64,000 nt of DNA from Roseovarius sp. MMSF_3359 (GTDB lineage Bacteria; Pseudomonadota; Alphaproteobacteria; Rhodobacterales; Rhodobacteraceae), in contig NZ_JASHJC010000002.1 in NCBI RefSeq assembly GCF_030733385.1, forward strand, positions 1 to 64,000, in the 5' to 3' direction. Made by a program: the position numbers and the translations under genes. This document shows, piece after piece, positions 1 through 64,000 of the stretch; the stretch's first letter is position 1, and each line of letters opens with the position of its first letter. A model generated the notes under the pieces. It was not told the origin of the DNA, did not search any database, and worked only from the letters and a program-made list of their open reading frames with translations.

Positions 1-37
1 GGGCCGCCCGCCGGTATTTCAGATCAGATCGACAGCG

Positions 38-631
38 TTAGCCGCCTTTCTGCTCATAGGCCGTTCCCCAGCCCCAGGCACCGGATCCAAAGCCGCGCGC
101 CACGACGCGCTCGCGATAGATGGCCGAGACGATGTCACCATCGCCCGCCAGCAGTGCCTTGGTCGAACACATCTCGGCGCAGATGGGCAGCTTGCCCTCG
201 GCGATCCGGTTGCGCCCGTATTTCTGGAACTCGGCTGTCGAGTGGGTCTCTTCGGGGCCACCGGCGCAGAAGGTACATTTGTCCATCTTGCCGCGGCTGC
301 CAAAGTTGCCTGCCTGAGGATATTGCGGCGCGCCGAAGGGGCACGCGTAGAAGCAATAACCACACCCGATGCAAAGGTCCTTGGAGTGCAGAACCACCCC
401 TTCCTCGTTCTGGTAGAAGCAGTCTACGGGGCAGACCGCCATACAGGGTGCATCGGAACAGTGCATGCAGGCCACGGAGATCGACCTCTCACCCGGTTTG
501 CCATCCTGAATGGTGACAACCCGGCGGCGGTTGATGCCCCACGGCACCTCATGCTCGTTCTTGCAGGCAGTGACGCAGGCGTTGCATTCGATGCAGCGTT
601 CGGCGTCGCAGAGGAATTTAGCTCTAGCCAT
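38..631 (-). CDS. fdh3B: Formate dehydrogenase FDH3 beta (Fe-S) subunit
   Basis: This 197-residue protein is the electron-transfer subunit of a periplasmic formate dehydrogenase. It should carry electrons from the catalytic subunit to a membrane cytochrome b. Four ferredoxin-type cysteine groups are visible: Cys13/16/19/23 (CIECNAC then C), a CMHC-CMAVCP group, CIGCGYC-YACP, and a late CTFC paired with a C-terminal CAEMC. It has no signal peptide of its own, so co-export with the Tat-bearing alpha subunit is expected from the family. The ATG follows AAGGAG. The gene begins 13 nt after the alpha gene, in the same operon. The gamma subunit expected next would lie beyond the window edge. Confidence 0.93.
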   Translation of the reverse strand: MARAKFLCDAERCIECNACVTACKNEHEVPWGINRRRVVTIQDGKPGERSISVACMHCSDAPCMAVCPVDCFYQNEEGVVLHSKDLCIGCGYCFYACPFGAPQYPQAGNFGSRGKMDKCTFCAGGPEETHSTAEFQKYGRNRIAEGKLPICAEMCSTKALLAGDGDIVSAIYRERVVARGFGSGAWGWGTAYEQKGG

Positions 632-644
632 TTCTCATATCTCC

Positions 645-3539
645 TTATGCTGCACTGATTTTGCAGAGAGTACATTTCGTCTCCTGCATCTGCGTGACCG
701 AGTCGTAGCCATAGGTCTGTGCCGTGTTCGAGCTTTCGCCCAGCACGTAGGGATCGGCCCCGTCGGGATATTTGTCCCTTAGGTCCGCCCCTTCGAAATG
801 GCCGCCGAAATGGAAGGGCATGAAGGCCACGCCTTCGCCCACCCGCTCAGTCACCATTGCCATGACCTTGACCTTGGCACCTTCGGCACCTTCGACCCAG
901 ACCTGCTCACCATCACGGACCCCAAGATTATTGGCATCGCGCGGATGGATTTCCACGAACATGTCCTGCTGAAGCTCGGCCAGCCACGGGTTCGACCGCG
1001 TTTCGTCGCCGCCGCCCTCATATTCGACCAGACGACCGGATGTCAGGATGATTGGGTAATCCTTGCTGAAATCCTGTTTCTGGATCGACGCATAGAGCGT
1101 GGGCAGGCGATACGCCTGACGGTCCTCGTAGGTCGGATAATCCGCCACCAGATCGCGCCGCGGTGTATAAAGCGGCTCGCGGTGAAGCGGGATCGGATCC
1201 GGGAAGGTCCAGACAACCGCACGCGCCTTGGCATTGCCGAAGGGCGCGCAGCCATGCTCGATGGCCACCCGCTGGATACCGCCCGAAAGGTCGGTTTTCC
1301 AGTTGGTCTTGGGTCCGGCCACCGCGTCAATGCTGGCGCGTTCCTCGTCGGTCAAATCACCGTCCCAGCCGAGATCCATCAACATCTGCATCGTGAACTC
1401 AGGATATCCATCCTGAATTTCTGATCCGACACTATAGACCCCTTCGGCCAGCAGGTTGTCGCCGTCGCGTTCCACACCGAAACGGGCACGGAAGGTCAGG
1501 CCACCCTCACCCACGGGCTTGGACATGTCATAGAGGTTCGGCGTTCCGGGGTGCCCCATCTCGGCCGTTCCCCAGCAGGGCCAGGGCATACCATAGTAAT
1601 CCCCGTCCGCCGGACCACCCACCGCCTGCAGCGTCGTTCTGTCGAACGTGTGCTGGTTGGCCATGTGCAGCTTGATCCGCTCGGGCGACTGGCCGGTATA
1701 GCCAATGGTCCAGAGGCCGCTGTTGAACTCACGCGTGATGCTTTCAACATTGGGTGTCTCGGCATCTTCCATCTCGATATTCCGGAAGAAACGATCGGCC
1801 CAGCCGAACTTGTTGGCGAACTTGGCCATGATGACCTCGTCCGGCAAGCTCTCGAACAGCGGCTCGACCACGCGGTCGCGCCATTGCAGCGAGCGGTTCG
1901 ATGCCGTGACCGAGCCACGGGTTTCGAACTGCGTACAGGCCGGCAGCAGATAGACGCCATCGGTGCGGTCATGCAGCACGGCGGAAACGGTGGGATACGG
2001 GTCGACCACGACCAGCATGTCCAGCTTTTCCATCGCCGTCTTCATTTCCTTCATCCGGGTCTGCGAGTTGGGCGCGTGGCCCCACAGAACCATGGCGCGC
2101 ACCTTGTTGGGCTGATCCATGTTCTCGGCATCTTCCAGCACGCCGTCGATCCAGCGGCTGACCGGGATACCCTTGAGGTTCTGGAGCGATTTGTCCTTGC
2201 CCTCGGCATCCTTGATGCTGTCGAACTGACCGGCAAGCCAATCGCCATCTTCGCCCCAGACACGGCCCCAGTGACCCCAGGCCCCTGCCGACAAGCCGTA
2301 ATAGCCTGGCAATGTGTGGCTCAGAACACCAAGGTCGGTCGCGCCCTGCACGTTGTCATGGCCACGGAAGATGTTTGTGCCACCCCCGCTTGTACCCATG
2401 TTGCCCAGCGCCAGTTGCAACACGCAATAGGCGCGCGTGTTGTTGTTGCCGTTGGTGTGCTGCGTGCCACCCATGCACCAGATCACGGTGCCGGGGCGGT
2501 TATTGGCCAATGTCATCGCCACGCGCTTGAGCTGACTACCGGGCGTGCCGGTCACGCGCTCAACCTCTTCGGGCGTCCACTTGGCCACTTCTTCCTTGAT
2601 CTGGTCCATGCCCCAGACACGGGTGCGGATAAATTCCTTGTCCTCCCAACCGTTCTCGAAGATGTGCCACAGGATGCCCCAGATCAGCGCCACGTCGGTG
2701 CCGGGACGGAAGCGGACATATTCATCCGCATGCGCCGCCGTGCGGGTAAAGCGCGGGTCGCAGACGATCAGCGGTGCGTTGTTCTGCTCTTTCGCGCGCA
2801 GAACGTGCAACAGCGAGACGGGGTGCGCCTCGGCCGGGTTGCCGCCGATGATGAAGATGGCCTTGGAGTTGTGGATATCGTTGTAGCTGTTGGTCATGGC
2901 GCCGTAGCCCCATGTATTCGCCACACCGGCCACCGTCGTCGAGTGGCAGATCCGCGCCTGGTGATCCACGTTGTTCGTGCCCCAATAGGCGGCGAACTTG
3001 CGGAAGAGATAGGCCTGTTCGTTGTTATGCTTCGCCGATCCCAGCCAATAGACGCTGTCCGGACCGCTTTCCTCGCGGATCGACATCATGCCGTCGCCAA
3101 TCTCGTCGATCGCCTGTTCCCAGCTGATGCGTTTCCACTCTCCGCCTTCCTTTTTCATCGGATATTTCAGGCGGCGCTCGCCATGGGCGTGCTCGCGGAC
3201 CGATGCACCCTTGGCGCAATGGGCGCCGAGGTTGAACGGGCTGTCCCAGCCGGGCTCCTGGCCCACCCAGACACCGTTCGACACTTCGGCCACAACCGTG
3301 CAGCCGACCGAGCAGTGCGTACAAACCGATTTAACCAAATCCACCGCCTCTGTCGCGGCCGTCTGGGCCGTGGCGCGGGTGACGGTGCCCCCTGTTGCGC
3401 CGATTGCGGCGAGGCCACCAATGGCCAGTCCGGATCCGCGCAGGAACGCGCGGCGGTCGACCGACTTCTCGGCGACCTCAGACAGGATACTTGTCCGCTG
3501 GGGGCGTCTCGCAACCCCGTTGGTCTTTTTCCTAAGCAT
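645..3539 (-). CDS. fdh3A: Formate dehydrogenase catalytic (alpha) subunit, Mo/W-bisPGD
   Basis: This 964-residue molybdopterin oxidoreductase oxidises formate to CO2 in the periplasm. A Tat signal is visible around Arg29-Arg30 (DRRAFLRG), followed by a hydrophobic stretch. The proximal [4Fe-4S] ligands are Cys73, Cys76, Cys80 and Cys108. Cys198, in RICHST, sits where the metal ligand (Cys or Sec) is found in formate dehydrogenases, so this is a Cys enzyme rather than a selenoprotein. A molydop-binding C-terminal domain ends the protein. I chose the ATG at 3539 because GGGAGGAG precedes it; a longer frame starting at 3608 lacks this. The gene lies between the small Tat peptide and fdh3B. The choice of Mo or W cannot be read from the sequence. 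Confidence 0.95.
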   Translation of the reverse strand: MLRKKTNGVARRPQRTSILSEVAEKSVDRRAFLRGSGLAIGGLAAIGATGGTVTRATAQTAATEAVDLVKSVCTHCSVGCTVVAEVSNGVWVGQEPGWDSPFNLGAHCAKGASVREHAHGERRLKYPMKKEGGEWKRISWEQAIDEIGDGMMSIREESGPDSVYWLGSAKHNNEQAYLFRKFAAYWGTNNVDHQARICHSTTVAGVANTWGYGAMTNSYNDIHNSKAIFIIGGNPAEAHPVSLLHVLRAKEQNNAPLIVCDPRFTRTAAHADEYVRFRPGTDVALIWGILWHIFENGWEDKEFIRTRVWGMDQIKEEVAKWTPEEVERVTGTPGSQLKRVAMTLANNRPGTVIWCMGGTQHTNGNNNTRAYCVLQLALGNMGTSGGGTNIFRGHDNVQGATDLGVLSHTLPGYYGLSAGAWGHWGRVWGEDGDWLAGQFDSIKDAEGKDKSLQNLKGIPVSRWIDGVLEDAENMDQPNKVRAMVLWGHAPNSQTRMKEMKTAMEKLDMLVVVDPYPTVSAVLHDRTDGVYLLPACTQFETRGSVTASNRSLQWRDRVVEPLFESLPDEVIMAKFANKFGWADRFFRNIEMEDAETPNVESITREFNSGLWTIGYTGQSPERIKLHMANQHTFDRTTLQAVGGPADGDYYGMPWPCWGTAEMGHPGTPNLYDMSKPVGEGGLTFRARFGVERDGDNLLAEGVYSVGSEIQDGYPEFTMQMLMDLGWDGDLTDEERASIDAVAGPKTNWKTDLSGGIQRVAIEHGCAPFGNAKARAVVWTFPDPIPLHREPLYTPRRDLVADYPTYEDRQAYRLPTLYASIQKQDFSKDYPIILTSGRLVEYEGGGDETRSNPWLAELQQDMFVEIHPRDANNLGVRDGEQVWVEGAEGAKVKVMAMVTERVGEGVAFMPFHFGGHFEGADLRDKYPDGADPYVLGESSNTAQTYGYDSVTQMQETKCTLCKISAA

Positions 3540-3696
3540 GTTACTCTCCTCCCTTGCGTGCCCGATGGGCTTGCTAGGTATTGCTGTTTCCTCTGACTGT
3601 CGGGCCAATCGCTACCAGTCGTCAGCGGCTTCGGGGTGATCTCGTCCGGCTCGGAACCGGGCGCTATCGTCGCGCCGGAGGCGCATTTTCAGGGCG

Positions 3697-3888
3697 CTAG
3701 AAGCGCGCACTTTCCAGATATGCGCGCGTATGCGCGGTGTCCTGCATCTTCTCCGATGTCAGGTCTGGCTCGGCCGCCTCGGCCTGCGTTCCGCTGACGG
3801 CGGCAACGGCCACCGCAGCAGGCGCAGCAGTGCCGGCCAGTTTCAGAAAATCGCGACGGCTTGCACCGTCTTCGGTTTTCTTGGTCAT
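3697..3888 (-). CDS. Small Tat-signal protein of formate dehydrogenase loci
   Basis: This 63-residue protein consists mostly of a twin-arginine signal (SRRDFLKLAG near residues 10-20), an alanine-rich hydrophobic core and a short tail of about 30 residues. It matches the type of peptide known as the 'formate dehydrogenase region TAT target', found next to fdh3 genes. The start at 3888 follows GGGAGGAG; the longer frame to 3945 has no better site. It lies between the TorD-like chaperone gene and fdh3A, about 157 nt upstream of the latter. Function is unknown; a role as an assembly or export partner for the catalytic subunit is inference from position. Confidence 0.85.
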   Translation of the reverse strand: MTKKTEDGASRRDFLKLAGTAAPAAVAVAAVSGTQAEAAEPDLTSEKMQDTAHTRAYLESARF

Positions 3889-3944
3889 GAGAGTTTTCTC
3901 CTCCCCTTGGTTGTAGCGGGTTGCCCCGCCCTTCGATGCGAGCA

Positions 3945-4559
3945 TCAGCCCGCGCTCATCCGAAAGCCTTCCGCCTCGATCTCCATGAACACCCGGCCGA
4001 CTGCGCCGACCGAGGCATAGAGAACCGAATTCTGAGCGGCCTCCAAATCCGTGTAAAAATGCCCTGCCCAGGGGCCGATATGCTTGGCGAAGAACGTTTT
4101 TTGATCGTCCAGCGATGCGGGCGCACCGAACCGCCCGCGGATCATCCCGCCCATCATCTCCATCAGCGACGCGATGTTATCCTCGGGCTCATAGACATTT
4201 TCGGCCCGCGTCATGCCGCGAACCGCCATATCCCGGCGCAACGTGGCCAGCGGCTTTTCGTTCAGGAAGCCGGTCAGGTAATAGCTGGCATAAGGCAGAA
4301 GCTCGCCGCGACCCAAGCCGATAAAAAGCGCGTTAAACTCGCTCTCGACGGTTTTCGGCTTGCTGAGCGACGCGATCCGCGCAAGCGCCTTGATGGCAGT
4401 TCCCAACGCGCTGTCATCCCCGGCCAGTTTCGCCGTCTGAGCCAGAAGGACCTGATCCGGCGGCCCCGAAAGCAGCAATCCCATAAAGTCGTAAAGATCA
4501 GCGCGCAGGCCGTCCTCTTCGGTGATCTGGGGGATTTCTGTCATAACGGCCTCACTCAT
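3945..4559 (-). CDS. TorD/DmsD-family molecular chaperone
   Basis: This 204-residue, mainly helical cytoplasmic protein has the TorD-family pattern: a short acidic N-terminus, a conserved 'E..FN.LFIG' segment near residue 74, 'PYASYYLTG' near residue 90, and a C-terminal 'P W A..F..DLE' helix. TorD-family proteins bind Tat signals and the apo-form of molybdoenzymes until the cofactor is inserted. The client here is most likely Fdh3A, encoded two genes downstream. The ATG overlaps the stop of the DUF3306 gene (ATGA), implying translational coupling. Length is typical for the family. Its exact subfamily is not assigned. Confidence 0.87.
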   Translation of the reverse strand: MSEAVMTEIPQITEEDGLRADLYDFMGLLLSGPPDQVLLAQTAKLAGDDSALGTAIKALARIASLSKPKTVESEFNALFIGLGRGELLPYASYYLTGFLNEKPLATLRRDMAVRGMTRAENVYEPEDNIASLMEMMGGMIRGRFGAPASLDDQKTFFAKHIGPWAGHFYTDLEAAQNSVLYASVGAVGRVFMEIEAEGFRMSAG

Positions 4560-5176
4560 GCGTCTGCCACCTCTTCGTCTTGGAAACTGAACCGCATCCG
4601 GCGGCGCGGGGCGGGCATCGGTTCGGCATCAGCCATGTCGATCGCCTCGGCGGGTTGTATGACTTCATCGGGTTCAGGCTCAGTTGCCAGCTCTTCGGCC
4701 AGTTGATCGTCTTCGGCGATGTCTTCATCAGACGGGTCAGCCGTGACGTCGCCCTCTTCCTCTTCGGCCGATTCCAACTCGGCCTGCCGTGCCATCTCGT
4801 CGAGATGGGCCTGCATGCCCTTGCCAACCTGGTAGGTGGTCGAAAGGTTTTCGATCACGCAGGCCGCATCGGTGAAATCCTCGCCGTAATCTACCAGCCC
4901 GTCGACATTCGCCAGAACCGGATTGGTCAGCCACAGTTTGCGCAGGGCGCGACTGCGGATGCGGTCCGGCACGGCGCGGGCCATGAAGCCGCTGAAATCG
5001 TCACCGGCGTCGAGGCTGTCGGGGTCCGGCAGCCCAAGGTCCGCCAGGATTTCATCATCGGTCTTTTCGGCCTGTTCGGCCTCGATCGCACGAGTTTGCA
5101 GCGCCACCTCTTCGGCCTCGGCCTCCTCGGCCACCCGCGCCTTGCGGCGGGACCAGAAATCTCTTGCCTCACTCAT
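4556..5176 (-). CDS. DUF3306 domain protein
   Basis: This 206-residue, strongly acidic protein begins MSEARDFWSRRKARV, the usual opening of DUF3306 proteins. It continues with long Glu/Ala-rich stretches, a central segment on scaffold-like repeats ('LRKLWLTNPVLAN'), and a low-complexity acidic C-terminus with 'RRRMRF'. It has no signal peptide or membrane helix. The family is found in formate dehydrogenase operons and its function is unknown. It overlaps both neighbours by ATGA: DUF3305 upstream and the TorD gene downstream. An accessory role in formate dehydrogenase maturation is inference from that coupling. Confidence 0.87.
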   Translation of the reverse strand: MSEARDFWSRRKARVAEEAEAEEVALQTRAIEAEQAEKTDDEILADLGLPDPDSLDAGDDFSGFMARAVPDRIRSRALRKLWLTNPVLANVDGLVDYGEDFTDAACVIENLSTTYQVGKGMQAHLDEMARQAELESAEEEEGDVTADPSDEDIAEDDQLAEELATEPEPDEVIQPAEAIDMADAEPMPAPRRRMRFSFQDEEVADA

Positions 5177-5754
5177 TGCAACCGGCCCTTCCGGGTCAGG
5201 GCGGGGGAGCGATAGACGCCGGACAACTGCGCAATCCGCGGATCACCGATGCCATCGACAACCTGCCCGATATCCTTCTTGTCACGGCGACGTTTCTTGA
5301 ACTCTTCTTCCTCATGATGCGCCTCGACGAAATCGCGGATCCACGCCATCAGCCCCTCGGGCATCGGCACCTTCTCCACGATCTCCTCTCCGCTATCGGC
5401 ATAGTCCTGTGCTTCGTAGGGCGAGGCGGTCGCCAGCAATACATCGAGCGGACGGCTATCCTCCTGGCTCTCGCGCAGGACGACATAAATCGAAGGCACT
5501 TTTGTCGAGAGCCCGTGCAGATAGGCCTCGGTCTCGGCACCGTGCAACTCAAGCTGACATGTGGCCGCGTGGAACTCGGTCACGCCACCCTCTTCGCGCA
5601 TCACCCGCCACTCGGCCGGTGCGGCCCCGGGCAACACGCCAACCGCTTTCCATGACCATTTCACCCAACGGGTCACGCCCGGCGCGCGCCGGATGACAAT
5701 GCCCAACGGCATATCTGCGTAGCTATTTGGGTTGCGGATCAATCGGTGCCTCAT
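5173..5754 (-). CDS. DUF3305 domain protein
   Basis: This protein of about 193 residues has the DUF3305 pattern: 'MPLGIVIRR.PGVTRW..WSWKAVGVLPGA', a 'CQLELH..ETEAYLHGL' core, 'PSIYVVLR', and a C-terminal 'FVEAHHEEEEFKKRRR' charged segment. It is the first gene of the formate dehydrogenase minus-strand operon and overlaps DUF3306 by ATGA. The start at 5754 follows GGGGAAG at reasonable spacing. An internal ATG at 5712 (MPLG...) is the alternative and would match a shorter form, but no ribosome site precedes it. Function is unknown. Confidence 0.84.
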   Translation of the reverse strand: MRHRLIRNPNSYADMPLGIVIRRAPGVTRWVKWSWKAVGVLPGAAPAEWRVMREEGGVTEFHAATCQLELHGAETEAYLHGLSTKVPSIYVVLRESQEDSRPLDVLLATASPYEAQDYADSGEEIVEKVPMPEGLMAWIRDFVEAHHEEEEFKKRRRDKKDIGQVVDGIGDPRIAQLSGVYRSPALTRKGRLQ

Positions 5755-6081
5755 CCCCTTGGCTTCCCCGACAGAGTGAATCAGTTTCGCCGACACACAA
5801 AGCACTTTCGGCATCCCACCGCACACGGGGACATTTTGGGCAGGGGTTGACCGCCGCTGGTATTGGATTGGACAGATTGACCAAACACCGCGATTCCAGG
5901 ACACGCGCATCACCGCCCACACCCCAAAAACATACAGAATCAATCAGGTTAATTTCGCCGCTCGTTTTTGATCGCGACGACACTAAATCCTGTTTACGAG
6001 GGCGCGGTTTCATGCCTAGTCTTGCGCCGCGAACAGGGGGGTAAGGCAGCAGAAAAGCTGCCCATCAGGACAAAGAAGAAC
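5755..6081. other. Divergent intergenic region of the formate dehydrogenase locus
   Basis: These 327 bp separate the minus-strand fdh operon from the plus-strand ferredoxin-like gene and must hold both promoters. I found no convincing coding region and no clear FNR-type TTGAT-N4-ATCAA site. A possible plus-strand -35 (TTTACG, near 5993) is followed at 17 nt by only a weak -10. A small hairpin, GGCAGC-AGAAAA-GCTGCC at 6045-6062, lies 19 nt before the next start codon. Confidence 0.5.
6045..6062 (+). other. Leader hairpin before the ferredoxin-like gene
   Basis: A perfect 6-bp stem, GGCAGC and GCTGCC, encloses the loop AGAAAA. It ends 19 nt upstream of the start codon at 6082. It has no U-run, so it is not a terminator. 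It may affect mRNA stability or translation; that is inference. Confidence 0.4.
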
Positions 6082-8040
6082 ATGCCTAAGCAACTGATTT
6101 TATGCGACTGTTCCGGCAGTCAGGAAATTGACAAGGACGCGTTGGAGGCGACGACGGGCCTGCCCTGCTCCAAAGTGCATTCCGGGCTTTGCACGCATCA
6201 GCTTGACGCGACACAGGCGGCAATCGCCACCGGTGACGCCATCATTTGCTGCCAACAGGAAACCCGAATTTTCCAGGAAATCGCGGACGAGCTGGAGGTG
6301 CCTGAGCCCCCTTTCGTCGACCTCCGCGACCGGGCCGGATGGTCGGCGGATGCGGCGCCAAAACTGCCCAAAATGGCCGCACTCCTCGCCGAGGCGACGC
6401 TGGCCGATCCCGGCGAGAAGACGGTAGATGTGGTATCCGAGGGCCTCTGCCTGATCATCGGCAAGAGCGATGTGGCGCTACCCGCCGCCGAAAAGCTTTG
6501 CGATGTACTGAGCGTGACCGTTCTGCTGACCGATGCCTCGGATCCGCCCGCGAGCCGGTCATTCGATGTCATCAGTGGCCGGATCAGGCACGCGACCGGC
6601 GCGCTTGGTCAGTTCGAACTGACCGTTGATGCCCTGCGCCAGGTTGATCCGAAAGGCCGCGGTGAGCTCGGCTGGGATGCGCCGCGCGACGGCGGGCGGA
6701 CCGGCTGCGATATCATCCTTGATCTGACCGGCGACACACCGCTTTTCCCCGCGCCGGAGAAACGCGAAGGCTACCTGCGTGCCGATCCCGGCAGCCTGCC
6801 CGCCGTGGCCGATGCCATCCTGACCGCCAGCCAGCTTGTCGGTACATTCGAAAAGCCGCTCTACGTCGCGCTGGAGCCGCTCATCTGCGCCCATTCCCGC
6901 GCCGAACAGACCGGCTGCGACCGCTGCCTCAATGTCTGCCCGACCGGCGCGATTTCGCCTGATGGCGACCATGTGGCGATTGACCCGATGGTCTGCGCCG
7001 GGTGCGGTTCCTGCGCGGCGCTCTGCCCCTCCGGCGCGATCACCTATGATGCACCCGCCCCCGACCTGATGTTCCGGCGTATCGCGACCCTGGCCAGCAC
7101 CTATCTAAAGGCGGGCGGGACTGCGCCGCGCCTGCTGGTGCATGATGCCACCCATGGCGCCGAGATGATCCGCCTGGCCGCGCGTTTCGGTCGGGGCTTG
7201 CCTGCGGATGTCATCCCGCTTGAGGTATCCGCGCTTGCGGGTTTCGGCCATGCGGAGATGCTGGCCGCGCTGGCATCGGGTTTCTCGGAGGTCTCCATCC
7301 TGCTGTCGCCCACGACGGAACGGGACGCGCTCGACCACGAGGTGCCGCTGGCCCGCGCCATAGGCGGCGAGGACCGCATCAACGTCCTGGATTTCTCGGA
7401 CCCGGACATGCTTTGCGACACGCTCTATGAAATGCCAACCTCGCCCGGACAGCAAACCGACCCGATCCTGCCAATGGGCAACCGTCGGCAGGTCGCCCGG
7501 CTTGCGGCCAAATCGCTGCGCCCGGATACCGGGTCCCTGCCCCTGCCCGATGGTGCGCCCTATGGCGCCGTCTTGGTCGATACGGATGCCTGCACCCTCT
7601 GCCTGAGCTGTGTGTCGCTCTGCCCATCGGGCGCACTGAACGACAACCCCGACATGCCGCAGCTTCTGTTCCAGGAGGATGCCTGCCTGCAATGCGGCCT
7701 TTGCGCCAATATCTGCCCAGAGGACGCGATCGCCTATGAACCGCGGCTGAACCTGACCGATGCCGCGCTGACACAAACGGTCCTCAACGAGGAAGAGCCT
7801 TTTGCCTGCATCGAATGCGGGGCGCTTTTCGGTGTGAAATCCACTGTCGAGAAAATCGTCGAAAAGCTGGCCGGGAAACATTCCATGTTCGCCACGACCG
7901 AAACCGCGAAGATGATCCAGATGTGCGATAACTGCCGCGTCGATGCGCAGTTTCATTCGGAAAACAACCCGTTCGAAGGCGGGCAGCGCCCCAAGACACG
8001 CACGACCGAAGATTACTTCAGTAAGCGCCGGGATCACTGA
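6082..8040 (+). CDS. Multi-cluster 4Fe-4S ferredoxin-type protein of the fdh locus
   Basis: This 652-residue cytoplasmic protein has two pairs of ferredoxin motifs: CDRCLNVCP and CAGCGSCAALCP near residues 278-320, then CTLCLSCVSLCP and CLQCGLCANICP near 503-555. Further cysteines occur at the N-terminus (CDCSG, CTHQ, CCQQ) and in the C-terminal CIECG and CDNCR. The architecture fits 4Fe-4S proteins encoded divergently from fdh3 operons. The ATG at 6082 was chosen because the conserved MPKQLILCDC start is there; the frame opens earlier at 5968 without support. It ends 7 bp inside the convergent cytochrome c gene. A role in electron transfer or cluster supply is inference. Confidence 0.85.
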   Translation: MPKQLILCDCSGSQEIDKDALEATTGLPCSKVHSGLCTHQLDATQAAIATGDAIICCQQETRIFQEIADELEVPEPPFVDLRDRAGWSADAAPKLPKMAALLAEATLADPGEKTVDVVSEGLCLIIGKSDVALPAAEKLCDVLSVTVLLTDASDPPASRSFDVISGRIRHATGALGQFELTVDALRQVDPKGRGELGWDAPRDGGRTGCDIILDLTGDTPLFPAPEKREGYLRADPGSLPAVADAILTASQLVGTFEKPLYVALEPLICAHSRAEQTGCDRCLNVCPTGAISPDGDHVAIDPMVCAGCGSCAALCPSGAITYDAPAPDLMFRRIATLASTYLKAGGTAPRLLVHDATHGAEMIRLAARFGRGLPADVIPLEVSALAGFGHAEMLAALASGFSEVSILLSPTTERDALDHEVPLARAIGGEDRINVLDFSDPDMLCDTLYEMPTSPGQQTDPILPMGNRRQVARLAAKSLRPDTGSLPLPDGAPYGAVLVDTDACTLCLSCVSLCPSGALNDNPDMPQLLFQEDACLQCGLCANICPEDAIAYEPRLNLTDAALTQTVLNEEEPFACIECGALFGVKSTVEKIVEKLAGKHSMFATTETAKMIQMCDNCRVDAQFHSENNPFEGGQRPKTRTTEDYFSKRRDH

Positions 8041-8774
8041 TGTTTGATCGGCGCGCCCAGATTGGCCGGCTCGAGCCGGCTCACATAGGCCATGATGGCG
8101 TCGAGATCATCAAGCGTCATCTCGACCGGGGCGATGGGAGACGGGCGGTTGATCGGAAACGGCTCGGTCACATCCTCGATCTGCGTGAAGGCGGGATGGG
8201 GGTTGAGGGCAAAGAAAGCGCGAAACCTGTTGTCCCAATCCCGCAAGCTGCGCAGGACGTGAAAAGAGGGCGTCGAACCGATGGCGTTCATCCGGTTGTC
8301 TGCACTGACCACGTGGCAACGGCCGCAATGGAGGCTCGACAGTTTCAGCCCTTCGGCCGCGTCACCGTCATAGGTCTCGACCGTGGCCACGGCCTCCGCA
8401 ACCTCGGGCAGGGTGAAGGGCTGTGCGCCATCCACCTCAAAGCTCGTCAGCGTCCGATGCCCGACCTCCGAGGTCAGCCAATCGGCAAACCGCGCGGCAC
8501 CGGGATGATCCGCCGCCACCGTCATATGCCAGGTCGCCCCGGCGCCGGTAAAAACCGCGACGCCATCGCCATCGGGCGCAAGCGTCACCTCTGCGGCCCC
8601 ATCGACCAGTTCCACGCGGATCTGGGTCTTGAGCGAGAACCGTGGCAGCAGGTGTTTCAACAGCCCGCTTTCGATCAGCGTTTCGGGCGCGCTGAGGCGG
8701 AAATCCCGCTCGCCCGCGGCCACCAGATGGGGCACCGAGGCCAGCGCGACGATGAGAGAGAGCAAAATTCGCAT
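8034..8774 (-). CDS. Secreted cytochrome c with TupA-like N-terminal half
   Basis: This 246-residue protein has a Sec signal peptide (about residues 1-20). Residues roughly 25-120 resemble the start and end of tungstate-binding TupA-like periplasmic proteins: 'E.LIESGLLKHLLPRFSLKTQIRV' and 'HPGAARFADWLTSEVG'. A c-type heme site, CGRCH, follows near residue 145, with a distal methionine probably in the C-terminal 'MAYVSRL' segment. The binding-protein part is far shorter than a normal one of about 250 residues. It is convergent with the ferredoxin-like gene and divergent from the DUF6494 gene. Periplasmic electron transfer linked to formate dehydrogenase is inferred from position. The heme site is seen directly; the TupA likeness is my pattern judgement. 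Confidence 0.78.
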   Translation of the reverse strand: MRILLSLIVALASVPHLVAAGERDFRLSAPETLIESGLLKHLLPRFSLKTQIRVELVDGAAEVTLAPDGDGVAVFTGAGATWHMTVAADHPGAARFADWLTSEVGHRTLTSFEVDGAQPFTLPEVAEAVATVETYDGDAAEGLKLSSLHCGRCHVVSADNRMNAIGSTPSFHVLRSLRDWDNRFRAFFALNPHPAFTQIEDVTEPFPINRPSPIAPVEMTLDDLDAIMAYVSRLEPANLGAPIKHQ

Positions 8775-8847
8775 GCCCGAAGGGTAGGAAAACCCGGACC
8801 AATCCGTCAATAATCTTGGCGACTCACCAATCAAGGAGCCCAAAATC

Positions 8848-9036
8848 ATGAGCGACGATGCCAATATGTCGATGCGCAAATTCCTCAAACAGGTCGGCGT
8901 GACCTCGCAACAGGCGATCGAGGAAGGCCTGCGCAGCGCCGGGGCCACCGCAGGGCAGGAATACACCGCGAAGGTCGTCCTGACCGTCGAAGGGCTGGAC
9001 GTGGAACATGTCGTGACCGGCACGATCAAAGGGTAG
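8848..9036 (+). CDS. DUF6494 family protein
   Basis: This 62-residue soluble protein contains 'MSMRKFLKQVGVTSQQAIE' (within the DUF6494 pattern) and ends in a short beta-rich segment ('LTVEGLDVEHVVTG'). AAGGAG lies 10 nt before the ATG. It is the first gene of a plus-strand operon with mrp, the ligase-like gene and DUF6505. Its function is unknown. Its place in the formate dehydrogenase locus is the only functional clue. Confidence 0.82.
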   Translation: MSDDANMSMRKFLKQVGVTSQQAIEEGLRSAGATAGQEYTAKVVLTVEGLDVEHVVTGTIKG

Positions 9037-9043
9037 AACGGAT

Positions 9044-10105
9044 TTGAGCATCACCCGTGAAAGCGTCATCGAGGCGCTCAAGGCCATCGCCGATCCGGTA
9101 AGTGGCAGCGATATCGTCAGCGCCGGTATTATGCGCGGTCTGAACGTCGAGGGCGACACCGTGCGCTTCGTGCTGGAGATCGACCCGGCCAAGGCCGAGG
9201 CCTATGGCCCGGTGCGCGATGCCTCGGAGACCGCCGTCAAAGCCCTGGGCGCGGGCGAGGTCAGCGCGGTTCTGACCGGCCATACCGCCAAGGCGCCGCC
9301 GGATCTCAAGCCGCAGCGCAAGGCCGAACCGCAAGGCCCGCAACCGGTGCCCGGGGTCAATCACCTGATCGCCATCGCCTCGGGCAAGGGCGGCGTGGGC
9401 AAATCCACCGTTTCGTCCAACCTCGCCTGCGCGCTGGCCGCCGAAGGCCGTCGCGTGGGCCTCTTGGATGCCGACGTCTATGGCCCCTCGCAGCCCCGGA
9501 TGCTGGGCGTGTCGGGACGACCGGCCAGTCCCGATGGCAAAACCATTCTGCCGATGCGCAACCATGGCGTCACCATGATGTCCATTGGTCTCATGACCAA
9601 CGAGGGCCAGGCGGTGGTCTGGCGCGGTCCGATGCTGATCGGCGCGCTGCAGCAGATGCTGATGCAGGTGCAGTGGGGCGCCTTGGATTGCCTTCTGGTC
9701 GACCTGCCCCCCGGTACGGGGGATGTGCAGATGACCCTTGCGCAGAAGGCCAAGGTCGATGGGGCAATCGTTGTGTCGACACCGCAGGATGTGGCCCTTC
9801 TGGATGCGCGCAAGGGGATCGACATGTTCAACCAGCTTCATGTGCCGGTGCTGGGCATGATCGAAAACATGTCCACGCATATCTGCTCGAACTGCGGGCA
9901 CGAGGAGCACGTATTTGGTCATGGCGGCGTCGCGGCGGAGGCGGCGAAGCTGAACGTACCGTTGCTGGCTGAAATCCCGCTGCATCTGGATATCCGCCTG
10001 GCCTCCGACGGCGGCGCGCCGATCGTGGTGAGCCAGCCCGACAGCCCGCAGGCGCAAGGGTTCCGTGAAGTCGCGCGCAAACTGATCGACCAAGGGGTGG
10101 CATGA
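9044..10105 (+). CDS. mrp: Mrp/ApbC-type iron-sulfur carrier ATPase
   Basis: This 353-residue P-loop NTPase starts with TTG, 7 nt after the DUF6494 stop. Residues 1-90 form a MIP18/DUF59-like domain. A deviant Walker A, GKGGVGKS, lies near residue 115, and 'DLPPGTGD' (switch region) near 222. CSNCG near residue 283 provides the cluster-bridging CxxC of Mrp/NBP35 proteins. The family binds and transfers [4Fe-4S] clusters. The Fe-S-rich formate dehydrogenase subunits and ferredoxin-like protein nearby are plausible clients, though housekeeping Fe-S delivery is equally possible. The gene overlaps the next one by ATGA. Confidence 0.93.
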   Translation: MSITRESVIEALKAIADPVSGSDIVSAGIMRGLNVEGDTVRFVLEIDPAKAEAYGPVRDASETAVKALGAGEVSAVLTGHTAKAPPDLKPQRKAEPQGPQPVPGVNHLIAIASGKGGVGKSTVSSNLACALAAEGRRVGLLDADVYGPSQPRMLGVSGRPASPDGKTILPMRNHGVTMMSIGLMTNEGQAVVWRGPMLIGALQQMLMQVQWGALDCLLVDLPPGTGDVQMTLAQKAKVDGAIVVSTPQDVALLDARKGIDMFNQLHVPVLGMIENMSTHICSNCGHEEHVFGHGGVAAEAAKLNVPLLAEIPLHLDIRLASDGGAPIVVSQPDSPQAQGFREVARKLIDQGVA

Positions 10106-10809
10106 ACGATCCCACCTTCCCTCCCCTGATGACCGGACAAGCGGTGAGCGGCAATATCGACCCGTTCGAAAAAGCCTGCGCCATGGCGGCGCTTGGCTGC
10201 GACGCGGGGCTGATCGTGCATAATGTCACCGCCAACCGGTTGATGGCAGCGATGGTCATGGCCCCGGAAGTGCCGCTTGAGGACGCGATGGCCATGTTGC
10301 CCACCTGCGGCGTTGGGTTTCAGAACGCGCTTGGCGCGCTCGCCCCGCCCGAGGTTGCCGTGCACCTCGAATGGGCAGGCGGCATCCGCATCAACGGCGC
10401 CTCCTGCGGGGGCTTGCGCGTGGCCGCGGGCGGCACAGATCCAGCGGCGGAACCCGGTTGGCTGGTGGTGGGCCTTGATCTGCCGCTGATGCAGGTGACG
10501 GAACGCCCCGGCGACACACCCGACCAGACCGCGCTTTACGACGAAGGCTGCGCCGACGTCGATCCGGTCAACCTGCTGGAAAGCTGGGCGCGGCACACGC
10601 TGGTCTGGATCACCCGGTGGGAAGCCGATGGCGCGGCGCCGCTGCACGCGGAATGGCGGGGGCTGGCCCATGGCATCGGTGAAGACATCACGCAAAGCGG
10701 CATTTCGGGAAGCTGGCTCGGTGTTGACGAACGCTTCGGCATGCTGATCCGCGCGGGCGACGGCACCCATCTGATCCCGCTGACATCCGTATTGGAGAGC
10801 ACCTCATGA
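10102..10809 (+). CDS. Biotin/lipoate protein ligase-like protein (DUF4444 C-terminus)
   Basis: This 235-residue protein resembles the biotin/lipoate--protein ligase family. It has a central substrate-pocket-like strand pair ('HLEWAGGIRINGASCGGLRV', close to the BirA/LplA core), 'GWLVVGLDLPL', and a C-terminal SH3-like segment ('SWLGVDERFGMLIRAGDGTHLIPL') assigned to DUF4444. The catalytic loop of BirA (GRGRXG) is not evident, so ligase activity is doubtful. It overlaps mrp and DUF6505 by ATGA on both sides, indicating co-translation. Its role at a formate dehydrogenase locus is unknown. Confidence 0.78.
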   Translation: MNDPTFPPLMTGQAVSGNIDPFEKACAMAALGCDAGLIVHNVTANRLMAAMVMAPEVPLEDAMAMLPTCGVGFQNALGALAPPEVAVHLEWAGGIRINGASCGGLRVAAGGTDPAAEPGWLVVGLDLPLMQVTERPGDTPDQTALYDEGCADVDPVNLLESWARHTLVWITRWEADGAAPLHAEWRGLAHGIGEDITQSGISGSWLGVDERFGMLIRAGDGTHLIPLTSVLESTS

Positions 10810-11285
10810 AACTCGCCCGCGCGATCCATTTCGATGAAAGCGACATGAATGTCTACCACTCCCCCGCGCGCACCGGCGAATGGTGCATCTCGGGCGGGTT
10901 CGAGTTTTCCAACTGGACCGAGGCCGACCTGACCGGCAAACCGCGTCAGGCCTTTGCGAATGGCTGGCTCGGGTGTGAAACCTTCGGGCGGGTCACCTTC
11001 GTGGCCGTCACCCAGGTCGAACAGGCCGAGATCGACACGCTGGCGCAGGCGCTGGCCGAGCATTTCGTACAGATCTACGGCGCGCCGGATGTGGCCACGG
11101 CGCTCCCCGTCGCCGCCGAAGAGCTGGGCCACATGGCCGAGCTTTGCGAAGATCACGCGCCCAATACGCTCCTGACTGTAATGCGCGAGCTGACCGATGC
11201 GGGGGTCAGGGAGAGCTTTCGCGTGATCGAAGCGCAGGACGCCGGGTTGGAGCAATTCGCCATTCACGGCGACCTGGAAGAATAG
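10806..11285 (+). CDS. DUF6505 family protein
   Basis: This 159-residue soluble protein begins 'MKLARAIHFDESDMNVY' and has 'EWCISGGFEFSNW' and 'GCETFGRVTFVAV' segments matching DUF6505. No signal peptide, membrane helix or metal-binding motif is seen. It is the last gene of the DUF6494 - mrp - ligase-like operon and overlaps its upstream neighbour by ATGA. The function is unknown. Confidence 0.8.
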   Translation: MKLARAIHFDESDMNVYHSPARTGEWCISGGFEFSNWTEADLTGKPRQAFANGWLGCETFGRVTFVAVTQVEQAEIDTLAQALAEHFVQIYGAPDVATALPVAAEELGHMAELCEDHAPNTLLTVMRELTDAGVRESFRVIEAQDAGLEQFAIHGDLEE

Positions 11286-11405
11286 CCGCACGGCGACCTC
11301 GCCCAAAACAACAGACACGCCGCGGACCAAAGAGCTGGTTCAAGGATAGCCCTGCGGTTGGGCGGGGTCTTTTGCAAAACGGGAAATTGGCATATCCCGG
11401 TTCCT

Positions 11406-12083
11406 ATGAAGATCCTCCTGGCAGAAGACGATACCGTATCGGCGGAATATATCCGCAAGGGCCTGACCGAGCAGGGATATGTCGTTGACTGGGTGACCGA
11501 CGGGCGTGATGCACTGACCCATTGCCTCTACAATCCGGTCGACCTCGCAATCGTGGACCGGATGATGCCGGGAATGGACGGGCTGTCGCTGGTCAAGGCC
11601 CTACGCGCCTCCAAATGCGACCTGCCGGTGATCTTCCTGACGGCGCTTTCGGATGTCGAGGACCGCGTCGATGGGCTAATGGCGGGCGGCGATGACTACA
11701 TGATCAAGCCGTTTCACCTCTCCGAATTGCTGGCCCGCATCTCGGTTCTCTCCCGCAGGCCGAAACAGGCCGCGCAGGAAACCCGGCTTAGCGTCCATGA
11801 CCTTTCGCTCGACCTGCTCAGCCGCACCGCATCCCGGCAGGGACAGATGATCGAATTGCTGAATAAGGAATACGCCCTGCTGCATCTTTTGATGGAGACG
11901 CCGGGCCGCGTGATCAGCCGCACGATGATCCTCGAAAAGATCTGGGATTTCTCATTCGATCCGGGCACGACCGTGGTCGAGACGCATATCAGCAAGCTCA
12001 GGCAGAAGATCGACAAACCCTTCGACACGGCACTTATCCACACCGTGCGCAACATGGGATACACCATCCGTGCCCCTCGGTAA
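11406..12083 (+). CDS. OmpR-family response regulator
   Basis: This 225-residue regulator has a receiver domain at residues 1-115, with acidic pocket E7-D8-D9, phospho-acceptor Asp51 (in IVDRMMPGMDG), a conserved Thr in 'FLTAL' and Lys in 'MIKPF'. A winged-helix DNA-binding domain follows ('RTMILEKIWDFSFDPGTTVVETHISKLRQKID'-type pattern, residues about 130-225). The start at 11406 (MKILLAEDD) fits the family; the frame opens 48 nt earlier without support. The gene overlaps the kinase gene by 14 nt. Likely targets are the 26-bp elements at 13415 and 17363; this is inference. Confidence 0.94.
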   Translation: MKILLAEDDTVSAEYIRKGLTEQGYVVDWVTDGRDALTHCLYNPVDLAIVDRMMPGMDGLSLVKALRASKCDLPVIFLTALSDVEDRVDGLMAGGDDYMIKPFHLSELLARISVLSRRPKQAAQETRLSVHDLSLDLLSRTASRQGQMIELLNKEYALLHLLMETPGRVISRTMILEKIWDFSFDPGTTVVETHISKLRQKIDKPFDTALIHTVRNMGYTIRAPR

Positions 12084-13431
12084 CCTCACGGCGGGGCACC
12101 CGTTCAAGGCGGCCTGGCGGGTCCTTCTGGTCTTCCTGCTGTGCTACGCGATCGCAGGGTACTTTCTGGTGAGCGCGGTCACGAACACGCTCAAGACCGA
12201 GCTCGAAGCCCAGACCAAGGCCGAAAGCCTGCTCTTGCAGAACATCTATCAACGCGATGGCAAGGCGGGCCTGCTGAACGCGCTTCGGGACATGGAAAGA
12301 GCCGTCCGCCCGCCCGAACACATGGTCAGCCTTTTCGATGAGAATGGCATCACCTTGACGGGGCCGGTTTCCGGCGTGCCGGATTTCGTGGGTGTGACGC
12401 ACCGCGAAGTCGAAAAGATGACCGGTGGCAAAATTGCCGGGCGCTATGTTCTCAACGTGCAGAAGCTCGCGCAGATGACACTGATCGTTGGTCGCGACGC
12501 ACGGTTCATCGACACCGCCGGACGGCGGCTGATCATCGGGTTGGCGCTCTTTGGCGGAGTGCTGTCGGGCATGACATTGATGCTTGGGCTATGGGCAAGC
12601 CGGGCATCGCTTGCTCGGCTCAGCGACATGGAAAAGGCCCTTTTCCGGGTCTCTGAGGGGGATCTGGCTGCCCGGCTGCCGGTAATGGCGCGCAATGATC
12701 AGTTCGATCGCGTCTCTGCGCGCATGAACCACAATCTCGACCGGCTTGAACGGTTGGTGGCTGGCGCCAAATCCACCGCGGCCGCCATTGCGCATGATCT
12801 CAAAACACCTCTGTCGCACACGCAGATCGCGCTGAACGAGGCGGCCGACGCCGTGGAGGCAGGACGCGACCCTGCCCCCAGGATCGAAGCCGCGCTGCAC
12901 GAATTGCAATCGTTGAACACCACCTTTGACACGATGCTGCGCATTTCGCGCATCCAGGCGAAAACGGAAACATCCCGGTTCGGCCAGGTCGACCTCGGGG
13001 ACATCGCCGCCAAGGTGATCGAATTCATGCAACCCCTGGCCGAGGAACGTGGCCAGACCCTGCGGCTGAACGCCCAGGAGGTTTCAACCTTCGCCGATGC
13101 CGCGATGCTCCAGCAGGCGTTGGTGAACCTTGTCAACAATGCCTGCACCCATACGGGTCGAGGGGCCACGATTGTCGTGGAGGTGGCGCAGGACGCGCAA
13201 GGGCCGATCCTGTCGGTCAGCGACGATGGCCCTGGAATTCCCGAGGCGGATCGCAACAAGGTATTGGAGCCATTCGTCCGGCTGGACCAGGCCAGGACCA
13301 CCCCGGGCAGCGGCCTTGGTCTGGCCCTGGCCAAGGCGGTTGCCGATCATCACGGTGGCGCATTGGAGCTAAGCGACGCGAAACCCGGCCTAAGGGTCGA
13401 ATTGCGGCTGCCAAACATCAAGAAAGTTTAA
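12070..13431 (+). CDS. Sensor histidine kinase
   Basis: This 453-residue inner-membrane kinase starts with GTG inside the response-regulator gene. Membrane segments lie at about residues 14-37 and 153-176, enclosing a periplasmic sensor region of about 115 residues. A HAMP linker follows (about 177-230), then the HisKA box with His242 (AIAHDLKTPL) and a HATPase domain with N, G1 (DDGPGIP) and G2 (GSGLGLA) boxes. The sensor region has no recognised domain. The last codons and the stop overlap the 26-bp element that precedes yfdX, so kinase coding sequence doubles as control DNA. Confidence 0.94.
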   Translation: MPLGNLTAGHPFKAAWRVLLVFLLCYAIAGYFLVSAVTNTLKTELEAQTKAESLLLQNIYQRDGKAGLLNALRDMERAVRPPEHMVSLFDENGITLTGPVSGVPDFVGVTHREVEKMTGGKIAGRYVLNVQKLAQMTLIVGRDARFIDTAGRRLIIGLALFGGVLSGMTLMLGLWASRASLARLSDMEKALFRVSEGDLAARLPVMARNDQFDRVSARMNHNLDRLERLVAGAKSTAAAIAHDLKTPLSHTQIALNEAADAVEAGRDPAPRIEAALHELQSLNTTFDTMLRISRIQAKTETSRFGQVDLGDIAAKVIEFMQPLAEERGQTLRLNAQEVSTFADAAMLQQALVNLVNNACTHTGRGATIVVEVAQDAQGPILSVSDDGPGIPEADRNKVLEPFVRLDQARTTPGSGLGLALAKAVADHHGGALELSDAKPGLRVELRLPNIKKV

Positions 13432-13470
13432 ACTTCGACACAAGCCCGGAAAAGACACAGGCCCTATCTC
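13415..13470 (+). promoter_or_regulatory. Putative response-regulator element and promoter of yfdX
   Basis: The 26-bp element at 13415-13440 contains the perfect palindrome AAGTTTAAACTT. It matches 23 of 26 positions with the element at 17363-17388. A -10-like TATCTC begins at 13465, 24 nt after the element's end, exactly the spacing seen in the other copy. The element overlaps the kinase stop codon. Binding by the adjacent OmpR-type regulator is inference. Confidence 0.65.
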
Positions 13471-13514
13471 TCCGTCATCCGCAGCCCCGCTGCCCGTCAT
13501 GAGGAGAGACCATC

Positions 13515-14174
13515 ATGAAACCGAATTCCACCTTGCTAGCCGTCCTCATCGCGGCCTCAACGGGCATTGCCGTTGTCGCGCAAGGCGTGCAGGCAGGGAC
13601 AACCACCGTCACATCCTCCGAAACCGAAACACCCGGTGAGGTCGCGTCCAGCACGCTTCGTATCCCGGCAAGCGGCACGCATATCCTCGATGGCGAGCAT
13701 GGTGCCAGACTTGCATTGTTCGACGGCAACCTCGACCTCGCCAAAGAGATGATCTCAGGCGCCAGCGATCAGTTTCACGATCACATGGCAAATTTCGCGA
13801 TCAGGCTGAGCGATGCAAAGATGTTTGTCATACCCGTCGATAGCGGCCTGCAATTCGCCGAGGGTTTTGAACCCAATGAGGCCCATAGTGGCGTCATCGA
13901 AGAGGCCGGTGTTCATATCCGCTCGGGCGATGTGGACAGGGCGGTTGACGTCATGACCGGCGCCGGGATCGAACTTGACGTCCGGGTCGTCGCCCTGCCC
14001 GTCGAAACCGCAATTGCCAACCTCAAACAGGCCCTGACCGATATCGAAGCTGGAGAAATTCACAAGGCCAACATGGCGCTCAAAGCGGTCGAAACCTCAA
14101 TCGTGATCGAAGACTACAAGCCCGGTGCTTTGCCCGCCCAGAGCTATCCGCTGGCCGAGATCCTCCAGGGTTAA
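13515..14174 (+). CDS. YfdX family periplasmic protein
   Basis: This 219-residue protein has a Sec signal peptide ending near residue 27 (VQAG). The mature part is helical and contains 'LFDGNLDLAKEMI' and 'ETAIANLKQALTDIEAGEIHKANMALKAVE', typical of YfdX. In enterobacteria the family is tied to acid and envelope stress; the exact activity is not settled. GAGGAG precedes the ATG. The gene has its own promoter element directly upstream and a strong terminator downstream, so it is probably a single-gene unit, controlled by the neighbouring two-component system. Confidence 0.85.
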   Translation: MKPNSTLLAVLIAASTGIAVVAQGVQAGTTTVTSSETETPGEVASSTLRIPASGTHILDGEHGARLALFDGNLDLAKEMISGASDQFHDHMANFAIRLSDAKMFVIPVDSGLQFAEGFEPNEAHSGVIEEAGVHIRSGDVDRAVDVMTGAGIELDVRVVALPVETAIANLKQALTDIEAGEIHKANMALKAVETSIVIEDYKPGALPAQSYPLAEILQG

Positions 14175-14194
14175 CCCCATCGCTCACGGAGGAC

Positions 14195-14237
14195 GCGCTC
14201 TGCATGCTTAGGGAGGTCATGCAGAGCGCACTTTTTT
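14195..14237 (+). terminator. Rho-independent terminator after yfdX
   Basis: A perfect 12-bp stem (GCGCTCTGCATG paired with CATGCAGAGCGC) encloses an 11-nt loop. It is followed by AC and six T residues ending at 14237. Confidence 0.9.
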
Positions 14238-14251
14238 GCGCCCTCATTTGG

Positions 14252-14277
14252 GGTTAGCCTCTTTGCCGAGGCTAGCC
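14252..14277 (+). other. Second hairpin between yfdX and marC
   Basis: GGTTAGCCTC and GAGGCTAGCC form a 10-bp stem with one G-U pair and a 6-nt loop (TTTGCC). It has no T-run. It sits in the leader region of marC, 48 nt before its start codon. It may be a processing or regulatory structure; purpose unknown. Confidence 0.45.
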
Positions 14278-14325
14278 GCAACCGCCTCCGGCCAAACGAT
14301 AACACTTGGTATCGCAAGGGACGAC

Positions 14326-14958
14326 ATGGACTACTCAGAACTCACCAAGGCCTTCGGGGCCTTCTTTGCGATCATGAACCCGTTTGTGAACCTGCCGATT
14401 TTCCTGGCGCTAACCGCCGGTTTCACCGTGGCGCAACAGCGAACCCTGGCACTCAAGATCACCTTCTTTTCGGCGATCATGTGCGCGGTGATCCTTTTTG
14501 CAGGGCAGAAGATCATCGGTTCTTTCGGGGTCACGATCGACCAGTTCCGGATCGCCGGTGGCGCGGTCCTGGCACATATCGCCTGGTCCATGCTGAACGG
14601 CGGCAACATCGCGTCCCACCACGGCACGGACCGGGAAAAGGACCATATGTCCGATCTGTCGGCGCTGGCCTTCTATCCGATCACCTTCCCGATGATCGTT
14701 GGGCCGGGCACGATTGCAACGCTGATCATCTATGCGGGTCATACGGATACCCTCGCAGGGCTGCTCGAGATTGGCAGCGTCGTGGGCATTGTTCTGGCAA
14801 TGCTGTTCATCGTGCTTTTCTTCGCGTCATTCTTCGGCAAAATGCTGAGCGATACGATGCGTGTGATCATGACCCGGCTGATGGGCATGATCCTGTTGGC
14901 CATTGCCGTCGAGATGATTATCGCCGGATTGAAGGCCGTATTACCGGGCCTTGCCTGA
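14326..14958 (+). CDS. MarC family integral membrane protein
   Basis: This 210-residue protein has about six hydrophobic segments and the MarC signature 'F..MNPFVNLPIFL', 'AGG..L', and 'FPMIVGPGTIATLI'. MarC proteins are inner-membrane proteins once linked to antibiotic resistance; a transport role is proposed but not established. The start at 14326 follows AAGGGACGAC; an upstream in-frame ATG at 14236 is unsupported. It is followed closely by the YrhK gene and begins the run marC - yrhK - EEP - cls. Confidence 0.9.
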   Translation: MDYSELTKAFGAFFAIMNPFVNLPIFLALTAGFTVAQQRTLALKITFFSAIMCAVILFAGQKIIGSFGVTIDQFRIAGGAVLAHIAWSMLNGGNIASHHGTDREKDHMSDLSALAFYPITFPMIVGPGTIATLIIYAGHTDTLAGLLEIGSVVGIVLAMLFIVLFFASFFGKMLSDTMRVIMTRLMGMILLAIAVEMIIAGLKAVLPGLA

Positions 14959-14968
14959 GGAGACGAGA

Positions 14969-15241
14969 ATGACGTTTTTCAACCCGGAGAACCATAGCCG
15001 CAGCGCGGCGCACAGGAAAATCTATGCCTATTGCGAATTGGCCTACACCGCCGTCGATTTCTCGGCTGCGGCGCTGTTCGTGATTGGCAGCATCCTCTTC
15101 TTCAGCGAGGCCACCACGTATCTTGGCACCTGGTTGTTTCTGATCGGCTCTGTCCTTTTCGGCATGCGACCGACCATCAAGCTCATCCGCGAAATCGCCT
15201 ATCTTCGCGTGGGCAACTATCAGGACATCACCGAGACCTGA
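14969..15241 (+). CDS. YrhK domain membrane protein
   Basis: This 90-residue protein has two hydrophobic segments (about 28-46 and 52-68) separated by 'FFSEATTYLGTWLFLIGS', followed by 'MRPTIKLIREI', which fits the YrhK domain. The ATG at 14969 lies just after GAGGAGACGAGA. Its stop TGA shares one base with the start of the EEP gene (TGATG). Function is unknown. Its tight coupling with marC and cardiolipin synthase suggests a membrane-related task. Confidence 0.8.
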   Translation: MTFFNPENHSRSAAHRKIYAYCELAYTAVDFSAAALFVIGSILFFSEATTYLGTWLFLIGSVLFGMRPTIKLIREIAYLRVGNYQDITET

Positions 15242-15924
15242 TGCGGATTGCCAGTTACAACATACGCAAGGCCGTTGGCCTCGACTGGCGGCGCGATGCC
15301 GACCGGATTGCGGATGTTCTGGCCGAAATTGATGCCGATATCGTCGTTCTGCAGGAGGCGGATCGCCGTGTCGGCAACCGCGCCGGCGTGCTGCCCCTGG
15401 ACCGGCTTGCGGATGAACTTCGCTACGACCTCGTCGATCTTTCGATCCGACCGTTGAGCCATGGCTGGCACGGCAACGCGATCCTCTTTCGCAATGATAT
15501 ACCGGTCGCCCGGACCCGCCGCATCGACATCCCCACCATCGAGCCGCGCGGCGCGGTCTCCGCAATCCTGTCCGACCCGCCCGTTGAGATTATCGGCGTG
15601 CATCTCGGCCTGACCCCCGGCAAAAGACGTCAGCAAATGACCTCTCTCAATCACTATATCGAAAACGCACCGCATCCCGTTGTGATCGCCGGGGATTTCA
15701 ACGAATGGAAGACCGATATCGAGGTGTTCAAGGAGACCGGCCGGATGATCTCACCCGGGCATAGCTATCATTCGGCCCGCCCGAGGGCCGCGCTTGATCG
15801 TTTCGTGATCGCCGGGCCGATTTCGCATGAGGCGTCTTTCGTGCACAAATCCGAACTGGCCCGGGTCGCCTCGGACCATCTGCCCATCGTGATGGAAATT
15901 GCGTTCACGGAGCCCGCCCAATGA
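15241..15924 (+). CDS. Endonuclease/exonuclease/phosphatase (EEP) family protein
   Basis: This 227-residue protein has the EEP superfamily motifs in order: 'ASYNIRKA' (N), 'VVLQEAD' (E), 'WHGNAILF', 'GVHLGL' (H), 'IAGDFNEW' (D, N) and 'SDHLPI' (D, H). The full metal and catalytic set is therefore present. It lacks an obvious signal peptide. The substrate could be phospholipid, phosphodiester or nucleic acid. Its place directly before cardiolipin synthase, with a 4-nt overlap, resembles the ybhP-clsB pairing of Escherichia coli and favours a lipid-linked role; that is inference. Confidence 0.87.
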   Translation: MRIASYNIRKAVGLDWRRDADRIADVLAEIDADIVVLQEADRRVGNRAGVLPLDRLADELRYDLVDLSIRPLSHGWHGNAILFRNDIPVARTRRIDIPTIEPRGAVSAILSDPPVEIIGVHLGLTPGKRRQQMTSLNHYIENAPHPVVIAGDFNEWKTDIEVFKETGRMISPGHSYHSARPRAALDRFVIAGPISHEASFVHKSELARVASDHLPIVMEIAFTEPAQ

Positions 15925-17351
15925 CGATTATCGTGATCCTGCACGTCTTGTTGGTCGCGGCATTCACGGCCCGCATCCTGTTGCGCGACGACCTGTCGCC
16001 ACCGGCGCGCCTGGCGTGGTTCATTATCCTGAACGCCCTGCCCTATTTCGGCAGCGCGCTCTATTTCGTCTTCGGCGAGATCGACCTTGGCAACAGGGCC
16101 AACAAACGCCACCGGGAGATTTTCGATGAGATCAGGACCAAAGCCGCGGATTTCATGGGCAACGGCCAGGACGTTGCCAAGCTGATCGACCCGATCTATC
16201 GGCCGGCCTTTCACTACGCCGGGTCGATCAACGGCTTCCATCCCGTCGATGGCAACAAAGCGGAGCTTATGGCCCATGGTGGAGAGACGCGGGAACGGCT
16301 GGTGGCGGATATTGATGCGGCCACCGACCATGTGCATGTGCTCTACTATATCTGGCTTGATGACGACACCGGCACCGCCGTCGCGCAGGCGCTGATGCGG
16401 GCGGCACGGCGTGGGGTTACCTGCCGCGCCATGGCTGATGGTCTCGGCTCCCGCCGGCTGATCAAGGGCGCGCTCTGGCGGGAAATGAAAGAGGCGGGCG
16501 TTCAACTGGCCGTGGCCCTGTCGTTGGAAAACCCTGTCCGCACCCTCCTGACCAGCCGTATCGACCTTCGCAACCACCGCAAGATCACGGTGATCGACGG
16601 GCGTATCACCTATTGTGGCAGCCGCAACTCGGCGGACCCGGAGTTCCTGGTCAAGGCCAAATACGCCCCCTGGGTTGACATCATGCTGCGCTTCGAAGGG
16701 CCCGTGGTAGCGCAGAACCAACTCCTTTTTGCCAGCGACTGGATGCAGGCCACCGATGAATCCCTGGACCAGTTCAACCTGATCGCGGAGCCGATCGACG
16801 GCGGCTTCCCCGCGCAGGTCATGGGCGACGGGCCGACCGAGAGACGAGGTGCCACACCGCAGCTATTCGCCAACCTCATCGCCTGTGCCCAGCACGATCT
16901 GACCCTTTCCACGCCCTATTTCGTACCCGACGCAACCGTGTTCGAGGCGCTCTGCGCCGCCGCGCACCGGGGCGTGAACGTGACCCTGATCTTCCCCAAG
17001 GTGAACGATAGCTGGGTGGTCGCGGCCGCCAGCCGAAGCTACTACCGCCGGCTGCTTGAGGCGGGGTGTGTCATCCATGAGTTTGAGGGCGGACTTCTGC
17101 ATGCGAAAACACTGACGATCGACGGCAGGATCAGCCTGATCGGGTCCTCCAATCTTGATTTGCGCAGCTTCGATCTGAACTACGAAAACAACATCCTGCT
17201 GCAGGATGCCGATATCACGCGGATGATCTCCGACAGGCAACAGGACTATATCGCCCGATCCTCCCGGACCGACCTGCCGACGGTGCTGGCCTGGCCCTAT
17301 CTCAAACGCATCTGGAACAATGTCATCGCGACGATCGGCCCGGTTCTCTGA
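15921..17351 (+). CDS. cls: Cardiolipin synthase (phospholipase D family)
   Basis: This 476-residue enzyme should join two phosphatidylglycerol molecules to form cardiolipin and glycerol. Two N-terminal membrane segments (about residues 1-20 and 30-52) precede two PLD domains. The first HKD motif is H219-K221-D226 (NHRKITVID). The second is H394-K396-D401 (LHAKTLTID), followed by 'GSSNLDLRS'. Both catalytic sets are intact. The gene overlaps the EEP gene by ATGA. The tail 'IWNNVIATIGPVL' is short, as in ClsA-type enzymes. Cardiolipin made here would fit an envelope-stress response. Confidence 0.93.
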   Translation: MTIIVILHVLLVAAFTARILLRDDLSPPARLAWFIILNALPYFGSALYFVFGEIDLGNRANKRHREIFDEIRTKAADFMGNGQDVAKLIDPIYRPAFHYAGSINGFHPVDGNKAELMAHGGETRERLVADIDAATDHVHVLYYIWLDDDTGTAVAQALMRAARRGVTCRAMADGLGSRRLIKGALWREMKEAGVQLAVALSLENPVRTLLTSRIDLRNHRKITVIDGRITYCGSRNSADPEFLVKAKYAPWVDIMLRFEGPVVAQNQLLFASDWMQATDESLDQFNLIAEPIDGGFPAQVMGDGPTERRGATPQLFANLIACAQHDLTLSTPYFVPDATVFEALCAAAHRGVNVTLIFPKVNDSWVVAAASRSYYRRLLEAGCVIHEFEGGLLHAKTLTIDGRISLIGSSNLDLRSFDLNYENNILLQDADITRMISDRQQDYIARSSRTDLPTVLAWPYLKRIWNNVIATIGPVL

Positions 17352-17362
17352 TCCGCTGCGCG

Positions 17363-17418
17363 ACTTCAAGAAAATTTAAACTTCGGCAAAACCGGGGGCA
17401 AACTGCCACGCCTAGATA
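17363..17418 (+). promoter_or_regulatory. Putative response-regulator element and promoter of htrA
   Basis: The 26-bp element at 17363-17388 matches the one before yfdX at 23 of 26 positions. A -10-like TAGATA starts at 17413, 24 nt after the element's end. The start codon of htrA is at 17447, after AGGAGAG. Conservation of both sequence and spacing supports a shared activator. Confidence 0.68.
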
Positions 17419-17446
17419 AAGCTCACCACTAACTCAGGAGAGCACT

Positions 17447-18556
17447 ATGAACCGCCCTAGCAAGAAACATAAGGCCATTTCCCTTGGCGTCGGCGTCGCC
17501 GCGCTGATGGCATCGGCCGCGTTTTTGCCCAGCACCGCAGCCGCTGCCGCCGGCAATGGTTTTGCCGATCTCGTCGAAGAAGTCAGCCCGGCCGTCGTCT
17601 ACGTCGAAGTGACGACGAAGACACAGAAAACCGATGCCGAAGATCCGGCGCAGAACAACCCGATGTTCGAAGAATTCATGAAGCGTTTCGGCGAGCAATT
17701 TGCAAACCCGCCATCCGACATGCCGCGGCAAGGCCTTGGATCGGGTTTCCTGATCTCGACCGACGGATTGATCGTGACCAATCACCACGTCATCGACAAC
17801 GCCGCGACGGTTTCGGTCAAACTCCAGGATGGCACAGAGATGGAAGCGACCGTCATCGGATCGGATCCGCTGACCGATATCGCCCTGCTCGATATCGAAG
17901 GTGACGATCACGCGACCGTCGTTTTCGGCTCCTCCGATGCGGCCCGTGTCGGCGAAGAAGTCGTCGCCGTGGGCAGCCCGTTTGGCCTGGGCGGGACGGT
18001 GACGTCCGGGATTATTTCGGCCAAGTCGCGCAATATCAACGCCGGACCGTTCGACGATTTCATCCAGACCGATGCCGCCGTCAACCGGGGTAATTCGGGC
18101 GGGCCACTGTTCAACATGGAGGGTGAGGTTGTCGGCGTGAATACGGCGATTTACTCGCCCGATGGCGGGTCGGTCGGCATCGGCTTCGCGGTTCCCTCGG
18201 ACCTGGTTGTCGATATCGTTGCGGACCTCAAGGATGACGGCGAAATCGAGCGCAGTTGGCTTGGTGTTCAAATCAAACCGGTGACCGACGAGGTCGCGCA
18301 TGTCCTCGGCCTCACGCCAGGCGAAGGCGTGATGATCGAAGAGGTCGTGGCCGAGAGTCCCGCCGCAAAAGCGGGATTGGAAAGCGGTGACGTCATCCTG
18401 AAATTCGGCGACCGCGATATCGCCGAGCTGCGTGACCTGACCAGCTCGGTTGCCATGGGCCGTGCCGGCGCAACATCCGAGATCCAGATTTTCCGGGGCG
18501 GCACGCCGATGACCATCGAGGTCGTCTTGGCGGATCGCAAGGAGCAGGAAGCCTGA
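17447..18556 (+). CDS. HtrA/DegP-type periplasmic serine protease with one PDZ domain
   Basis: This 369-residue protease has a signal peptide or N-terminal anchor (residues about 10-35). The trypsin-like domain carries the catalytic triad His114 (NHHVID), Asp144 (LTDIALL) and Ser217 (GNSGGP). A single PDZ domain follows (about 260-355). One PDZ resembles DegS in layout, but the cleavable-looking alanine-rich leader could also give a soluble protein. The family degrades or senses misfolded envelope proteins. It has its own promoter element shared with yfdX, and a hairpin follows the stop codon. Confidence 0.94.
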   Translation: MNRPSKKHKAISLGVGVAALMASAAFLPSTAAAAAGNGFADLVEEVSPAVVYVEVTTKTQKTDAEDPAQNNPMFEEFMKRFGEQFANPPSDMPRQGLGSGFLISTDGLIVTNHHVIDNAATVSVKLQDGTEMEATVIGSDPLTDIALLDIEGDDHATVVFGSSDAARVGEEVVAVGSPFGLGGTVTSGIISAKSRNINAGPFDDFIQTDAAVNRGNSGGPLFNMEGEVVGVNTAIYSPDGGSVGIGFAVPSDLVVDIVADLKDDGEIERSWLGVQIKPVTDEVAHVLGLTPGEGVMIEEVVAESPAAKAGLESGDVILKFGDRDIAELRDLTSSVAMGRAGATSEIQIFRGGTPMTIEVVLADRKEQEA

Positions 18557-18562
18557 GTAGCC

Positions 18563-18591
18563 GCGGCGATCGGAAAAAAACCGGTCGCCGC
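18563..18591 (+). terminator. Strong hairpin after htrA
   Basis: GCGGCGATCGG and CCGGTCGCCGC form an 11-bp stem with one G-U pair and an A7 loop, starting 7 nt after the htrA stop. There is no T-run, so termination may be partial, allowing some read-through into the next small gene. Confidence 0.6.
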
Positions 18592-18624
18592 TCATATCAA
18601 CGCCCCGTGATGCAAGGAGATACC

Positions 18625-18885
18625 ATGTCAGGGATTGCCAGGCTGCATGCCCGGCTCGAAGCTCTCAGCCGGAAGATATTCGAGACCAAATCGAAGCTGG
18701 AACGCCGTCAGGAATGGCATGATGGCCACCTCCGGACCAGCGAGGAACTTGCCGCGCGCTATGCCGAGTTGAAGGCGCACATTGATGAGGACATAGCGCA
18801 GGAAAAGGCCATGGATCATCACGTGACCAACCTGGAACTCTCACTGCGTGAGTGGCTGGCAGACATAGAAGACAGAACCCGATAG
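18625..18885 (+). CDS. Small coiled-coil protein of unknown function
   Basis: This 86-residue protein is almost entirely charged helix, with heptad-like Leu/Ile spacing ('LHARLEALSRKIFETKSKLERRQ', 'YAELKAHIDEDIAQEKAMDHHVTNLELSLREWL'). It has no signal or membrane segment. The ATG at 18625 was chosen for its CAAGGAG site; the frame extends 18 nt upstream. It is the last gene of the stress island, after the htrA hairpin. I do not recognise a family. A scaffold or regulatory role is only a guess. Confidence 0.72.
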   Translation: MSGIARLHARLEALSRKIFETKSKLERRQEWHDGHLRTSEELAARYAELKAHIDEDIAQEKAMDHHVTNLELSLREWLADIEDRTR

Positions 18886-19195
18886 GGTACTTTTTGCCTC
18901 CCATATCAACCACGGTTTCCTTTTACCGGAGACGTCAACGACGCGCTCGACCCACAGACGCTTCTTGCCTTTGTTTCCTTCTTGTCCTGCGGCGGTTCGC
19001 AATTGGGTTTCCTGCAAGCGCGTCGATTTATCTCCGCGGTGAAGTGATCGCCATCACGCCGGTGGTTATGCCGCCAAAACCCCTGGCTACAAGCCGCAAG
19101 GAAGGCGAAAACCCGCCCAGACGACGGGCCGCAACTGCCTGAATCCCACAATCTGTGATAGAATTCCGCCATTCTTTCGAGTCGACGAGGAGCCA
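18886..19195. other. Intergenic region without a recognisable gene
   Basis: These 310 bp hold no reading frame with a credible start and protein-like composition. A short inverted repeat, GTGAT-CGCC-ATCAC, occurs near 19044. The promoter of the secreted-protein gene at 19196 is probably just upstream of it (TGTGATAGAAT near 19154), but the -35 is unclear. Confidence 0.4.
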
Positions 19196-19831
19196 ATGGG
19201 CAATTTAGCGTCGATAGGTATTTTGTTTGTTGCATTGCTGATCGCGCCGGTATCGCCGGCGAAGGCTGATTACGCGCAGATGACCCTGTTCCAGTTGCTC
19301 ACCAGGGCAGAAATCGTCGTGTCTGGTACGGTCCAGGAGGTGTCTGACGATACCTATGAGCTGGATGTCGTTCAGGCATTCCGCAATGCCGGTTCCCAAG
19401 ACATATTGACGGTCGAACGAGTCGATTTGCTTCGGCTTGGCGATCGTTGGGCGGATTACGCGCGCGGGCAGCAGGTGGTGCTCTTTGCCCAAGTTTCCGA
19501 TACCGAAAGCGCCACCGTGGCCCCCCTCGGGGCCGCGGGAGAAGGCGAATTGCCGGTGGTGGCGCAGATGGTCCATCCCACGGCGCTATCGCGTCCACCG
19601 GCGGATATGACCCGCGCCACCTATCTGGGTGGATCAAGGGCCTACTACCGGGTCGAGGCCGACACGTTCCAGGATGCCATCGCTGGTTTCTTCGATTGCT
19701 ATCGACCCACGGACCGGGGGCGGATCGCCCGCCTTTGTGACGACTTGGCTTTGCAGGACTATCGCCAGCTTTCCTGGCTGGCAGCCCATATTTCAGGCAT
19801 CGCCGACAGACTACCAGAAGGAGAGAACTGA
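19196..19831 (+). CDS. Secreted protein of unknown function
   Basis: This 211-residue protein has a Sec signal peptide ending near residue 24 (SPAKADY). The mature part begins 'LFQLLTRAEIVVSGTV', then beta-rich segments and 'RWADYARGQQVVLFAQV'. This resembles small beta-barrel (OB-like) proteins in which a 'sensitive to fast degradation' cargo is absent; I do not recognise the family. The only cysteines are a late pair ('FFDCY', 'ARLCDD') that could form a disulfide. It precedes the large metzincin-like gene by 30 nt, so the two are probably co-transcribed. Confidence 0.72.
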   Translation: MGNLASIGILFVALLIAPVSPAKADYAQMTLFQLLTRAEIVVSGTVQEVSDDTYELDVVQAFRNAGSQDILTVERVDLLRLGDRWADYARGQQVVLFAQVSDTESATVAPLGAAGEGELPVVAQMVHPTALSRPPADMTRATYLGGSRAYYRVEADTFQDAIAGFFDCYRPTDRGRIARLCDDLALQDYRQLSWLAAHISGIADRLPEGEN

Positions 19832-19861
19832 ACAGTCACTTTGAGAAAAGAGGATATTAAC

Positions 19862-22471
19862 ATGATACTCTTAAATCGAATTTTTATATATATTTTTCAA
19901 ATATTTGCGATCCTTTTCCTGACAGTTTCGGGGGTCACGATAAGTCACGCCGCCACCGTGGATTGCCAGGCGGATCGCTCCGGAGATGGGTTGGTGCTCT
20001 ATCTCTACTTTCCCACCTCACAGGACACGGATTTTCCATCTCCGATGTTTGAGGAGGTGGTGACGCCGCTGGAACCTTTCGATGCGGCGGACCTTGATCC
20101 CGCCCTTGGCAGCACCGCAGAATACCGCGATGCGATCACGGAGCGGGTCAAGACAGATTACTGCGAATTTGACGTGCGCGTCGTGCAAACCACCAGCGCC
20201 AACGGCACCACGAACCCGACACCCACGGACGATAGCTGGTTCGTCGTCGGCATTGGCAGCGATACCGGCACCGGGTTCTACGGGGTCTGCTGCAATAGCG
20301 GCATGGCGCGTGTCTGGGCCGGCGAGTTCGAAGACAACTCGCAGCCGGGTGGCTCCTTCGACGGGCTGCTGACACCCGGTGACGGGACCCTGAACCGATG
20401 GGCCAATGCCATCGCGGGGACGACCTCGCACGAACCCGGCCACAGCTCGCGACTGGGCAATCCTGGTCACGCTTCCGCGGATCCGCGCCCCACCGAGGAC
20501 GCGCGGCAGAACCATATCATGGCAACCCCCTCGGGGGCGGACAGGATCGAGGACCGGCATTTCAGCGACACGAGTTATGAGGCGATTGCCGGGGCGGTCG
20601 GGCTATACGAACAGACACTCAGCAACTGGGATTTCATCAACCCGAACATCTCCGCCGCGGACGGCCTGCGGATCACCGTGCTGGTCGATGATGACGACAC
20701 GCCTGAAATCGGGTCGGTTTATGATGGTGGCCTGAGCCCCTGGGGCGATGCGGATATCGCGGCGAACGGTTCCCTGACTTTCCAGGGCACGACCTATGAC
20801 CGCTATCAGATCACGTTCACCGATCCGCAGAACTGGAACAATGGTGACGTGGGCGAGATCCCCGAAGGTGCCGAATTTCACGTCGGTGTCGGCCTCACGA
20901 CAAACTACATCGTGAACGATGTCATGCTTCTGTCGGGCGGCAGTGCGATGGAGTTGCATCCGCGCGTGGTGGGCTACACGCCCGACGGCTCGTTCAACCC
21001 CGAGACCGGGGATTACCACCTGACCCTGTCGGTGCCTGATCCCGAGAACGGCCCCCTGATCGTATCCGATGTGCGGATCCGCCACCTGCCGCGCACACTG
21101 GCCATCAACGAGATGATCACCGGTGGTGCAATGATCGGTGTCGACGGGCGCAGCATCGTGCCCTGGCAGGAGCGCGATGGCGCCAATGTCGAAGTCGGCA
21201 GCGCCGAGGAATTGCCGGTGGCCAACCTGGCAGAGCCACGCGCGCTCGATACTTTCCGTCAGGCCGAGCCCGATTGCGGCTCCCTCCCCGCGCCACAGCC
21301 GATCCCGGATCATCCGTTCCTTCACGTGCACTACTGCGAAGAAGGCCCGGTTCTGGGGCTCTTCCCCTCGGCGCGGGTCTATGTCGAGGCGACCGTGACC
21401 GACCCGAATGCGCGCTATTTCGACCGCGATACCGGCACCATGGTCACCGGCCCGCTGTCGAACCGGATCTTTATCCAGTTCACCGGCAAGATCCCGGATC
21501 TGAACGGCAATGGCGTGGATGACGCGATCGACATCGACACCGGCACCTGTTCTGACGACAATGGCAACGGTGTGTGCGACGAGGCTGAACCGACGCGGTA
21601 CAAATACGCGGCCAAGCTGGTCTGCGGTCATCAACCGCTGCCCAGTGACGGCAGGCTGGTCAAGGGCCACTATGCGACAACGATCAACGTGCTCAACCTC
21701 GGCGATCGGAAAGCCAAGCTGACCAAGACCTTGTCGCTGACCTACCCACCGGAAGAGCAGCGCCCCGGCAGGGTGGCCGAGATTGCAACCGACATACTGG
21801 GGCCGAATGAGGCGCTCAAGGTCGATTGCGCCGATGTCGAGCGGCGGGTGTTCCCGAACGGGCTGCCCGCGTCGTATATCGAAGGCTACGTGACCATCGA
21901 AAGCGCCTCGCGGCTTGACGTGACCGGTGTCTACACCAGCCGTGATGTCGAGGAGGCACCGCCTTGCGAGCAGCATGGTGGCGGGTGTGGCGATCACATG
22001 TGTGGCCAACCGCGCAAATGCTGTGGCGGTGGTGGATGCCCCGGTGCACCGGCCCTGTCGACCACGCTTGAGATCGAACAGATCCGCGAGCATGTCATCG
22101 AAGCCAAGAAACCACCGGTCGAGATGTGCCCCGACCTCAGGGTGCGCGATATTGGTGAGCCGGACGTGAACTGCCCCGAGGGCAGTGGAAGCTGCGTCAC
22201 GCGAACCGATTACACGATCGAGAACATCGGCAACGCCGCAAGCGGGCCGTTTTCCACCCGCGCAATCCTCGATCCGCAGCAATCGGTCTCGGTTCCCGCG
22301 ATGCTGGAATCGCTGTTGCCTGGGCAATCCGTGACCGTGCCGGTCACCACGCCCAGAGGAGGGAATTGCTACGATCCCGATTGCACCATCACCGTCGCGG
22401 CGGACAACCTCGACGAGGTCAAGGAGTGTAACGAGCGCAATAACATCGCGGAGGAAACAACCCCTGGCTGA
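19862..22471 (+). CDS. Secreted metzincin-like protein with CARDB domain
   Basis: This 869-residue exported protein has a very AT-rich, Ile/Phe-rich signal peptide. A zinc-protease signature, HEPGH, lies at residues 190-194, with a further His203 and a Met-turn-like 'HIMA' (Met220). The spacing to His203 is longer than in the standard HExxHxxGxxH motif. 'DLNGNGVDD' and 'DDNGNGVCDE' near 546-576 look like calcium-binding thrombospondin-type-3/dockerin repeats. A cysteine-rich patch lies at 700-725, and a CARDB-like domain closes the protein (about 755-865). AGAGGA supports the ATG at 19862; a TTG at 19841 is the alternative. Protease activity is not certain. A strong terminator follows. Confidence 0.75.
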   Translation: MILLNRIFIYIFQIFAILFLTVSGVTISHAATVDCQADRSGDGLVLYLYFPTSQDTDFPSPMFEEVVTPLEPFDAADLDPALGSTAEYRDAITERVKTDYCEFDVRVVQTTSANGTTNPTPTDDSWFVVGIGSDTGTGFYGVCCNSGMARVWAGEFEDNSQPGGSFDGLLTPGDGTLNRWANAIAGTTSHEPGHSSRLGNPGHASADPRPTEDARQNHIMATPSGADRIEDRHFSDTSYEAIAGAVGLYEQTLSNWDFINPNISAADGLRITVLVDDDDTPEIGSVYDGGLSPWGDADIAANGSLTFQGTTYDRYQITFTDPQNWNNGDVGEIPEGAEFHVGVGLTTNYIVNDVMLLSGGSAMELHPRVVGYTPDGSFNPETGDYHLTLSVPDPENGPLIVSDVRIRHLPRTLAINEMITGGAMIGVDGRSIVPWQERDGANVEVGSAEELPVANLAEPRALDTFRQAEPDCGSLPAPQPIPDHPFLHVHYCEEGPVLGLFPSARVYVEATVTDPNARYFDRDTGTMVTGPLSNRIFIQFTGKIPDLNGNGVDDAIDIDTGTCSDDNGNGVCDEAEPTRYKYAAKLVCGHQPLPSDGRLVKGHYATTINVLNLGDRKAKLTKTLSLTYPPEEQRPGRVAEIATDILGPNEALKVDCADVERRVFPNGLPASYIEGYVTIESASRLDVTGVYTSRDVEEAPPCEQHGGGCGDHMCGQPRKCCGGGGCPGAPALSTTLEIEQIREHVIEAKKPPVEMCPDLRVRDIGEPDVNCPEGSGSCVTRTDYTIENIGNAASGPFSTRAILDPQQSVSVPAMLESLLPGQSVTVPVTTPRGGNCYDPDCTITVAADNLDEVKECNERNNIAEETTPG

Positions 22472-22478
22472 ACCTCTT

Positions 22479-22523
22479 GTGGCACCGCGGAGAGCACGCG
22501 GTGCCACGAATTTTCACCTTTTT
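22479..22523 (+). terminator. Rho-independent terminator after the metzincin-like gene
   Basis: A perfect 11-bp stem (GTGGCACCGCG with CGCGGTGCCAC) encloses a 7-nt loop and is followed by TTTT and then five T residues at 22519-22523. Confidence 0.92.
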
Positions 22524-22557
22524 CGTTGGCGGGAAACCGACCGCAAACCCCTGAACT

Positions 22558-22574
22558 ATTGCAATGATTGCAAT
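22558..22574 (+). promoter_or_regulatory. Perfect 17-nt palindromic operator candidate
   Basis: ATTGCAAT-G-ATTGCAAT is an 8-1-8 inverted repeat built of two self-palindromic octamers. It lies 75 nt upstream of the diheme cytochrome start. TTGCAA within it is spaced 17 nt from GACAAT at 22582-22587, a weak but possible promoter pair, so a bound protein could block RNA polymerase. No regulator gene is adjacent. Confidence 0.65.
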
Positions 22575-22649
22575 CTGGGCTGACAATAAGCTCACGTATT
22601 TAAACTACTGATTGATTCTTTTACCCAAGTCATACTGAGGAGTTGTCCT

Positions 22650-25061
22650 ATGTTACTCCGTGTTTTTTTGTTCTGTGCACTCGTTGTTCTGGTCCCGTTT
22701 TCCGCGTCGGCGCAGCTTTTTTCGGGACCAAAGGATGAAGCGCAACTGGTCGGCCGTGATGAGGCCAGCTTTCCCCCGGCAGACGAAGATTACTTTGCCG
22801 AATTGGACAATGGCGTCGCGCTCAGCCCCGATGAAATCAAGGGCCGGAACATGTGGATGGTCTGGACCGGCGGCAATGACCTTCTGTGGGATACGCTGAC
22901 CAACGACACGTTCGGACAGTTCGATCTGCTCAAAACCTTGTCGTCCCACCCGAGCCTTCCCGCGCAGCGCAGCAACCGGTTCGAACAACTGGGCCTAATC
23001 AACGAACCCTGCTTTGACGAGGCGACCGGCCCAGTCGAGGATCGCCATGGGCTTTGGCTCGATATCCGGCGGGACGATTGCGCCCCGGACCCCTTTGCCA
23101 ATGCCGAGAAATACCCCGGTGTCGAGATCGGCGCGCGGGGCCGCAACATGCCGGTCTGGTCGTACTATGGTGAGCCCACCGGCGTGCTTGGCCTGCGCCT
23201 CTTCCCGAACCCCGAGTTTGACCGGCGTGCGGAGCGCCGCTGGGATCCAGTACGTTACTACACCGACCCCGATTACTACAATGACGACGATCTCGTGCGA
23301 CCCTACCGCGTTGGCATGTCCTGCGCGTTCTGCCATGTGGGTCCAAGCCCGATTGACCCGCCGGAAGACCCCGAAAACCCGGCGATGCATAATCTCAATG
23401 CCACTGTCGGGGCGCAATATTTCTGGTTTGACCGGGTCTTTGCCTGGCAGCCGGATGATCGCCAATACATGGTGCAATTGATCCACACCGCACGGCCCGG
23501 GACCATCGACACCTCGCTGGTCTCACCCGATTACATCAACAACCCGCGCACGATGAATGCGATCTACCTGCTCGAAGAACGCCTGGCCGTCGCACGGCGC
23601 TTTGGCGAGGAACGGCTCCGCGGGGGCGAGCGCGACAACAAGCAGTTCCAGGACTATATCGGAGAGGGTCCGCTGACCGAGTTTTTCGAAGAACCAGACC
23701 TCAGCTTCTCTCCCCGCGTTCTCAAGGATGGCGCGGATTCCGTCGGTGCGCTTGGGGCGCTCAATCGCGTCTATCTGAATATCGGGCTCTTCAGCGAGGA
23801 ATGGACCCGCCATTTCAACCCGATCGTGGGCGGCAAGGACATCACGCCGATCAAGATCGAAACCGCGCAGAAAAACTCGGCCTATTGGCGCGCGACCGAG
23901 GATCAGACCCCCTTGACCGCGCTCTACTTCCTCAAGGCCGGACGACCCGATCTGCTCAAGGATGCACCGGGCGGAGAAGCGCATCTGACCGAGGATGACG
24001 CGACCGTGGACCGGGGCAAAGAGGTCTTCGCGGAGAATTGCGCCGGGTGCCATTCATCGAAACTGCCCGAAAGTGCGTATGAGGCGATGCCTGGCGGGTG
24101 CTCCGGGCCGAATTACATGGCCTGTTTCCAGAACTATCGCGATCTGGTGAAAACCGATGCTTTCAAGGCCGAAATGCTCGACATCGTGAAGGCGGATGAT
24201 TTCCTAGACGGAAATTACCTGTCGAATGAATTGCGCATCCCGGTGACCCTGCTTGAGACAAACGCCTGCAGCCCGCTCGCCACCAACGCGATTGCGGGCA
24301 ACATCTGGGACAACTTCTCATCGTCGAGCTACAAGGCCCTGCCCTCGGTCGGTACGATCAAGGTGCATCACCCGAAAACCGGCGAGGAATATGATTACGA
24401 GATGCCTGCAGGCGGACGTGGCTATACCCGCGTCCCGTCGCTCATCAGCCTCTGGTCCACCGCGCCGTACCTTCTGAACAATACGGTCGGTTACTATAAT
24501 CAGGATCCGTCGGTCGAAGGCCGGATGGCCGGGTTTGAGGATGGCATTGAAAAGATGCTCTGGCCTGAAAAACGGCTCAAAGATCCGGTTCTGGGTGACA
24601 AGGTGCCCGGGCTGATCGACCGGACGACCGAGCAGAGTTATCTGATTATCCCGAAAGGGTTCCAGCCCGAGGTGCTTGTCAAGCTGCTGTCACCGTTGCG
24701 GGATGATCTGCCCTGGCTCTTCAATCTCGATGGCGATATCGAGCTTGGGCCGATCCCCGCCGGGACACCGATCGGATTGCTGGCCAACCTCAACCTGCGG
24801 CTCGATCAGGCGGATGTGCTGGAGCGGCTTGCTCATGATCTCGAACTGGTCAAGCTGATCGTCCGGATCAAGCGTGACCTCAAGGAATTGCCCGAAAACG
24901 CGAGCGACGAACAGGCCCGCGCGATCTTTGCCGATCTGGTGGAGCCACTGCTCGAGCTGAGCAAATGCCCCGACTACGTGGTCAATCGCGGGCACTACTT
25001 CGGCACCAAACTCGAGGACGCGGATAAACGCGCGCTGATCGCCTTTCTCAAGCATTTCTGA
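22650..25061 (+). CDS. Secreted diheme c-type cytochrome, RoxA/peroxidase-like
   Basis: This 803-residue protein has a Sec signal peptide ending near residue 23 (ASAQ). Two c-type heme sites are visible: C225-AFC-H229 and C464-AGC-H468. Large size and the roughly 240-residue gap between hemes fit the rubber oxygenase (RoxA)/diheme cytochrome c peroxidase superfamily better than small cytochromes. Aromatic-rich segments near 'MPVWSYYG' and 'YFWFDRVFAW' fill the space between. GAGGAG lies 7 nt before the ATG. It is the first gene of a six-gene operon. Whether it is a dioxygenase, a peroxidase or an electron acceptor for the GMC enzyme cannot be told from sequence. Confidence 0.82.
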   Translation: MLLRVFLFCALVVLVPFSASAQLFSGPKDEAQLVGRDEASFPPADEDYFAELDNGVALSPDEIKGRNMWMVWTGGNDLLWDTLTNDTFGQFDLLKTLSSHPSLPAQRSNRFEQLGLINEPCFDEATGPVEDRHGLWLDIRRDDCAPDPFANAEKYPGVEIGARGRNMPVWSYYGEPTGVLGLRLFPNPEFDRRAERRWDPVRYYTDPDYYNDDDLVRPYRVGMSCAFCHVGPSPIDPPEDPENPAMHNLNATVGAQYFWFDRVFAWQPDDRQYMVQLIHTARPGTIDTSLVSPDYINNPRTMNAIYLLEERLAVARRFGEERLRGGERDNKQFQDYIGEGPLTEFFEEPDLSFSPRVLKDGADSVGALGALNRVYLNIGLFSEEWTRHFNPIVGGKDITPIKIETAQKNSAYWRATEDQTPLTALYFLKAGRPDLLKDAPGGEAHLTEDDATVDRGKEVFAENCAGCHSSKLPESAYEAMPGGCSGPNYMACFQNYRDLVKTDAFKAEMLDIVKADDFLDGNYLSNELRIPVTLLETNACSPLATNAIAGNIWDNFSSSSYKALPSVGTIKVHHPKTGEEYDYEMPAGGRGYTRVPSLISLWSTAPYLLNNTVGYYNQDPSVEGRMAGFEDGIEKMLWPEKRLKDPVLGDKVPGLIDRTTEQSYLIIPKGFQPEVLVKLLSPLRDDLPWLFNLDGDIELGPIPAGTPIGLLANLNLRLDQADVLERLAHDLELVKLIVRIKRDLKELPENASDEQARAIFADLVEPLLELSKCPDYVVNRGHYFGTKLEDADKRALIAFLKHF

Positions 25062-25069
25062 GGGGCCGG

Positions 25070-26956
25070 ATGGTGACGCCCACCTATGACTACATCGTCG
25101 TCGGCTCCGGGGCCGGCGGCGGCACCCTTGCCGCACGGCTGGCCGAAGAGGGGATGCGTGTCCTGCTCCTGGAGGCCGGGGGCGATCCGCGTTCCCTCAA
25201 AGGCGGTGTGCGCGACATGGACGAGAGCGAAAACCGCCTGCCGGATGATTACGACGTTCCTGCCTTCCACCCTTTCGCCTCCGAGAATGCGGCGCTCCGG
25301 TGGGATTTCCACGTCAGCCACTACACGGACTCCGAGGTGCAGGCCCGCGATCCCAAGGCCGGCCCCGAGGGTGTGCTCTATCCGCGGGCCGGGACATTGG
25401 GCGGCTGCACCGCGCATAACGCGATGATCTTCGTCTATCCGCATCACGACGATTGGCAGCATATCGCGGATCTGACCGGCGATGATGGCTGGGCGCCCAA
25501 GGCGATGCACAGCGTCTTTCAGAAGCTGGAAAACTGCCACCACCGGCCGCTGCAACGCACCTTGAACGCCATCGGCATCGACCGAACCGGGCACGGGTTC
25601 GATGGCTGGCTCAGGACCGAAAAGGCCATTCCGCGCGCGGCGCTCCGGGACGACGACATCATGGAGGTCGTGCGCAAATCCCTGCGCGAGCAGATCGGGG
25701 CCGGCGGCGATTTTCTTAGGCGGCTGCGGTGGTTTGCCAATAGCGCCGCCGACCCGAATGACCGCGACCGGATCGACGATGACGCGGACGGGATTGTCTA
25801 CACACCGCTGACCACGCGAGATGGTGTTCGTGTCGGGTCGCGCGAAAGGGTTCTCGATGTGTCGGGGCGTTTTCCCGACCGGCTGACCGTCGAGTTGGAC
25901 GCGCTGGCGACAAAGGTTCTGCTCGACGCGGACAACCGCGCCTACGGCATCGAATACCTCAAAGGCGCGCGCCTCTATCGCGCCCATGCGGCGCCCAACA
26001 CCGCACCCGGTGAACGGCAGGAGGCCCATGCCGCGCGCGAGGTCATACTGGCCGGTGGGGCCTTCAACACGCCGCAGCTTCTGATGCTCTCGGGGATCGG
26101 TGATCCGGCCGAACTGACGCCCCACGGGATCACGCCCAAGGTGACCTTGCCCGGGGTGGGCCGGTCCTTGCAGGACCGCTACGAGGTGGCTGTGGTCAAC
26201 CGGATGAATTTCGACGCCTGGGAAAGCATGACCGAGTGCCGGTACGAGGTCGGCGATCCGCTCTGGCAGCAGTGGAAACGGGACGGCGACGGGCTTTATG
26301 CCACCAACGGCGCGGCATTGGCCGTCATTCGGCGTTCGTCATCCACGCAGCCTGTGCCGGACCTCTTCTGCATGGCGCTTCTGGGCAAGTTCAGTGGGTA
26401 TTTCCCCGGTTATGCCGCCGATCTGGCCCAGAGCCGCAATCACCTGAGCTGGGCCATCCTCAAGGCGCATACGCTCAACCGCGCGGGACAGGTGCGCCTG
26501 GCGTCAGCCGATCCACGCGACCGCCCGATCATTGATTTCAACTACTTCGCCGAAGGCGGCGACGCGGACCTTGCCGCCGTGGTCGAAGGTGTCAAATTCG
26601 TCCGAAAGCTCTGCAAACCGTTACACGAACGCGGACGCATCGCCGCCGAAGAAATCCCCGGCCCCGAGATACAGACCGACGAAGAGATCGCGCAATTCGT
26701 GCGCGACAATTGCTGGGGCCACCACGCCTCCTGCTCCTGTCCCATCGGGCCGGTGGATCAAGGCGGCGTTCTGGACAGCAGGCTGCGGATCCACGGCACC
26801 GCGGGCTTGCGGATCGCCGACGCTTCGGTTTTCCCGAAAATCCCCGGATTTTTCATCGCATCCGCCGTCTACATGATCGGCGAAAAGGCCGCCGATATGG
26901 TGCTGCAGGATGCGCAGTCTCAACCACAAAATGAGGGCAAATTATATGGCACATAG
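25070..26956 (+). CDS. GMC family FAD-dependent oxidoreductase
   Basis: This 628-residue flavoenzyme has the N-terminal dinucleotide motif 'VVGSGAGGGTLAARL', the second signature 'LAGGAFNTPQLLMLSGIG', and the C-terminal catalytic region 'GHHASCSCPIG' with the active-site His near residue 550. GMC enzymes oxidise alcohols, sterols or sugars. It begins 8 nt after the diheme cytochrome gene and overlaps the next gene by 11 nt. No signal peptide is present, so a cytoplasmic location is likely. The substrate is unknown; a hydrophobic alcohol is plausible from the heme enzymes encoded alongside. Confidence 0.92.
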   Translation: MVTPTYDYIVVGSGAGGGTLAARLAEEGMRVLLLEAGGDPRSLKGGVRDMDESENRLPDDYDVPAFHPFASENAALRWDFHVSHYTDSEVQARDPKAGPEGVLYPRAGTLGGCTAHNAMIFVYPHHDDWQHIADLTGDDGWAPKAMHSVFQKLENCHHRPLQRTLNAIGIDRTGHGFDGWLRTEKAIPRAALRDDDIMEVVRKSLREQIGAGGDFLRRLRWFANSAADPNDRDRIDDDADGIVYTPLTTRDGVRVGSRERVLDVSGRFPDRLTVELDALATKVLLDADNRAYGIEYLKGARLYRAHAAPNTAPGERQEAHAAREVILAGGAFNTPQLLMLSGIGDPAELTPHGITPKVTLPGVGRSLQDRYEVAVVNRMNFDAWESMTECRYEVGDPLWQQWKRDGDGLYATNGAALAVIRRSSSTQPVPDLFCMALLGKFSGYFPGYAADLAQSRNHLSWAILKAHTLNRAGQVRLASADPRDRPIIDFNYFAEGGDADLAAVVEGVKFVRKLCKPLHERGRIAAEEIPGPEIQTDEEIAQFVRDNCWGHHASCSCPIGPVDQGGVLDSRLRIHGTAGLRIADASVFPKIPGFFIASAVYMIGEKAADMVLQDAQSQPQNEGKLYGT

Positions 26957-27389
26957 CATTGATTCATTGATGGACATGGAGCAGGAGGCACTCGACGCGC
27001 TGTTTTCCAGCGTCGAAGCGGGCCCCATCCCTGATGGCGAGGCCGAAGGCACCGCGATCATCGCACCCGGCACCAAGTTCACCCCGATAATTTCGCGCTT
27101 CATCAACGCCTTCGCCTGGCAGGGCAAGGTCTTTGACAGCGACAAGGGCGTGCTCAAGAACAGCATCCTGCCCTTTGGCCTAAACGCCATCCTGGCCAAG
27201 GTCTACAAGGACAAAAGCTGGCTCGACGGCAAGGAATGCATCGTGCTCGACTATTCCGACACGTCCTTCGTCGCCCAATGGATCCGCGATGAAATCCGGC
27301 AGATCGGGCCCGGCATGTACCTGGGCAAGGTCTATTGGGACGACACGCGCCTGATCGACTTCGCGCTGGATTTCAACGCCGAGACCTAA
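26946..27389 (+). CDS. Unknown 147-residue protein in the heme-oxidoreductase operon
   Basis: This soluble protein has an acidic N-terminal helix and a beta-rich core with 'WQGKVFDSDKGVLKNSI', 'SWLDGKECIVLDYSDTSF' and 'DEIRQIGPGMYLGKVYW'. The pattern suggests a small barrel, perhaps lipocalin-like, that could bind a hydrophobic ligand. I cannot name the family. GAGGG lies 8 nt before the ATG at 26946. It overlaps the end of the GMC gene by 11 nt, so the two are co-translated, which makes a shared substrate likely. No heme or metal motif is seen. Confidence 0.75.
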   Translation: MAHSIDSLMDMEQEALDALFSSVEAGPIPDGEAEGTAIIAPGTKFTPIISRFINAFAWQGKVFDSDKGVLKNSILPFGLNAILAKVYKDKSWLDGKECIVLDYSDTSFVAQWIRDEIRQIGPGMYLGKVYWDDTRLIDFALDFNAET

Positions 27390-27397
27390 CCCCCCAG

Positions 27398-28696
27398 ATG
27401 ACGCAGCAGGACACATTCTTCATTCTCGCCCCGGTCCTTGAGGACCGGGCGGATGAACTCATGTCCCTGCTTGAGCGCATGACACTCAAACCGGGCCTTG
27501 CCGATCCCGACAACGGCCTCGTCCCCTTCGGTCGTTTCGATCGGTTGCATGTGGCGCGGTTTTTCCTGGTCGAGGCAAATACCTGGCGTGATATCGAGGT
27601 CTATGGTCAGGAGCCGCGGCCCTACCCGCTGCATCTGGCCTTCCTCGGCGATGTGGACGGGGATCGGCAGAGCTTTCTCAAGGAATTGGCGCAGGAATGC
27701 CCTGATGGGCTCAACGAAATCTTCAGCCATTGCGAAGGGGCCGGGTCCGGCAGCCTCTTGCGCTGGATGGAGCGGCACAATGTCGAAGAGGCCGCGAATT
27801 ACGTCAACACCCGCGGCCGCACCGTCCGGCAGGTCCATGAAGAGGCTACCCTTGCCACGGTCCTGCGGGGCAAGCTCGCCAATATCGTGAAGACACAAGG
27901 ATCGGCCGACCCGTTCAAACTCCACCGTCAACTGGCCGAGTTTGTGAACCATGAAAAGGCCAACGGGTCGCTCCACCTGACCGCGCCCGAGCGTCCGGGC
28001 CTGCTGCGACGGATCACCAACGCGATGGAGCTCATCAGCGTCCCGCTGATCCTCCTGCTGATCTCGCCGCTGGTGCTTCTGGCCCTGCCCTTTTTCCTGA
28101 TCTGGCTGCGGATGCTCGAGCGGTCCGACCCCGAAATCCTCCCCCGCCCAGATGACAAGCGCATCACCGATCTGGGCCGGTACGAAGACCACGACGTCAC
28201 CAACCCGTTTTCCGCCTTCGGGGACGTCAAACCGGGCCTTTTCCGGCGGGTGGTCACGACCGTGGCGCTCTATCTGCTGAACTACTCGGCGCGACACATA
28301 TTCGGGCGCGGGTATCTGACCCGGGTGCAGACCATTCATTTTGCCCGGTGGGTCTTTGTCGATGGCAAACGGCGGGTGATGTTCTGCTCGAATTATGACG
28401 GCGCGCTGGAAAGCTATATGGATGATTTCGTGAACAAGGTGGCCTGGGGCCTGAACCTCGTTTTCTCGAATGGCGTTGGCTATCCCTCGACCCGCTTCCT
28501 CATCAAACGCGGGGCGGAGCAGGAGGCCAAGTTCAAACGCTACCTGCGCAACCGTCAACTGCCGACGCAGGTATGGTACAAGGCCTATCCCGGCCTGACC
28601 GCGCGCGATCTGGCGCGGCACGGTGAAATCCGCAAAGGCCTTGAAAAGCGCCCCAATGGCGCGAAAGCCCTGCGCAACTGGTTGTCCAAGATATGA
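27398..28696 (+). CDS. Unknown membrane protein coupled to Dyp peroxidase
   Basis: This 432-residue protein has two soluble parts around one long hydrophobic segment (about residues 212-240: 'LISVPLILLLISPLVLLAL'). The N-terminal part contains 'FGRFDRLHVARFF', and the C-terminal part 'IHFARWVFVDGKRRVMFCSNYDGALESYMDDF'. The two similar 'H.AR' segments suggest paired ferredoxin-like folds, as in Dyp peroxidases, but no heme-ligand motif is present. There is no Shine-Dalgarno sequence, so translation is probably coupled to the upstream gene 8 nt away. The stop overlaps the Dyp gene by ATGA. I do not recognise the family. Confidence 0.75.
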   Translation: MTQQDTFFILAPVLEDRADELMSLLERMTLKPGLADPDNGLVPFGRFDRLHVARFFLVEANTWRDIEVYGQEPRPYPLHLAFLGDVDGDRQSFLKELAQECPDGLNEIFSHCEGAGSGSLLRWMERHNVEEAANYVNTRGRTVRQVHEEATLATVLRGKLANIVKTQGSADPFKLHRQLAEFVNHEKANGSLHLTAPERPGLLRRITNAMELISVPLILLLISPLVLLALPFFLIWLRMLERSDPEILPRPDDKRITDLGRYEDHDVTNPFSAFGDVKPGLFRRVVTTVALYLLNYSARHIFGRGYLTRVQTIHFARWVFVDGKRRVMFCSNYDGALESYMDDFVNKVAWGLNLVFSNGVGYPSTRFLIKRGAEQEAKFKRYLRNRQLPTQVWYKAYPGLTARDLARHGEIRKGLEKRPNGAKALRNWLSKI

Positions 28697-30207
28697 GCTT
28701 TGGCCCCGATATCCCCAACGACCCGGTCGAGTTTGACGACATGCAGGGGTTGATCCGCTTTGGCCATGGCAGGCTGGTCGAGGCCGAGTTTCTGCTGTGC
28801 ATGGTCGATGATGTCGAGCCCGCCCGGGAGTGGCTCCGCGATGCTCCGGTGACCTCTGCGGCGACACTGGACGCCCCGCCTGAGACCGCATTGCAACTCG
28901 CCTTCACCGCCTCGGGCCTTGAGGCATTCGGGTTGTCCAACGCTGAGACCTCCGGCTTCTCGCATCCGTTCCTCACGGGCATGGCCGGCGAGGACAGCCG
29001 GTCCCGCAGACTTGGCGATACCGGGCAGAACGCCCCGAAAAACTGGGATTGGGACGGCGGTGAAGCGCATCTTCTGGTTATGCTCTACGCCCGCGAGGGG
29101 GGTCTGGACGCATGGAAAGACGAGGTGCTGAATGCGGGGTTCAAGGCGGGTTTCGGATTGATCCAGAGCTTCCCCACCCGGCCCAATGAGGGGTTCGAGC
29201 CTTTCGGCTTCCGCGACGGGATTTCCGAGCCGAAGATCGACTGGCAAAACGCCCATCCACCATCGAAACACGGGCGCGAGGATTACAGCAACCTGATCTC
29301 CCCCGGAGAGGTCATTCTGGGGCACCGCAATGAATATAATGCACGGGCGGCCTCGCCCAAACTCGAAGCTGGCGTGGCGGAGGGGGACGTTCTGCCTGAC
29401 GCGCCGGACGCGGAGGGTCTGCGCGACCTCGGGCGCAACGGCAGCTATCTCGTGTTCCGACAGCTCGCGCAGGATGTTCCCGGCTTCTGGCGTTACATGG
29501 ATGGCGCCACCGATGGCGACGCCGACCGCCGTCAGGCGCTTGCCGCCAAGATGGTCGGGCGCGAGATGGACGGCACGCCTCTGATCCACGACCGGCGCGA
29601 TATCGAAGGATCGCGGCAGGCAAATGATTTTACTTTTGAGGGCGACGTGAACGGCGTCTCCTGCCCGATTGGCGCACATATCCGCCGCGCCAACCCCCGG
29701 ACGGGCGATCAACCGCACCATGTGGAGGGGCGCCTCCGTTGGGTTCTGAGCACGCTTGGCTTCCTGCGGAGGCGCGACAAGCTGCCGGGCCGCCATGATC
29801 TTGTGGCCTCCACCCGGTTTCACCGTCTCGTGCGGCGCGGTCGGGTCTATGGCACCAGGATGACACCGGAACAGGCCTTGAAGAAGGGCGCGAAAACCGG
29901 CGAGCGCGGGCTTTTGTTCATCTGTCTTTGTGCCGATCTGGTGCGGCAGTTCGAGTTTGTCCAGAACGCCTGGATGGCATCACCTACGTTCAACGGGCTG
30001 TCCGGCGAGGCCGATCCGTTGATCGGCGGGCGCGCCCCGATGAGCGGCGTGGCAAGTGATGGTTTTTCCATTCAGAAGGCCGACGGGATCGAGGAGCAGC
30101 ATCCCAACCTGCCGCAATTCGTGTCCGTGAAGGGCGGCGGGTATTTCTTCCTGCCCGGGTTGCGTGCCCTGCAATTCATCGCCCGTCACGGCAGCAAGGA
30201 GGCATAG
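28693..30207 (+). CDS. Dyp-type heme peroxidase
   Basis: This 504-residue peroxidase carries the family hallmarks: 'GFRDGISEP' (the GxxDG motif with catalytic Asp, near residue 175) and the proximal heme ligand His329 in 'CPIGAHIRRANPR'. 'GLLFICLCADLVRQFEFVQNAW' is a typical C-terminal element. It has no signal peptide or Tat motif, unlike many exported Dyp enzymes. At 504 residues it belongs to the longer classes. Dyp peroxidases use H2O2 to oxidise dyes, phenolics and some porphyrins. It overlaps the upstream membrane-protein gene and is followed directly, with no gap, by the catalase-like gene. Confidence 0.93.
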   Translation: MSFGPDIPNDPVEFDDMQGLIRFGHGRLVEAEFLLCMVDDVEPAREWLRDAPVTSAATLDAPPETALQLAFTASGLEAFGLSNAETSGFSHPFLTGMAGEDSRSRRLGDTGQNAPKNWDWDGGEAHLLVMLYAREGGLDAWKDEVLNAGFKAGFGLIQSFPTRPNEGFEPFGFRDGISEPKIDWQNAHPPSKHGREDYSNLISPGEVILGHRNEYNARAASPKLEAGVAEGDVLPDAPDAEGLRDLGRNGSYLVFRQLAQDVPGFWRYMDGATDGDADRRQALAAKMVGREMDGTPLIHDRRDIEGSRQANDFTFEGDVNGVSCPIGAHIRRANPRTGDQPHHVEGRLRWVLSTLGFLRRRDKLPGRHDLVASTRFHRLVRRGRVYGTRMTPEQALKKGAKTGERGLLFICLCADLVRQFEFVQNAWMASPTFNGLSGEADPLIGGRAPMSGVASDGFSIQKADGIEEQHPNLPQFVSVKGGGYFFLPGLRALQFIARHGSKEA

Positions 30208-31407
30208 ATGCGCTCGATCCTGATCCCGATCCGCCGCCTCATTCACCGCGCCACGCAGGCGGGGCTGCATATCGAACGACGGCTGGAGCCGTTCTTTCGC
30301 CGCCGCCTCAACGGGCTGGTCCGCGCGCCGCTCGCACGGCTGATCCAGCGGCTCAAGAACCGCAAACGCGAAGATCTCGGGCTGGGCCTGGCCGAGGAGA
30401 AGATCTTCGATTGGGAAGAGGAGGCGTTGCAGACCATCATCGACGAGATGCGCGAGCAGATGAACCTGCATTTCCAACCCGGCGCTTATGAGCGTGGCGG
30501 CAATACCAAGACCCACGGGCTCTTGAAGGCCACCTTCACCGTGCTGCCCGACCTTCCCGATCACCTGCGCCACGGGGTGTTTGCGACCGAGCGCGACTAC
30601 CCCGCCTATATCCGCTATGCCGGTCCCGGGCCGGACGTGCCGGAAGACATCCGCGATGTGGGTTTCGGGTCGATGTCCGTGAAGGTCATGGATGTGCCGG
30701 GGCCGAAGCTGATGGACGAAGAGAAATTCACGCAGGATTGGCCCGCGGTCGTGACCCCCACCTTTGTCACGCCCGATGCCCGCGAAAATGCCAAGCTGCA
30801 ATATTGGAGCACCGTTGACGAGCCGCTTTGGTACTTCCTCAACCCGAAGGACAGCCACCTGCTCGATTTCCTGATGCAGGGCTTGTGGAACGAGACGCAG
30901 TATAATCCGCTCGGGCATCGGTATTTTAGCTGTGTGCCATACCTGATGGGGGAAGGCCAGGCGATGCTTTATTCCTACATGCCGCGCACCGACGTGCCGA
31001 TGGAGATCCCCGGTGTGCCGTTCGGGCGGGTGCCGCCCAATTACTTGCGCGACAACATGGCGAGGACGCTGCGCGAGAAACCCGTGGAATTCGACATGGT
31101 TGTGCAGATCCAGACCGACCCACACCTGATGCCGCTCGAAGATGCCTCGGTGCTTTGGCCCGAGGCGCTGTCACCCTGGGTTCCCGTCGCGCGCATCCAT
31201 ATCCCGATGCAGGATTTCGACACCCCCGCGCAAATGGCCTTTGCCCGCAAGATGCGGATCAACCCGTGGCATTCGCTGCCCGAACACCGCCCCTTGGGCA
31301 ACCAAAGCCGCGCCCGCCGGCGGATGTACCAGGAACTCGCCCGGTTCAGGCAGCGTATGAACAATGTCGCGCATGTGGAGCCGACCGGCGATGAGCTCTT
31401 CGACTAG
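30208..31407 (+). CDS. Catalase-like hemoprotein
   Basis: This 399-residue protein resembles the minimal catalase-related family. A distal His candidate is His103 in 'TKTHGLLKATF', and the proximal heme ligand is probably Tyr374 in 'RRRMYQELARFR', following 'NPWHSLPEHRPLG'. It is shorter than true catalases (about 480 or more residues) and has a basic N-terminal extension of about 60 residues. Related proteins include peroxidatic or fatty-acid-hydroperoxide-converting enzymes. The start codon immediately follows the Dyp stop. No terminator is evident after it. Catalase, peroxidase or hydroperoxide-isomerase activity cannot be separated by sequence. Confidence 0.83.
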   Translation: MRSILIPIRRLIHRATQAGLHIERRLEPFFRRRLNGLVRAPLARLIQRLKNRKREDLGLGLAEEKIFDWEEEALQTIIDEMREQMNLHFQPGAYERGGNTKTHGLLKATFTVLPDLPDHLRHGVFATERDYPAYIRYAGPGPDVPEDIRDVGFGSMSVKVMDVPGPKLMDEEKFTQDWPAVVTPTFVTPDARENAKLQYWSTVDEPLWYFLNPKDSHLLDFLMQGLWNETQYNPLGHRYFSCVPYLMGEGQAMLYSYMPRTDVPMEIPGVPFGRVPPNYLRDNMARTLREKPVEFDMVVQIQTDPHLMPLEDASVLWPEALSPWVPVARIHIPMQDFDTPAQMAFARKMRINPWHSLPEHRPLGNQSRARRRMYQELARFRQRMNNVAHVEPTGDELFD

Positions 31408-31447
31408 GGAGAGCTTTTCCGTCTTGCCGCTCCCCGGCACAGCGCGA

Positions 31448-32218
31448 TCACCCCATCATTCCGCGCCGGATCAGGTTCAGACCGCCGATCAGCAAGACAA
31501 CCAGCGTTGCACTGCGAAAGGCCGTCTGGTCGATCCGGTCCTGGATCGCAAAACCGATTGCCATGCCCAAAAGCGCCGTCGGGATCAGCGCCATGGAGAG
31601 CGGCAGGGTCTCGGCCCGCAACACGCCCGAGGTCAGATGCCCGGCAACGAGCGTCAGCGATCCAAGGCCATAGATCACACCCTGGATACGGATCTGGTCC
31701 CGTTTTTGGGTATCAAGCGCCGTCAGCATCGCCACGGTGGGCGGCCCCCAGACCCCCGAAACCCCGCCCATGAAGCCGGTAACTCCGCCAATGGCCGCCT
31801 GCACCTTCGGCCCCGGATGACCTGGCAGACGGGGCTGCACCCCAAATAGCTGCAACGCCACGAACAAGGTGATCAACAGGCCAATGCCCAATAGCAGAGC
31901 TGCGCCGGGGACCAGGGGGACAAGCTGCGCACTGAGCATCATCACGATGAACCCCGCCGCGAGGAAAGCCTTGAACTTGCGGACCGTATCGAGTGCCGCG
32001 CCCACACCTTGCCGCAATGCCTGCCAGCCGTTCGTGACCAGGGTGGGCAGGATCATCCCCGCCAGGGCAACCTCGGCACTTACCACCGACCCCAGGCCCG
32101 ACATCAGCACCGTCGGCAGCGCAAACCCAACCACGCCCTTGATCACGCCCGCCAGGAAGCTGATGAGAAACGCAAAAACCAGGATCCCCGGAGAGGCGAT
32201 GCCGAAAAACATGTCCAT
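31448..32218 (-). CDS. TSUP (TauE/SafE) family transporter
   Basis: This 256-residue protein has about eight hydrophobic segments, with the TSUP signature 'FLAGVIKGVVGFALPT' near the N-terminus and a repeat in the second half ('GVTGFMGGVSGVWGPPTVAML'). The family exports or imports sulfite, sulfoacetate and other organic anions. The ATG at 32218 follows AAAGGACGT; the frame extends 33 nt upstream without support. The gene is convergent with the heme operon and divergent from mcd. The substrate is not predictable. Confidence 0.88.
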   Translation of the reverse strand: MDMFFGIASPGILVFAFLISFLAGVIKGVVGFALPTVLMSGLGSVVSAEVALAGMILPTLVTNGWQALRQGVGAALDTVRKFKAFLAAGFIVMMLSAQLVPLVPGAALLLGIGLLITLFVALQLFGVQPRLPGHPGPKVQAAIGGVTGFMGGVSGVWGPPTVAMLTALDTQKRDQIRIQGVIYGLGSLTLVAGHLTSGVLRAETLPLSMALIPTALLGMAIGFAIQDRIDQTAFRSATLVVLLIGGLNLIRRGMMG

Positions 32219-32259
32219 ACGTCCTTTTAACAGCTTGACGCATCGCCGCACTGCAATAT

Positions 32260-32338
32260 TTCCTAGCGTAATTTTGCGTCAAAATGCAGCATCAAAAGGT
32301 ATTAATGTTGCGCTGCACCTGCAAAATGGCTAGGAAAG
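32260..32338. promoter_or_regulatory. Inverted repeats in the TSUP-mcd divergent region
   Basis: TTTCCTAGC at 32260-32268 and GCTAGGAAA at 32330-32338 form a perfect 9-bp inverted repeat 61 nt apart, flanking an AT-rich stretch. A shorter palindrome, TTTTG-CGT-CAAAA, lies at 32273-32285. Such an arrangement between divergent genes suggests regulator sites, possibly looping. No regulator gene is adjacent. Confidence 0.5.
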
Positions 32339-32364
32339 GCGACGGTTGAGAAGGGATATGATTC

Positions 32365-34050
32365 ATGGCGCATGACGGACAGGATATCACGATGGCGGAA
32401 CCGGTAATTCTCGATGATCTGCTGGCATTGACGGGCGCTGCCGCGGCACCGGCGGAGGCCGTGCTTGCCACCGCGACGGACAAGCTGCGCGCAGAGGTCA
32501 GCCGCGATGGCCGCGTCTCGGGCGCTGCGATCGAAGAACATCAATGCGCGGCGCATGGCCTGGCCTGGCTGGCCACCTATGTCGAATCCCTGCGCCAGAT
32601 GCAGAACTGGGCCACCCGGCTGAACGAGCAAGGCAGTTTTGGCGAGGTCGAACAGCTGATCCACCAGATCGCCTTTGGCGAATACCTCTGGCAGATCTAC
32701 GGCGGCATCCAGATGAACCAGGGGGAAATCATCCGCCTTCAGGATATCGGCCTCGATCAGGACGACATGCGCGCTCTGATGGAACCGGCGGTGATGACGC
32801 TGACGCAGAATGGCAATACGCAGGCTGCGCGGATGCGCCTTGTCGCGTTGATGCAGGAGCAGTCGGCCAACATCACGGTGGGTGCCAGTGGCCTCGACGA
32901 AGAGCTTGAGATGATCCGCGAGCAGTTCCGACGCTTTGCCATCGACAAGGTCGAGCCGCATGCCCATGACTGGCACCTCAAGGATGAACTCATCCCGATG
33001 GAGATCATCGAGGAATTGGCGGAAATGGGCGTCTTTGGCCTGACCATCCCCGAAGAGCATGGCGGTTTTGGCCTCTCCAAGGCGTCGATGGTAGTGGTCT
33101 CCGAAGAACTCAGCCGCGGCTATATCGGCGTGGGCTCCCTCGGCACCCGGAGTGAAATCGCTGCGGAGCTGATCCTCTGCGGTGGCACCGACGCGCAGAA
33201 GGCCCATTGGCTCCCGAAACTCTCCAGCGCCGAAATCCTGCCCACGGCGGTCTTTACCGAACCCAACACCGGCTCCGACCTCGGCAGCTTGCGCACTCGG
33301 GCGGTCAAGGACGGCGATGATTACCGCATCACCGGCAACAAGACTTGGATCACCCACGCGGCGCGGACCCATGTCATGACCCTGCTGGCCCGCACCGATC
33401 CGGATAGCAAGGATCACCGCGGCCTCAGCATGTTCCTTGCCGAAAAGACCCCCGGCACCGATGAGCACCCCTTCCCGACCGATGGCATGTCCGGCGGCGA
33501 GATCGAGGTTCTGGGGTATCGCGGGATGAAGGAATACGAACTCGGCTTCGACAATTTCCACGTCAAGGGCGAGAACCTGTTGGGAGGAGAAGAAGGCAAG
33601 GGTTTCAAACAGCTCATGGAGACGTTCGAATCCGCCCGTATCCAGACCGCAGCCCGGGCGATCGGGGTCGCGCAATCGGCGCTTGATGTGTCGATGCAAT
33701 ATGCCATTGACCGCAAGCAGTTCGGCAAATCCTTGATCGACTTCCCGCGCGTGGCCAGCAAATTGGCGATGATGGCGGTCGAGATCATGGTCGCCCGCCA
33801 ACTGACCTATTTCAGCGCCTGGGAAAAGGATCACGGCCACCGCTGCGATCTCGAGGCCGGTATGGCCAAGCTGCTTGGCGCGCGGGTGGCCTGGGCTGCT
33901 GCAGACAATGGATTGCAGATCCATGGCGGCAACGGATTCGCGATGGAGTACAAGATCAGCCGCATCCTCTGCGACGCCCGTATCCTGAACATCTTCGAAG
34001 GCGCAGCAGAGATCCAGGCGCAGGTCATCACCCGCCGCCTCTTGGGCTAA
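32365..34050 (+). CDS. mcd: (2S)-methylsuccinyl-CoA dehydrogenase
   Basis: This 561-residue acyl-CoA dehydrogenase oxidises (2S)-methylsuccinyl-CoA to mesaconyl-CoA in the ethylmalonyl-CoA pathway of acetyl-CoA assimilation. An N-terminal extension of about 165 residues precedes the usual acyl-CoA dehydrogenase domains and is characteristic of Mcd; ordinary family members have about 380-400 residues. 'FTEPNTGSDLGSLRT' and 'GNKTWITHAA' form the FAD and substrate region, and 'DRKQFGKSLIDF' and 'QIHGGNGFAMEY' are C-terminal signatures. Two starts are possible: 32365 (AGAAGGG upstream) and 32392 (AGGA upstream). Other pathway genes are not in this window. Confidence 0.9.
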   Translation: MAHDGQDITMAEPVILDDLLALTGAAAAPAEAVLATATDKLRAEVSRDGRVSGAAIEEHQCAAHGLAWLATYVESLRQMQNWATRLNEQGSFGEVEQLIHQIAFGEYLWQIYGGIQMNQGEIIRLQDIGLDQDDMRALMEPAVMTLTQNGNTQAARMRLVALMQEQSANITVGASGLDEELEMIREQFRRFAIDKVEPHAHDWHLKDELIPMEIIEELAEMGVFGLTIPEEHGGFGLSKASMVVVSEELSRGYIGVGSLGTRSEIAAELILCGGTDAQKAHWLPKLSSAEILPTAVFTEPNTGSDLGSLRTRAVKDGDDYRITGNKTWITHAARTHVMTLLARTDPDSKDHRGLSMFLAEKTPGTDEHPFPTDGMSGGEIEVLGYRGMKEYELGFDNFHVKGENLLGGEEGKGFKQLMETFESARIQTAARAIGVAQSALDVSMQYAIDRKQFGKSLIDFPRVASKLAMMAVEIMVARQLTYFSAWEKDHGHRCDLEAGMAKLLGARVAWAAADNGLQIHGGNGFAMEYKISRILCDARILNIFEGAAEIQAQVITRRLLG

Positions 34051-34066
34051 CCTTCTGTTTCAAAAA

Positions 34067-34768
34067 CTATTCCCTGGCTCCGATTGAAAGTTCAACCGGG
34101 GTCAGGTCATCGACAGCGCCCTGCAACACGTCCCCGGACTGCACCGGACCCACACCCGCAGGCGTACCGGTATAGATCAGATCACCGGGCCGCAGGTGAT
34201 AGAAGCCCGAAAGATGTGCGATGATCTCGGGCACCGACCAAACCATATCGGACAATCGCGCAGCTTGAACCGTTTCGCCATTGCGCATCAACTTGATGGA
34301 TTGCGCGTCGATCTCACCGAAATCCGCGGCCGGGCTGAGCGACGCAAGGATCGCTGAATTCTCGAAATCCTTGCCTAGATCCCAGGGGCGGCGCTTGTCC
34401 TTAGCCGCACCTTGCAGGTCGCGCCGTGTCAGGTCGATGCCGCAGCCATAGCCCCAGACCGCCGCCATCGCATCGCCCTTCGTGACCCTGAAAGCGGGCT
34501 GGCCAACAGCCACGACGAATTCCATCTCGTAATGACAATCCTGCGTGCCCGGCGGGTAGGCTATCGTGCTGCCGGAGGCACAGAGGGCATGGGCGGATTT
34601 GGTGAAGTAAAACGGCGCTTCGCGATCCACCTCGTTGCCCATTTCCGCCGCATGGGCCGCGTAATTGCGCCCGACGCAGAAGATACGCCGCACCGGAAAC
34701 CCGCTTGTGCTGCCCGCGATTGCGGCCACGGACAGATCAGGCGCGGCAAAGATCAGATCATTTGGCAT
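34067..34768 (-). CDS. Fumarylacetoacetate hydrolase (FAH) family protein
   Basis: This 233-residue enzyme has the FAH fold pattern: 'FCVGRNYAAHAAEMG', the metal ligands in 'HYEMEFVVAVG' (Glu-x-Glu), 'GYGCGIDLTRRDLQ' (Asp), and the C-terminal 'LRPGDLIYTGTPAGVGPV'. Members cleave or decarboxylate acylpyruvates such as maleylpyruvate, oxaloacetate or fumarylpyruvate. It converges with mcd and leaves 16 nt between stops. The specific substrate is not predictable. Confidence 0.9.
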   Translation of the reverse strand: MPNDLIFAAPDLSVAAIAGSTSGFPVRRIFCVGRNYAAHAAEMGNEVDREAPFYFTKSAHALCASGSTIAYPPGTQDCHYEMEFVVAVGQPAFRVTKGDAMAAVWGYGCGIDLTRRDLQGAAKDKRRPWDLGKDFENSAILASLSPAADFGEIDAQSIKLMRNGETVQAARLSDMVWSVPEIIAHLSGFYHLRPGDLIYTGTPAGVGPVQSGDVLQGAVDDLTPVELSIGARE

Positions 34769-34879
34769 GGGACCCCCGTCTCGAATGATACCCGCCCGTT
34801 ATGCGGTGCCGATGATTGCCTGTCAAAACGGGTTCGCGCCCTTGTGGCCAATCCGCACGATTTCCCCTAGACCGGCCTC

Positions 34880-35572
34880 ATGAGTTTTGAGCGATATGCC
34901 ATTTACCTTCTGCCGGACACGGGGGCGCTGGCCGATTTCGGGGCTGCCTGGCTGGGATGGGACGCGCGCACCGGAGAGGCCGCCGCGCCGCCATCCCTTC
35001 CTGATCTGCCCATGCCATTGAACGAAATCACCGCAAGGCCGCGCAAATACGGCTTTCACGGCACGATCAAACCACCCTTCAGGCTGGCCCCGGGGCAGAC
35101 CGAGGCGGAACTCCAAACGGCGCTCAGGGACTTCGCGGCACATCAAACGGCGGTGAGCCTTGAGGGGGTGGAACTTGCGCAGCTTGGCCGTTTTCTGGCG
35201 CTCGTCCCGGTGGGCGACACCTCTGGGTTGGCGGCGCTGGCTGCAGACGCCGTTCGCCAGTTTGACAGGTTCCGCGCGCACCTGGATGACGCCGAACTGG
35301 CGCGGCGGCGCCAAAGCCGGTTGACCCCGCAGCAGGACGCGCTGCTGGAGAAATGGGGGTATCCCTATATCATGGAGGCCTTCCGCTTTCATCTTACCCT
35401 GACAGGCAAACTGCCCAAGGCCAAGGCAACGGCGCTGAAAGACCTTCTAGCGCCTGTTCTGACGCCGATGCTGCCAGCGCCATTCACCATCGAATCGCTA
35501 AGCTTGATGGGCGAAGGCAGCGATGGCATGTTCCGCGAAATCGAACGGGTGCCGCTGACGGGGATGCAATAG
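34880..35572 (+). CDS. DUF1045 protein, 2H-phosphoesterase superfamily
   Basis: This 230-residue protein has two HxT/S motifs typical of 2H phosphoesterases: 'FHGTIKPPF' near residue 58 and 'FHLTLTG' near 172. It starts 'MSFERYAIYLLPDTG', a DUF1045 opening. Members often lie near phosphonate genes (phn), but no phn gene is adjacent here. Likely acts on cyclic phosphodiesters; the actual substrate is unknown. It is divergent from the FAH gene with 111 nt between. Confidence 0.86.
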   Translation: MSFERYAIYLLPDTGALADFGAAWLGWDARTGEAAAPPSLPDLPMPLNEITARPRKYGFHGTIKPPFRLAPGQTEAELQTALRDFAAHQTAVSLEGVELAQLGRFLALVPVGDTSGLAALAADAVRQFDRFRAHLDDAELARRRQSRLTPQQDALLEKWGYPYIMEAFRFHLTLTGKLPKAKATALKDLLAPVLTPMLPAPFTIESLSLMGEGSDGMFREIERVPLTGMQ

Positions 35573-35585
35573 GCGGGCGAATTCG

Positions 35586-35611
35586 CGCTTGCGGCATCTC
35601 GTACGCTTGCG
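35586..35611. repeat. Direct repeat upstream of TetR-type regulator
   Basis: CGCTTGCG occurs at 35586-35593 and again at 35604-35611, 18 bp apart start to start, in the 69-nt gap before the TetR gene. It could be an autoregulatory operator, though TetR sites are usually inverted repeats. Low support. Confidence 0.3.
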
Positions 35612-35641
35612 ACCCGCCGGGCGCAGGCTTATGCACCCCTC

Positions 35642-36190
35642 ATGGCCCAGATAACAGCAAAACGACTGACGCAATCCGATTGGCTCGCCGCCGGAATGAC
35701 CGCGATGGTCGAGGCGGGTCCCGACATGCTCAAGGCCGAACCACTGGCGCGCAGGCTGGGGACGACAAAGGGGTCGTTTTACTGGCATTTTGCCGATGTT
35801 CCCGCGTTTCACGCCGCGCTCCTGACGGCCTGGGAAACCCAGGCCACGGGCGAGGCCGTGGCGGCAATTGCCAGCGAAGAGACCCCGGTGGCCAAGCTCA
35901 GGCATTTGGCGCAGATCATCGCCGACGCGGGCGCGGAGACGGCAGCGGATCCATCCATCCGGGCCTGGGCGCGCGGATCAAAGATGGCCGCACAGGCGGT
36001 GGCGCGGGTGGACGCAAAGCGGCTCGCCTTCATGCAGGAACTTCTGTCGGAACTCGATATCGACAACCCGGAAATGGCACGCATTGTCTATGGCGCGAGC
36101 ATCGGCATGGCGGCCCTCGGGCAACCCACGCCGGGCGACAATGGCCGCGCGATCGGCTCGCTCGTCGATCTCATCCTGGCGTTGAGGTAG
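35642..36190 (+). CDS. TetR/AcrR family transcriptional regulator
   Basis: This 182-residue repressor-like protein has an N-terminal helix-turn-helix ('MVEAGPDMLKAEPLARRLGTTKGSFYWHFADVPAFHAALL', residues about 18-58) ending in the characteristic 'KGSFYWHF'. The C-terminal ligand-binding part ('TPVAKLRHLAQIIADAG', 'AQAVARVDAKRLAFM') is divergent and gives no ligand clue. The ATG has no good ribosome site. It is followed after 2 nt by the META gene, so the two may be co-transcribed. Confidence 0.88.
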   Translation: MAQITAKRLTQSDWLAAGMTAMVEAGPDMLKAEPLARRLGTTKGSFYWHFADVPAFHAALLTAWETQATGEAVAAIASEETPVAKLRHLAQIIADAGAETAADPSIRAWARGSKMAAQAVARVDAKRLAFMQELLSELDIDNPEMARIVYGASIGMAALGQPTPGDNGRAIGSLVDLILALR

Positions 36191-36192
36191 CG

Positions 36193-36585
36193 ATGCGGCG
36201 GGGCGTCCTTCTTGCACTAGCTTGCCTGGCACTTGCCGCCTGCCGGGACGAAACCGTGGCGGGCTATGGCGCCTTGGGGGCCACCTGGCAACTCACCGAG
36301 CTCGACGGTGCGCCCTTCGCCGCCAAAGCCACTTTGCAGTTCGACCAGGAGGGTCAGATCACTGGCGACGCCCCCTGCAACCGCTATTTCGGCAAACAAT
36401 CGGCCCCCTACCCCTGGTTTTCAGCTGAAAACATTGGCGCCACCCGGCGCGCCTGCCCCGCATTGGAGCAGGAAACCAAGTATCTCAGCGCCCTAGCGGA
36501 AATGACCTTGTCAGAGGTTTCCGGCGATACGTTGATCCTGAGCAATGATGCAGGCCGCGAGATGGTGTTCAAGGCAGCGGAATAG
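36193..36585 (+). CDS. META domain lipoprotein, HslJ-like
   Basis: This 130-residue protein has a lipoprotein signal with lipobox LAAC (Cys near residue 17). The mature part shows the META/HslJ pattern 'ATWQLTELDGAPFAAKATLQF', 'GDAPCNRYFG' and 'RRACPALEQETKYLSAL'. HslJ-type proteins are heat-shock or novobiocin-resistance proteins of the outer membrane; their activity is not established. It starts 2 nt after the TetR stop. Two cysteines could form a disulfide. Confidence 0.85.
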   Translation: MRRGVLLALACLALAACRDETVAGYGALGATWQLTELDGAPFAAKATLQFDQEGQITGDAPCNRYFGKQSAPYPWFSAENIGATRRACPALEQETKYLSALAEMTLSEVSGDTLILSNDAGREMVFKAAE

Positions 36586-36657
36586 TCCCGGCTATTCGAT
36601 GGACGCCCCCTCCGCCCCCGCGTAACATCCTCGTAGTTTGGGCGGGAGGGGCCATAC

Positions 36658-37023
36658 ATGAAGTTTCACCGGTTATTCGCGGACAAAGACGGCGAGAGCC
36701 ATTGGCAAAGCGTCGAGGTTGCGCTTGCGCCGCGGGTCTTTGCCCCACCTGCACAGGATATCGAGATTTCGGAGCCGGAACCCGCCACGCAGATGATGTT
36801 CCTGAGGCTGCGTGCCGGCTGGGATGAGCCGATCCACCCGACGCCCGTGCGCCAGAAACTCGTGTGCATTGCGGGCCGGGTCGAGGTCACTGCGAGCGAT
36901 GGCGAGATGCGAGAAATCGCACGTGGCGACGTCTGGCACATGGAGGACCGGACCGGCAAGGGCCACCATACGCGGGTCACCAGTGACGAGGATTTCGAGG
37001 CGGTGATCATCCAGTTCGACTGA
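36658..37023 (+). CDS. Cupin-domain protein
   Basis: This 121-residue protein shows a single cupin fold: 'WDEPIHPTPVRQKLVCIAGRVEVTASDGE' and 'RGDVWHMEDRTGKGHHTRV'. The metal-ligand motif is weak: His in 'IHP' and His in 'GHHTRV' are candidates. No signal peptide is seen. GGGAGGGG lies 7 nt before the ATG. Its position between a META gene and convergent recO gives no pathway clue. Confidence 0.78.
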   Translation: MKFHRLFADKDGESHWQSVEVALAPRVFAPPAQDIEISEPEPATQMMFLRLRAGWDEPIHPTPVRQKLVCIAGRVEVTASDGEMREIARGDVWHMEDRTGKGHHTRVTSDEDFEAVIIQFD

Positions 37024-37036
37024 ACTTGCGGCCTGT

Positions 37037-37768
37037 CTAACCCGCCGATTTGCGGAAGCGGTCGACAAACCGCTGCCGCGCCTCGGGAAGAGGCTTGTTG
37101 CCAAGCTCAGCCGCGAGTTGATGACGCAGGAAATATCCAGTAACCTCAAAGCCTTGCGCAATTTCCGCATCCGGCGCAGGGCCATGCCCCATGAGGCAGG
37201 CGGGCAAGGGCAGCAGCCGATCCGCCCATTCCCCGGCCCCCGCCCGCGACACCGCCCGCCCGGTGCGGGGCGAGACAAAACTCAGGTCGTTCGCCGCACT
37301 TCCCATCACCGCGCAGGTCGAAAGATCAAGGCCAAAGCCCAATTCATCCAGCAGGGCCAACTCCCATTGCAGATAGGCCAGCGGCCAGACATCCGCCTGC
37401 CCCAGAAGGTCCAGCAATGCCTCGGTCCGGGCATAAAGCGGCGTGTGCGCCTCGCGTTCCGGCAGGGCAAAAAGCAGCAGCGACGTGACCGCGTTCAGTC
37501 CCGCCAGCGACAGCCGGTCGCCCATCGACGCCGCCGCGCGCGAGCGCAATAATTCTGGTTGAAACGTGCCCAGGTGATCTTCGAGCCGCGCCCGCCAGGC
37601 CAGGTCAAGCTGCGCCCCCGGTTGCAACACCGGCGCCAGCTTGCGCGAGGTCCCACCACGGACCACCCCGGCGTGACGCCCGCGCGAGGGGGTAAAGACC
37701 TCGATGATGGCCGAGGTCTCGCCATGTGTCCGGCTGGACAGCAATATGCCCTGGTCGCGCCACTCCAT
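37037..37768 (-). CDS. recO: DNA repair protein RecO
   Basis: This 243-residue protein acts with RecF and RecR in recombination repair by loading RecA on SSB-coated DNA. The N-terminal OB-fold begins '[26 protein letters not shown]' and is followed by '[10 protein letters not shown]'. The helical C-terminal part has '[27 protein letters not shown]' and a final '[17 protein letters not shown]', as in alphaproteobacterial RecO. The zinc-binding cysteines found in some RecO proteins are absent. AAGGACC precedes the ATG. It is convergent with the cupin gene, 13 nt away. Confidence 0.95.
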
Positions 37769-37836
37769 TCCCGGTCCTTGCCTGCGGTTGAACAGCCATT
37801 GAACATCACCTGCCCGCCGCTGCCAAGGGGGCCTTA

Positions 37837-38775
37837 TTAGGCCGGGCCGCCAAAGCCCGGTGTGCCCGCATCCTCGGGGTGTTTCGCCAGATGTTTGCGC
37901 TTTATGGTCTCGGAGGTGTCGCGCGATCCGTCATGGCTCCACCCTGGCGGAGCAACCGCATACATCAGCCGCTCACGCCAGCTCAGGCCCGGTTGCCGCA
38001 GATCGTGGAAAATGCCAACCCATTCATGGAACGCCACGCGGATGGGGTTGAACGTGCCGAGGTTGCGCACCAGCCCGTAATCGACCTTTTCGCTTTCCAG
38101 TTCCGGAACGAAGGTGCCGAAGATCTTATCCCAGATGATGAAAACGCCCGCATAGTTGGCATCCAGATAGCGCGGGTTACGGCCATGATGGACGCGGTGG
38201 TGGCTGGGCGTGTTCATCACCGCCTCGAACCAGCGGGGCATCCGGCCGATCGCCTCGGTATGTATCCAGAATTGATAGATCAGGTTCAACCCGCCGCAGA
38301 AGAGCACCATCGCCGGGTGAAACCCCAGAAGGATGAGTGGCGCGCGCACGATCATCATGAAGGTGAACGTGCCGGTCCAGGTCTGCCGGAGCGCCGTTGT
38401 GAGGTTGTAATGCTGGCTCGAATGGTGATTGACATGACTGGCCCAGACCCACCGGATGCGGTGGCCGAAGCGGTGCACCCAGTAATACCGCAGGTCGTCG
38501 AGCACGAAACACAGAAGCACCACCCAAACCGACGTCCCAAGATCAAGCGGCGTGATCGCCCAGAGCGTCATGAAGAACCCGTAGGCGATGAAACCCAGCA
38601 GGACGGAGGACGCCACATTGCCCGCCCCCATGACCAGCGATGTCAGCGCATCGCGCGTCTCGTACCGCCCGCCGCGCCCCTTGATGACGATCCAGGCGAG
38701 TTCGATCAGGATGGCCGCGATGAAGAACGGAACTGCCCAATGGGTCACCTCGGGGTAGGTCAAGAGGTCCGTCAT
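37837..38775 (-). CDS. Sterol desaturase/fatty acid hydroxylase family membrane protein
   Basis: This 312-residue integral membrane di-iron protein has the three histidine motifs in order: 'HRFGH' (HX3H), 'HVNHHSS' (HX2HH) and 'HRVHHGRNP' (HX2HH). Four or five membrane segments surround them. Family members hydroxylate or desaturate fatty acids, sterols or ornithine lipids. The start overlaps the stop of the upstream small gene (ATGA at 38775); a TTG at 38781 is possible. The substrate is unknown. Confidence 0.92.
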
Positions 38776-39164
38776 TTGCAAAACTCCGTCTGGTTCAGCC
38801 AGCGTGGCACTTCATCGTCGGCCAGCGTCAGGTGGATGCGTGGGGCGGCGTAGTCCGGCATGGTGATGCGCACCCCGGTATCGGTCCGGTCGATCTGCGC
38901 ACCGCTGAGGTGTCTTGCCGTCGTGTCCGCCCCCATGGCCCAAACGACGCCCTCACCATCCGCCAGTTCGATCAGCGCGGCACTGTTGTTCCGGCACAGC
39001 GTGATCCGGCGCGGCACGTCATCGGGGAACTCGCGCAGCCAGGCTATGCGCGCGCTGGCCTCGGTCTCGAAGCCGGCGGTCCGCGACAGGCCAAGCAGGT
39101 GCAAAAGCACCGCGATCCCCGCGATCCCGAATATCACCAGCGGCAGCAGAATGGTGAGCGGCAT
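38772..39164 (-). CDS. Small membrane-anchored protein of unknown function
   Basis: This 130-residue protein has one N-terminal membrane segment ('LLPLVIFGIAGIAVLLHLLGL'), then a beta-rich soluble domain with 'PRRITLCRNNSAALIELADGEGVVWAMGADTTARHL' features. It ends in a lone Cys pair candidate ('LCRNN', 'FCK'). It overlaps the sterol desaturase-like gene by ATGA, so the two likely work together. I do not recognise the family. Confidence 0.78.
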   Translation of the reverse strand: MPLTILLPLVIFGIAGIAVLLHLLGLSRTAGFETEASARIAWLREFPDDVPRRITLCRNNSAALIELADGEGVVWAMGADTTARHLSGAQIDRTDTGVRITMPDYAAPRIHLTLADDEVPRWLNQTEFCK

Positions 39165-39281
39165 GTTCCCTCCAACCCCGGGAGTTTAGCCACTCCGGTC
39201 ACCCGATTGTCAAAGATTGCGTTGCGTCACCTGCCCGCGATATGCGTACGGTCAACGGCTCTGTGTCGCCGGGTCTCGCGT

Positions 39282-39848
39282 TCAGGCGCGGCCCGCATCC
39301 GCCGAAAGCGCCAGGGGGTTGATACCCAGCTTGGACAAGGCGGCCTCCCACTTTTCGATATCCGCGGTCGAGAACACCAGATCGCTATCCGCATCACAGG
39401 TGAGCCAGCCGTTCTGGGCAATCTCGCCCTCAAGCTGGCCGGGCCCCCATCCGGCATATCCAAGCGCCATGACCACACGCTCGGGGCCGCGGCCATCAGC
39501 CATGTCTTCGAGAATATCGAGCGTCGCAGTCATCGCGAATTCGTCGTTCACATCCATCGTGGAAATCGCCGAGTGATAGCCATGTTCATGCAGCACGAAG
39601 CCGCGGCCATGTTCGACCGGCCCACCGAAATGCACAGGCATGTCGCGGGCATCTGCACCGATGTCGATCGACAATTGCTCAAGCAAATCCCGCAACCTTA
39701 GGTCTTCTGTCGGCTTGTTGACCACGATTCCCATGGCGCCCTCGTTGGAATGAGCGCACATGAACACAACCGAATGGGCAAATCGCGGATCAAGCATGCC
39801 GGGCATGGCAATGAGCAGCTTTCCGGTCAGTTCAATGTCTTCTGTCAA
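39282..39848 (-). CDS. YqgE/AlgH family protein
   Basis: This 188-residue protein shows the YqgE pattern: 'LTGKLLIAMPGMLDPRFAHSVVFMCAHSNEGAMGIVVNKP', 'HFGGPVEHGRGFVLH' and 'ALGYAGWGPGQLEGEI'. The start is TTG at 39848, 7 nt after AGGAG; upstream in-frame codons to 39890 have no such site. Despite the AlgH name, function is poorly established. It is divergent from the DsbD-N-like gene, separated by 152 nt with a CRP-type palindrome. Confidence 0.93.
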   Translation of the reverse strand: MTEDIELTGKLLIAMPGMLDPRFAHSVVFMCAHSNEGAMGIVVNKPTEDLRLRDLLEQLSIDIGADARDMPVHFGGPVEHGRGFVLHEHGYHSAISTMDVNDEFAMTATLDILEDMADGRGPERVVMALGYAGWGPGQLEGEIAQNGWLTCDADSDLVFSTADIEKWEAALSKLGINPLALSADAGRA

Positions 39849-39923
39849 TAATTGGCTCCTGCGGGGTCTTGCATCCCATCCGCCTCCCAAAAAGAATGGG
39901 CATTCAACAACCCTAGTGCAAGC

Positions 39924-39941
39924 GTGTGATGGCTGTCACAC
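39924..39941. promoter_or_regulatory. CRP-type palindrome
   Basis: GTGTGA-TGGCTG-TCACAC contains the exact TGTGA-N6-TCACA spacing of the classical CRP consensus. It lies between yqgE (minus) and the DsbD-N-like gene (plus), 60 nt upstream of the latter's start. A CRP/FNR-family regulator is the likely binder; which gene it controls is unclear. Confidence 0.6.
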
Positions 39942-40000
39942 ACAAATTTCTCGCTGGAAAGTGAGTTGGCATTTCAACGCTTATCGCCCATGTGGAGGTC

Positions 40001-40810
40001 ATGAAGAACTTTCTGCCTGGCATCTTTTTCGCCGTTTCGGCCCTGCTCTCTACTCCGGCTTTTGCGCAGCAGGGTGGGGACATCCTTGATGCGCGCATCC
40101 TGACCGGATGGCAGCGTGCGGATGGCAAACACGTGTCCGCGCTGCATATCGAGCTCAATGACGGGTGGAAAACCTATTGGCGCGCGCCCGGTGATGCAGG
40201 CATCCCACCGCATTTCGATTGGTCCGCGTCGCGCAACCTGTCCAATGTCGCGATCAACTGGCCGACCCCGAAACGCATCATGCAGGGCAGCGTGCAGACC
40301 ATCGGGTATGAAAACACGCTTACCCTGCCGCTTACCCTGACCCCAACCCGGGCGGGCAAACCCATCACGCTCAGCGGAGAAGTCACGATTGGCGTCTGCA
40401 AGGACGTGTGTGTGCCGCTCACGCTGAAACTGTCCGAAAAACTCCCGATGGGACAGGCAAAGCGCGATCCCCGCATCGTCGCGGCCTTGGCCGACCGGCC
40501 CTATACCGCGGCCGAGTTCAAGGTAGGGCGGGTATCCTGCCGCCTCTCACCGATGACCGACGGGCTGCATCTGCGCGCAGAGATTGATCTGCCCCGCACC
40601 GGCGGGCGCGAATTGGCCATCATCGAAACCGGCAACCCGATGGTATGGGTGGCCCAGACCAAAACCCGGCGCGAGGGTGGACGGCTGATTGCCGAAACCG
40701 AACTCTACCACGTGGAGGGACGCAGTTTTGCCGTGGACCGCTCGGGCCTGCGCATCACCGTTCTGGGCAAGAAGCACACGGTCGATATTCAGGGTTGCTC
40801 CGCCGGGTGA
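40001..40810 (+). CDS. Periplasmic DsbD-N-like protein
   Basis: This 269-residue protein has a Sec signal peptide ending near residue 22 (AFAQ). The mature part matches the N-terminal domain of DsbD ('LHIELNDGWKTYWRAPGDAGIPPHFDW', and 'GVCKDVCVP' with a CxxxC pair near residues 133-137). There is no membrane domain, so it is a stand-alone thiol-reductase domain, unlike full DsbD. It could pass electrons to periplasmic thiol partners. A late pair of cysteines ('VSCRL', 'IQGCS') is also present. The gene is convergent with the RND permease, and the two overlap by 22 nt at their 3' ends. Confidence 0.85.
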   Translation: MKNFLPGIFFAVSALLSTPAFAQQGGDILDARILTGWQRADGKHVSALHIELNDGWKTYWRAPGDAGIPPHFDWSASRNLSNVAINWPTPKRIMQGSVQTIGYENTLTLPLTLTPTRAGKPITLSGEVTIGVCKDVCVPLTLKLSEKLPMGQAKRDPRIVAALADRPYTAAEFKVGRVSCRLSPMTDGLHLRAEIDLPRTGGRELAIIETGNPMVWVAQTKTRREGGRLIAETELYHVEGRSFAVDRSGLRITVLGKKHTVDIQGCSAG

Positions 40811-43800
40811 CCCCTGTGCGGGCGTAGCCCGATGGCCAGCAGCGCATAGAGAAGCAAAACCAGCACGGCGGAGCCTGAAACAAACAGGCAAAGCGCGGCC
40901 AGCATGGCAGGGAGCGCCGTCAGCGCCGGCCAGACCGCCAGCCAGAGGCCCGGGAGCGCGCCGCCAATGAGGGTCAGGCCCATTGTCGCGCCCAGCCACA
41001 GTACCACAGCCCCGACACCCGCCATCATCGCCATCTGCACCCGACGGTCGCGGAACCGCAGCCCCTGTCGCAAAGCGTCGAATTTCCGGCTGACGTCGCG
41101 CTGCATCGCCAAGAGGGCGGGGACGACCAGCAGGACCATGACCATGCCGAAGGCCAACCCGTAGACCAGCGTGATGACCGTCGGCTTGATGAACTGCGCC
41201 TGCTGCGAGCGTTCGAACAGAAGTGGCATCAAGCCCAGTACCGTGGTCAGCGTGGTCAACATGACCGGCCGCAACCTGTCCGCCGCCCCGTCGATGATTG
41301 ACGGGATCAACCCGCGATCCTTGGCGTAATCGTCGATCGTCGTCACCAGGACAATCGAGTCGTTGATGATGATCCCCGTCATGCCCAGAAGGCCCACAAC
41401 CGAGAACATGCTGAGCGGAACATCCCATTGGTAATGGCCATAAATCGTCCCAACGAGGCCGAACGGAATGATCGCCATGACGACCAGGGGACGGGTCCAG
41501 CTTGAGAAAACCCAGGCCAGCACCAGGTAGATCCCGGTCAGAGTCAGGGTCAGGCCAAGGCGCGCATCCTCGAGGAAATCGTCCTCTTGCTCGCTAAGGC
41601 CCGAAAGCTGCCATTCGACCTGTAGGTCAGTGGCAATCGCCGGCAGGATCTCGGTCTCGAGCGCCTGCATAACCGCGACGGCACGGGCCGGGTCATCCTC
41701 GGAGATATCGCCGGTTACGTTGATGAGCCGCACGCCGTTTTCCCGCCGCACGGTCGAGAACCCGTTGCGGCGTTCGACACTGACGATATCAGCAAGCGGC
41801 ACATAGGTGCCATCCGGCGTACGCAGTTGCATCCGCTCCATGAAATCGGCGGTCAATTCGCCTTCGGGCAGTTCCACGCGGATCTCGGCGCTGCGCGGCC
41901 CGAGGGGATAGGTCGCGGCCTCGATCCCGTTCAAACGGTTGCGCAGCACCCGTCCCAGACCGTCGATGGTAAAGCCCAATGCGTTGCCCTGCGCGGTCAG
42001 CTCAAGGATCAGCTCTTCCTTGTCATAGGCAAGGTTATCCTCGACACCGGTCACCTCAGGGAAGCGCAACAAGGCTTCCTTGAGCCGTTCCGACGCTTCT
42101 TTCAGGTCATCTGCGGTAGCCCCGAAAAACTCGACATCCAGCGCATCCCCGCCCGGCCCCGAACGCCACCCCTTGAAGCTGACCGTTTCGACCAGCGGGT
42201 GGTGCTGCACCTTTTCCTGGAGCGCGGCGGCGAAGGCAAAACTGGAATAGGGGCGCAGATCGGCATCAATGAGTTCGATCGCAATCCCGCCCAGTTGATC
42301 GGGGTCCTTGGTGTCTGCACCTGTCAGGCCCCGGCCGGAATTACCCCCCACCTGCCCCAACACGAATTTCAACGGATTGGTGCCGTGGGTCGCCTCATAT
42401 TCCGCACCAAGCTCTTCGGTCGCCCGCTGCATCTCGCGCATCATCGCCATCGTATCGGCCCGGGTAGCACTGGGCGCCATGGCGAAATTGCCGGTCACGC
42501 TGCCCCGTTCGGGCGCGTTGAAGAACCGCCACTTCACGTCACCCGAGATGAAGAGCACCATCTGACTGGCCAACACGACCAATACCAGCGCAAAGACCGG
42601 ATAACGCGCCCAGACCACACCCGCCATGAAGGGCCGGAAAAGACGCTCCCGCACCCAGACAAAACCGGCATTCACCGTCCGGCTGGGCCAGTCATACCAG
42701 TTGTGGTCGCCCGATTTGCGCAGGGCATGGGCCATATGGTTGGGCAGGATCAGGAAACATTCCATCAGGCTGGCCAACAGGACCGCGATCACCGTGAAGG
42801 GAATGTCCACGATCAGGTCACCAAAGCGCCCGCTCACTGCCGTCAAACCGAAAAAGGCGATGAGCGTGGTCAGTGTCGCGGCAAAGACCGGCAGCGCCAT
42901 GCGCCGTGCCGCGCGTTCCGCTGCCACCACCGGTGCCTCGCCATATTTGCGCACCCGCGCATCAGCATGTTCACCCACGACGATGGCATCATCGACCACG
43001 ATCCCAAGCGTGATGATAAGCGCGAAGAGCGAGATCATGTTGATCGTCAACCCACCGACATACATCAACGCAATAGCGGCCAGCATCGCCACCGGAATGC
43101 CCGCCGCCACCCAGAAGGCCGTGCGCGCGTTGAGGAAGAGGAACAAGAGCCCGACTACAAGTGCCAGACCGGTCAACCCGTTTTCCATAAGCATGTTGAG
43201 ACGGCTCGATATCCGCTCGGAGCGGGTGCGGATGAGCTTGACCTCGACCCCTTCGGGCAGGGATTCGGCCATCTCGCGGGTCACCTCCTCGACCCGGCTC
43301 TGGATCTCGATCGCGTCCCCACGGGCGGAGCGGTCTACCCGGATCGACATGGCGGGGTCCTCGCCGACGAAATAACTGCGTTTCTGCGCGATACCCTCAA
43401 CCCGCACGGTCGCCACGTCGCCCACTGTCAGTTTCGAGCCATCCGGGTTGGAGCGCAGGACAATTGCCGCCAACTGCTCAGGGTCGCGTTTCTCGATACC
43501 GGTCCGGACCCGCGTATTGGCCCCGGTCACATCGCCCGCCGGGTCGGCATCGACCTCACCGGCGACCGCCGCAGCGATTTCCGCAAAACTGACGTCATAG
43601 GCGATGAGATTGGCCGAGGGCACTTCGATGATCGTCTCGGGTGCCGAAACCCCACGGACCGTCGTGCGTGTTACGCCCGCGTCAAACAATCGAACCACCA
43701 ATTCATCGGCCAGCAAACCCAACTGATCCGTGCCAACCGGCCCGGTGATGACCAGATCGGTCACCCGATCCCGCCAGGCCCCCCGCCGCACTTCGGGCTC

Positions 43801-44196
43801 CTCAATATCTTCAGGCAGCGTGGTCGTCAGATCGACGGCTGTCTGCACATCATCCGCGGCGCGCGCCATGTCCCAGCCGGATTCGAACTCCAGTTTGAAG
43901 TTGGCATTGCCTTCGCGGCTGGTCGTCTCAGTGCTCGTCACACCTTCGACCGCCAGCAGCGCCGGTTCGAGCACCTGTACCACCGCCGCATCCACGTCCT
44001 CGGCCCCGGCGCCTTCCCATTCCACCGTCACCCGCACATTGTCGATGATCACGTCAGGAAAGAACTGCGCCCGCATCCGCGGCAAGGCAGCAAGGCCCAG
44101 CACGATCAGCACGACCAGAAGCAGGTTCGCCGCCGTCTTGTGCCGGGTGAAATAGGAGAGCAGCCCGCCGGCAGCCTGGGGGATGCCACGGGCCAT
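40789..44196 (-). CDS. RND efflux permease (HAE1 type)
   Basis: This 1135-residue inner-membrane proton-driven efflux permease follows the AcrB plan: twelve membrane segments and two large periplasmic loops. Transmembrane Asp pair 'DDAIVVGEHAD' lies in the first half. Repeat signatures include 'GIVVDDAIVVGEHA' and 'GMTGIIINDSIVLVTTIDD'. It is about 90 residues longer than AcrB at the C-terminus, where extra hydrophobic segments occur. It starts 3 nt after the adaptor stop. The substrates are unknown; family members pump drugs, detergents or hydrophobic compounds. A TolC-like partner is not in the window. Confidence 0.94.
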   Translation of the reverse strand: MARGIPQAAGGLLSYFTRHKTAANLLLVVLIVLGLAALPRMRAQFFPDVIIDNVRVTVEWEGAGAEDVDAAVVQVLEPALLAVEGVTSTETTSREGNANFKLEFESGWDMARAADDVQTAVDLTTTLPEDIEEPEVRRGAWRDRVTDLVITGPVGTDQLGLLADELVVRLFDAGVTRTTVRGVSAPETIIEVPSANLIAYDVSFAEIAAAVAGEVDADPAGDVTGANTRVRTGIEKRDPEQLAAIVLRSNPDGSKLTVGDVATVRVEGIAQKRSYFVGEDPAMSIRVDRSARGDAIEIQSRVEEVTREMAESLPEGVEVKLIRTRSERISSRLNMLMENGLTGLALVVGLLFLFLNARTAFWVAAGIPVAMLAAIALMYVGGLTINMISLFALIITLGIVVDDAIVVGEHADARVRKYGEAPVVAAERAARRMALPVFAATLTTLIAFFGLTAVSGRFGDLIVDIPFTVIAVLLASLMECFLILPNHMAHALRKSGDHNWYDWPSRTVNAGFVWVRERLFRPFMAGVVWARYPVFALVLVVLASQMVLFISGDVKWRFFNAPERGSVTGNFAMAPSATRADTMAMMREMQRATEELGAEYEATHGTNPLKFVLGQVGGNSGRGLTGADTKDPDQLGGIAIELIDADLRPYSSFAFAAALQEKVQHHPLVETVSFKGWRSGPGGDALDVEFFGATADDLKEASERLKEALLRFPEVTGVEDNLAYDKEELILELTAQGNALGFTIDGLGRVLRNRLNGIEAATYPLGPRSAEIRVELPEGELTADFMERMQLRTPDGTYVPLADIVSVERRNGFSTVRRENGVRLINVTGDISEDDPARAVAVMQALETEILPAIATDLQVEWQLSGLSEQEDDFLEDARLGLTLTLTGIYLVLAWVFSSWTRPLVVMAIIPFGLVGTIYGHYQWDVPLSMFSVVGLLGMTGIIINDSIVLVTTIDDYAKDRGLIPSIIDGAADRLRPVMLTTLTTVLGLMPLLFERSQQAQFIKPTVITLVYGLAFGMVMVLLVVPALLAMQRDVSRKFDALRQGLRFRDRRVQMAMMAGVGAVVLWLGATMGLTLIGGALPGLWLAVWPALTALPAMLAALCLFVSGSAVLVLLLYALLAIGLRPHRGHPAEQP

Positions 44197-44199
44197 GGG

Positions 44200-45657
44200 T
44201 CAGCCGCCCATGCGGCCTTCCAGCCGCTTGACCATCCGCGCGGGCACACTGGGTTCGGACAATTGGCCGAGGATCTGGTTCTTGACCGCCTCGGACATGT
44301 CCGTGCTGCCCTCGACAAAGGCCACCAACCGGGCGCGGCGGTCCGCGCTCAGCTCCAGCATTTCGTTCGCCCCCTGCGCATCATCGGCATCCTGGCGCAG
44401 CGGACGCACCTTGATCCCGGCACCCAGAAGCGGTGAGCGTTGGCTGACGATTTCGCGCCCTTCCAGATCGTCACCGCGCACCAGGATATCGTCCCCCTGC
44501 CGCCGGAGCAGTCGAACCGCGATCGCCTCAAGCCGATCCGCGCCTACCAGCGCCAGCACCTTGCCATCCGGCCCGAGCGAAGACGCAGGCAACCGGACGA
44601 CGTTGTCCAAAGGCGGCTCTTCGATGGTCACGGTCACGAAATCACCGGGCTTCATGCCGGTCGCGTTGGTGAGCCGCGCAAAGATCAGGCGACCGGTCTG
44701 CCCCTCGCCCACAATCGCGCTGTCGCGGCTTATGATCCCTTCGGCCTGCAAATCGATGCCGAACACGTCCAAGGTGACGGTCACCGGCGCACGGAGCAGC
44801 AGGCCCTCCTCGTTCAGCAGGCGAAGATATTGCGGCGTGGAGACCCGAAATGCGACCTCCAACTTGTTGCCATCGACCAGCTTGGCCAGTTGTTCATTTG
44901 CCGCGACAAGACCGCCTTCGACCACCGACACCTCGCTCAACGTTCCGGCGAAACCGGCGGTGATGCGGGTATCGTTAAGGTGACGTTGCGCTTCGGCCTG
45001 GGCAATCTCGGCCCGCGCCAGTCGGGTCGCGGCCTGATCGACGCGCGCCTCCGCCTGGGCCAATGCCTGGCGGCTACCGAGGACCGCCTGGCGCGCCTGT
45101 GCCGCTGACAATTCCGCGTTTTCGACCGCCGCTGCCGTGCCGACGCCGCGCTCTTCAAGATCCAGTTGACGGCGGAAGGCCCGCGCCCGCAACTCGGCCT
45201 GATCCTCCGCAGCCACCAACTCGTCCTGCGCCAGAACAAGTGCGCGCGCCGCCTCGCTTTCCTCGTCACGCGCATCGAGCAAATCGCTTGCCGCGCGGTC
45301 GAGCGCCGATTGCGCATCCGCCGGATCAACCCGTACCAGCAACTGCCCGGCGGCCACCTGCCCGCCCTCGACAAAATCCTCGGCCAGTTCGACCAGCGTT
45401 CCACCCCATTTCGAGCGGATTTCAAGCGTCCGGCGGCTTTCGACCTCGCCGAAGGCTTTCAGAACCGGTGTAATGGTCTCCACCACCGCGGTTTCCACAT
45501 TGACCGCGAAAACCCGTTCACGCCGCTCCGGCACCTCACTTTCGCTGGCGATCCGTTCCTGTACCGCGGCAAAGATGGCGTATCCCGCATAGGTCAGAAG
45601 ACCCAGTGTCAGAGACAGCAGGAACAATCCGGTCAGGCTATGACGCAAAAACCGCAT
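44200..45657 (-). CDS. RND efflux periplasmic adaptor (membrane fusion protein)
   Basis: This 485-residue adaptor has an N-terminal membrane anchor (residues about 6-28), a lipoyl/barrel half ('VKAFGEVESRRTLEIRSKWGGTLVEL'), a long alpha-hairpin with heptad Ala/Gln/Glu repeats (residues about 110-215), and the second barrel ('ITAGFAGTLSEVSVVEGGLVAANEQLAKLVD'). It links the permease to an outer-membrane channel. The ATG at 45657 was chosen by AAGGG; the frame extends 27 nt further. A palindrome lies 20 nt upstream of the start. It is in one operon with the permease. Confidence 0.93.
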   Translation of the reverse strand: MRFLRHSLTGLFLLSLTLGLLTYAGYAIFAAVQERIASESEVPERRERVFAVNVETAVVETITPVLKAFGEVESRRTLEIRSKWGGTLVELAEDFVEGGQVAAGQLLVRVDPADAQSALDRAASDLLDARDEESEAARALVLAQDELVAAEDQAELRARAFRRQLDLEERGVGTAAAVENAELSAAQARQAVLGSRQALAQAEARVDQAATRLARAEIAQAEAQRHLNDTRITAGFAGTLSEVSVVEGGLVAANEQLAKLVDGNKLEVAFRVSTPQYLRLLNEEGLLLRAPVTVTLDVFGIDLQAEGIISRDSAIVGEGQTGRLIFARLTNATGMKPGDFVTVTIEEPPLDNVVRLPASSLGPDGKVLALVGADRLEAIAVRLLRRQGDDILVRGDDLEGREIVSQRSPLLGAGIKVRPLRQDADDAQGANEMLELSADRRARLVAFVEGSTDMSEAVKNQILGQLSEPSVPARMVKRLEGRMGG

Positions 45658-45676
45658 GAACTTCAAACCCTTGCTA

Positions 45677-45693
45677 GGTACCAAAGGGGTACC
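45677..45693. promoter_or_regulatory. Palindromic operator candidate before the RND operon
   Basis: GGTACC-AAAGG-GGTACC is two self-palindromic hexamers 11 bp apart, start to start. On the minus strand, TTTACA (45701-45706) lies 17 nt before TGGTAC, so the palindrome overlaps the spacer and -10. A repressor of the efflux genes would fit; none is adjacent. Confidence 0.55.
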
Positions 45694-45753
45694 GGGCTAA
45701 TGTAAACCTACCATGAGAAATGCCAAGTCTTTAGGGTTTTACGCACCGAATTG

Positions 45754-46296
45754 TCATTTCCGGCGCTGATGTTCGTCCAGCCGTGGCATGATTTCCACAA
45801 AATTGCAGGGCCTGTGGCGATAATCGAGCTGATAGGCCAGGATTTCATCCCACGCATCCTTGCAGGCGCCCGGGCTGCCCGGTAGCGCAAACAAATAGGT
45901 GCCCCCGGCCACGCCGCCGGTCGCGCGCGACTGGACCGCGGATGTACCGATCTTCTGCATGCTGACGATGGTGAAAACCGTACCGAAAGCGTCGATTTCC
46001 TTTTCGTAGACGTCCCGATGCGCCTCGACCGTGACATCGCGGCCCGTCAGCCCTGTGCCGCCCGTGGAGATCACCGCATCCACCCCTTCATCAGCAACCC
46101 AGGCACGTAATTGAGTGGCAATTTCGGCCCGTTCATCGCGGATGATCTTGCGGTCGGCCAAGATGTGCCCCGCAGCCGCAATCCGGTCCACCAGGACCTG
46201 CCCCGACCTGTCATCCGCGATCTCACGGCTATCGCTGACGGTCAGAACGGCGATCCGAACGGGGATGAACTCCTTGCTGTCGTCAATCCGTGACAT
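45754..46296 (-). CDS. moaB: Molybdenum cofactor biosynthesis protein MoaB/MogA type
   Basis: This 180-residue protein has the molybdopterin-binding signatures 'VLTVSDSRE' and 'VISTGGTGLTGRDVT', with 'ALPGSPGACKDAWDE' near the C-terminus. MoaB/MogA proteins adenylylate or bind molybdopterin before metal insertion. Length fits the family. It is last in a four-gene minus operon: UDG, phosphoesterase, LysE and this gene (3-nt gap). Its product could serve the formate dehydrogenase at the left of the window, but it is not physically linked. Confidence 0.93.
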   Translation of the reverse strand: MSRIDDSKEFIPVRIAVLTVSDSREIADDRSGQVLVDRIAAAGHILADRKIIRDERAEIATQLRAWVADEGVDAVISTGGTGLTGRDVTVEAHRDVYEKEIDAFGTVFTIVSMQKIGTSAVQSRATGGVAGGTYLFALPGSPGACKDAWDEILAYQLDYRHRPCNFVEIMPRLDEHQRRK

Positions 46297-46299
46297 GGC

Positions 46300-46920
46300 T
46301 CAGGCCCTTTCCAACACTGCCAGCCTTGCGGCCAAAGCGGTAAATATACCGGCACTGACCCACCCCAGGCCACGGGCAAATCGCGGGCCGGTCAGCCGTT
46401 GCCCCAGTGTCCCAGCGAAGACGCCAACACCGCCGTTGATGACCATCCCGCCCACGGCCAGCACAAGCCCGAAGATCAAGAACTGTCCCAGGATGCTGCC
46501 CTGCGCGGGGTCGACAAATTGCGGCACAAAGGCCAGCACGAAGAGGATCACCTTGGGGTTCATCAGGTTGACGATCATCCCGTCCATGAACGCCTTGCGC
46601 ATCCCGGTCGCCTGCACCTTTGCGCCACGTACCGGCCCGGCCCGCAACGCGCCCCAAGCCAGGTAGAGCAGGTAAGCCACGCCAAGCCAACGGATCACAT
46701 CGAAGAGCCACGGCATCGCCGCCACTGCAGCACCTAGGCCCAGCCCGGCCAGCAAGACATGCACCATGCCGCCCGTCGAAATGCCCGCACTGGCCGCAAT
46801 CGCCGCCTTTGGTCCCGACCTGAGGCCCAGACCGAGGCAGAACATCATGTCCGCGCCGGGGCTGAGGTTCAGCGCCAGACCCGCGGGAATGAAGGCCATC
46901 AATGTCCAGAATTCCACCAT
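46300..46920 (-). CDS. LysE/RhtB family amino-acid exporter
   Basis: This 206-residue membrane protein has six hydrophobic segments and the family signatures 'PGADMMFCLGLGLRSGPKAAIAASAGISTG' and 'NLMNPKVILFVLAFVPQF'. GAGGTG precedes the ATG at 46920; the open frame extends 135 nt further upstream without support. It overlaps none but lies 1 nt from the phosphoesterase and 3 nt from moaB. A second LysE protein of the same length occurs at 59694. The exported compound is unknown. Confidence 0.88.
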   Translation of the reverse strand: MVEFWTLMAFIPAGLALNLSPGADMMFCLGLGLRSGPKAAIAASAGISTGGMVHVLLAGLGLGAAVAAMPWLFDVIRWLGVAYLLYLAWGALRAGPVRGAKVQATGMRKAFMDGMIVNLMNPKVILFVLAFVPQFVDPAQGSILGQFLIFGLVLAVGGMVINGGVGVFAGTLGQRLTGPRFARGLGWVSAGIFTALAARLAVLERA

Positions 46921-46921
46921 G

Positions 46922-47515
46922 TCACACCTCAAACCAATTGGCGGTCGGACCCAGGTTGACGACCTTCGTCCGCCCGATCTGCCCGCTCTTGCCCCAGCTA
47001 TCGTGGATATGACCGCAAACCGCCAGAGCCGGCTGAATGCGTTCAATCGCCTCAAGGATCGCCGTTGATCCGACCGAGATGCCGCCCGAGGTCAAATCGG
47101 CAATCCCCCTGGGCGGTGAATGCAGGATCAGGATATCCGCGGCCTCGCACCGCGCCAACATCTCCGCCGCGTAGGCTTCGGTCAGATCGCAGGACCAGGC
47201 ACCAAACGGTGTCGGCGGCACCCCATAGCCCAACCCGAAAAGCTGCAAGCCCCCGATCTCGACGCCACTGCCATGCAATACCGTCGTGCCCGCATGGGCG
47301 GCCTCCTGCAATTCCTCGGCACTTTCGGCATTGCCCGGCACCACTACCATGGGTGCCGTGATGCCCGACAGCAGGTTCATCGCCTCGGGCAGTCCCTCGC
47401 GGATGTTGCAGAAATCCCCTGCCCCGATCACCAGATCGGCTTCGGCACTGGCCTCAACCAGCACCTCCGCCCGGCGGCGCGAATGATGCAGGTCGGAAAA
47501 CGCGAGAATTTTCAT
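46922..47515 (-). CDS. Metallophosphoesterase family protein
   Basis: This 197-residue enzyme has the calcineurin-like metal motifs 'FSDLHHS' (D-x-H), 'VIGAGDFCN' (GD), 'VVPGNAES' (GN, aberrant GNHE), 'LILHSPP' and 'CGHIHDSWG' (GH-x-H). The third motif has Ala where His is typical. The start (47515) overlaps the UDG stop by ATGA, after AGAGG. Substrate unknown. Confidence 0.87.
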   Translation of the reverse strand: MKILAFSDLHHSRRRAEVLVEASAEADLVIGAGDFCNIREGLPEAMNLLSGITAPMVVVPGNAESAEELQEAAHAGTTVLHGSGVEIGGLQLFGLGYGVPPTPFGAWSCDLTEAYAAEMLARCEAADILILHSPPRGIADLTSGGISVGSTAILEAIERIQPALAVCGHIHDSWGKSGQIGRTKVVNLGPTANWFEV

Positions 47516-48291
47516 GTTGCGCCTCTTAGTCGCGCTTGCAGCTCCAGCAGGTCGGCCCAGGCCTCGCGCTTGGCACCCGGGCTGCGCAGCAGGTAGGCGG
47601 GGTGGAACATCGGCAGACAGGGTGTGCCATAGGCCTCGGTCCAGGTGCCGCGCAACTTGGTGATACCGCGCCGGCCCAGCCCCGCCTGGCAAGAGATATT
47701 GCCCATCAAAACAACCACCTGCGGTTTGACCAGCGCCACGTGCCGTTCGACAAAGGGCAGGAGCATGGCGATCTCTTCCGGTTTCGGATCACGGTTCTGC
47801 GGCGGGCGCCAGGGCAGCACGTTTGTGATATAGACCGCACGTTCCGCATCCTCAGCCTTGCGGTCCATGTCGATCGCCGCCAGCATCTTGTCCAATAGCT
47901 GCCCGGCCCGGCCCACGAAAGGCCGCCCCTCACGATCCTCATCCCGGCCCGGTGCCTCGCCAATAATCATCACCCGCGCTGCCGGGTTACCATCGGCAAA
48001 GACGAGGTTCCGCGCCCCGCGCTTCAACTCGCAATGCTCAAATGCCGCCATCGCCGCGCGGAGCGCTTCCAGATCACCAGCCGCCTGCGCCAAGGCCCGC
48101 GCGTCGGCCACGGCATCCACCTTGGCCGCCTTCGGGGCCGTCACGGGCGCCTGCGTCACGACGGGCTTTTCGGCCTTTTCCGGCACCTCGTAGCGGTTGA
48201 CCGGCAGGTCGCCAATCGCCTCGGTCGCCCCGAGTTCGATCTGCCAGTCCAGCAGTGCTTTCGCGTGATGATAGTCGGACGCCGATTCCAT
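47512..48291 (-). CDS. Family 4-like uracil-DNA glycosylase, Fe-S ligands reduced
   Basis: This 259-residue protein shows the family motifs '[20 protein letters not shown]' (motif A), '[13 protein letters not shown]' and 'FHPAYLL' (motif C). It should excise uracil from DNA. Classical family 4 enzymes have four Fe-S cysteines (CxxC near the N-terminus, KCRPP, and a later Cys). Here only one of the first pair is kept (in 'FEHCELKRG'), and KCRPP reads PWRPP. An Fe-S cluster is therefore unlikely. The N-terminal 75 residues are a low-complexity extension. The gene heads the operon with the phosphoesterase. Confidence 0.86.
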
Positions 48292-48349
48292 AGCCGCAAA
48301 CCTATCCGTCCCTCGCCACAGGGAAAAGCGGTCATTGCAAAACGTCCGC

Positions 48350-48378
48350 TTGCCCCACGCCCGGACCCTCTCTATAAG
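48350..48378 (+). promoter_or_regulatory. Sigma-70-type promoter of pyrB
   Basis: TTGCCC (48350-48355) and TATAAG (48373-48378) are separated by exactly 17 nt and lie 27 nt upstream of the pyrB start codon, allowing a very short leader. Confidence 0.7.
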
Positions 48379-48405
48379 CGAGCAGATTTCAGATCGGAGC
48401 GGCGG

Positions 48406-49356
48406 ATGAGCTATTCACAATCCCACCTTCTGGGGATCGAACCCCTCTCGCCCACCGATATTACCGCCATCCTCGATCTGGCCGATCAATATGTCGATCT
48501 GAACCGCCGGGACATCAAGCATTCCGATGCGCTGGCGGGCCTGACGCAGATCAACATGTTCTTTGAAAACTCCACCCGGACACAGGCGAGTTTCGAGCTT
48601 GCCGGGAAACGGCTCGGGGCGGATGTCATGTCGATGGCGATGCAGGCCAGTTCGATCAAGAAGGGCGAGACACTCATTGACACGGCGCTTACGCTGAACG
48701 CGATGCACCCCGATCTTCTGGTCGTGCGCCACCCGCATTCCGGGGCGGTGGACCTCCTGGCGCAGAAGGTCAATTGCGCCGTGCTGAACGCAGGTGACGG
48801 GCGGCATGAACACCCGACGCAGGCGCTTTTGGATGCGCTGACGATCCGCCGCGCCAAGGGCCGGTTGCACCGCCTGTCCATCGCGATCTGCGGCGATATT
48901 GCACATTCCCGCGTGGCGCGTTCCAACATCCTTTTGCTCGGCAAGATGGAAAACCGCGTGCGCCTCGTCGGCCCGCCCACATTGATGCCAAGCCAGATCG
49001 GCCAATTCGGTGTCGAAGTCTACGAGGACATGCGCGAAGGGCTGCGCGATGTGGACGTGGTGATGATGCTGCGGCTGCAACGCGAACGGATGGATGGCGG
49101 GTTCATCCCCTCCGAGCGAGAATATTATCACCGCTACGGGCTCGATGCCGAAAAGCTGAGCTATGCCAAGGAGGATGCCATCGTCATGCACCCCGGCCCC
49201 ATGAACCGGGGCGTCGAGATCGACGGCGAGATTGCCGACGACATCAACCGCAGCGTCATCCAGGAACAGGTCGAGATGGGCGTGGCCGTCCGCATGGCCG
49301 CAATGGACCTGCTGGCACGCAACCTTCGGGCAAAGCCGGCGGAGGTCATGGCATGA
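48406..49356 (+). CDS. pyrB: Aspartate carbamoyltransferase catalytic subunit
   Basis: This 316-residue enzyme joins carbamoyl phosphate and aspartate in pyrimidine synthesis. The carbamoyl-phosphate motif '[15 protein letters not shown]' (STRT) is near residue 50, 'RHPHSGA' near 108, '[14 protein letters not shown]' near 129 and '[12 protein letters not shown]' near 264. GGAGCGGCGG precedes the ATG. It overlaps the next gene by ATGA. The dihydroorotase homologue two genes downstream may be its structural partner, as in other bacteria with pyrB-pyrC' complexes. Confidence 0.96.
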
Positions 49357-49874
49357 GTACCAGGATCGAGATCAGCGCAAGCGAAACCGGGACGGTGCGA
49401 GTCTTTGCCGCCGACCTGAATAAGGATCAGATCGACGGTTTTGACGTGGCCGCGGCACTTGGCGCCGATACCCTTGATCCGGAACAGATCGAATTTTTCG
49501 ATATGGCCGACCTGCAAGGCCTTGGCCTGACCGGGTTTCTGGAAGAGGGTCACGGCATCCCCGCCGAGCAGTTGCACGACATGAAGCCGCAATTGGAGGC
49601 GCTGAAAGGCGTCGTGCTCATCGTCCCTTCCCGCGCGCTTGGCGGTGAGAAACAGGTTTTGACGCCATCTGCCCCCCTGCGCCTGATCGGCACATTCTAC
49701 GAGGATCGCCCCCCGGTCAGCTTTGAAAAACTGCCTTCGGAGGCAGCGCAGGGCAATGTGAACACCGACACGAAACCCGGTCCCTCGAACGCCGCCATGT
49801 CCGGACGGGTCGCGATGATCGCGTTGCTGGTACTGGCCGCGCTGGTGGCGGTGATGATCTGGATTGCAGGATAA
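49353..49874 (+). CDS. Membrane-anchored protein between pyrB and pyrC'
   Basis: This 173-residue protein has a soluble N-terminal domain ('[25 protein letters not shown]', '[23 protein letters not shown]') and a single C-terminal membrane helix ('[21 protein letters not shown]'), so it is probably tail-anchored. No signal peptide is present. It overlaps pyrB by ATGA and lies 8 nt before the dihydroorotase-like gene. I do not recognise the family. Its position suggests it could tether or influence the pyrimidine enzymes; that is inference. Confidence 0.78.
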
Positions 49875-49882
49875 CAATCGCC

Positions 49883-51160
49883 ATGAAGACCCATTTCACC
49901 AACGCCCGGCTGATCGACCCGGAAAACGGCACGGACCGCATCGGCGCGTTGCGGGTCGAAGACGGGGTTATCAAAAGCGTCGTATATGACGACGCACCCA
50001 CCGACGATGCCGAAACGGTCGATTGCGGCGGGAAATGCCTGGCACCCGGGATCGTTGATATCGGTGTCAAGGTTTGCGAGCCCGGTGAGCGGCACAAGGA
50101 AAGCTATAAATCCGCGGGATTGGCGGCGGCGGCGGGCGGGATCACCACGATGGTCACCCGCCCCGATACCCTGCCCGCCACGGACAGTCCCGAGACGCTG
50201 GAATTCGTGGCCCGGCGCGCGAATGAGGCGGCACCGGTCAACGTCCTGCCCATGGCGGCGCTCACCAAGGGCCGTGCGGGGCGGGAGATGACCGAGATTG
50301 GGTTCTTGCTGGACGCAGGCGCGGTGGCCTTCACCGATTGCGATCACGTGGTGACGGATACCAAGGTGTTCAGCCGGGCGCTCACCTACGCCCGCTCCCT
50401 GGGCGCCTTGGTCATCGCCCATCCGCAGGAACCAACGCTCAGCGCCGGGGCAGCCGCCACCAGCGGCAAATTTGCCTCCCTGCGCGGTCTTCCCGCCGTT
50501 TCGCCCATGGCTGAACGCATGGGGCTTGACCGTGACATCGCGCTCTTGGAGATGACCGGCGCGCGTTACCACGCCGATCAGATCACCACCGCCCGCGCCC
50601 TGCCTGCTCTGGAACGGGCCAAGAAAAACGGGCTCGACATCACCGCAGGCACATCAATCCATCACCTGACGCTAAACGAATTGGACGTGGCGGACTACCG
50701 CACCTTCTTCAAGGTCAAACCGCCGCTCAGGTCCGAAGATGACCGGCAGGCGGTGATCGCCGCCCTGCGCGACGGGCTGATCGACACGATCAGCTCGATG
50801 CACACCCCGCAGGACGAAGAAAGCAAACGCCTACCTTTCGAAGAGGCTGCAAGCGGTGCGGTGGCATTGGAAACCTTCCTGCCTGCGGCACTCCGGCTCT
50901 ACCATGCGAGCGATCTCGACCTGCCGACACTTTTCCGCGCGATGGCCCTCAACCCGGCGAAACGGCTGGGCCTCGCATCGGGCCGGCTGGCCCCGGGCGC
51001 GCCTGCCGATCTGATCCTGTTTGACGCGGATGCGCCCTTTGTCCTCGACCGCTGGAAACTCAATTCCAAATCCAAGAACACACCGTTTGACGGCGCGCGG
51101 ATGCAGGGTAAGGTCAAGGCCACTTATGTCGCTGGCCAGTGCGTGTTCGAGGCTTCCTGA
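49883..51160 (+). CDS. Dihydroorotase homologue lacking catalytic metal ligands (PyrC'/PyrX type)
   Basis: This 425-residue protein aligns with dihydroorotase along its length ('EPGERHKESYKSAGLAAAAGGITTMV'), but the metal-binding D-x-H-x-H motif reads D59-I-G61-V-K63, with both His lost. The catalytic Asp in the usual TDHAPH segment is Met306 ('SSMHTPQ'). It is therefore probably inactive. Such homologues, called PyrC' or PyrX in pseudomonads, are needed for assembly of aspartate carbamoyltransferase. It is in the pyrB operon, which fits. A true dihydroorotase should be encoded elsewhere. Confidence 0.85.
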   Translation: MKTHFTNARLIDPENGTDRIGALRVEDGVIKSVVYDDAPTDDAETVDCGGKCLAPGIVDIGVKVCEPGERHKESYKSAGLAAAAGGITTMVTRPDTLPATDSPETLEFVARRANEAAPVNVLPMAALTKGRAGREMTEIGFLLDAGAVAFTDCDHVVTDTKVFSRALTYARSLGALVIAHPQEPTLSAGAAATSGKFASLRGLPAVSPMAERMGLDRDIALLEMTGARYHADQITTARALPALERAKKNGLDITAGTSIHHLTLNELDVADYRTFFKVKPPLRSEDDRQAVIAALRDGLIDTISSMHTPQDEESKRLPFEEAASGAVALETFLPAALRLYHASDLDLPTLFRAMALNPAKRLGLASGRLAPGAPADLILFDADAPFVLDRWKLNSKSKNTPFDGARMQGKVKATYVAGQCVFEAS

Positions 51161-51765
51161 TGCCCCCCTTTGATACCTCTCCTTTGATGCTGATCCTGTG
51201 GGCCGTCGTTGGATACGGGATCGGCTCCGTGGCGTTTGGCCTGTTGGTCGCGCGCATGATGAACCTGGGCAATCTGCGCGAAATCGGCTCGGGCAATATC
51301 GGTGCGACCAACGTGCTGCGCACCGGGAGCAAGAAAGCCGCCGCGCTCACCCTGCTCTTCGATGGTGGCAAGGGTGCAGTGGCGGTCCTGCTGGCGCGCC
51401 TGATCTCGGGCGAAGACGCCGCGCAGGTCGCGGGCCTGATGGCCTTCATCGGTCATTGCTTCCCGATCTGGCTGGGGTTCAAGGGCGGCAAGGGTGTCGC
51501 GACCTTCCTTGGCATCCTACTGGCCCTGATCTGGCCCGTGGGCATCGCCTGCTGCCTGACATGGCTGGTTGTCGCCGCGATCTCGCGAATCTCGTCCATG
51601 GCCGCGATCGCCGCAGCGGCATCCTCGACGATCTGGATGCTCTTTCTGGGGGATGGTTCCACATTCCTGCTGGGCGTGATCCTGACGCTTCTTGTGTTCC
51701 TGCGCCATGCCGCCAATATCCGGCGCCTCAAGGCGGGAACCGAGCCAAAAATCGGGCAGAAGTGA
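51160..51765 (+). CDS. plsY: Glycerol-3-phosphate acyltransferase PlsY
   Basis: This 201-residue membrane enzyme transfers acyl groups from acyl-phosphate to glycerol-3-phosphate, the first step of phospholipid synthesis. Signatures include 'GYGIGSVAFGLLVAR', 'IGSGNIGATNVLRTG' and 'GFKGGKGVATFLGILLAL'. Five membrane segments are visible. The start codon shares one base with the pyrC' stop (TGATG). It overlaps the next small gene by GTGA. Linkage of pyrC and plsY is common in alphaproteobacteria. Confidence 0.96.
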   Translation: MPPFDTSPLMLILWAVVGYGIGSVAFGLLVARMMNLGNLREIGSGNIGATNVLRTGSKKAAALTLLFDGGKGAVAVLLARLISGEDAAQVAGLMAFIGHCFPIWLGFKGGKGVATFLGILLALIWPVGIACCLTWLVVAAISRISSMAAIAAAASSTIWMLFLGDGSTFLLGVILTLLVFLRHAANIRRLKAGTEPKIGQK

Positions 51766-52019
51766 CCGACACTTTCCTGCAAGCCTTCGACGCGCTGCCG
51801 CTTGGCACCTTTACCGGCATCTCGAACGGCCGCCGATACATCGTCACCAGACAGGACTTCTCTGACGGCAACAGTCAGAAACTTGTTGCCGAAGAACTGG
51901 GCGGGGCCGACTACATCAGCCTCAACCTCTATCGTCTGACTTCGGGCAGTCGCCTGAAACCCTGCGAGATGCCCGAAGAAAAAGTTGTGGAATTCGTTCT
52001 GTCCCTCAAACCCGAGTGA
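51762..52019 (+). CDS. Small protein after plsY
   Basis: This 85-residue protein starts with GTG overlapping the plsY stop (GTGA) and was found by reading frame and coupling. It contains 'DALPLGTFTGISNGRRYIVTRQDFSDGNSQKLVAEELGGADYISLNLYRL', a compact alpha/beta-like sequence with no signal or membrane segment. I do not recognise the family. Co-translation with plsY makes it likely real. Confidence 0.72.
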   Translation: MTDTFLQAFDALPLGTFTGISNGRRYIVTRQDFSDGNSQKLVAEELGGADYISLNLYRLTSGSRLKPCEMPEEKVVEFVLSLKPE

Positions 52020-52032
52020 ACCCGAAGGCTCA

Positions 52033-52284
52033 CTACTTGAGGCTGGACATCCGCTCCAAGGCTTCTGCAGTGCGTTTGGTATTGTCGTGAATACCAAGGA
52101 AAAGGTACATCATCCCCGCGGTGACGACCACATAGAATCCACCAAATATCAGGATACCAAGCCCGGCGAAAAATCCGCCCCCCGTCGTCATTGTCACCAG
52201 TGCAGAAATCACCACACCAACACACATCACCACCACAAGGATGGTGATCAGAATCTCAAAAGACCCAATAAAAAAGCTACGCAA
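52033..52284 (-). CDS. Small two-helix membrane protein
   Basis: This 83-residue protein has two hydrophobic segments (about 8-32 and 38-63), glycine-rich between them ('TTGGGFFAGLG'), then a short charged tail 'DNTKRTAEALERM'. GGA precedes the ATG. It is convergent with the plsY-linked gene, 13 nt away. Function is unknown. Confidence 0.72.
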   Translation of the reverse strand: MRSFFIGSFEILITILVVVMCVGVVISALVTMTTGGGFFAGLGILIFGGFYVVVTAGMMYLFLGIHDNTKRTAEALERMSSLK

Positions 52285-52386
52285 TGTTTATCCTCCGAAG
52301 CGTGTTAAGCACCTGAAACTCTGCGATAGTTTGCGATCCCATGCAAGGGTGCAATTCGGATGCTGACGCTTCGAACTCCCCGAATG

Positions 52387-53757
52387 TCAGTAGCTGTACT
52401 CGGCGTAGATCCGGTCCAGATCGCCCGACCAATCGCCGTGGTAATGCGCCAGCAACTCGTCGGCGGGAACCTGACCGCTTTCGACGCTTTCCTTCAAGGC
52501 ATTCAGGAAATGCGTCTCGTCCGGCACCAGACCGCCGGCACCGGATCGGCCCCGCGCGGCCAGGCCGGCCTCGGAAACCGCCACAACCTCACGCGCCAGC
52601 TCGTGCATGTTGATATCACCCACCTGCGCCTGCAACGCGCTCTCGCTTGCGGCCACGCGCAGCGCCTCGCGCGTCTCGGCATTCCAGTCCTTGCACAGGT
52701 CCCACGCCGCATCGAGCGAGGATTGGTCATACATCAACCCGACCCAGAACGCGGGCAGCGCACAAAGCCTGCGCCACGGGCCACCGTCGGCACCACGCAT
52801 CTCCATGAATTTCTTAATCCGCGCCTCGGGGAAGATCGTGGTCAGGTGATCGGCCCAATCGCTGAGCGTCGGTTTTTCGCCCGGCAACGCGGGCAACTCA
52901 CCGTTGAGGAAATCGCGGAAAGACATGCCAAGGGCGTCGATGTACTTGCCATCGCGGTAGACGAAATACATCGGCACATCGAGCGCAAAATCGGCATATT
53001 GTTCGAACCCGAACCCCTCGTCGAAAACAAAGGGCAGCATCCCCGTGCGGTCGGCATCCAGATCGCGCCAGACCCGGCTGCGCCAACTTTTGTGGCCATT
53101 GGGTTTACCGTCGAAAAACGGCGAGTTGGCGAAAAGCGCGGTCGCCACGGGCTGCAGGGCCAGCGCCACACGGAATTTCTGCACCATGTCCGCTTCGGAC
53201 GCGAAATCGAGGTTCACCTGCACCGTGCAGGTCCGCCGCATCATCGAGCGGCCCATGGTGCCCACCTTCTGCATATAGGCATCCATCAGCTTGTAGCGGC
53301 CCTTGGGCATCATCGGCATTTCTTCGTGCGACCATTGCGGCGCGGCCCCCAGGCCGATGAAGCCGACACCCACCTTGTCGGCGATGTCCTTGACGTCGCG
53401 CAGATGAGCGTTCACCTCGTCGCAGGTTTCGTGAATGGTCTCGACCGCCGCACCGGAAAGCTCCAATTGCCCACCGGGTTCAAGCGATACGTTCGCGCCG
53501 TCCTTCTCAAGCCCGATCAGCTTGCCGCCCTCTTCCACGGGCGCCCAGCCATGGCCGTCACGCAGCCCCTCAAGCACAGCCAGAACGCTGCGCTCTCCGT
53601 CATAGGGGATCGGTTTCAGCGTATCGCGGCAATAACCGAATTTCTCATGCTCCGTCCCGATGCGCCAGGCATCCTTGGGCTTGCAGCCGCTTTCCAGGTA
53701 CCCGGCCAACTGGTCATGGCTTTCGATCGGCCCGCCGCCGGATTGGGGAATGGACAT
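52387..53757 (-). CDS. gshA: Glutamate-cysteine ligase (plant/alphaproteobacterial type)
   Basis: This 456-residue enzyme makes gamma-glutamylcysteine, the first step of glutathione synthesis. The signatures 'RIGTEHEKFGYC', 'GANVSLEPGGQLELSG', 'TCTVQVNLDF' and 'RGADGGPWRRLCALPAFWVGL' fit the plant-type GCL family that alphaproteobacteria use. AGGAGG lies 7 nt before the ATG. It faces a Tat-type gene on the plus strand, 183 nt away. Glutathione production would support the detoxification genes in the window, but there is no direct link. Confidence 0.95.
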   Translation of the reverse strand: MSIPQSGGGPIESHDQLAGYLESGCKPKDAWRIGTEHEKFGYCRDTLKPIPYDGERSVLAVLEGLRDGHGWAPVEEGGKLIGLEKDGANVSLEPGGQLELSGAAVETIHETCDEVNAHLRDVKDIADKVGVGFIGLGAAPQWSHEEMPMMPKGRYKLMDAYMQKVGTMGRSMMRRTCTVQVNLDFASEADMVQKFRVALALQPVATALFANSPFFDGKPNGHKSWRSRVWRDLDADRTGMLPFVFDEGFGFEQYADFALDVPMYFVYRDGKYIDALGMSFRDFLNGELPALPGEKPTLSDWADHLTTIFPEARIKKFMEMRGADGGPWRRLCALPAFWVGLMYDQSSLDAAWDLCKDWNAETREALRVAASESALQAQVGDINMHELAREVVAVSEAGLAARGRSGAGGLVPDETHFLNALKESVESGQVPADELLAHYHGDWSGDLDRIYAEYSY

Positions 53758-53940
53758 GTCGGAGCCTCCTGGTTTTCATGGCCGCACGAAGCCTAGCTGT
53801 GGCGACTTCGGTGACAAGTGTCAATGCAGCCTTTCGGCCCGATCATCCCGCGCTTTGCCCGGCGCCGATCCAGCAGCAAAACACTATTGGCGCTGGCCGC
53901 CGACCTGCCTTAAACTCGGTAAAATTTTGGAGGTTTCATT

Positions 53941-54564
53941 TTGCATCATCGACAACTGCCCAATTCCTTTTCACGCCGCGCAGCCCTTGGCGCAGTCGCC
54001 GCAACTATTCTGAGCGGCCTTGTCGGCACACCCGCCCTGGCGCGTGGCGGCGGCGGCGGCGAGGCCAACCAGAACACCAACAGCTCTGGCTCATCCAGCA
54101 AGAAACCGAAAGCCAAGAAGACGCTTGATAAATCCAAACCAATTCTGATCACTCAGTCAAAATTCCGACGGCTCACGAAGAAGGGACTGCGGACGCTGAT
54201 CAGCCAGATCGACGCTGGACAGGAGGCGCGGGTTCAAGGGTTCTCTCCGCGGTTTTCGCGACTTCTCTTTGAGACCGCGCTGAATAACGACATGCTTTTT
54301 GTCGATATCCTGATTGGTGATCTCGCCAAGAAAAACACGGTGAAAGAGCGGAAAGAGGCGCTGAGGGGCTGGAAGAAATACGTCGAAGACATCTCGGAAC
54401 GAGATATCAAAAGGCTCGACTTACCCAGAAACCTTGAGGACATTCTGTTTGACAGCGACGGTCGGAATCAACAGCGGGCCGCGAAAATAGAACGAAGGAA
54501 GCGCCGCAAAAAGCTGTTGAACAAATGGATCTGGTCGCCACGCGAAGGCATGCTCACGAGTTAG
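53941..54564 (+). CDS. Tat- or Sec-exported basic protein of unknown function
   Basis: This 207-residue protein starts with TTG, 7 nt after GGAGG. It has a twin-arginine signal ('SFSRRAALGAVAATILSGLVGTPALA'-type pattern, residues about 9-34). The mature part has a Gly/Ser/Asn-rich linker, then a very basic helical domain ('SKFRRLTKKGLRTLI', 'KIERRKRRKKLLNKW'). Such basic proteins can bind acidic polymers or nucleic acid; no family recognised. A promoter pair TTGGCG-N18-TAAACT precedes it. Its 3' end overlaps the next gene on the opposite strand by 11 nt. Confidence 0.72.
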   Translation: MHHRQLPNSFSRRAALGAVAATILSGLVGTPALARGGGGGEANQNTNSSGSSSKKPKAKKTLDKSKPILITQSKFRRLTKKGLRTLISQIDAGQEARVQGFSPRFSRLLFETALNNDMLFVDILIGDLAKKNTVKERKEALRGWKKYVEDISERDIKRLDLPRNLEDILFDSDGRNQQRAAKIERRKRRKKLLNKWIWSPREGMLTS

Positions 54565-55093
54565 CATCCGCCCGCAGGGACGGCGGCGTGGTAAAGCCGG
54601 GCTTTTGCCAGATCACGGTGGGCGCGCCCCGGGCGCGTTTCATCTCTGCAAGCATCCTTTCGGTTCTGATCCCCGGCAGGGTCGCGAAGGCGTCAAAGAG
54701 CGTCTCGGCTCCTTCGGCGTTCAGCGGAATATGCAGATCACCCTGCCCCGGCTGGCTCAACACCCAATGTGCCGGCTTGCCCGTCGGATCTAGCCTCAGC
54801 ATGGTCATCTCGCGGAGCGCCACTGCCCCACCGGTCAGCGGGCCGAAATAGGCGACGGCGCCTTCATCCACATGGACCACGCCCGGGCCACCCCGATTGC
54901 CGCGAAAGCGCCCGCGTTGCAGACCGGTCACCAGAAGAACCGCCCCTGCGGCCAGCACGAAATAGCCCAGCCAATGCAGCAAGGCGCCGGTGCCAAAAGC
55001 CCAATAGGCCCCGAGGATCAGCACCCCAAGCGCCACCAGTACCTCCCGCCAGCGCCAGATGGCCTCTTTTGCCTCGGGTCGCACGAAACTCAT
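54554..55093 (-). CDS. Membrane protein of unknown function downstream of rsmE
   Basis: This 179-residue protein has two N-terminal hydrophobic segments ('EVLVALGVLILGAYWAFGTGALL' and 'WLGYFVLAAGAVLLVTGL'), then a soluble domain with 'GVVHVDEGAVAYFGPLTGGAVALREMTMLRLDPTGKP'. The ATG at 55093 overlaps the rsmE stop (ATGA). A TTG at 55099 is the only alternative. Unknown function, probably an inner-membrane protein. Confidence 0.8.
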   Translation of the reverse strand: MSFVRPEAKEAIWRWREVLVALGVLILGAYWAFGTGALLHWLGYFVLAAGAVLLVTGLQRGRFRGNRGGPGVVHVDEGAVAYFGPLTGGAVALREMTMLRLDPTGKPAHWVLSQPGQGDLHIPLNAEGAETLFDAFATLPGIRTERMLAEMKRARGAPTVIWQKPGFTTPPSLRADANS

Positions 55094-55815
55094 CCCCAAT
55101 CCCCCAAGGCCTGCTGCCAGACCGTCAGCGCCACGACAGCCGCGGTATCGGCGCGCAGGATGCGGGGGCCGAGGCTGACCGCATGGGCGGTGGGCATGGC
55201 ATGAAGCCTGTCACGTTCAGCATCCGAAAACCCGCCTTCGGGTCCGATCAGTATGGCCCATTTGTTGCCGCCCGCCGCACCAAGAGTTTCAGCCACCCCT
55301 GCCAATGCCTCATCGCAGAACATCAGTTGCCGATCCTCGGGCCACTTGTCCAACATCCGGGACAGTTTCTGCAGATCAGCGACCTCAGGCACAAACGTGC
55401 CGCCGCATTGCTCGGCCGCCTCGACCGCATGGGCCTGCAAGCGGTCCTGGCGAATACGCTCGGCATTGGTGAAATCCGTCCCGACCGGGCAGATGCGACG
55501 CGCGCCCATCTCGGCAGCCTTCTCGACGATGAAATCTGTGCGCGCCTTTTTGATCGGTGCAAATATCAGCCACAGATCGGGCGGCATCCGCAGGTGCTGC
55601 GATTGGTTCTTGACCTGCAAACGACCACCGCGCTTGCCAGCCTCCGCAACGCTCGCCTGCCATTCCCCGTCGCGCCCGTTAAAAAGCGCCACAACGTCCC
55701 CGACCGCAAGCCGCATTACCCCAAAGAGGTAATGCGCCTGATCGCGGTTCAGAGGAACCGATTGCCCTTGCCCCAAGGGGTGATCTACATACAGTCTGAT
55801 CTTCGCAGCCGTCAT
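55090..55815 (-). CDS. rsmE: 16S rRNA (uracil-1498-N3)-methyltransferase
   Basis: This 241-residue SPOUT methyltransferase modifies 16S rRNA U1498. The N-terminal PUA-like part has 'HYLFGVMRLAVGDVVALFNGRDGEW'. The SPOUT domain shows 'KKARTDFIVEKAAEMGARRICPV' and the knot motif 'ILIGPEGGFSDAERDRL' with 'LGPRILRADTAAVVAL'. The start codon lies only 11 nt from the oppositely oriented ubiA start. Confidence 0.94.
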   Translation of the reverse strand: MTAAKIRLYVDHPLGQGQSVPLNRDQAHYLFGVMRLAVGDVVALFNGRDGEWQASVAEAGKRGGRLQVKNQSQHLRMPPDLWLIFAPIKKARTDFIVEKAAEMGARRICPVGTDFTNAERIRQDRLQAHAVEAAEQCGGTFVPEVADLQKLSRMLDKWPEDRQLMFCDEALAGVAETLGAAGGNKWAILIGPEGGFSDAERDRLHAMPTAHAVSLGPRILRADTAAVVALTVWQQALGDWG

Positions 55816-55826
55816 GGGGCCAACAT

Positions 55827-56792
55827 ATGACTGAGACCGACAAGACGCCAGAGGCTGCGGGCCAGGTGGCCGACGCCTATCGCGGCAATTGGGTCGATCG
55901 GTGGGCGCCCCCGGTCACGCGGCCCTACCTGCGGCTTTCCCGCGCCGACCGACCAATCGGCACATGGCTTCTGCTGCTGCCCTGCTGGTGGGGGCTCCTG
56001 TTGGGGATGGTTTACGACGGGCGCGCGACGCTGCATGATCTATGGATCTTCTTCGGCTGCGCCATCGGGGCGTTCCTGATGCGGGGCGCAGGATGTACAT
56101 GGAACGACATCACCGACCGCCATATCGACGGATCGGTGGCGCGCACGGCGTCGCGACCAATCCCGTCGGGTCAGGTCAGTGTCAAGGGTGCGCTGGTGTG
56201 GCTGGTGGCGCAGGCGCTGGTCAGTTTCGGCATCCTTTTGACATTCAACATCGCGGCAATCGGGCTGGGTGTGCTGTCGCTCCTGCCGGTCGCGATCTAT
56301 CCCTTCGCAAAACGCTTCACCTGGTGGCCGCAGGTCTTTCTGGGCGTGGCGTTCAACTGGGGTGCGCTTCTGGCCTGGACCGCCCATACCGGGGCGCTGC
56401 AATGGCCGGCGGTCATGCTCTACCTCGCTGGCATCGCCTGGACACTGTTCTATGACACGATCTACGCCCATCAGGACGCCGAGGATGATGCCCTGATCGG
56501 GGTGAAATCCACCGCGCGGCTCTTTGGGGCGAACTCTCCGCGCTGGCTGCGCCGGTTTCTGGTGCTGACCGTCACGCTGATGGCGGTTGCCGTGATGCTG
56601 GCGACGCTGGAGGGCCATTTTGCCGCCGTTCTGGTGGCGATTTGCGGGCCTTGGGCGCTCGGCTGGCACCTGCAATGGCAGCTGCGCCACCTGGACATCG
56701 AGGACAATGACCTGCTGCTGCGGCTCTTCCGCTCGAACCGGGATGCGGGCCTCCTGCCCCTGCCGTTTTTTGCCGTTGCCCTGTTCCTTTGA
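55827..56792 (+). CDS. ubiA: 4-hydroxybenzoate polyprenyltransferase
   Basis: This 321-residue membrane prenyltransferase attaches the polyprenyl tail in ubiquinone synthesis. Two Asp-rich metal-diphosphate motifs are visible: 'NDITDRHID' and 'DTIYAHQDAEDD'. About eight hydrophobic segments fit the family. It is separated from the divergent rsmE gene by 11 nt, so its promoter must lie within rsmE coding sequence or the transcript is nearly leaderless. Confidence 0.96.
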   Translation: MTETDKTPEAAGQVADAYRGNWVDRWAPPVTRPYLRLSRADRPIGTWLLLLPCWWGLLLGMVYDGRATLHDLWIFFGCAIGAFLMRGAGCTWNDITDRHIDGSVARTASRPIPSGQVSVKGALVWLVAQALVSFGILLTFNIAAIGLGVLSLLPVAIYPFAKRFTWWPQVFLGVAFNWGALLAWTAHTGALQWPAVMLYLAGIAWTLFYDTIYAHQDAEDDALIGVKSTARLFGANSPRWLRRFLVLTVTLMAVAVMLATLEGHFAAVLVAICGPWALGWHLQWQLRHLDIEDNDLLLRLFRSNRDAGLLPLPFFAVALFL

Positions 56793-56853
56793 TTGAACTC
56801 GGGGGCCGAGCCGCCTAAACACGATAGGGGATTAACTATTTACCGGACGTGCC

Positions 56854-58758
56854 ATGCGCCTGTCTGCCATCTTTGCCATTGCTGCCAGTTTCGTTGTCGC
56901 GGCTGTTCTGTGCCTGGTTGCTGCCGGGTTCTCCGTGCGGGTGATCGAAGACAATTCGCGCAATTCGGTGCGCGATACGCTCGACGCCAATGGGCTGGTC
57001 TGGTCCGAAGTCGATGCCAACGGGCTTCAGGTCTTCCTCGGCGGCACCGCCCCGTCGGAGGCGCTCCGGTTCAAGGCCCTGTCCGTGGCTGCGACCGTGG
57101 TGGACGCCGCGCGGGTTATCGACCAGATGGACGTGGCCGATAGCGCCGAGATTGCACCGCCTGACTTTTCCATCGAAATCCTGCGCAACGATAGCGGCCT
57201 GTCACTGATCGGGCTGATCCCCACCTCCACCGACCGCGCGGATCTCTTGGACGACATCATCGACGCGACCGATGATACCGAAGTCGCGGATCTGCTCGAA
57301 GCGGCTGACTATCCGCAACCGGAGACCTGGGAGGCGGCGATAGATTTTGCCGTGCGCGCGCTTAAAATCCTGCCACGCACCAAGATCTCCATCGCGGCGG
57401 ACAAGGTGGAAATCACCGCCATGGCCGATAGCATCGACCAGAAGAACAAGATCGAGTCCGACCTGATCCGCAAGTCGCCGGACGACATTCGCCTGGCGCT
57501 CAACATCTCGGCCCCGCGGCCGGTCATCACCCCCTTCACGCTCCGCTTTCTCATTCAGGACGGGCAGGCCCGGTTCGATGCCTGCTCAGCAGATACCGAA
57601 GCGGCGCGTCAGGTTATCCTGAAAGCTGCGACAAGCGCGGGGCTTCGGCAGGAGAGTGACTGCACCATCGGTCTTGGCGTGCCCTCCCCGCAATGGGGCA
57701 AGGCGACGTCACAGGCCATCGCGGCGCTTGCCGAACTGGGCGGCGGCAGCGTGACCTTCTCGGACGCGGATATCTCGCTGGTCGCGGAACAAGGCACACC
57801 GGAAAACCGGTTTGACGATGTCGTGGGCGCGCTTGAAACCTCTCTGCCAGAGGTATTTGCACTCCACGCGGTTCTGCCCCCACCGCCGAACGAAGCCCCC
57901 GAGATCACACCGGAATTCGTCGCCACCTTGTCGCCTGAAGGGTTGGTCCAGATCCGCGGCCGGGTGGGGAGCGAAACAAGCCGCGATACGGTCAACAGCT
58001 TTGCCAAGGCACGCTTTACCTCGGACAGCGTCCACAATACGGCGCGCGTGGCCGCCGGTCTGCCACAGGACTGGCCGCTGCGCATTCTGACCGGGCTTGA
58101 GGCTTTGTCCTATCTCTCGAACGGCGCCGTGACGGTGACGCCCGAGGCTCTGGAGCTCAGCGGAAACAGCGGCAACAAGAACGCGCAAGCGATGATCGCC
58201 CGCTTCCTCGCGACCAAGCTGGGCGAGGCCGAAGAGTTTTCCATCGACGTGGTCTATCGAAAGGCGCTTGATCCGGTGGCCAGCATCCCCACGCCGGACG
58301 AATGCGAGGCCGCAATCGCGGGCATCCTGAGTGAGCGGAAGATCAACTTCGAGCCGGGCTCGGCGACCATCGACGAAAACGGCGCGGCGATCATGGATGA
58401 CATTGCGGAGATCTTGAAGAAATGCGGTGAGATCCGAATGGAGATCGGCGGCCACACGGACAGCCAGGGCCGCGAGGTCATGAACCAGCAACTGAGCCAG
58501 TCGCGAGCACGGGCGGTGTTGAGCGAGCTGCGCGACCGCCGTGTGCTGACCTCTGCGCTGACCGCAAAGGGCTACGGCGAAAGCACCCCCATTGCGGACA
58601 ACAAGACCGAAGACGGGCGCGAGGCCAACCGCCGGATCGAATTCAAACTGATCCGCCCGGAACCGATCGTGGAACGACAGACAGGGCTTGAAAGCATGGA
58701 AGAAGCAAACCAGACGGACGAGCCAATCCAGGAAGAGACATCCGATGAACAGAACTGA
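56854..58758 (+). CDS. OmpA-family peptidoglycan-associated protein
   Basis: This 634-residue envelope protein has an N-terminal membrane segment or signal (residues about 5-25), then several BON-like segments ('VWSEVDANGLQVFLGGTAPSEALRFKAL'). The C-terminal OmpA domain (about 490-605) has 'INFEPGSATIDENGAAIMDDIAEIL', 'IGGHTDSQG' and 'SQSRARAVLSELRDRRV', 'NRRIEFKL', with the peptidoglycan-binding Asp and Arg positions kept. The tail is acidic. The stop overlaps the coiled-coil gene by 14 nt, suggesting they work together. Confidence 0.88.
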   Translation: MRLSAIFAIAASFVVAAVLCLVAAGFSVRVIEDNSRNSVRDTLDANGLVWSEVDANGLQVFLGGTAPSEALRFKALSVAATVVDAARVIDQMDVADSAEIAPPDFSIEILRNDSGLSLIGLIPTSTDRADLLDDIIDATDDTEVADLLEAADYPQPETWEAAIDFAVRALKILPRTKISIAADKVEITAMADSIDQKNKIESDLIRKSPDDIRLALNISAPRPVITPFTLRFLIQDGQARFDACSADTEAARQVILKAATSAGLRQESDCTIGLGVPSPQWGKATSQAIAALAELGGGSVTFSDADISLVAEQGTPENRFDDVVGALETSLPEVFALHAVLPPPPNEAPEITPEFVATLSPEGLVQIRGRVGSETSRDTVNSFAKARFTSDSVHNTARVAAGLPQDWPLRILTGLEALSYLSNGAVTVTPEALELSGNSGNKNAQAMIARFLATKLGEAEEFSIDVVYRKALDPVASIPTPDECEAAIAGILSERKINFEPGSATIDENGAAIMDDIAEILKKCGEIRMEIGGHTDSQGREVMNQQLSQSRARAVLSELRDRRVLTSALTAKGYGESTPIADNKTEDGREANRRIEFKLIRPEPIVERQTGLESMEEANQTDEPIQEETSDEQN

Positions 58759-59083
58759 GTTTATCATTGCCACGGCGATTGTACTTTTTGTGGCGTTCTG
58801 CCTGGGGTGGTTCGCCAATTGGCTGATCCACCGGTTTATCCGCGTGGCAGGCTCGGATGTGGGCGAGCTGGAGAAGATGGCGCAGGAGCTGCATGAAGCC
58901 GAAGAAACCCGTGATCAGGCCATCACCTATCTGCAACAGCGCGAGGCCGAACTGACCAACCAGATCAGCCAGACCGAAGCCGAGTTATCGGCGACAATGG
59001 ACGGCTTGCGCGAGGCGCGCCGCGAAGCCGAAGACCTGCGCGGTCAGTTGGAACGCCTGAGCCAGAACCGCTCCAACGCCTGA
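58745..59083 (+). CDS. Membrane-anchored coiled-coil protein
   Basis: This 112-residue protein has a single N-terminal membrane segment ('FIIATAIVLFVAFCLGWFANWLI') followed by a long coiled coil ('ELEKMAQELHEAEETRDQAITYLQQREAELTNQISQTEAELSATMDGLREARREAEDLRGQL'). The start codon lies inside the OmpA-family gene, which ends 14 nt later, so translation is coupled. It may act as a spacer or scaffold for the OmpA-family protein. No family recognised. Confidence 0.8.
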   Translation: MNRTEFIIATAIVLFVAFCLGWFANWLIHRFIRVAGSDVGELEKMAQELHEAEETRDQAITYLQQREAELTNQISQTEAELSATMDGLREARREAEDLRGQLERLSQNRSNA

Positions 59084-59209
59084 CCTCTTTCACTTGGATC
59101 AAATTGTGCGCCTGCGGCGCGCAGGATATCTCGTCGTCCGCCTCCGGCTTCCTCCTCGGAAGCAAGCCCCGAATGTGACGCAACAGATCAACGGCGGCGC
59201 CCCGGGGGT

Positions 59210-59227
59210 CTGGGGGACGTCCCCCAG
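59210..59227. repeat. Perfect 18-nt palindrome, REP-like
   Basis: CTGGGGGAC and GTCCCCCAG form a perfect 9-9 palindrome inside a GC-rich stretch (GCGCCCCGGGGGT upstream), 126 nt after the coiled-coil gene stop. Such CCCGGGGGTCTGGGGG-type sequences recur in Rhodobacteraceae intergenic DNA, to my knowledge. It may be a repeat family member or a terminator-like hairpin without a T-run. Confidence 0.5.
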
Positions 59228-59295
59228 GGCCTGCATGGCCTGAATGCAAACTAAAAAGCGTGAGCAACGCGAACTCCTGTAAGAAGCCCTCCGGT

Positions 59296-59697
59296 TTATT
59301 GGATGGGCCTGGCTTCGATCACGACGAAAGCCTGCGCCCAGGGGTGGTCATCGGTCAAGGTGACATGGATGATAGCCTCGTGACCCTCTGGCGTCATCGC
59401 CTCCAACCGCTCCGCCGCCCAGCCGGTGACCGCCATGACCGGCTGGCCCGAATTGAGGTTGCTGACCGCCATGTCCTTCCAGGAAATCCCCATGCGCAGC
59501 CCTGTCCCCAATGCCTTGGAACAGGCTTCCTTCGCCGCCCAGCGTTTTGCATAGGTCCCCGGTGTATCCGCGCGCCGTTCGGCCTTTAGCTGCTCAACCT
59601 CGGTGAAGACCCGGTTGCGGAACCGATCCCCGAACCGATCCAACGTCCCGGCAATGCGTTCGATATTCGCCAGGTCGGTGCCGATCCCGAGGATCAT
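59296..59697 (-). CDS. acpS: Holo-[acyl-carrier-protein] synthase
   Basis: This 133-residue enzyme transfers phosphopantetheine to acyl carrier protein. Signatures '[12 protein letters not shown]', with the metal-binding Asp, and '[18 protein letters not shown]' (Trp-Ala-x-Lys-Glu) are clear, here '[10 protein letters not shown]'. Length is typical. The start overlaps the LysE stop by ATGA. It is last of the minus-strand run from relA/spoT. Confidence 0.95.
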
Positions 59698-60314
59698 CTC
59701 GATACGGCCGACCGGATCAGCGCCAACCCGCCGGTCGCAAAAAGCGCCGCAGTGGCCCCTTCGATCCAGCGCCGTCCACGCCGGTATAGCGCCATCATGC
59801 CGCCCATGGAAAAGAGCAATGAATAGCTCAGGTTGTTGAGAAAAGCGACCGCCACGCAGACCAGCGTCGTCACCAGCACCGAGACCACCGTGTCACTCGG
59901 GTTCAGGCCCATCGACAGCGCCGCCATCCAGGCAATGACGGATTTCGGGTTTGACAGGTTCAGGATGACGCCGCGCCAGAACCACCGCCCGGCACCGATT
60001 TCCGCAACCGCCGTATCGCGCGTTCGAAGCGCAGAGCGTCCCGACTGCCAGGCGAGCCACAGCAGATACCCCCCGCCAAGCAGCTTGAGAACCACCAACA
60101 GCCAGGCGGATGCCTGCAGAACCGCTCCCATGCCCGTCGCGGCCAACACCCCCCAAAAGACCAGTGCAACGCTCAGGCCCAGCCCGTAGATAACGCTGGC
60201 GCGGCGGCCATATCGCATCGCAATGGCCGCGTTCGAGATATTGGCGGGTCCGGGTGACGCCGCAATCACCCAGAATGCCACACCAACTGCGATCAATGTT
60301 GTTGCATCAACCAT
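59694..60314 (-). CDS. LysE/RhtB family exporter
   Basis: This 206-residue membrane protein has '[32 protein letters not shown]' and '[19 protein letters not shown]', the two LysE-family signatures, and six hydrophobic segments. AAGGGAGACGGG precedes the ATG at 60314; the frame extends 15 nt upstream. It sits between the ABZJ-like gene and acpS, and overlaps acpS by ATGA. The cargo is unknown. The same length as the LysE gene at 46300 is a coincidence of family size. Confidence 0.88.
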
Positions 60315-60384
60315 CCCGTCTCCCTTCACAAAGATCTCTGATCCATCAAATCGGGCAGCGGCATCGGCAGCCGGTCACCGCCAA

Positions 60385-60822
60385 CTACCCCCGCGTTTCG
60401 CGCTTCAGTTCGTTGCGGGCACCCATCCAGAAAAACAAACGCGCACCAAGGATAAAGAACACACCCATCAGGACCGTTATCGTGCTCAGCGCGGCAAACC
60501 CGACGGGGGTCAGGAATTGCCCGAGCCCGCCCGGAAAGGCGGACATGAAAAACGCCGCGAATGCCATGCTGATCCCAAGCCCCACGAGACCGAAGAGCGC
60601 CGATATCTGCCAAGCCCAACTGCCCTTTGGCAACGTCCCCTCGGTCCGGGCGAATGTCGCCCCTTCGAGAATCGACACCACAACGATGGGGATCACCGTT
60701 GCGCCGGAAGAGCGGAGGTTGAACCCGAAGTAACGGCCCGCAATGTAGAGCACCAGCGATATGCCGATCACGATCAGCGCGTAGCGCATGACAAAGCGCG
60801 ACCAGTTGACCTTGTATGTCAT
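60385..60822 (-). CDS. ABZJ_00895-like membrane protein
   Basis: This 145-residue protein has four hydrophobic segments and '[51 protein letters not shown]', a layout I associate with the ABZJ_00895 family. Four-segment membrane protein of unknown function. The start overlaps the pdxJ stop by ATGA, indicating co-translation. Nothing suggests a role in vitamin B6 synthesis. Confidence 0.72.
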
Positions 60823-61580
60823 CCCAGAGCCTCTTCGCGGCCTTCATCCATCAAGCGGCGCATCTCGGCAATCGCCGGTTTCAGGCCCAGAAAGATCGCC
60901 TCGCCGATGATAAAGTGCCCGATATTGAGCTCGCGCGCCTCGGGGAACGCCGCGACCGGCTTGACTGTCTCATAGGTCAGCCCGTGGCCAACATGCACCT
61001 CCAGCCCCAGCGAATGCGCAAAGGTCGACATCTCGCGCATCGCTTCCAATTCGCGGTCGCGATCGTCGAACCGGCCCTCGTGATGGGCATCGCAATAGGC
61101 GCCGGAATGCAGCTCGATCACCTCGGCACCAATCCGGTGTGCGGCCTCGATCTGGCGCTTGTCGGCGGCGATGAAGATACTCACCCGACAGCCCGCATCG
61201 CGCAGCGGCGCAATGAAATGCGCCAGCTTGTTCTCTTCGCGCGCAACTTCCAACCCGCCTTCGGTCGTCCGTTCCTCGCGTTTTTCCGGCACGATGCAGA
61301 CCGCATGGGGTTTGTGCCGCAGCGCAATCGCCTGCATTTCATCGGTAGCGGCCATCTCGAAATTCAACGGCACGTTCAGCGTCTCCATCAGCCGGTCGAT
61401 ATCTTCATCGCTGATGTGGCGGCGGTCCTCGCGCAAGTGGGCGGTGATCCCATCCGCCCCCGCCTCTTCGGCCATCTTGGCAGCGCGCAACGGATCCGGC
61501 GTATCGCCGCCCCGTGCATTTCGCACCGTTGCCACATGGTCGATATTGACGCCAAGGCGTAGTTTCTCTGCTGACGACAT
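60819..61580 (-). CDS. pdxJ: Pyridoxine 5'-phosphate synthase
   Basis: This 253-residue TIM-barrel enzyme condenses 1-deoxyxylulose-5-phosphate and amino-acetone phosphate in vitamin B6 synthesis. '[17 protein letters not shown]', '[16 protein letters not shown]', '[11 protein letters not shown]' and '[16 protein letters not shown]' are family signatures. AGAGGG lies 7 nt before the ATG at 61580; a longer frame to 61601 is less supported. It overlaps the ABZJ-like gene by ATGA. Confidence 0.96.
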
Positions 61581-61619
61581 CTGCCGGCCCTCTGAATTCA
61601 TTGCGACTCAGCCGGTAGC

Positions 61620-62285
61620 CTATTCGGGATTTTTCTTGGCGTCAGCCTTGTGCGCAGCTTTTTCTTTCAAGGCCAGCAATTTAGCCTTGAGGCGCCCTTT
61701 GCGGCGATTTTGATAGGCTTGGATCACCGGCAGGCTGGAGTAATAGCAGATCAGCCCGCAGATCAGCCCTGGAATGATGCCGCCGACAAGATAGGGAAAG
61801 AAAACCTCGTCATAGAAAATCCTGAGTTCCGTCCAATGCGCAGTGTCCTCGGTGAACATCGCGATGAAGTTGTCCTTCAGGTCGCCGCCGGCATTGACGA
61901 ATTTCTCCCCCAGGGAGCTATGGATCTCTTCGGTATTGGGCGCGTTACGGTTGCCCAGCAGGAAATGCCCGGTCTGCAAGGACGCGGCCCCGATGAACAC
62001 GAAGGTCAGCGGGTTGCCAAAGAACGTGGCCAGAAGCGAGGCCACGATATTGCCGCGCAGGATGAAGGCCACGAAAGCCGCCAGAAAGAAATGCAACCCG
62101 AAAAACGGCGAGAAGGTCACGAAGACGCCCGCGAAGATGCCCCGCGCGATCCGGTGCGGCGGATCGGGCAGGCGCCAGAGCCGGTGTTTGACATATCGAA
62201 ACGCGCGCGCCCAACCGGTCCGCGGCCAGAGAAACTCGGCCATGGCCCGCCAGATCGGACGTTTGTTTCGGCGCTTGAAGACCAC
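61620..62285 (-). CDS. DUF2062 domain membrane protein
   Basis: This 221-residue protein has 'HRIARGIFAGVFVTFSPFFGLHFFLAAFVAFILRGNIVASLLATFFGNPLTF', the DUF2062 signature, and two or three membrane segments. The C-terminal tail is basic ('QNRRKGRLKAKLLALKEKAAHK'). The start is GTG, 6 nt after AGGAG. It lies 9 nt after relA/spoT and 39 nt before pdxJ. Function unknown. Confidence 0.88.
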   Translation of the reverse strand: MVFKRRNKRPIWRAMAEFLWPRTGWARAFRYVKHRLWRLPDPPHRIARGIFAGVFVTFSPFFGLHFFLAAFVAFILRGNIVASLLATFFGNPLTFVFIGAASLQTGHFLLGNRNAPNTEEIHSSLGEKFVNAGGDLKDNFIAMFTEDTAHWTELRIFYDEVFFPYLVGGIIPGLICGLICYYSSLPVIQAYQNRRKGRLKAKLLALKEKAAHKADAKKNPE

Positions 62286-62294
62286 GAAGGGCTC

Positions 62295-64000
62295 CTAGGT
62301 TTGCAGTGGCTGCGATCCGCCGGTGCGGGCGGGGTCGCGGTGTCGTTCGATTGCGGCCACATCGCTTTCGGCGTCCAGCGCCGAGATCACACGGTGCAGA
62401 TGTTCCGCATCTCTTAACTCGACATCTATCAGCAACCGGTAAAAATCCGGCTTCCGGTCCACAAAATTCAAATCTGAAATATTGGCCTTCTGCTCACCTA
62501 TCAAGGTGCAAATGCGCCCAAGCACACCGGCGTCGTTCCCGATCGTCAAATCCAACGTGACGGAATAAACCGGAGGATGAGTGCCGCTGTGCCAATGCAA
62601 GTCAAGCCAGCGTTGCGGTTGATCGTCGAAAGCCTGCAACGATTCGCAGTCGATCGCATGCACAACAACCCCCTGCCCGCGATAGGTGATGCCGACGATC
62701 CGCTCTCCGGGAAGCGGTTGGCAGCATTGTGCCCGATCAAAGCTCTGATCCGCGGCCAGACCGATCACCGCCAGGTCGAGGTTGACCTCGTCCCCGTCAT
62801 CCGGTGCCAGGTCCGGATAGATCGCATTCAGCACGGTCTGCGCCGTCAGCTCCGCGCTGCCAAGCCGCGCCAACAGCTCGTCGGGCTCCTTGAGGCGCAG
62901 GGTCCGTGCCGCGGATTCCAAGGCCTTATCCGTCGCCTTCTTGCCGACATGCTCAAAAGCGGCGCGCGCCAATTCGCGGCCAAGTTTGATGAACCGGTCC
63001 CGGTCCTGTTCCCGTAACGCGCGGCGGATGGCTGAACGCGCCTTGCCCGTCGTCGCGATATCGAGCCATGTGGGCTGCGGCACCTGACCTTCGGCGGTGA
63101 TGACATCGACCGATTGCCCGTTCTTGATCCGGGTCCAGAGCGGCACCCGCATGCCGTCGATCTTGGCACCAACGCAGGCATGGCCGATCCGCGTGTGGAT
63201 GGCATAGGCGAAATCAATCGGCGTGGCCCCGCGCGGCAGCTTGACCACATCGCCCTTGGGCGTGAAGCAAAACACCTTGTCCGAATACATCTCGAGCTTC
63301 ACCGCTTCGAGAAACTCGTCGTGATCCTCTTCGGCATCGAACTGCTCGGTCAGCGCCGAGATCCATTTCACCGGATCAACGGCAAAGGGGTTTTCGCTCC
63401 GCACCCCGTCGCGATAGGACCAATGCGCCGCCACGCCGGTTTCGGCGACGTCATGCATCTGCCGGGTCCGGATCTGCACCTCGACGCGCTTGCCATCACG
63501 TCCGCTGACCGTGGTGTGGATACTGCGGTAGCCGTTCGACTTGGGTTGGCTGATGTAATCCTTGAACCGCCCCGGCACCGCGCGCCAGCGTTGGTGGATC
63601 GCGCCCAGAACGGCGTAGCAGTCATATTCCGTCCCGGTGATGATCCGGAAACCGTAGATGTCCGAAAGCCGGCTGAACCCCAGCTCCTTCTCCTGCATCT
63701 TGCGCCAGACCGAATAGGGTTTCTTGGCCCGGCCCAGCACATCGGCCTCGATCCCCGCCTTGTCGATCTCAAGGCGCATGTCGCCGGTGATCTTCTCGAC
63801 GACGTCGCCGGTTTCTTTTTGCAACGTAATGAAACGCCGGATGATCGACGCGCGCGCATCGGGGTTCAGCACCTTAAACGCCAGGTCCTCAAGCTCTTCG
63901 CGCATCCACTGCATGCCCATCCGGCCCGCGAGCGGCGCGAAGATATCCATCGTCTCGCGCGCTTTCTTGAGCTGCTTTTCAGGCCGCATCGCCTTGATCG
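62295..64000 (-). CDS. RelA/SpoT bifunctional (p)ppGpp synthetase/hydrolase, 5' end cut off
   Basis: About 568 residues are visible; the N-terminal HD hydrolase domain lies beyond the window. Seen: the synthetase domain ('ADVLGRAKKPYSVWRKMQEKELGFSRLSDIYGFRIITGT', 'YKDYI-SQPKSNGYRSIHTTV'-type segments, here 'FKDYISQPKSNGYRSIHTTV'), the TGS domain ('VFCFTPKGDVVKLPRGATPIDFAYAIHTRIG'), and a C-terminal ACT domain. The synthetase loop 'GYRSIHTTV' is intact. It makes and probably degrades the stringent alarmone. It heads the DUF2062 - pdxJ run. Whether hydrolase function is kept cannot be judged here. Confidence 0.95.
   Translation of the reverse strand, partial: IKAMRPEKQLKKARETMDIFAPLAGRMGMQWMREELEDLAFKVLNPDARASIIRRFITLQKETGDVVEKITGDMRLEIDKAGIEADVLGRAKKPYSVWRKMQEKELGFSRLSDIYGFRIITGTEYDCYAVLGAIHQRWRAVPGRFKDYISQPKSNGYRSIHTTVSGRDGKRVEVQIRTRQMHDVAETGVAAHWSYRDGVRSENPFAVDPVKWISALTEQFDAEEDHDEFLEAVKLEMYSDKVFCFTPKGDVVKLPRGATPIDFAYAIHTRIGHACVGAKIDGMRVPLWTRIKNGQSVDVITAEGQVPQPTWLDIATTGKARSAIRRALREQDRDRFIKLGRELARAAFEHVGKKATDKALESAARTLRLKEPDELLARLGSAELTAQTVLNAIYPDLAPDDGDEVNLDLAVIGLAADQSFDRAQCCQPLPGERIVGITYRGQGVVVHAIDCESLQAFDDQPQRWLDLHWHSGTHPPVYSVTLDLTIGNDAGVLGRICTLIGEQKANISDLNFVDRKPDFYRLLIDVELRDAEHLHRVISALDAESDVAAIERHRDPARTGGSQPLQT

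Follow-up and report, generated by a model that had tools for sequence, protein, structure and literature searches.

Metzincins that depart from the strict signature HExxHxxG/NxxH/D (as worded in PMC12237041) have previously been described. According to that paper, the igalysins (M64; T. ramosa IgAse) carry HExxHxxxGxxD, and an active-site helix longer by half a turn takes up the extra residue. In leishmanolysin (M8), 62 extra residues lie between the glycine and the third His, and the geometry of the site is undisturbed (PMC5572447). Both are described there as off-signature members of the metzincins (PMC12237041, PMC5572447). For a protease/partner pair, the nearest precedent comes from Listeria monocytogenes, where, according to PMC8235301, adjacent genes encode an exported metzincin, Mtz, and a TIMP-like protein, Tim. 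In these phage-linked loci mtz stands first, Tim is a lipoprotein, and Mtz cleaves Tim (PMC8235301).

The present study concerns a 64,000-nucleotide stretch of DNA from Roseovarius sp. MMSF_3359 (the window), in which a pair of genes, on balance, probably encodes an exported metzincin that is a novel spacing variant and is controlled by a TIMP-like partner. The pair and its parts are as follows.

19196..19831, + strand: partner gene, 211 aa, signal peptide followed by a mature chain predicted to start D-Y; predicted NTR/TIMP-like OB fold (adjacency in related loci and AlphaFold2 model)
19862..22471, + strand: metzincin-like protein, 869 aa (open reading frame and alignment with relatives)
19862..19951, + strand: putative signal peptide, residues 1 to ~30, ending ...SHA (by eye)
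19961..20656, + strand: probable metzincin catalytic domain, residues 34-265 (13-sequence alignment A2 and predicted fold matching MMP catalytic domains)
20429..20470, + strand: zinc motif H190-E191-P-G-H194-x8-H203, HEPGHSSRLGNPGH (H190, E191, H194, and H203 invariant in 13/13)
20510..20521, + strand: Met-turn-like N217-H218-I-M220 (H218 invariant; M220 is Met in 11/13)
20645..21505, + strand: all-beta middle region, residues 262-548, without a family match (AlphaFold2 block)
21497..21589, + strand: two EF-hand-like calcium loops, DLNGNGVDDAID and DDNGNGVCDEAE (by eye)
21965..22039, + strand: cysteine-rich patch, residues 702-726 (sequence)
22196..22450, + strand: CARDB domain, residues 779-863 (Pfam PF07705, E 6.2e-10)

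The protease gene is an open frame of 869 codons plus a stop, present in one copy in its 4.5 Mb genome. Its ATG at 19862 is preceded by an AGAGGA-type ribosome site; the mechanically called frame begins earlier, at TTG 19841. Translation gave HEPGH at 190-194, H203, Met220, and the HExxH-x8-H spacing exactly as an earlier note on this DNA had claimed. The further parts named in that note were also found: its calcium-type repeats are the two EF-hand-like loops (D546-D557 and D565-E576), its cysteine-rich patch lies in the interval listed above, and its CARDB domain is the sole PF07705 match in the genome. Beyond CARDB, the window protein had no match by sequence in Pfam, NCBIfam, or PDB; no peptidase family was matched, and Peptidase_M66 (PF10462) was absent at E <= 1. 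A PDB sequence search with the middle region gave no convincing relative. Rows for TEM beta-lactamase in PDB (E 0.018-0.42) were taken as chance. Further downstream, a di-haem cytochrome c peroxidase-like protein, below its family cut-off, is encoded at 22650-25061, and a GMC oxidoreductase gene (25070-26956) starts 8 bases after it; this second pair was not conserved beside the protease in the other loci compared.

A scan of genome contigs yielded 12 related loci, L002-L013. Eight of them, L002-L009, are alpha- or gammaproteobacterial; seven of these encode full long forms, and L009 is truncated. The other four, L010-L013, encode shorter or differently ended relatives, L011 being from Bacteroidota. 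Counterparts of H190, E191, H194, and H203 were invariant in all 13 rows of the alignment, as were E212, D213, H218, and R232-H-F-S235. When the protein was shuffled 20,000 times, HExxHx8H appeared in seven of the products, three of which also had a Met 10-30 residues on; these counts and the conservation in relatives rule out a chance motif. Zinc could alternatively be held by HExxH and a residue other than H203, either H218, which lies two residues before Met220, or E212/D213, a reading to which the invariance of all three in 13/13 lends some support. However, they are equally invariant in the eight relatives in which the standard third His is in place, and therefore need another role there, and H203 is itself invariant; we regard this arrangement as very improbable.

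The standard form HExxHxxGxxH is found in 8 of the 12 relatives (L004, L006, L007, L008, L010, L011, L012, and L013). The window protein and L002, L003, L005, and L009, all roseobacter sequences, have HEPGHSxxLGNPGH. Compared with the standard form, this displaced form has three extra residues, laid out as HExxH-xxxx-G-xxx-H, that is, two before the turn glycine and one after it, with Gly at H194+5 and the third His at H194+9. The igalysins likewise have additional sequence ahead of the turn glycine, although there it is one extra residue with Asp as third ligand, and the third ligand position here is His; the igalysin motif HExxHxxxGxxD is not found in the window protein. In leishmanolysin, a eukaryotic surface protease, the insertion has 62 residues against three here. 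A sequencing or frame artefact is ruled out, the insertion being common to five separate records with low dN/dS. L004 and L006, both of standard zinc spacing, have Leu in place of the Met-turn Met.

In a tree of the catalytic domain, from which 43 of 278 columns had been dropped (the 14 of the motif, together with sparsely filled columns), the five displaced sequences formed one branch (99/99) with L004 as its sister (99/99); several other inner branches were weak. The displaced His is explained by one change on this tree. Since the sister of this single, well-supported branch has standard spacing, the x8 form goes back to one insertion, derived within a metzincin. The suggestion in the earlier note of a new metzincin variant thus holds for a spacing variant of five sequences and single origin, while spacing variants as such had already been published.

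The glycine in the HxxG position of the turn is kept in all eight standard relatives and is R, I, or T in all five displaced sequences. This replacement would suit a pseudoprotease, in which the insertion displaces the third ligand, zinc is lost or weakly held, and the CARDB domain and calcium loops let the molecule function in binding or as a surface protein. The lack of any peptidase family match to the window protein points the same way, as does the zinc site of the predicted model, which is ill-defined.

The relatives do match peptidase families. Reprolysin_5 was matched in 8 of the 13 members (best E 1.4e-5) and Peptidase_M66 also in 8 of the 13 (best E 2.4e-5), L007 lying over the Pfam cut-off for M66 (20.9 vs 20.6 bits). 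Peptidase_M66 (StcE/TagA-like, PF10462) and the reprolysin-like PF13688 and PF13574 are matched by relatives with standard spacing, whereas the window protein matches neither M66 nor the reprolysin-like models, has its third His at x8, and differs in domain make-up (CARDB). None of the 13 family members matched NCBIfam, and the profile of A2 had only weak matches in PDB (best E 0.19, ADAM8).

AlphaFold2, run on residues 34-548 with 12 sequences, gave a protease model with mean pLDDT 69.5 and pTM 0.65. Its pLDDT was mostly 80-95 up to about model residue 420 and low at 426-470; it fell below 50 at model residues 168-200, which span the third His to the Met-turn. In VIA-align, each of the best 50 rows was the catalytic domain of an MMP (Z 8.2-9.1, over 129-142 aligned residues), values to be read with the caveat that a Z of 7-8 may arise without kinship and that absence from the VIA listing does not speak against a family. 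Owing to this caveat, kinship was rested on the agreement of these rows with the motif and with the relatives' Pfam matches. Foldseek returned nothing at E <= 0.001 for the protease model; its top two rows (9.9e-3 and 1.1e-2) were Pseudomonas alkaline protease, a serralysin and itself a metzincin. The predicted order is strand, helix, strands, a long helix to H194, and a C-terminal helix after the Met-turn. This is the order well established for metzincins and described for them in PMC12237041.

Set against the features of the clan, the window protein has HExxH with the catalytic Glu (H190/E191/H194), a Met-turn in the NHIM motif with M220, judged from the primary structure, and a modelled catalytic-domain fold of the metzincin kind, in which the lower half of the domain is unreliable. 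The strict signature, in the wording of PMC12237041, is not found in it. On its residues, it is therefore best filed as a metzincin homolog with an off-signature site, and not as a signature-bearing member. We consider the window protein a probable metzincin-like zinc protease. The zinc-protease claim of the earlier note is borne out as far as metzincin kinship goes, by the relatives' standard motif, their Reprolysin and M66 matches, and the predicted fold; for H203, zinc binding is what the precedents of igalysins and leishmanolysin would lead one to expect, by analogy.

The zinc site is under strong purifying selection. Over residues 180-240, dN/dS of the window gene was 0.024 against L003, 0.050 against L002, 0.049 against L005, and 0.087 against L009, and across the catalytic domain the same four comparisons gave 0.04-0.10, figures that are rough, many dS values being above 1. 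In the C-terminal third dN/dS was higher, 0.105-0.172, in the three of the four comparisons where it was measurable. Against L004, of standard spacing, it was 0.20-0.23, and dS had reached saturation over the site. In a pseudoprotease, one would expect the inactive site to have drifted at E191, whereas dN/dS at the site is 0.02-0.09, all five displaced sequences retain H190, E191, H194, H203, H218, and M220, and the partner gene is likewise retained. Purifying selection by itself may be compatible with a pseudoenzyme. Nevertheless, the retention of every catalytic residue weakens that reading, and we consider it unlikely.

In Sedimentitalea nanhaiensis (L009:6001-7017 and 7074-8240), the L009 protease gene ends after residue 341, and the remainder is absent from the locus; L009 was left out of A3 and of the structure alignment for being a truncated copy. 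Behind the shortened gene lies an IS21-type transposase-like frame, recognised by eye, and the partner gene there is intact. This protease copy has probably been broken by insertion.

We return to our main reading, an exported metzincin. In this proposal, the window pair would be a two-gene unit whose second gene encodes an exported multidomain protease with a catalytic domain of the metzincin type, a middle region rich in beta structure, calcium-binding loops, and CARDB. The proposed zinc ligands are H190, H194, and H203; E191 would serve as the general base, and M220 would belong to the Met-turn. The roseobacter three-residue insertion would lengthen the link to the third His, and H203 could be returned to the same place if the active-site helix or loop is somewhat extended and GNPG makes the turn. 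The modelled active-site helix stops at the second His, and the proposed longer helix was not seen in the model. The first gene would encode a small exported NTR/TIMP-like protein whose most likely role is to bind the protease and restrain it until release. Proteolysis by the window protein and inhibition by its partner are, like zinc binding by H203, what we infer.

The conserved partner gene, which was absent from the earlier note, is the larger clue to function. It lies upstream, ending 30 bases before the protease start. Predicted promoters and terminators were at chance level around the pair, so joint transcription rests on the 30-base gap. Members of the partner family adjoin the protease gene in 10 of the 12 related loci: directly upstream in L002-L009 (26-66% identical) and, by hmmsearch, directly downstream in L011 (Bacteroidota, E 1.7e-26) and L012 (E 1.2e-13). 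None was found near L010 or L013. Among 292 genomes of the order, the partner and protease profiles both found the same two genomes, G000 and G1031, and no others.

By sequence, the partner matched no Pfam NTR/TIMP model and no solved structure; two Pfam rows, with one partner member each (E 0.015 and 0.078), were taken as chance. Its AlphaFold2 model had pLDDT 83.0 and pTM 0.83. The idea of an NTR/TIMP fold was recorded before the fold search, in which the top VIA row was agrin NtA (Z 10.0, rmsd 2.7, 106 residues aligned), further rows being the PCOLCE1 NTR domain (8.4), the complement C3 C-terminal domain (8.0), and TIMP-1 (7.7). The NTR rows align 104-116 residues, in contrast to 71-74 for the OB folds of CusF and PriB. 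In Foldseek no row reached E 0.001 for this model, the top one being an RNA-binding protein of the exosome with an OB fold of general type, and no row from the viral fold library was named as NTR or TIMP (best E 0.012). The partner fold is thus predicted to be an NTR/TIMP-like OB fold.

TIMPs carry an N-terminal Cys-x-Cys, of which the N-terminal Cys chelates the MMP zinc. In the partner, this Cys-x-Cys is missing. By the -3/-1 rule, applied by eye, signal cleavage would fall before Asp-Tyr in 9 of 9 sequences, which gives each a predicted mature chain beginning D-Y. L012 and L011 retain the Asp as well, the former one residue in and the latter behind a long N-terminal extension. Hypothetically, Asp1 of the partner would chelate zinc in place of TIMP Cys1. 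A fuller likeness to the MMP/TIMP couple, with the partner Asp-Tyr chelating zinc and the roseobacter site rebuilt around the shifted His such that both activity and inhibitor control were kept, seems to us distinctly unlikely. Both predicted folds are alike to those of MMPs with TIMPs (MMP catalytic domain; NTR/TIMP class), but there is no sequence match, no CxC, and no recognisable MMP prodomain, and kinship is not claimed.

The partner could also be a chaperone, a secretion partner, or a substrate, which would leave the protease half of our proposal as it stands. NTR folds occur in non-inhibiting proteins as well (agrin, complement), the TIMP N-terminal Cys is missing here, and the Listeria metzincin cleaves its TIMP-like protein (PMC8235301). 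Against this, a TIMP-like domain beside a metzincin best fits an inhibitor, by analogy, and the position of the partner gene ahead of the protease in 8 of 10 loci suits a protective role. As none of these points is decisive, we hold a non-inhibiting partner to be quite possible, if not the expected outcome, and retain the inhibitor as our reading. The likeness to Mtz/Tim is drawn from the published description. Unlike in Listeria, the partner comes first in most loci, as just counted, the hosts are marine proteobacteria and Bacteroidota, and no relative was found in the viral contigs searched.

The protease family is rare and patchily distributed. Full-length relatives among 295 genomes of the family were confined to the window's own, three others matching other parts. 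The catalytic-domain profile was matched in 2 of 292 genomes of the order (G000 and G1031), in 4 of 398 genomes of the phylum (two strongly, two weakly and distantly), and in 4 of 369 genomes in a gammaproteobacterial class, one of them strongly. The nine other same-genus genomes among those listed were without the family, 72,556 plasmid records gave no match, and 19 pattern matches in viral contigs included no relative. More distant proteins of metzincin-like type are encoded at two gammaproteobacterial loci, L020 and L021; they read HELGHNLGLRH and ...DHTMASG, so that a His is again two residues before the Met-turn Met. In L011 and L012, a hydrophobic segment and a basic tail take the place of CARDB, which suggests that these proteins may be membrane-anchored.

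A literature search for spellings of the x8 motif found no printed mention within its reach, beyond which most subscription papers lie. Other metzincin spacing variants, igalysins and leishmanolysins, are already in print, and in comparison with them the x8 spacing appears new. The signature HExxHxxGxxH/D is used to recognise metzincins, and the three added residues make sequence scans miss this member. Its close relatives with standard spacing provide a natural before/after pair for the slack that the zinc site tolerates. Furthermore, the linked NTR/TIMP-like gene would widen the TIMP-like control of metzincins in bacteria beyond the single Listeria case found in print.
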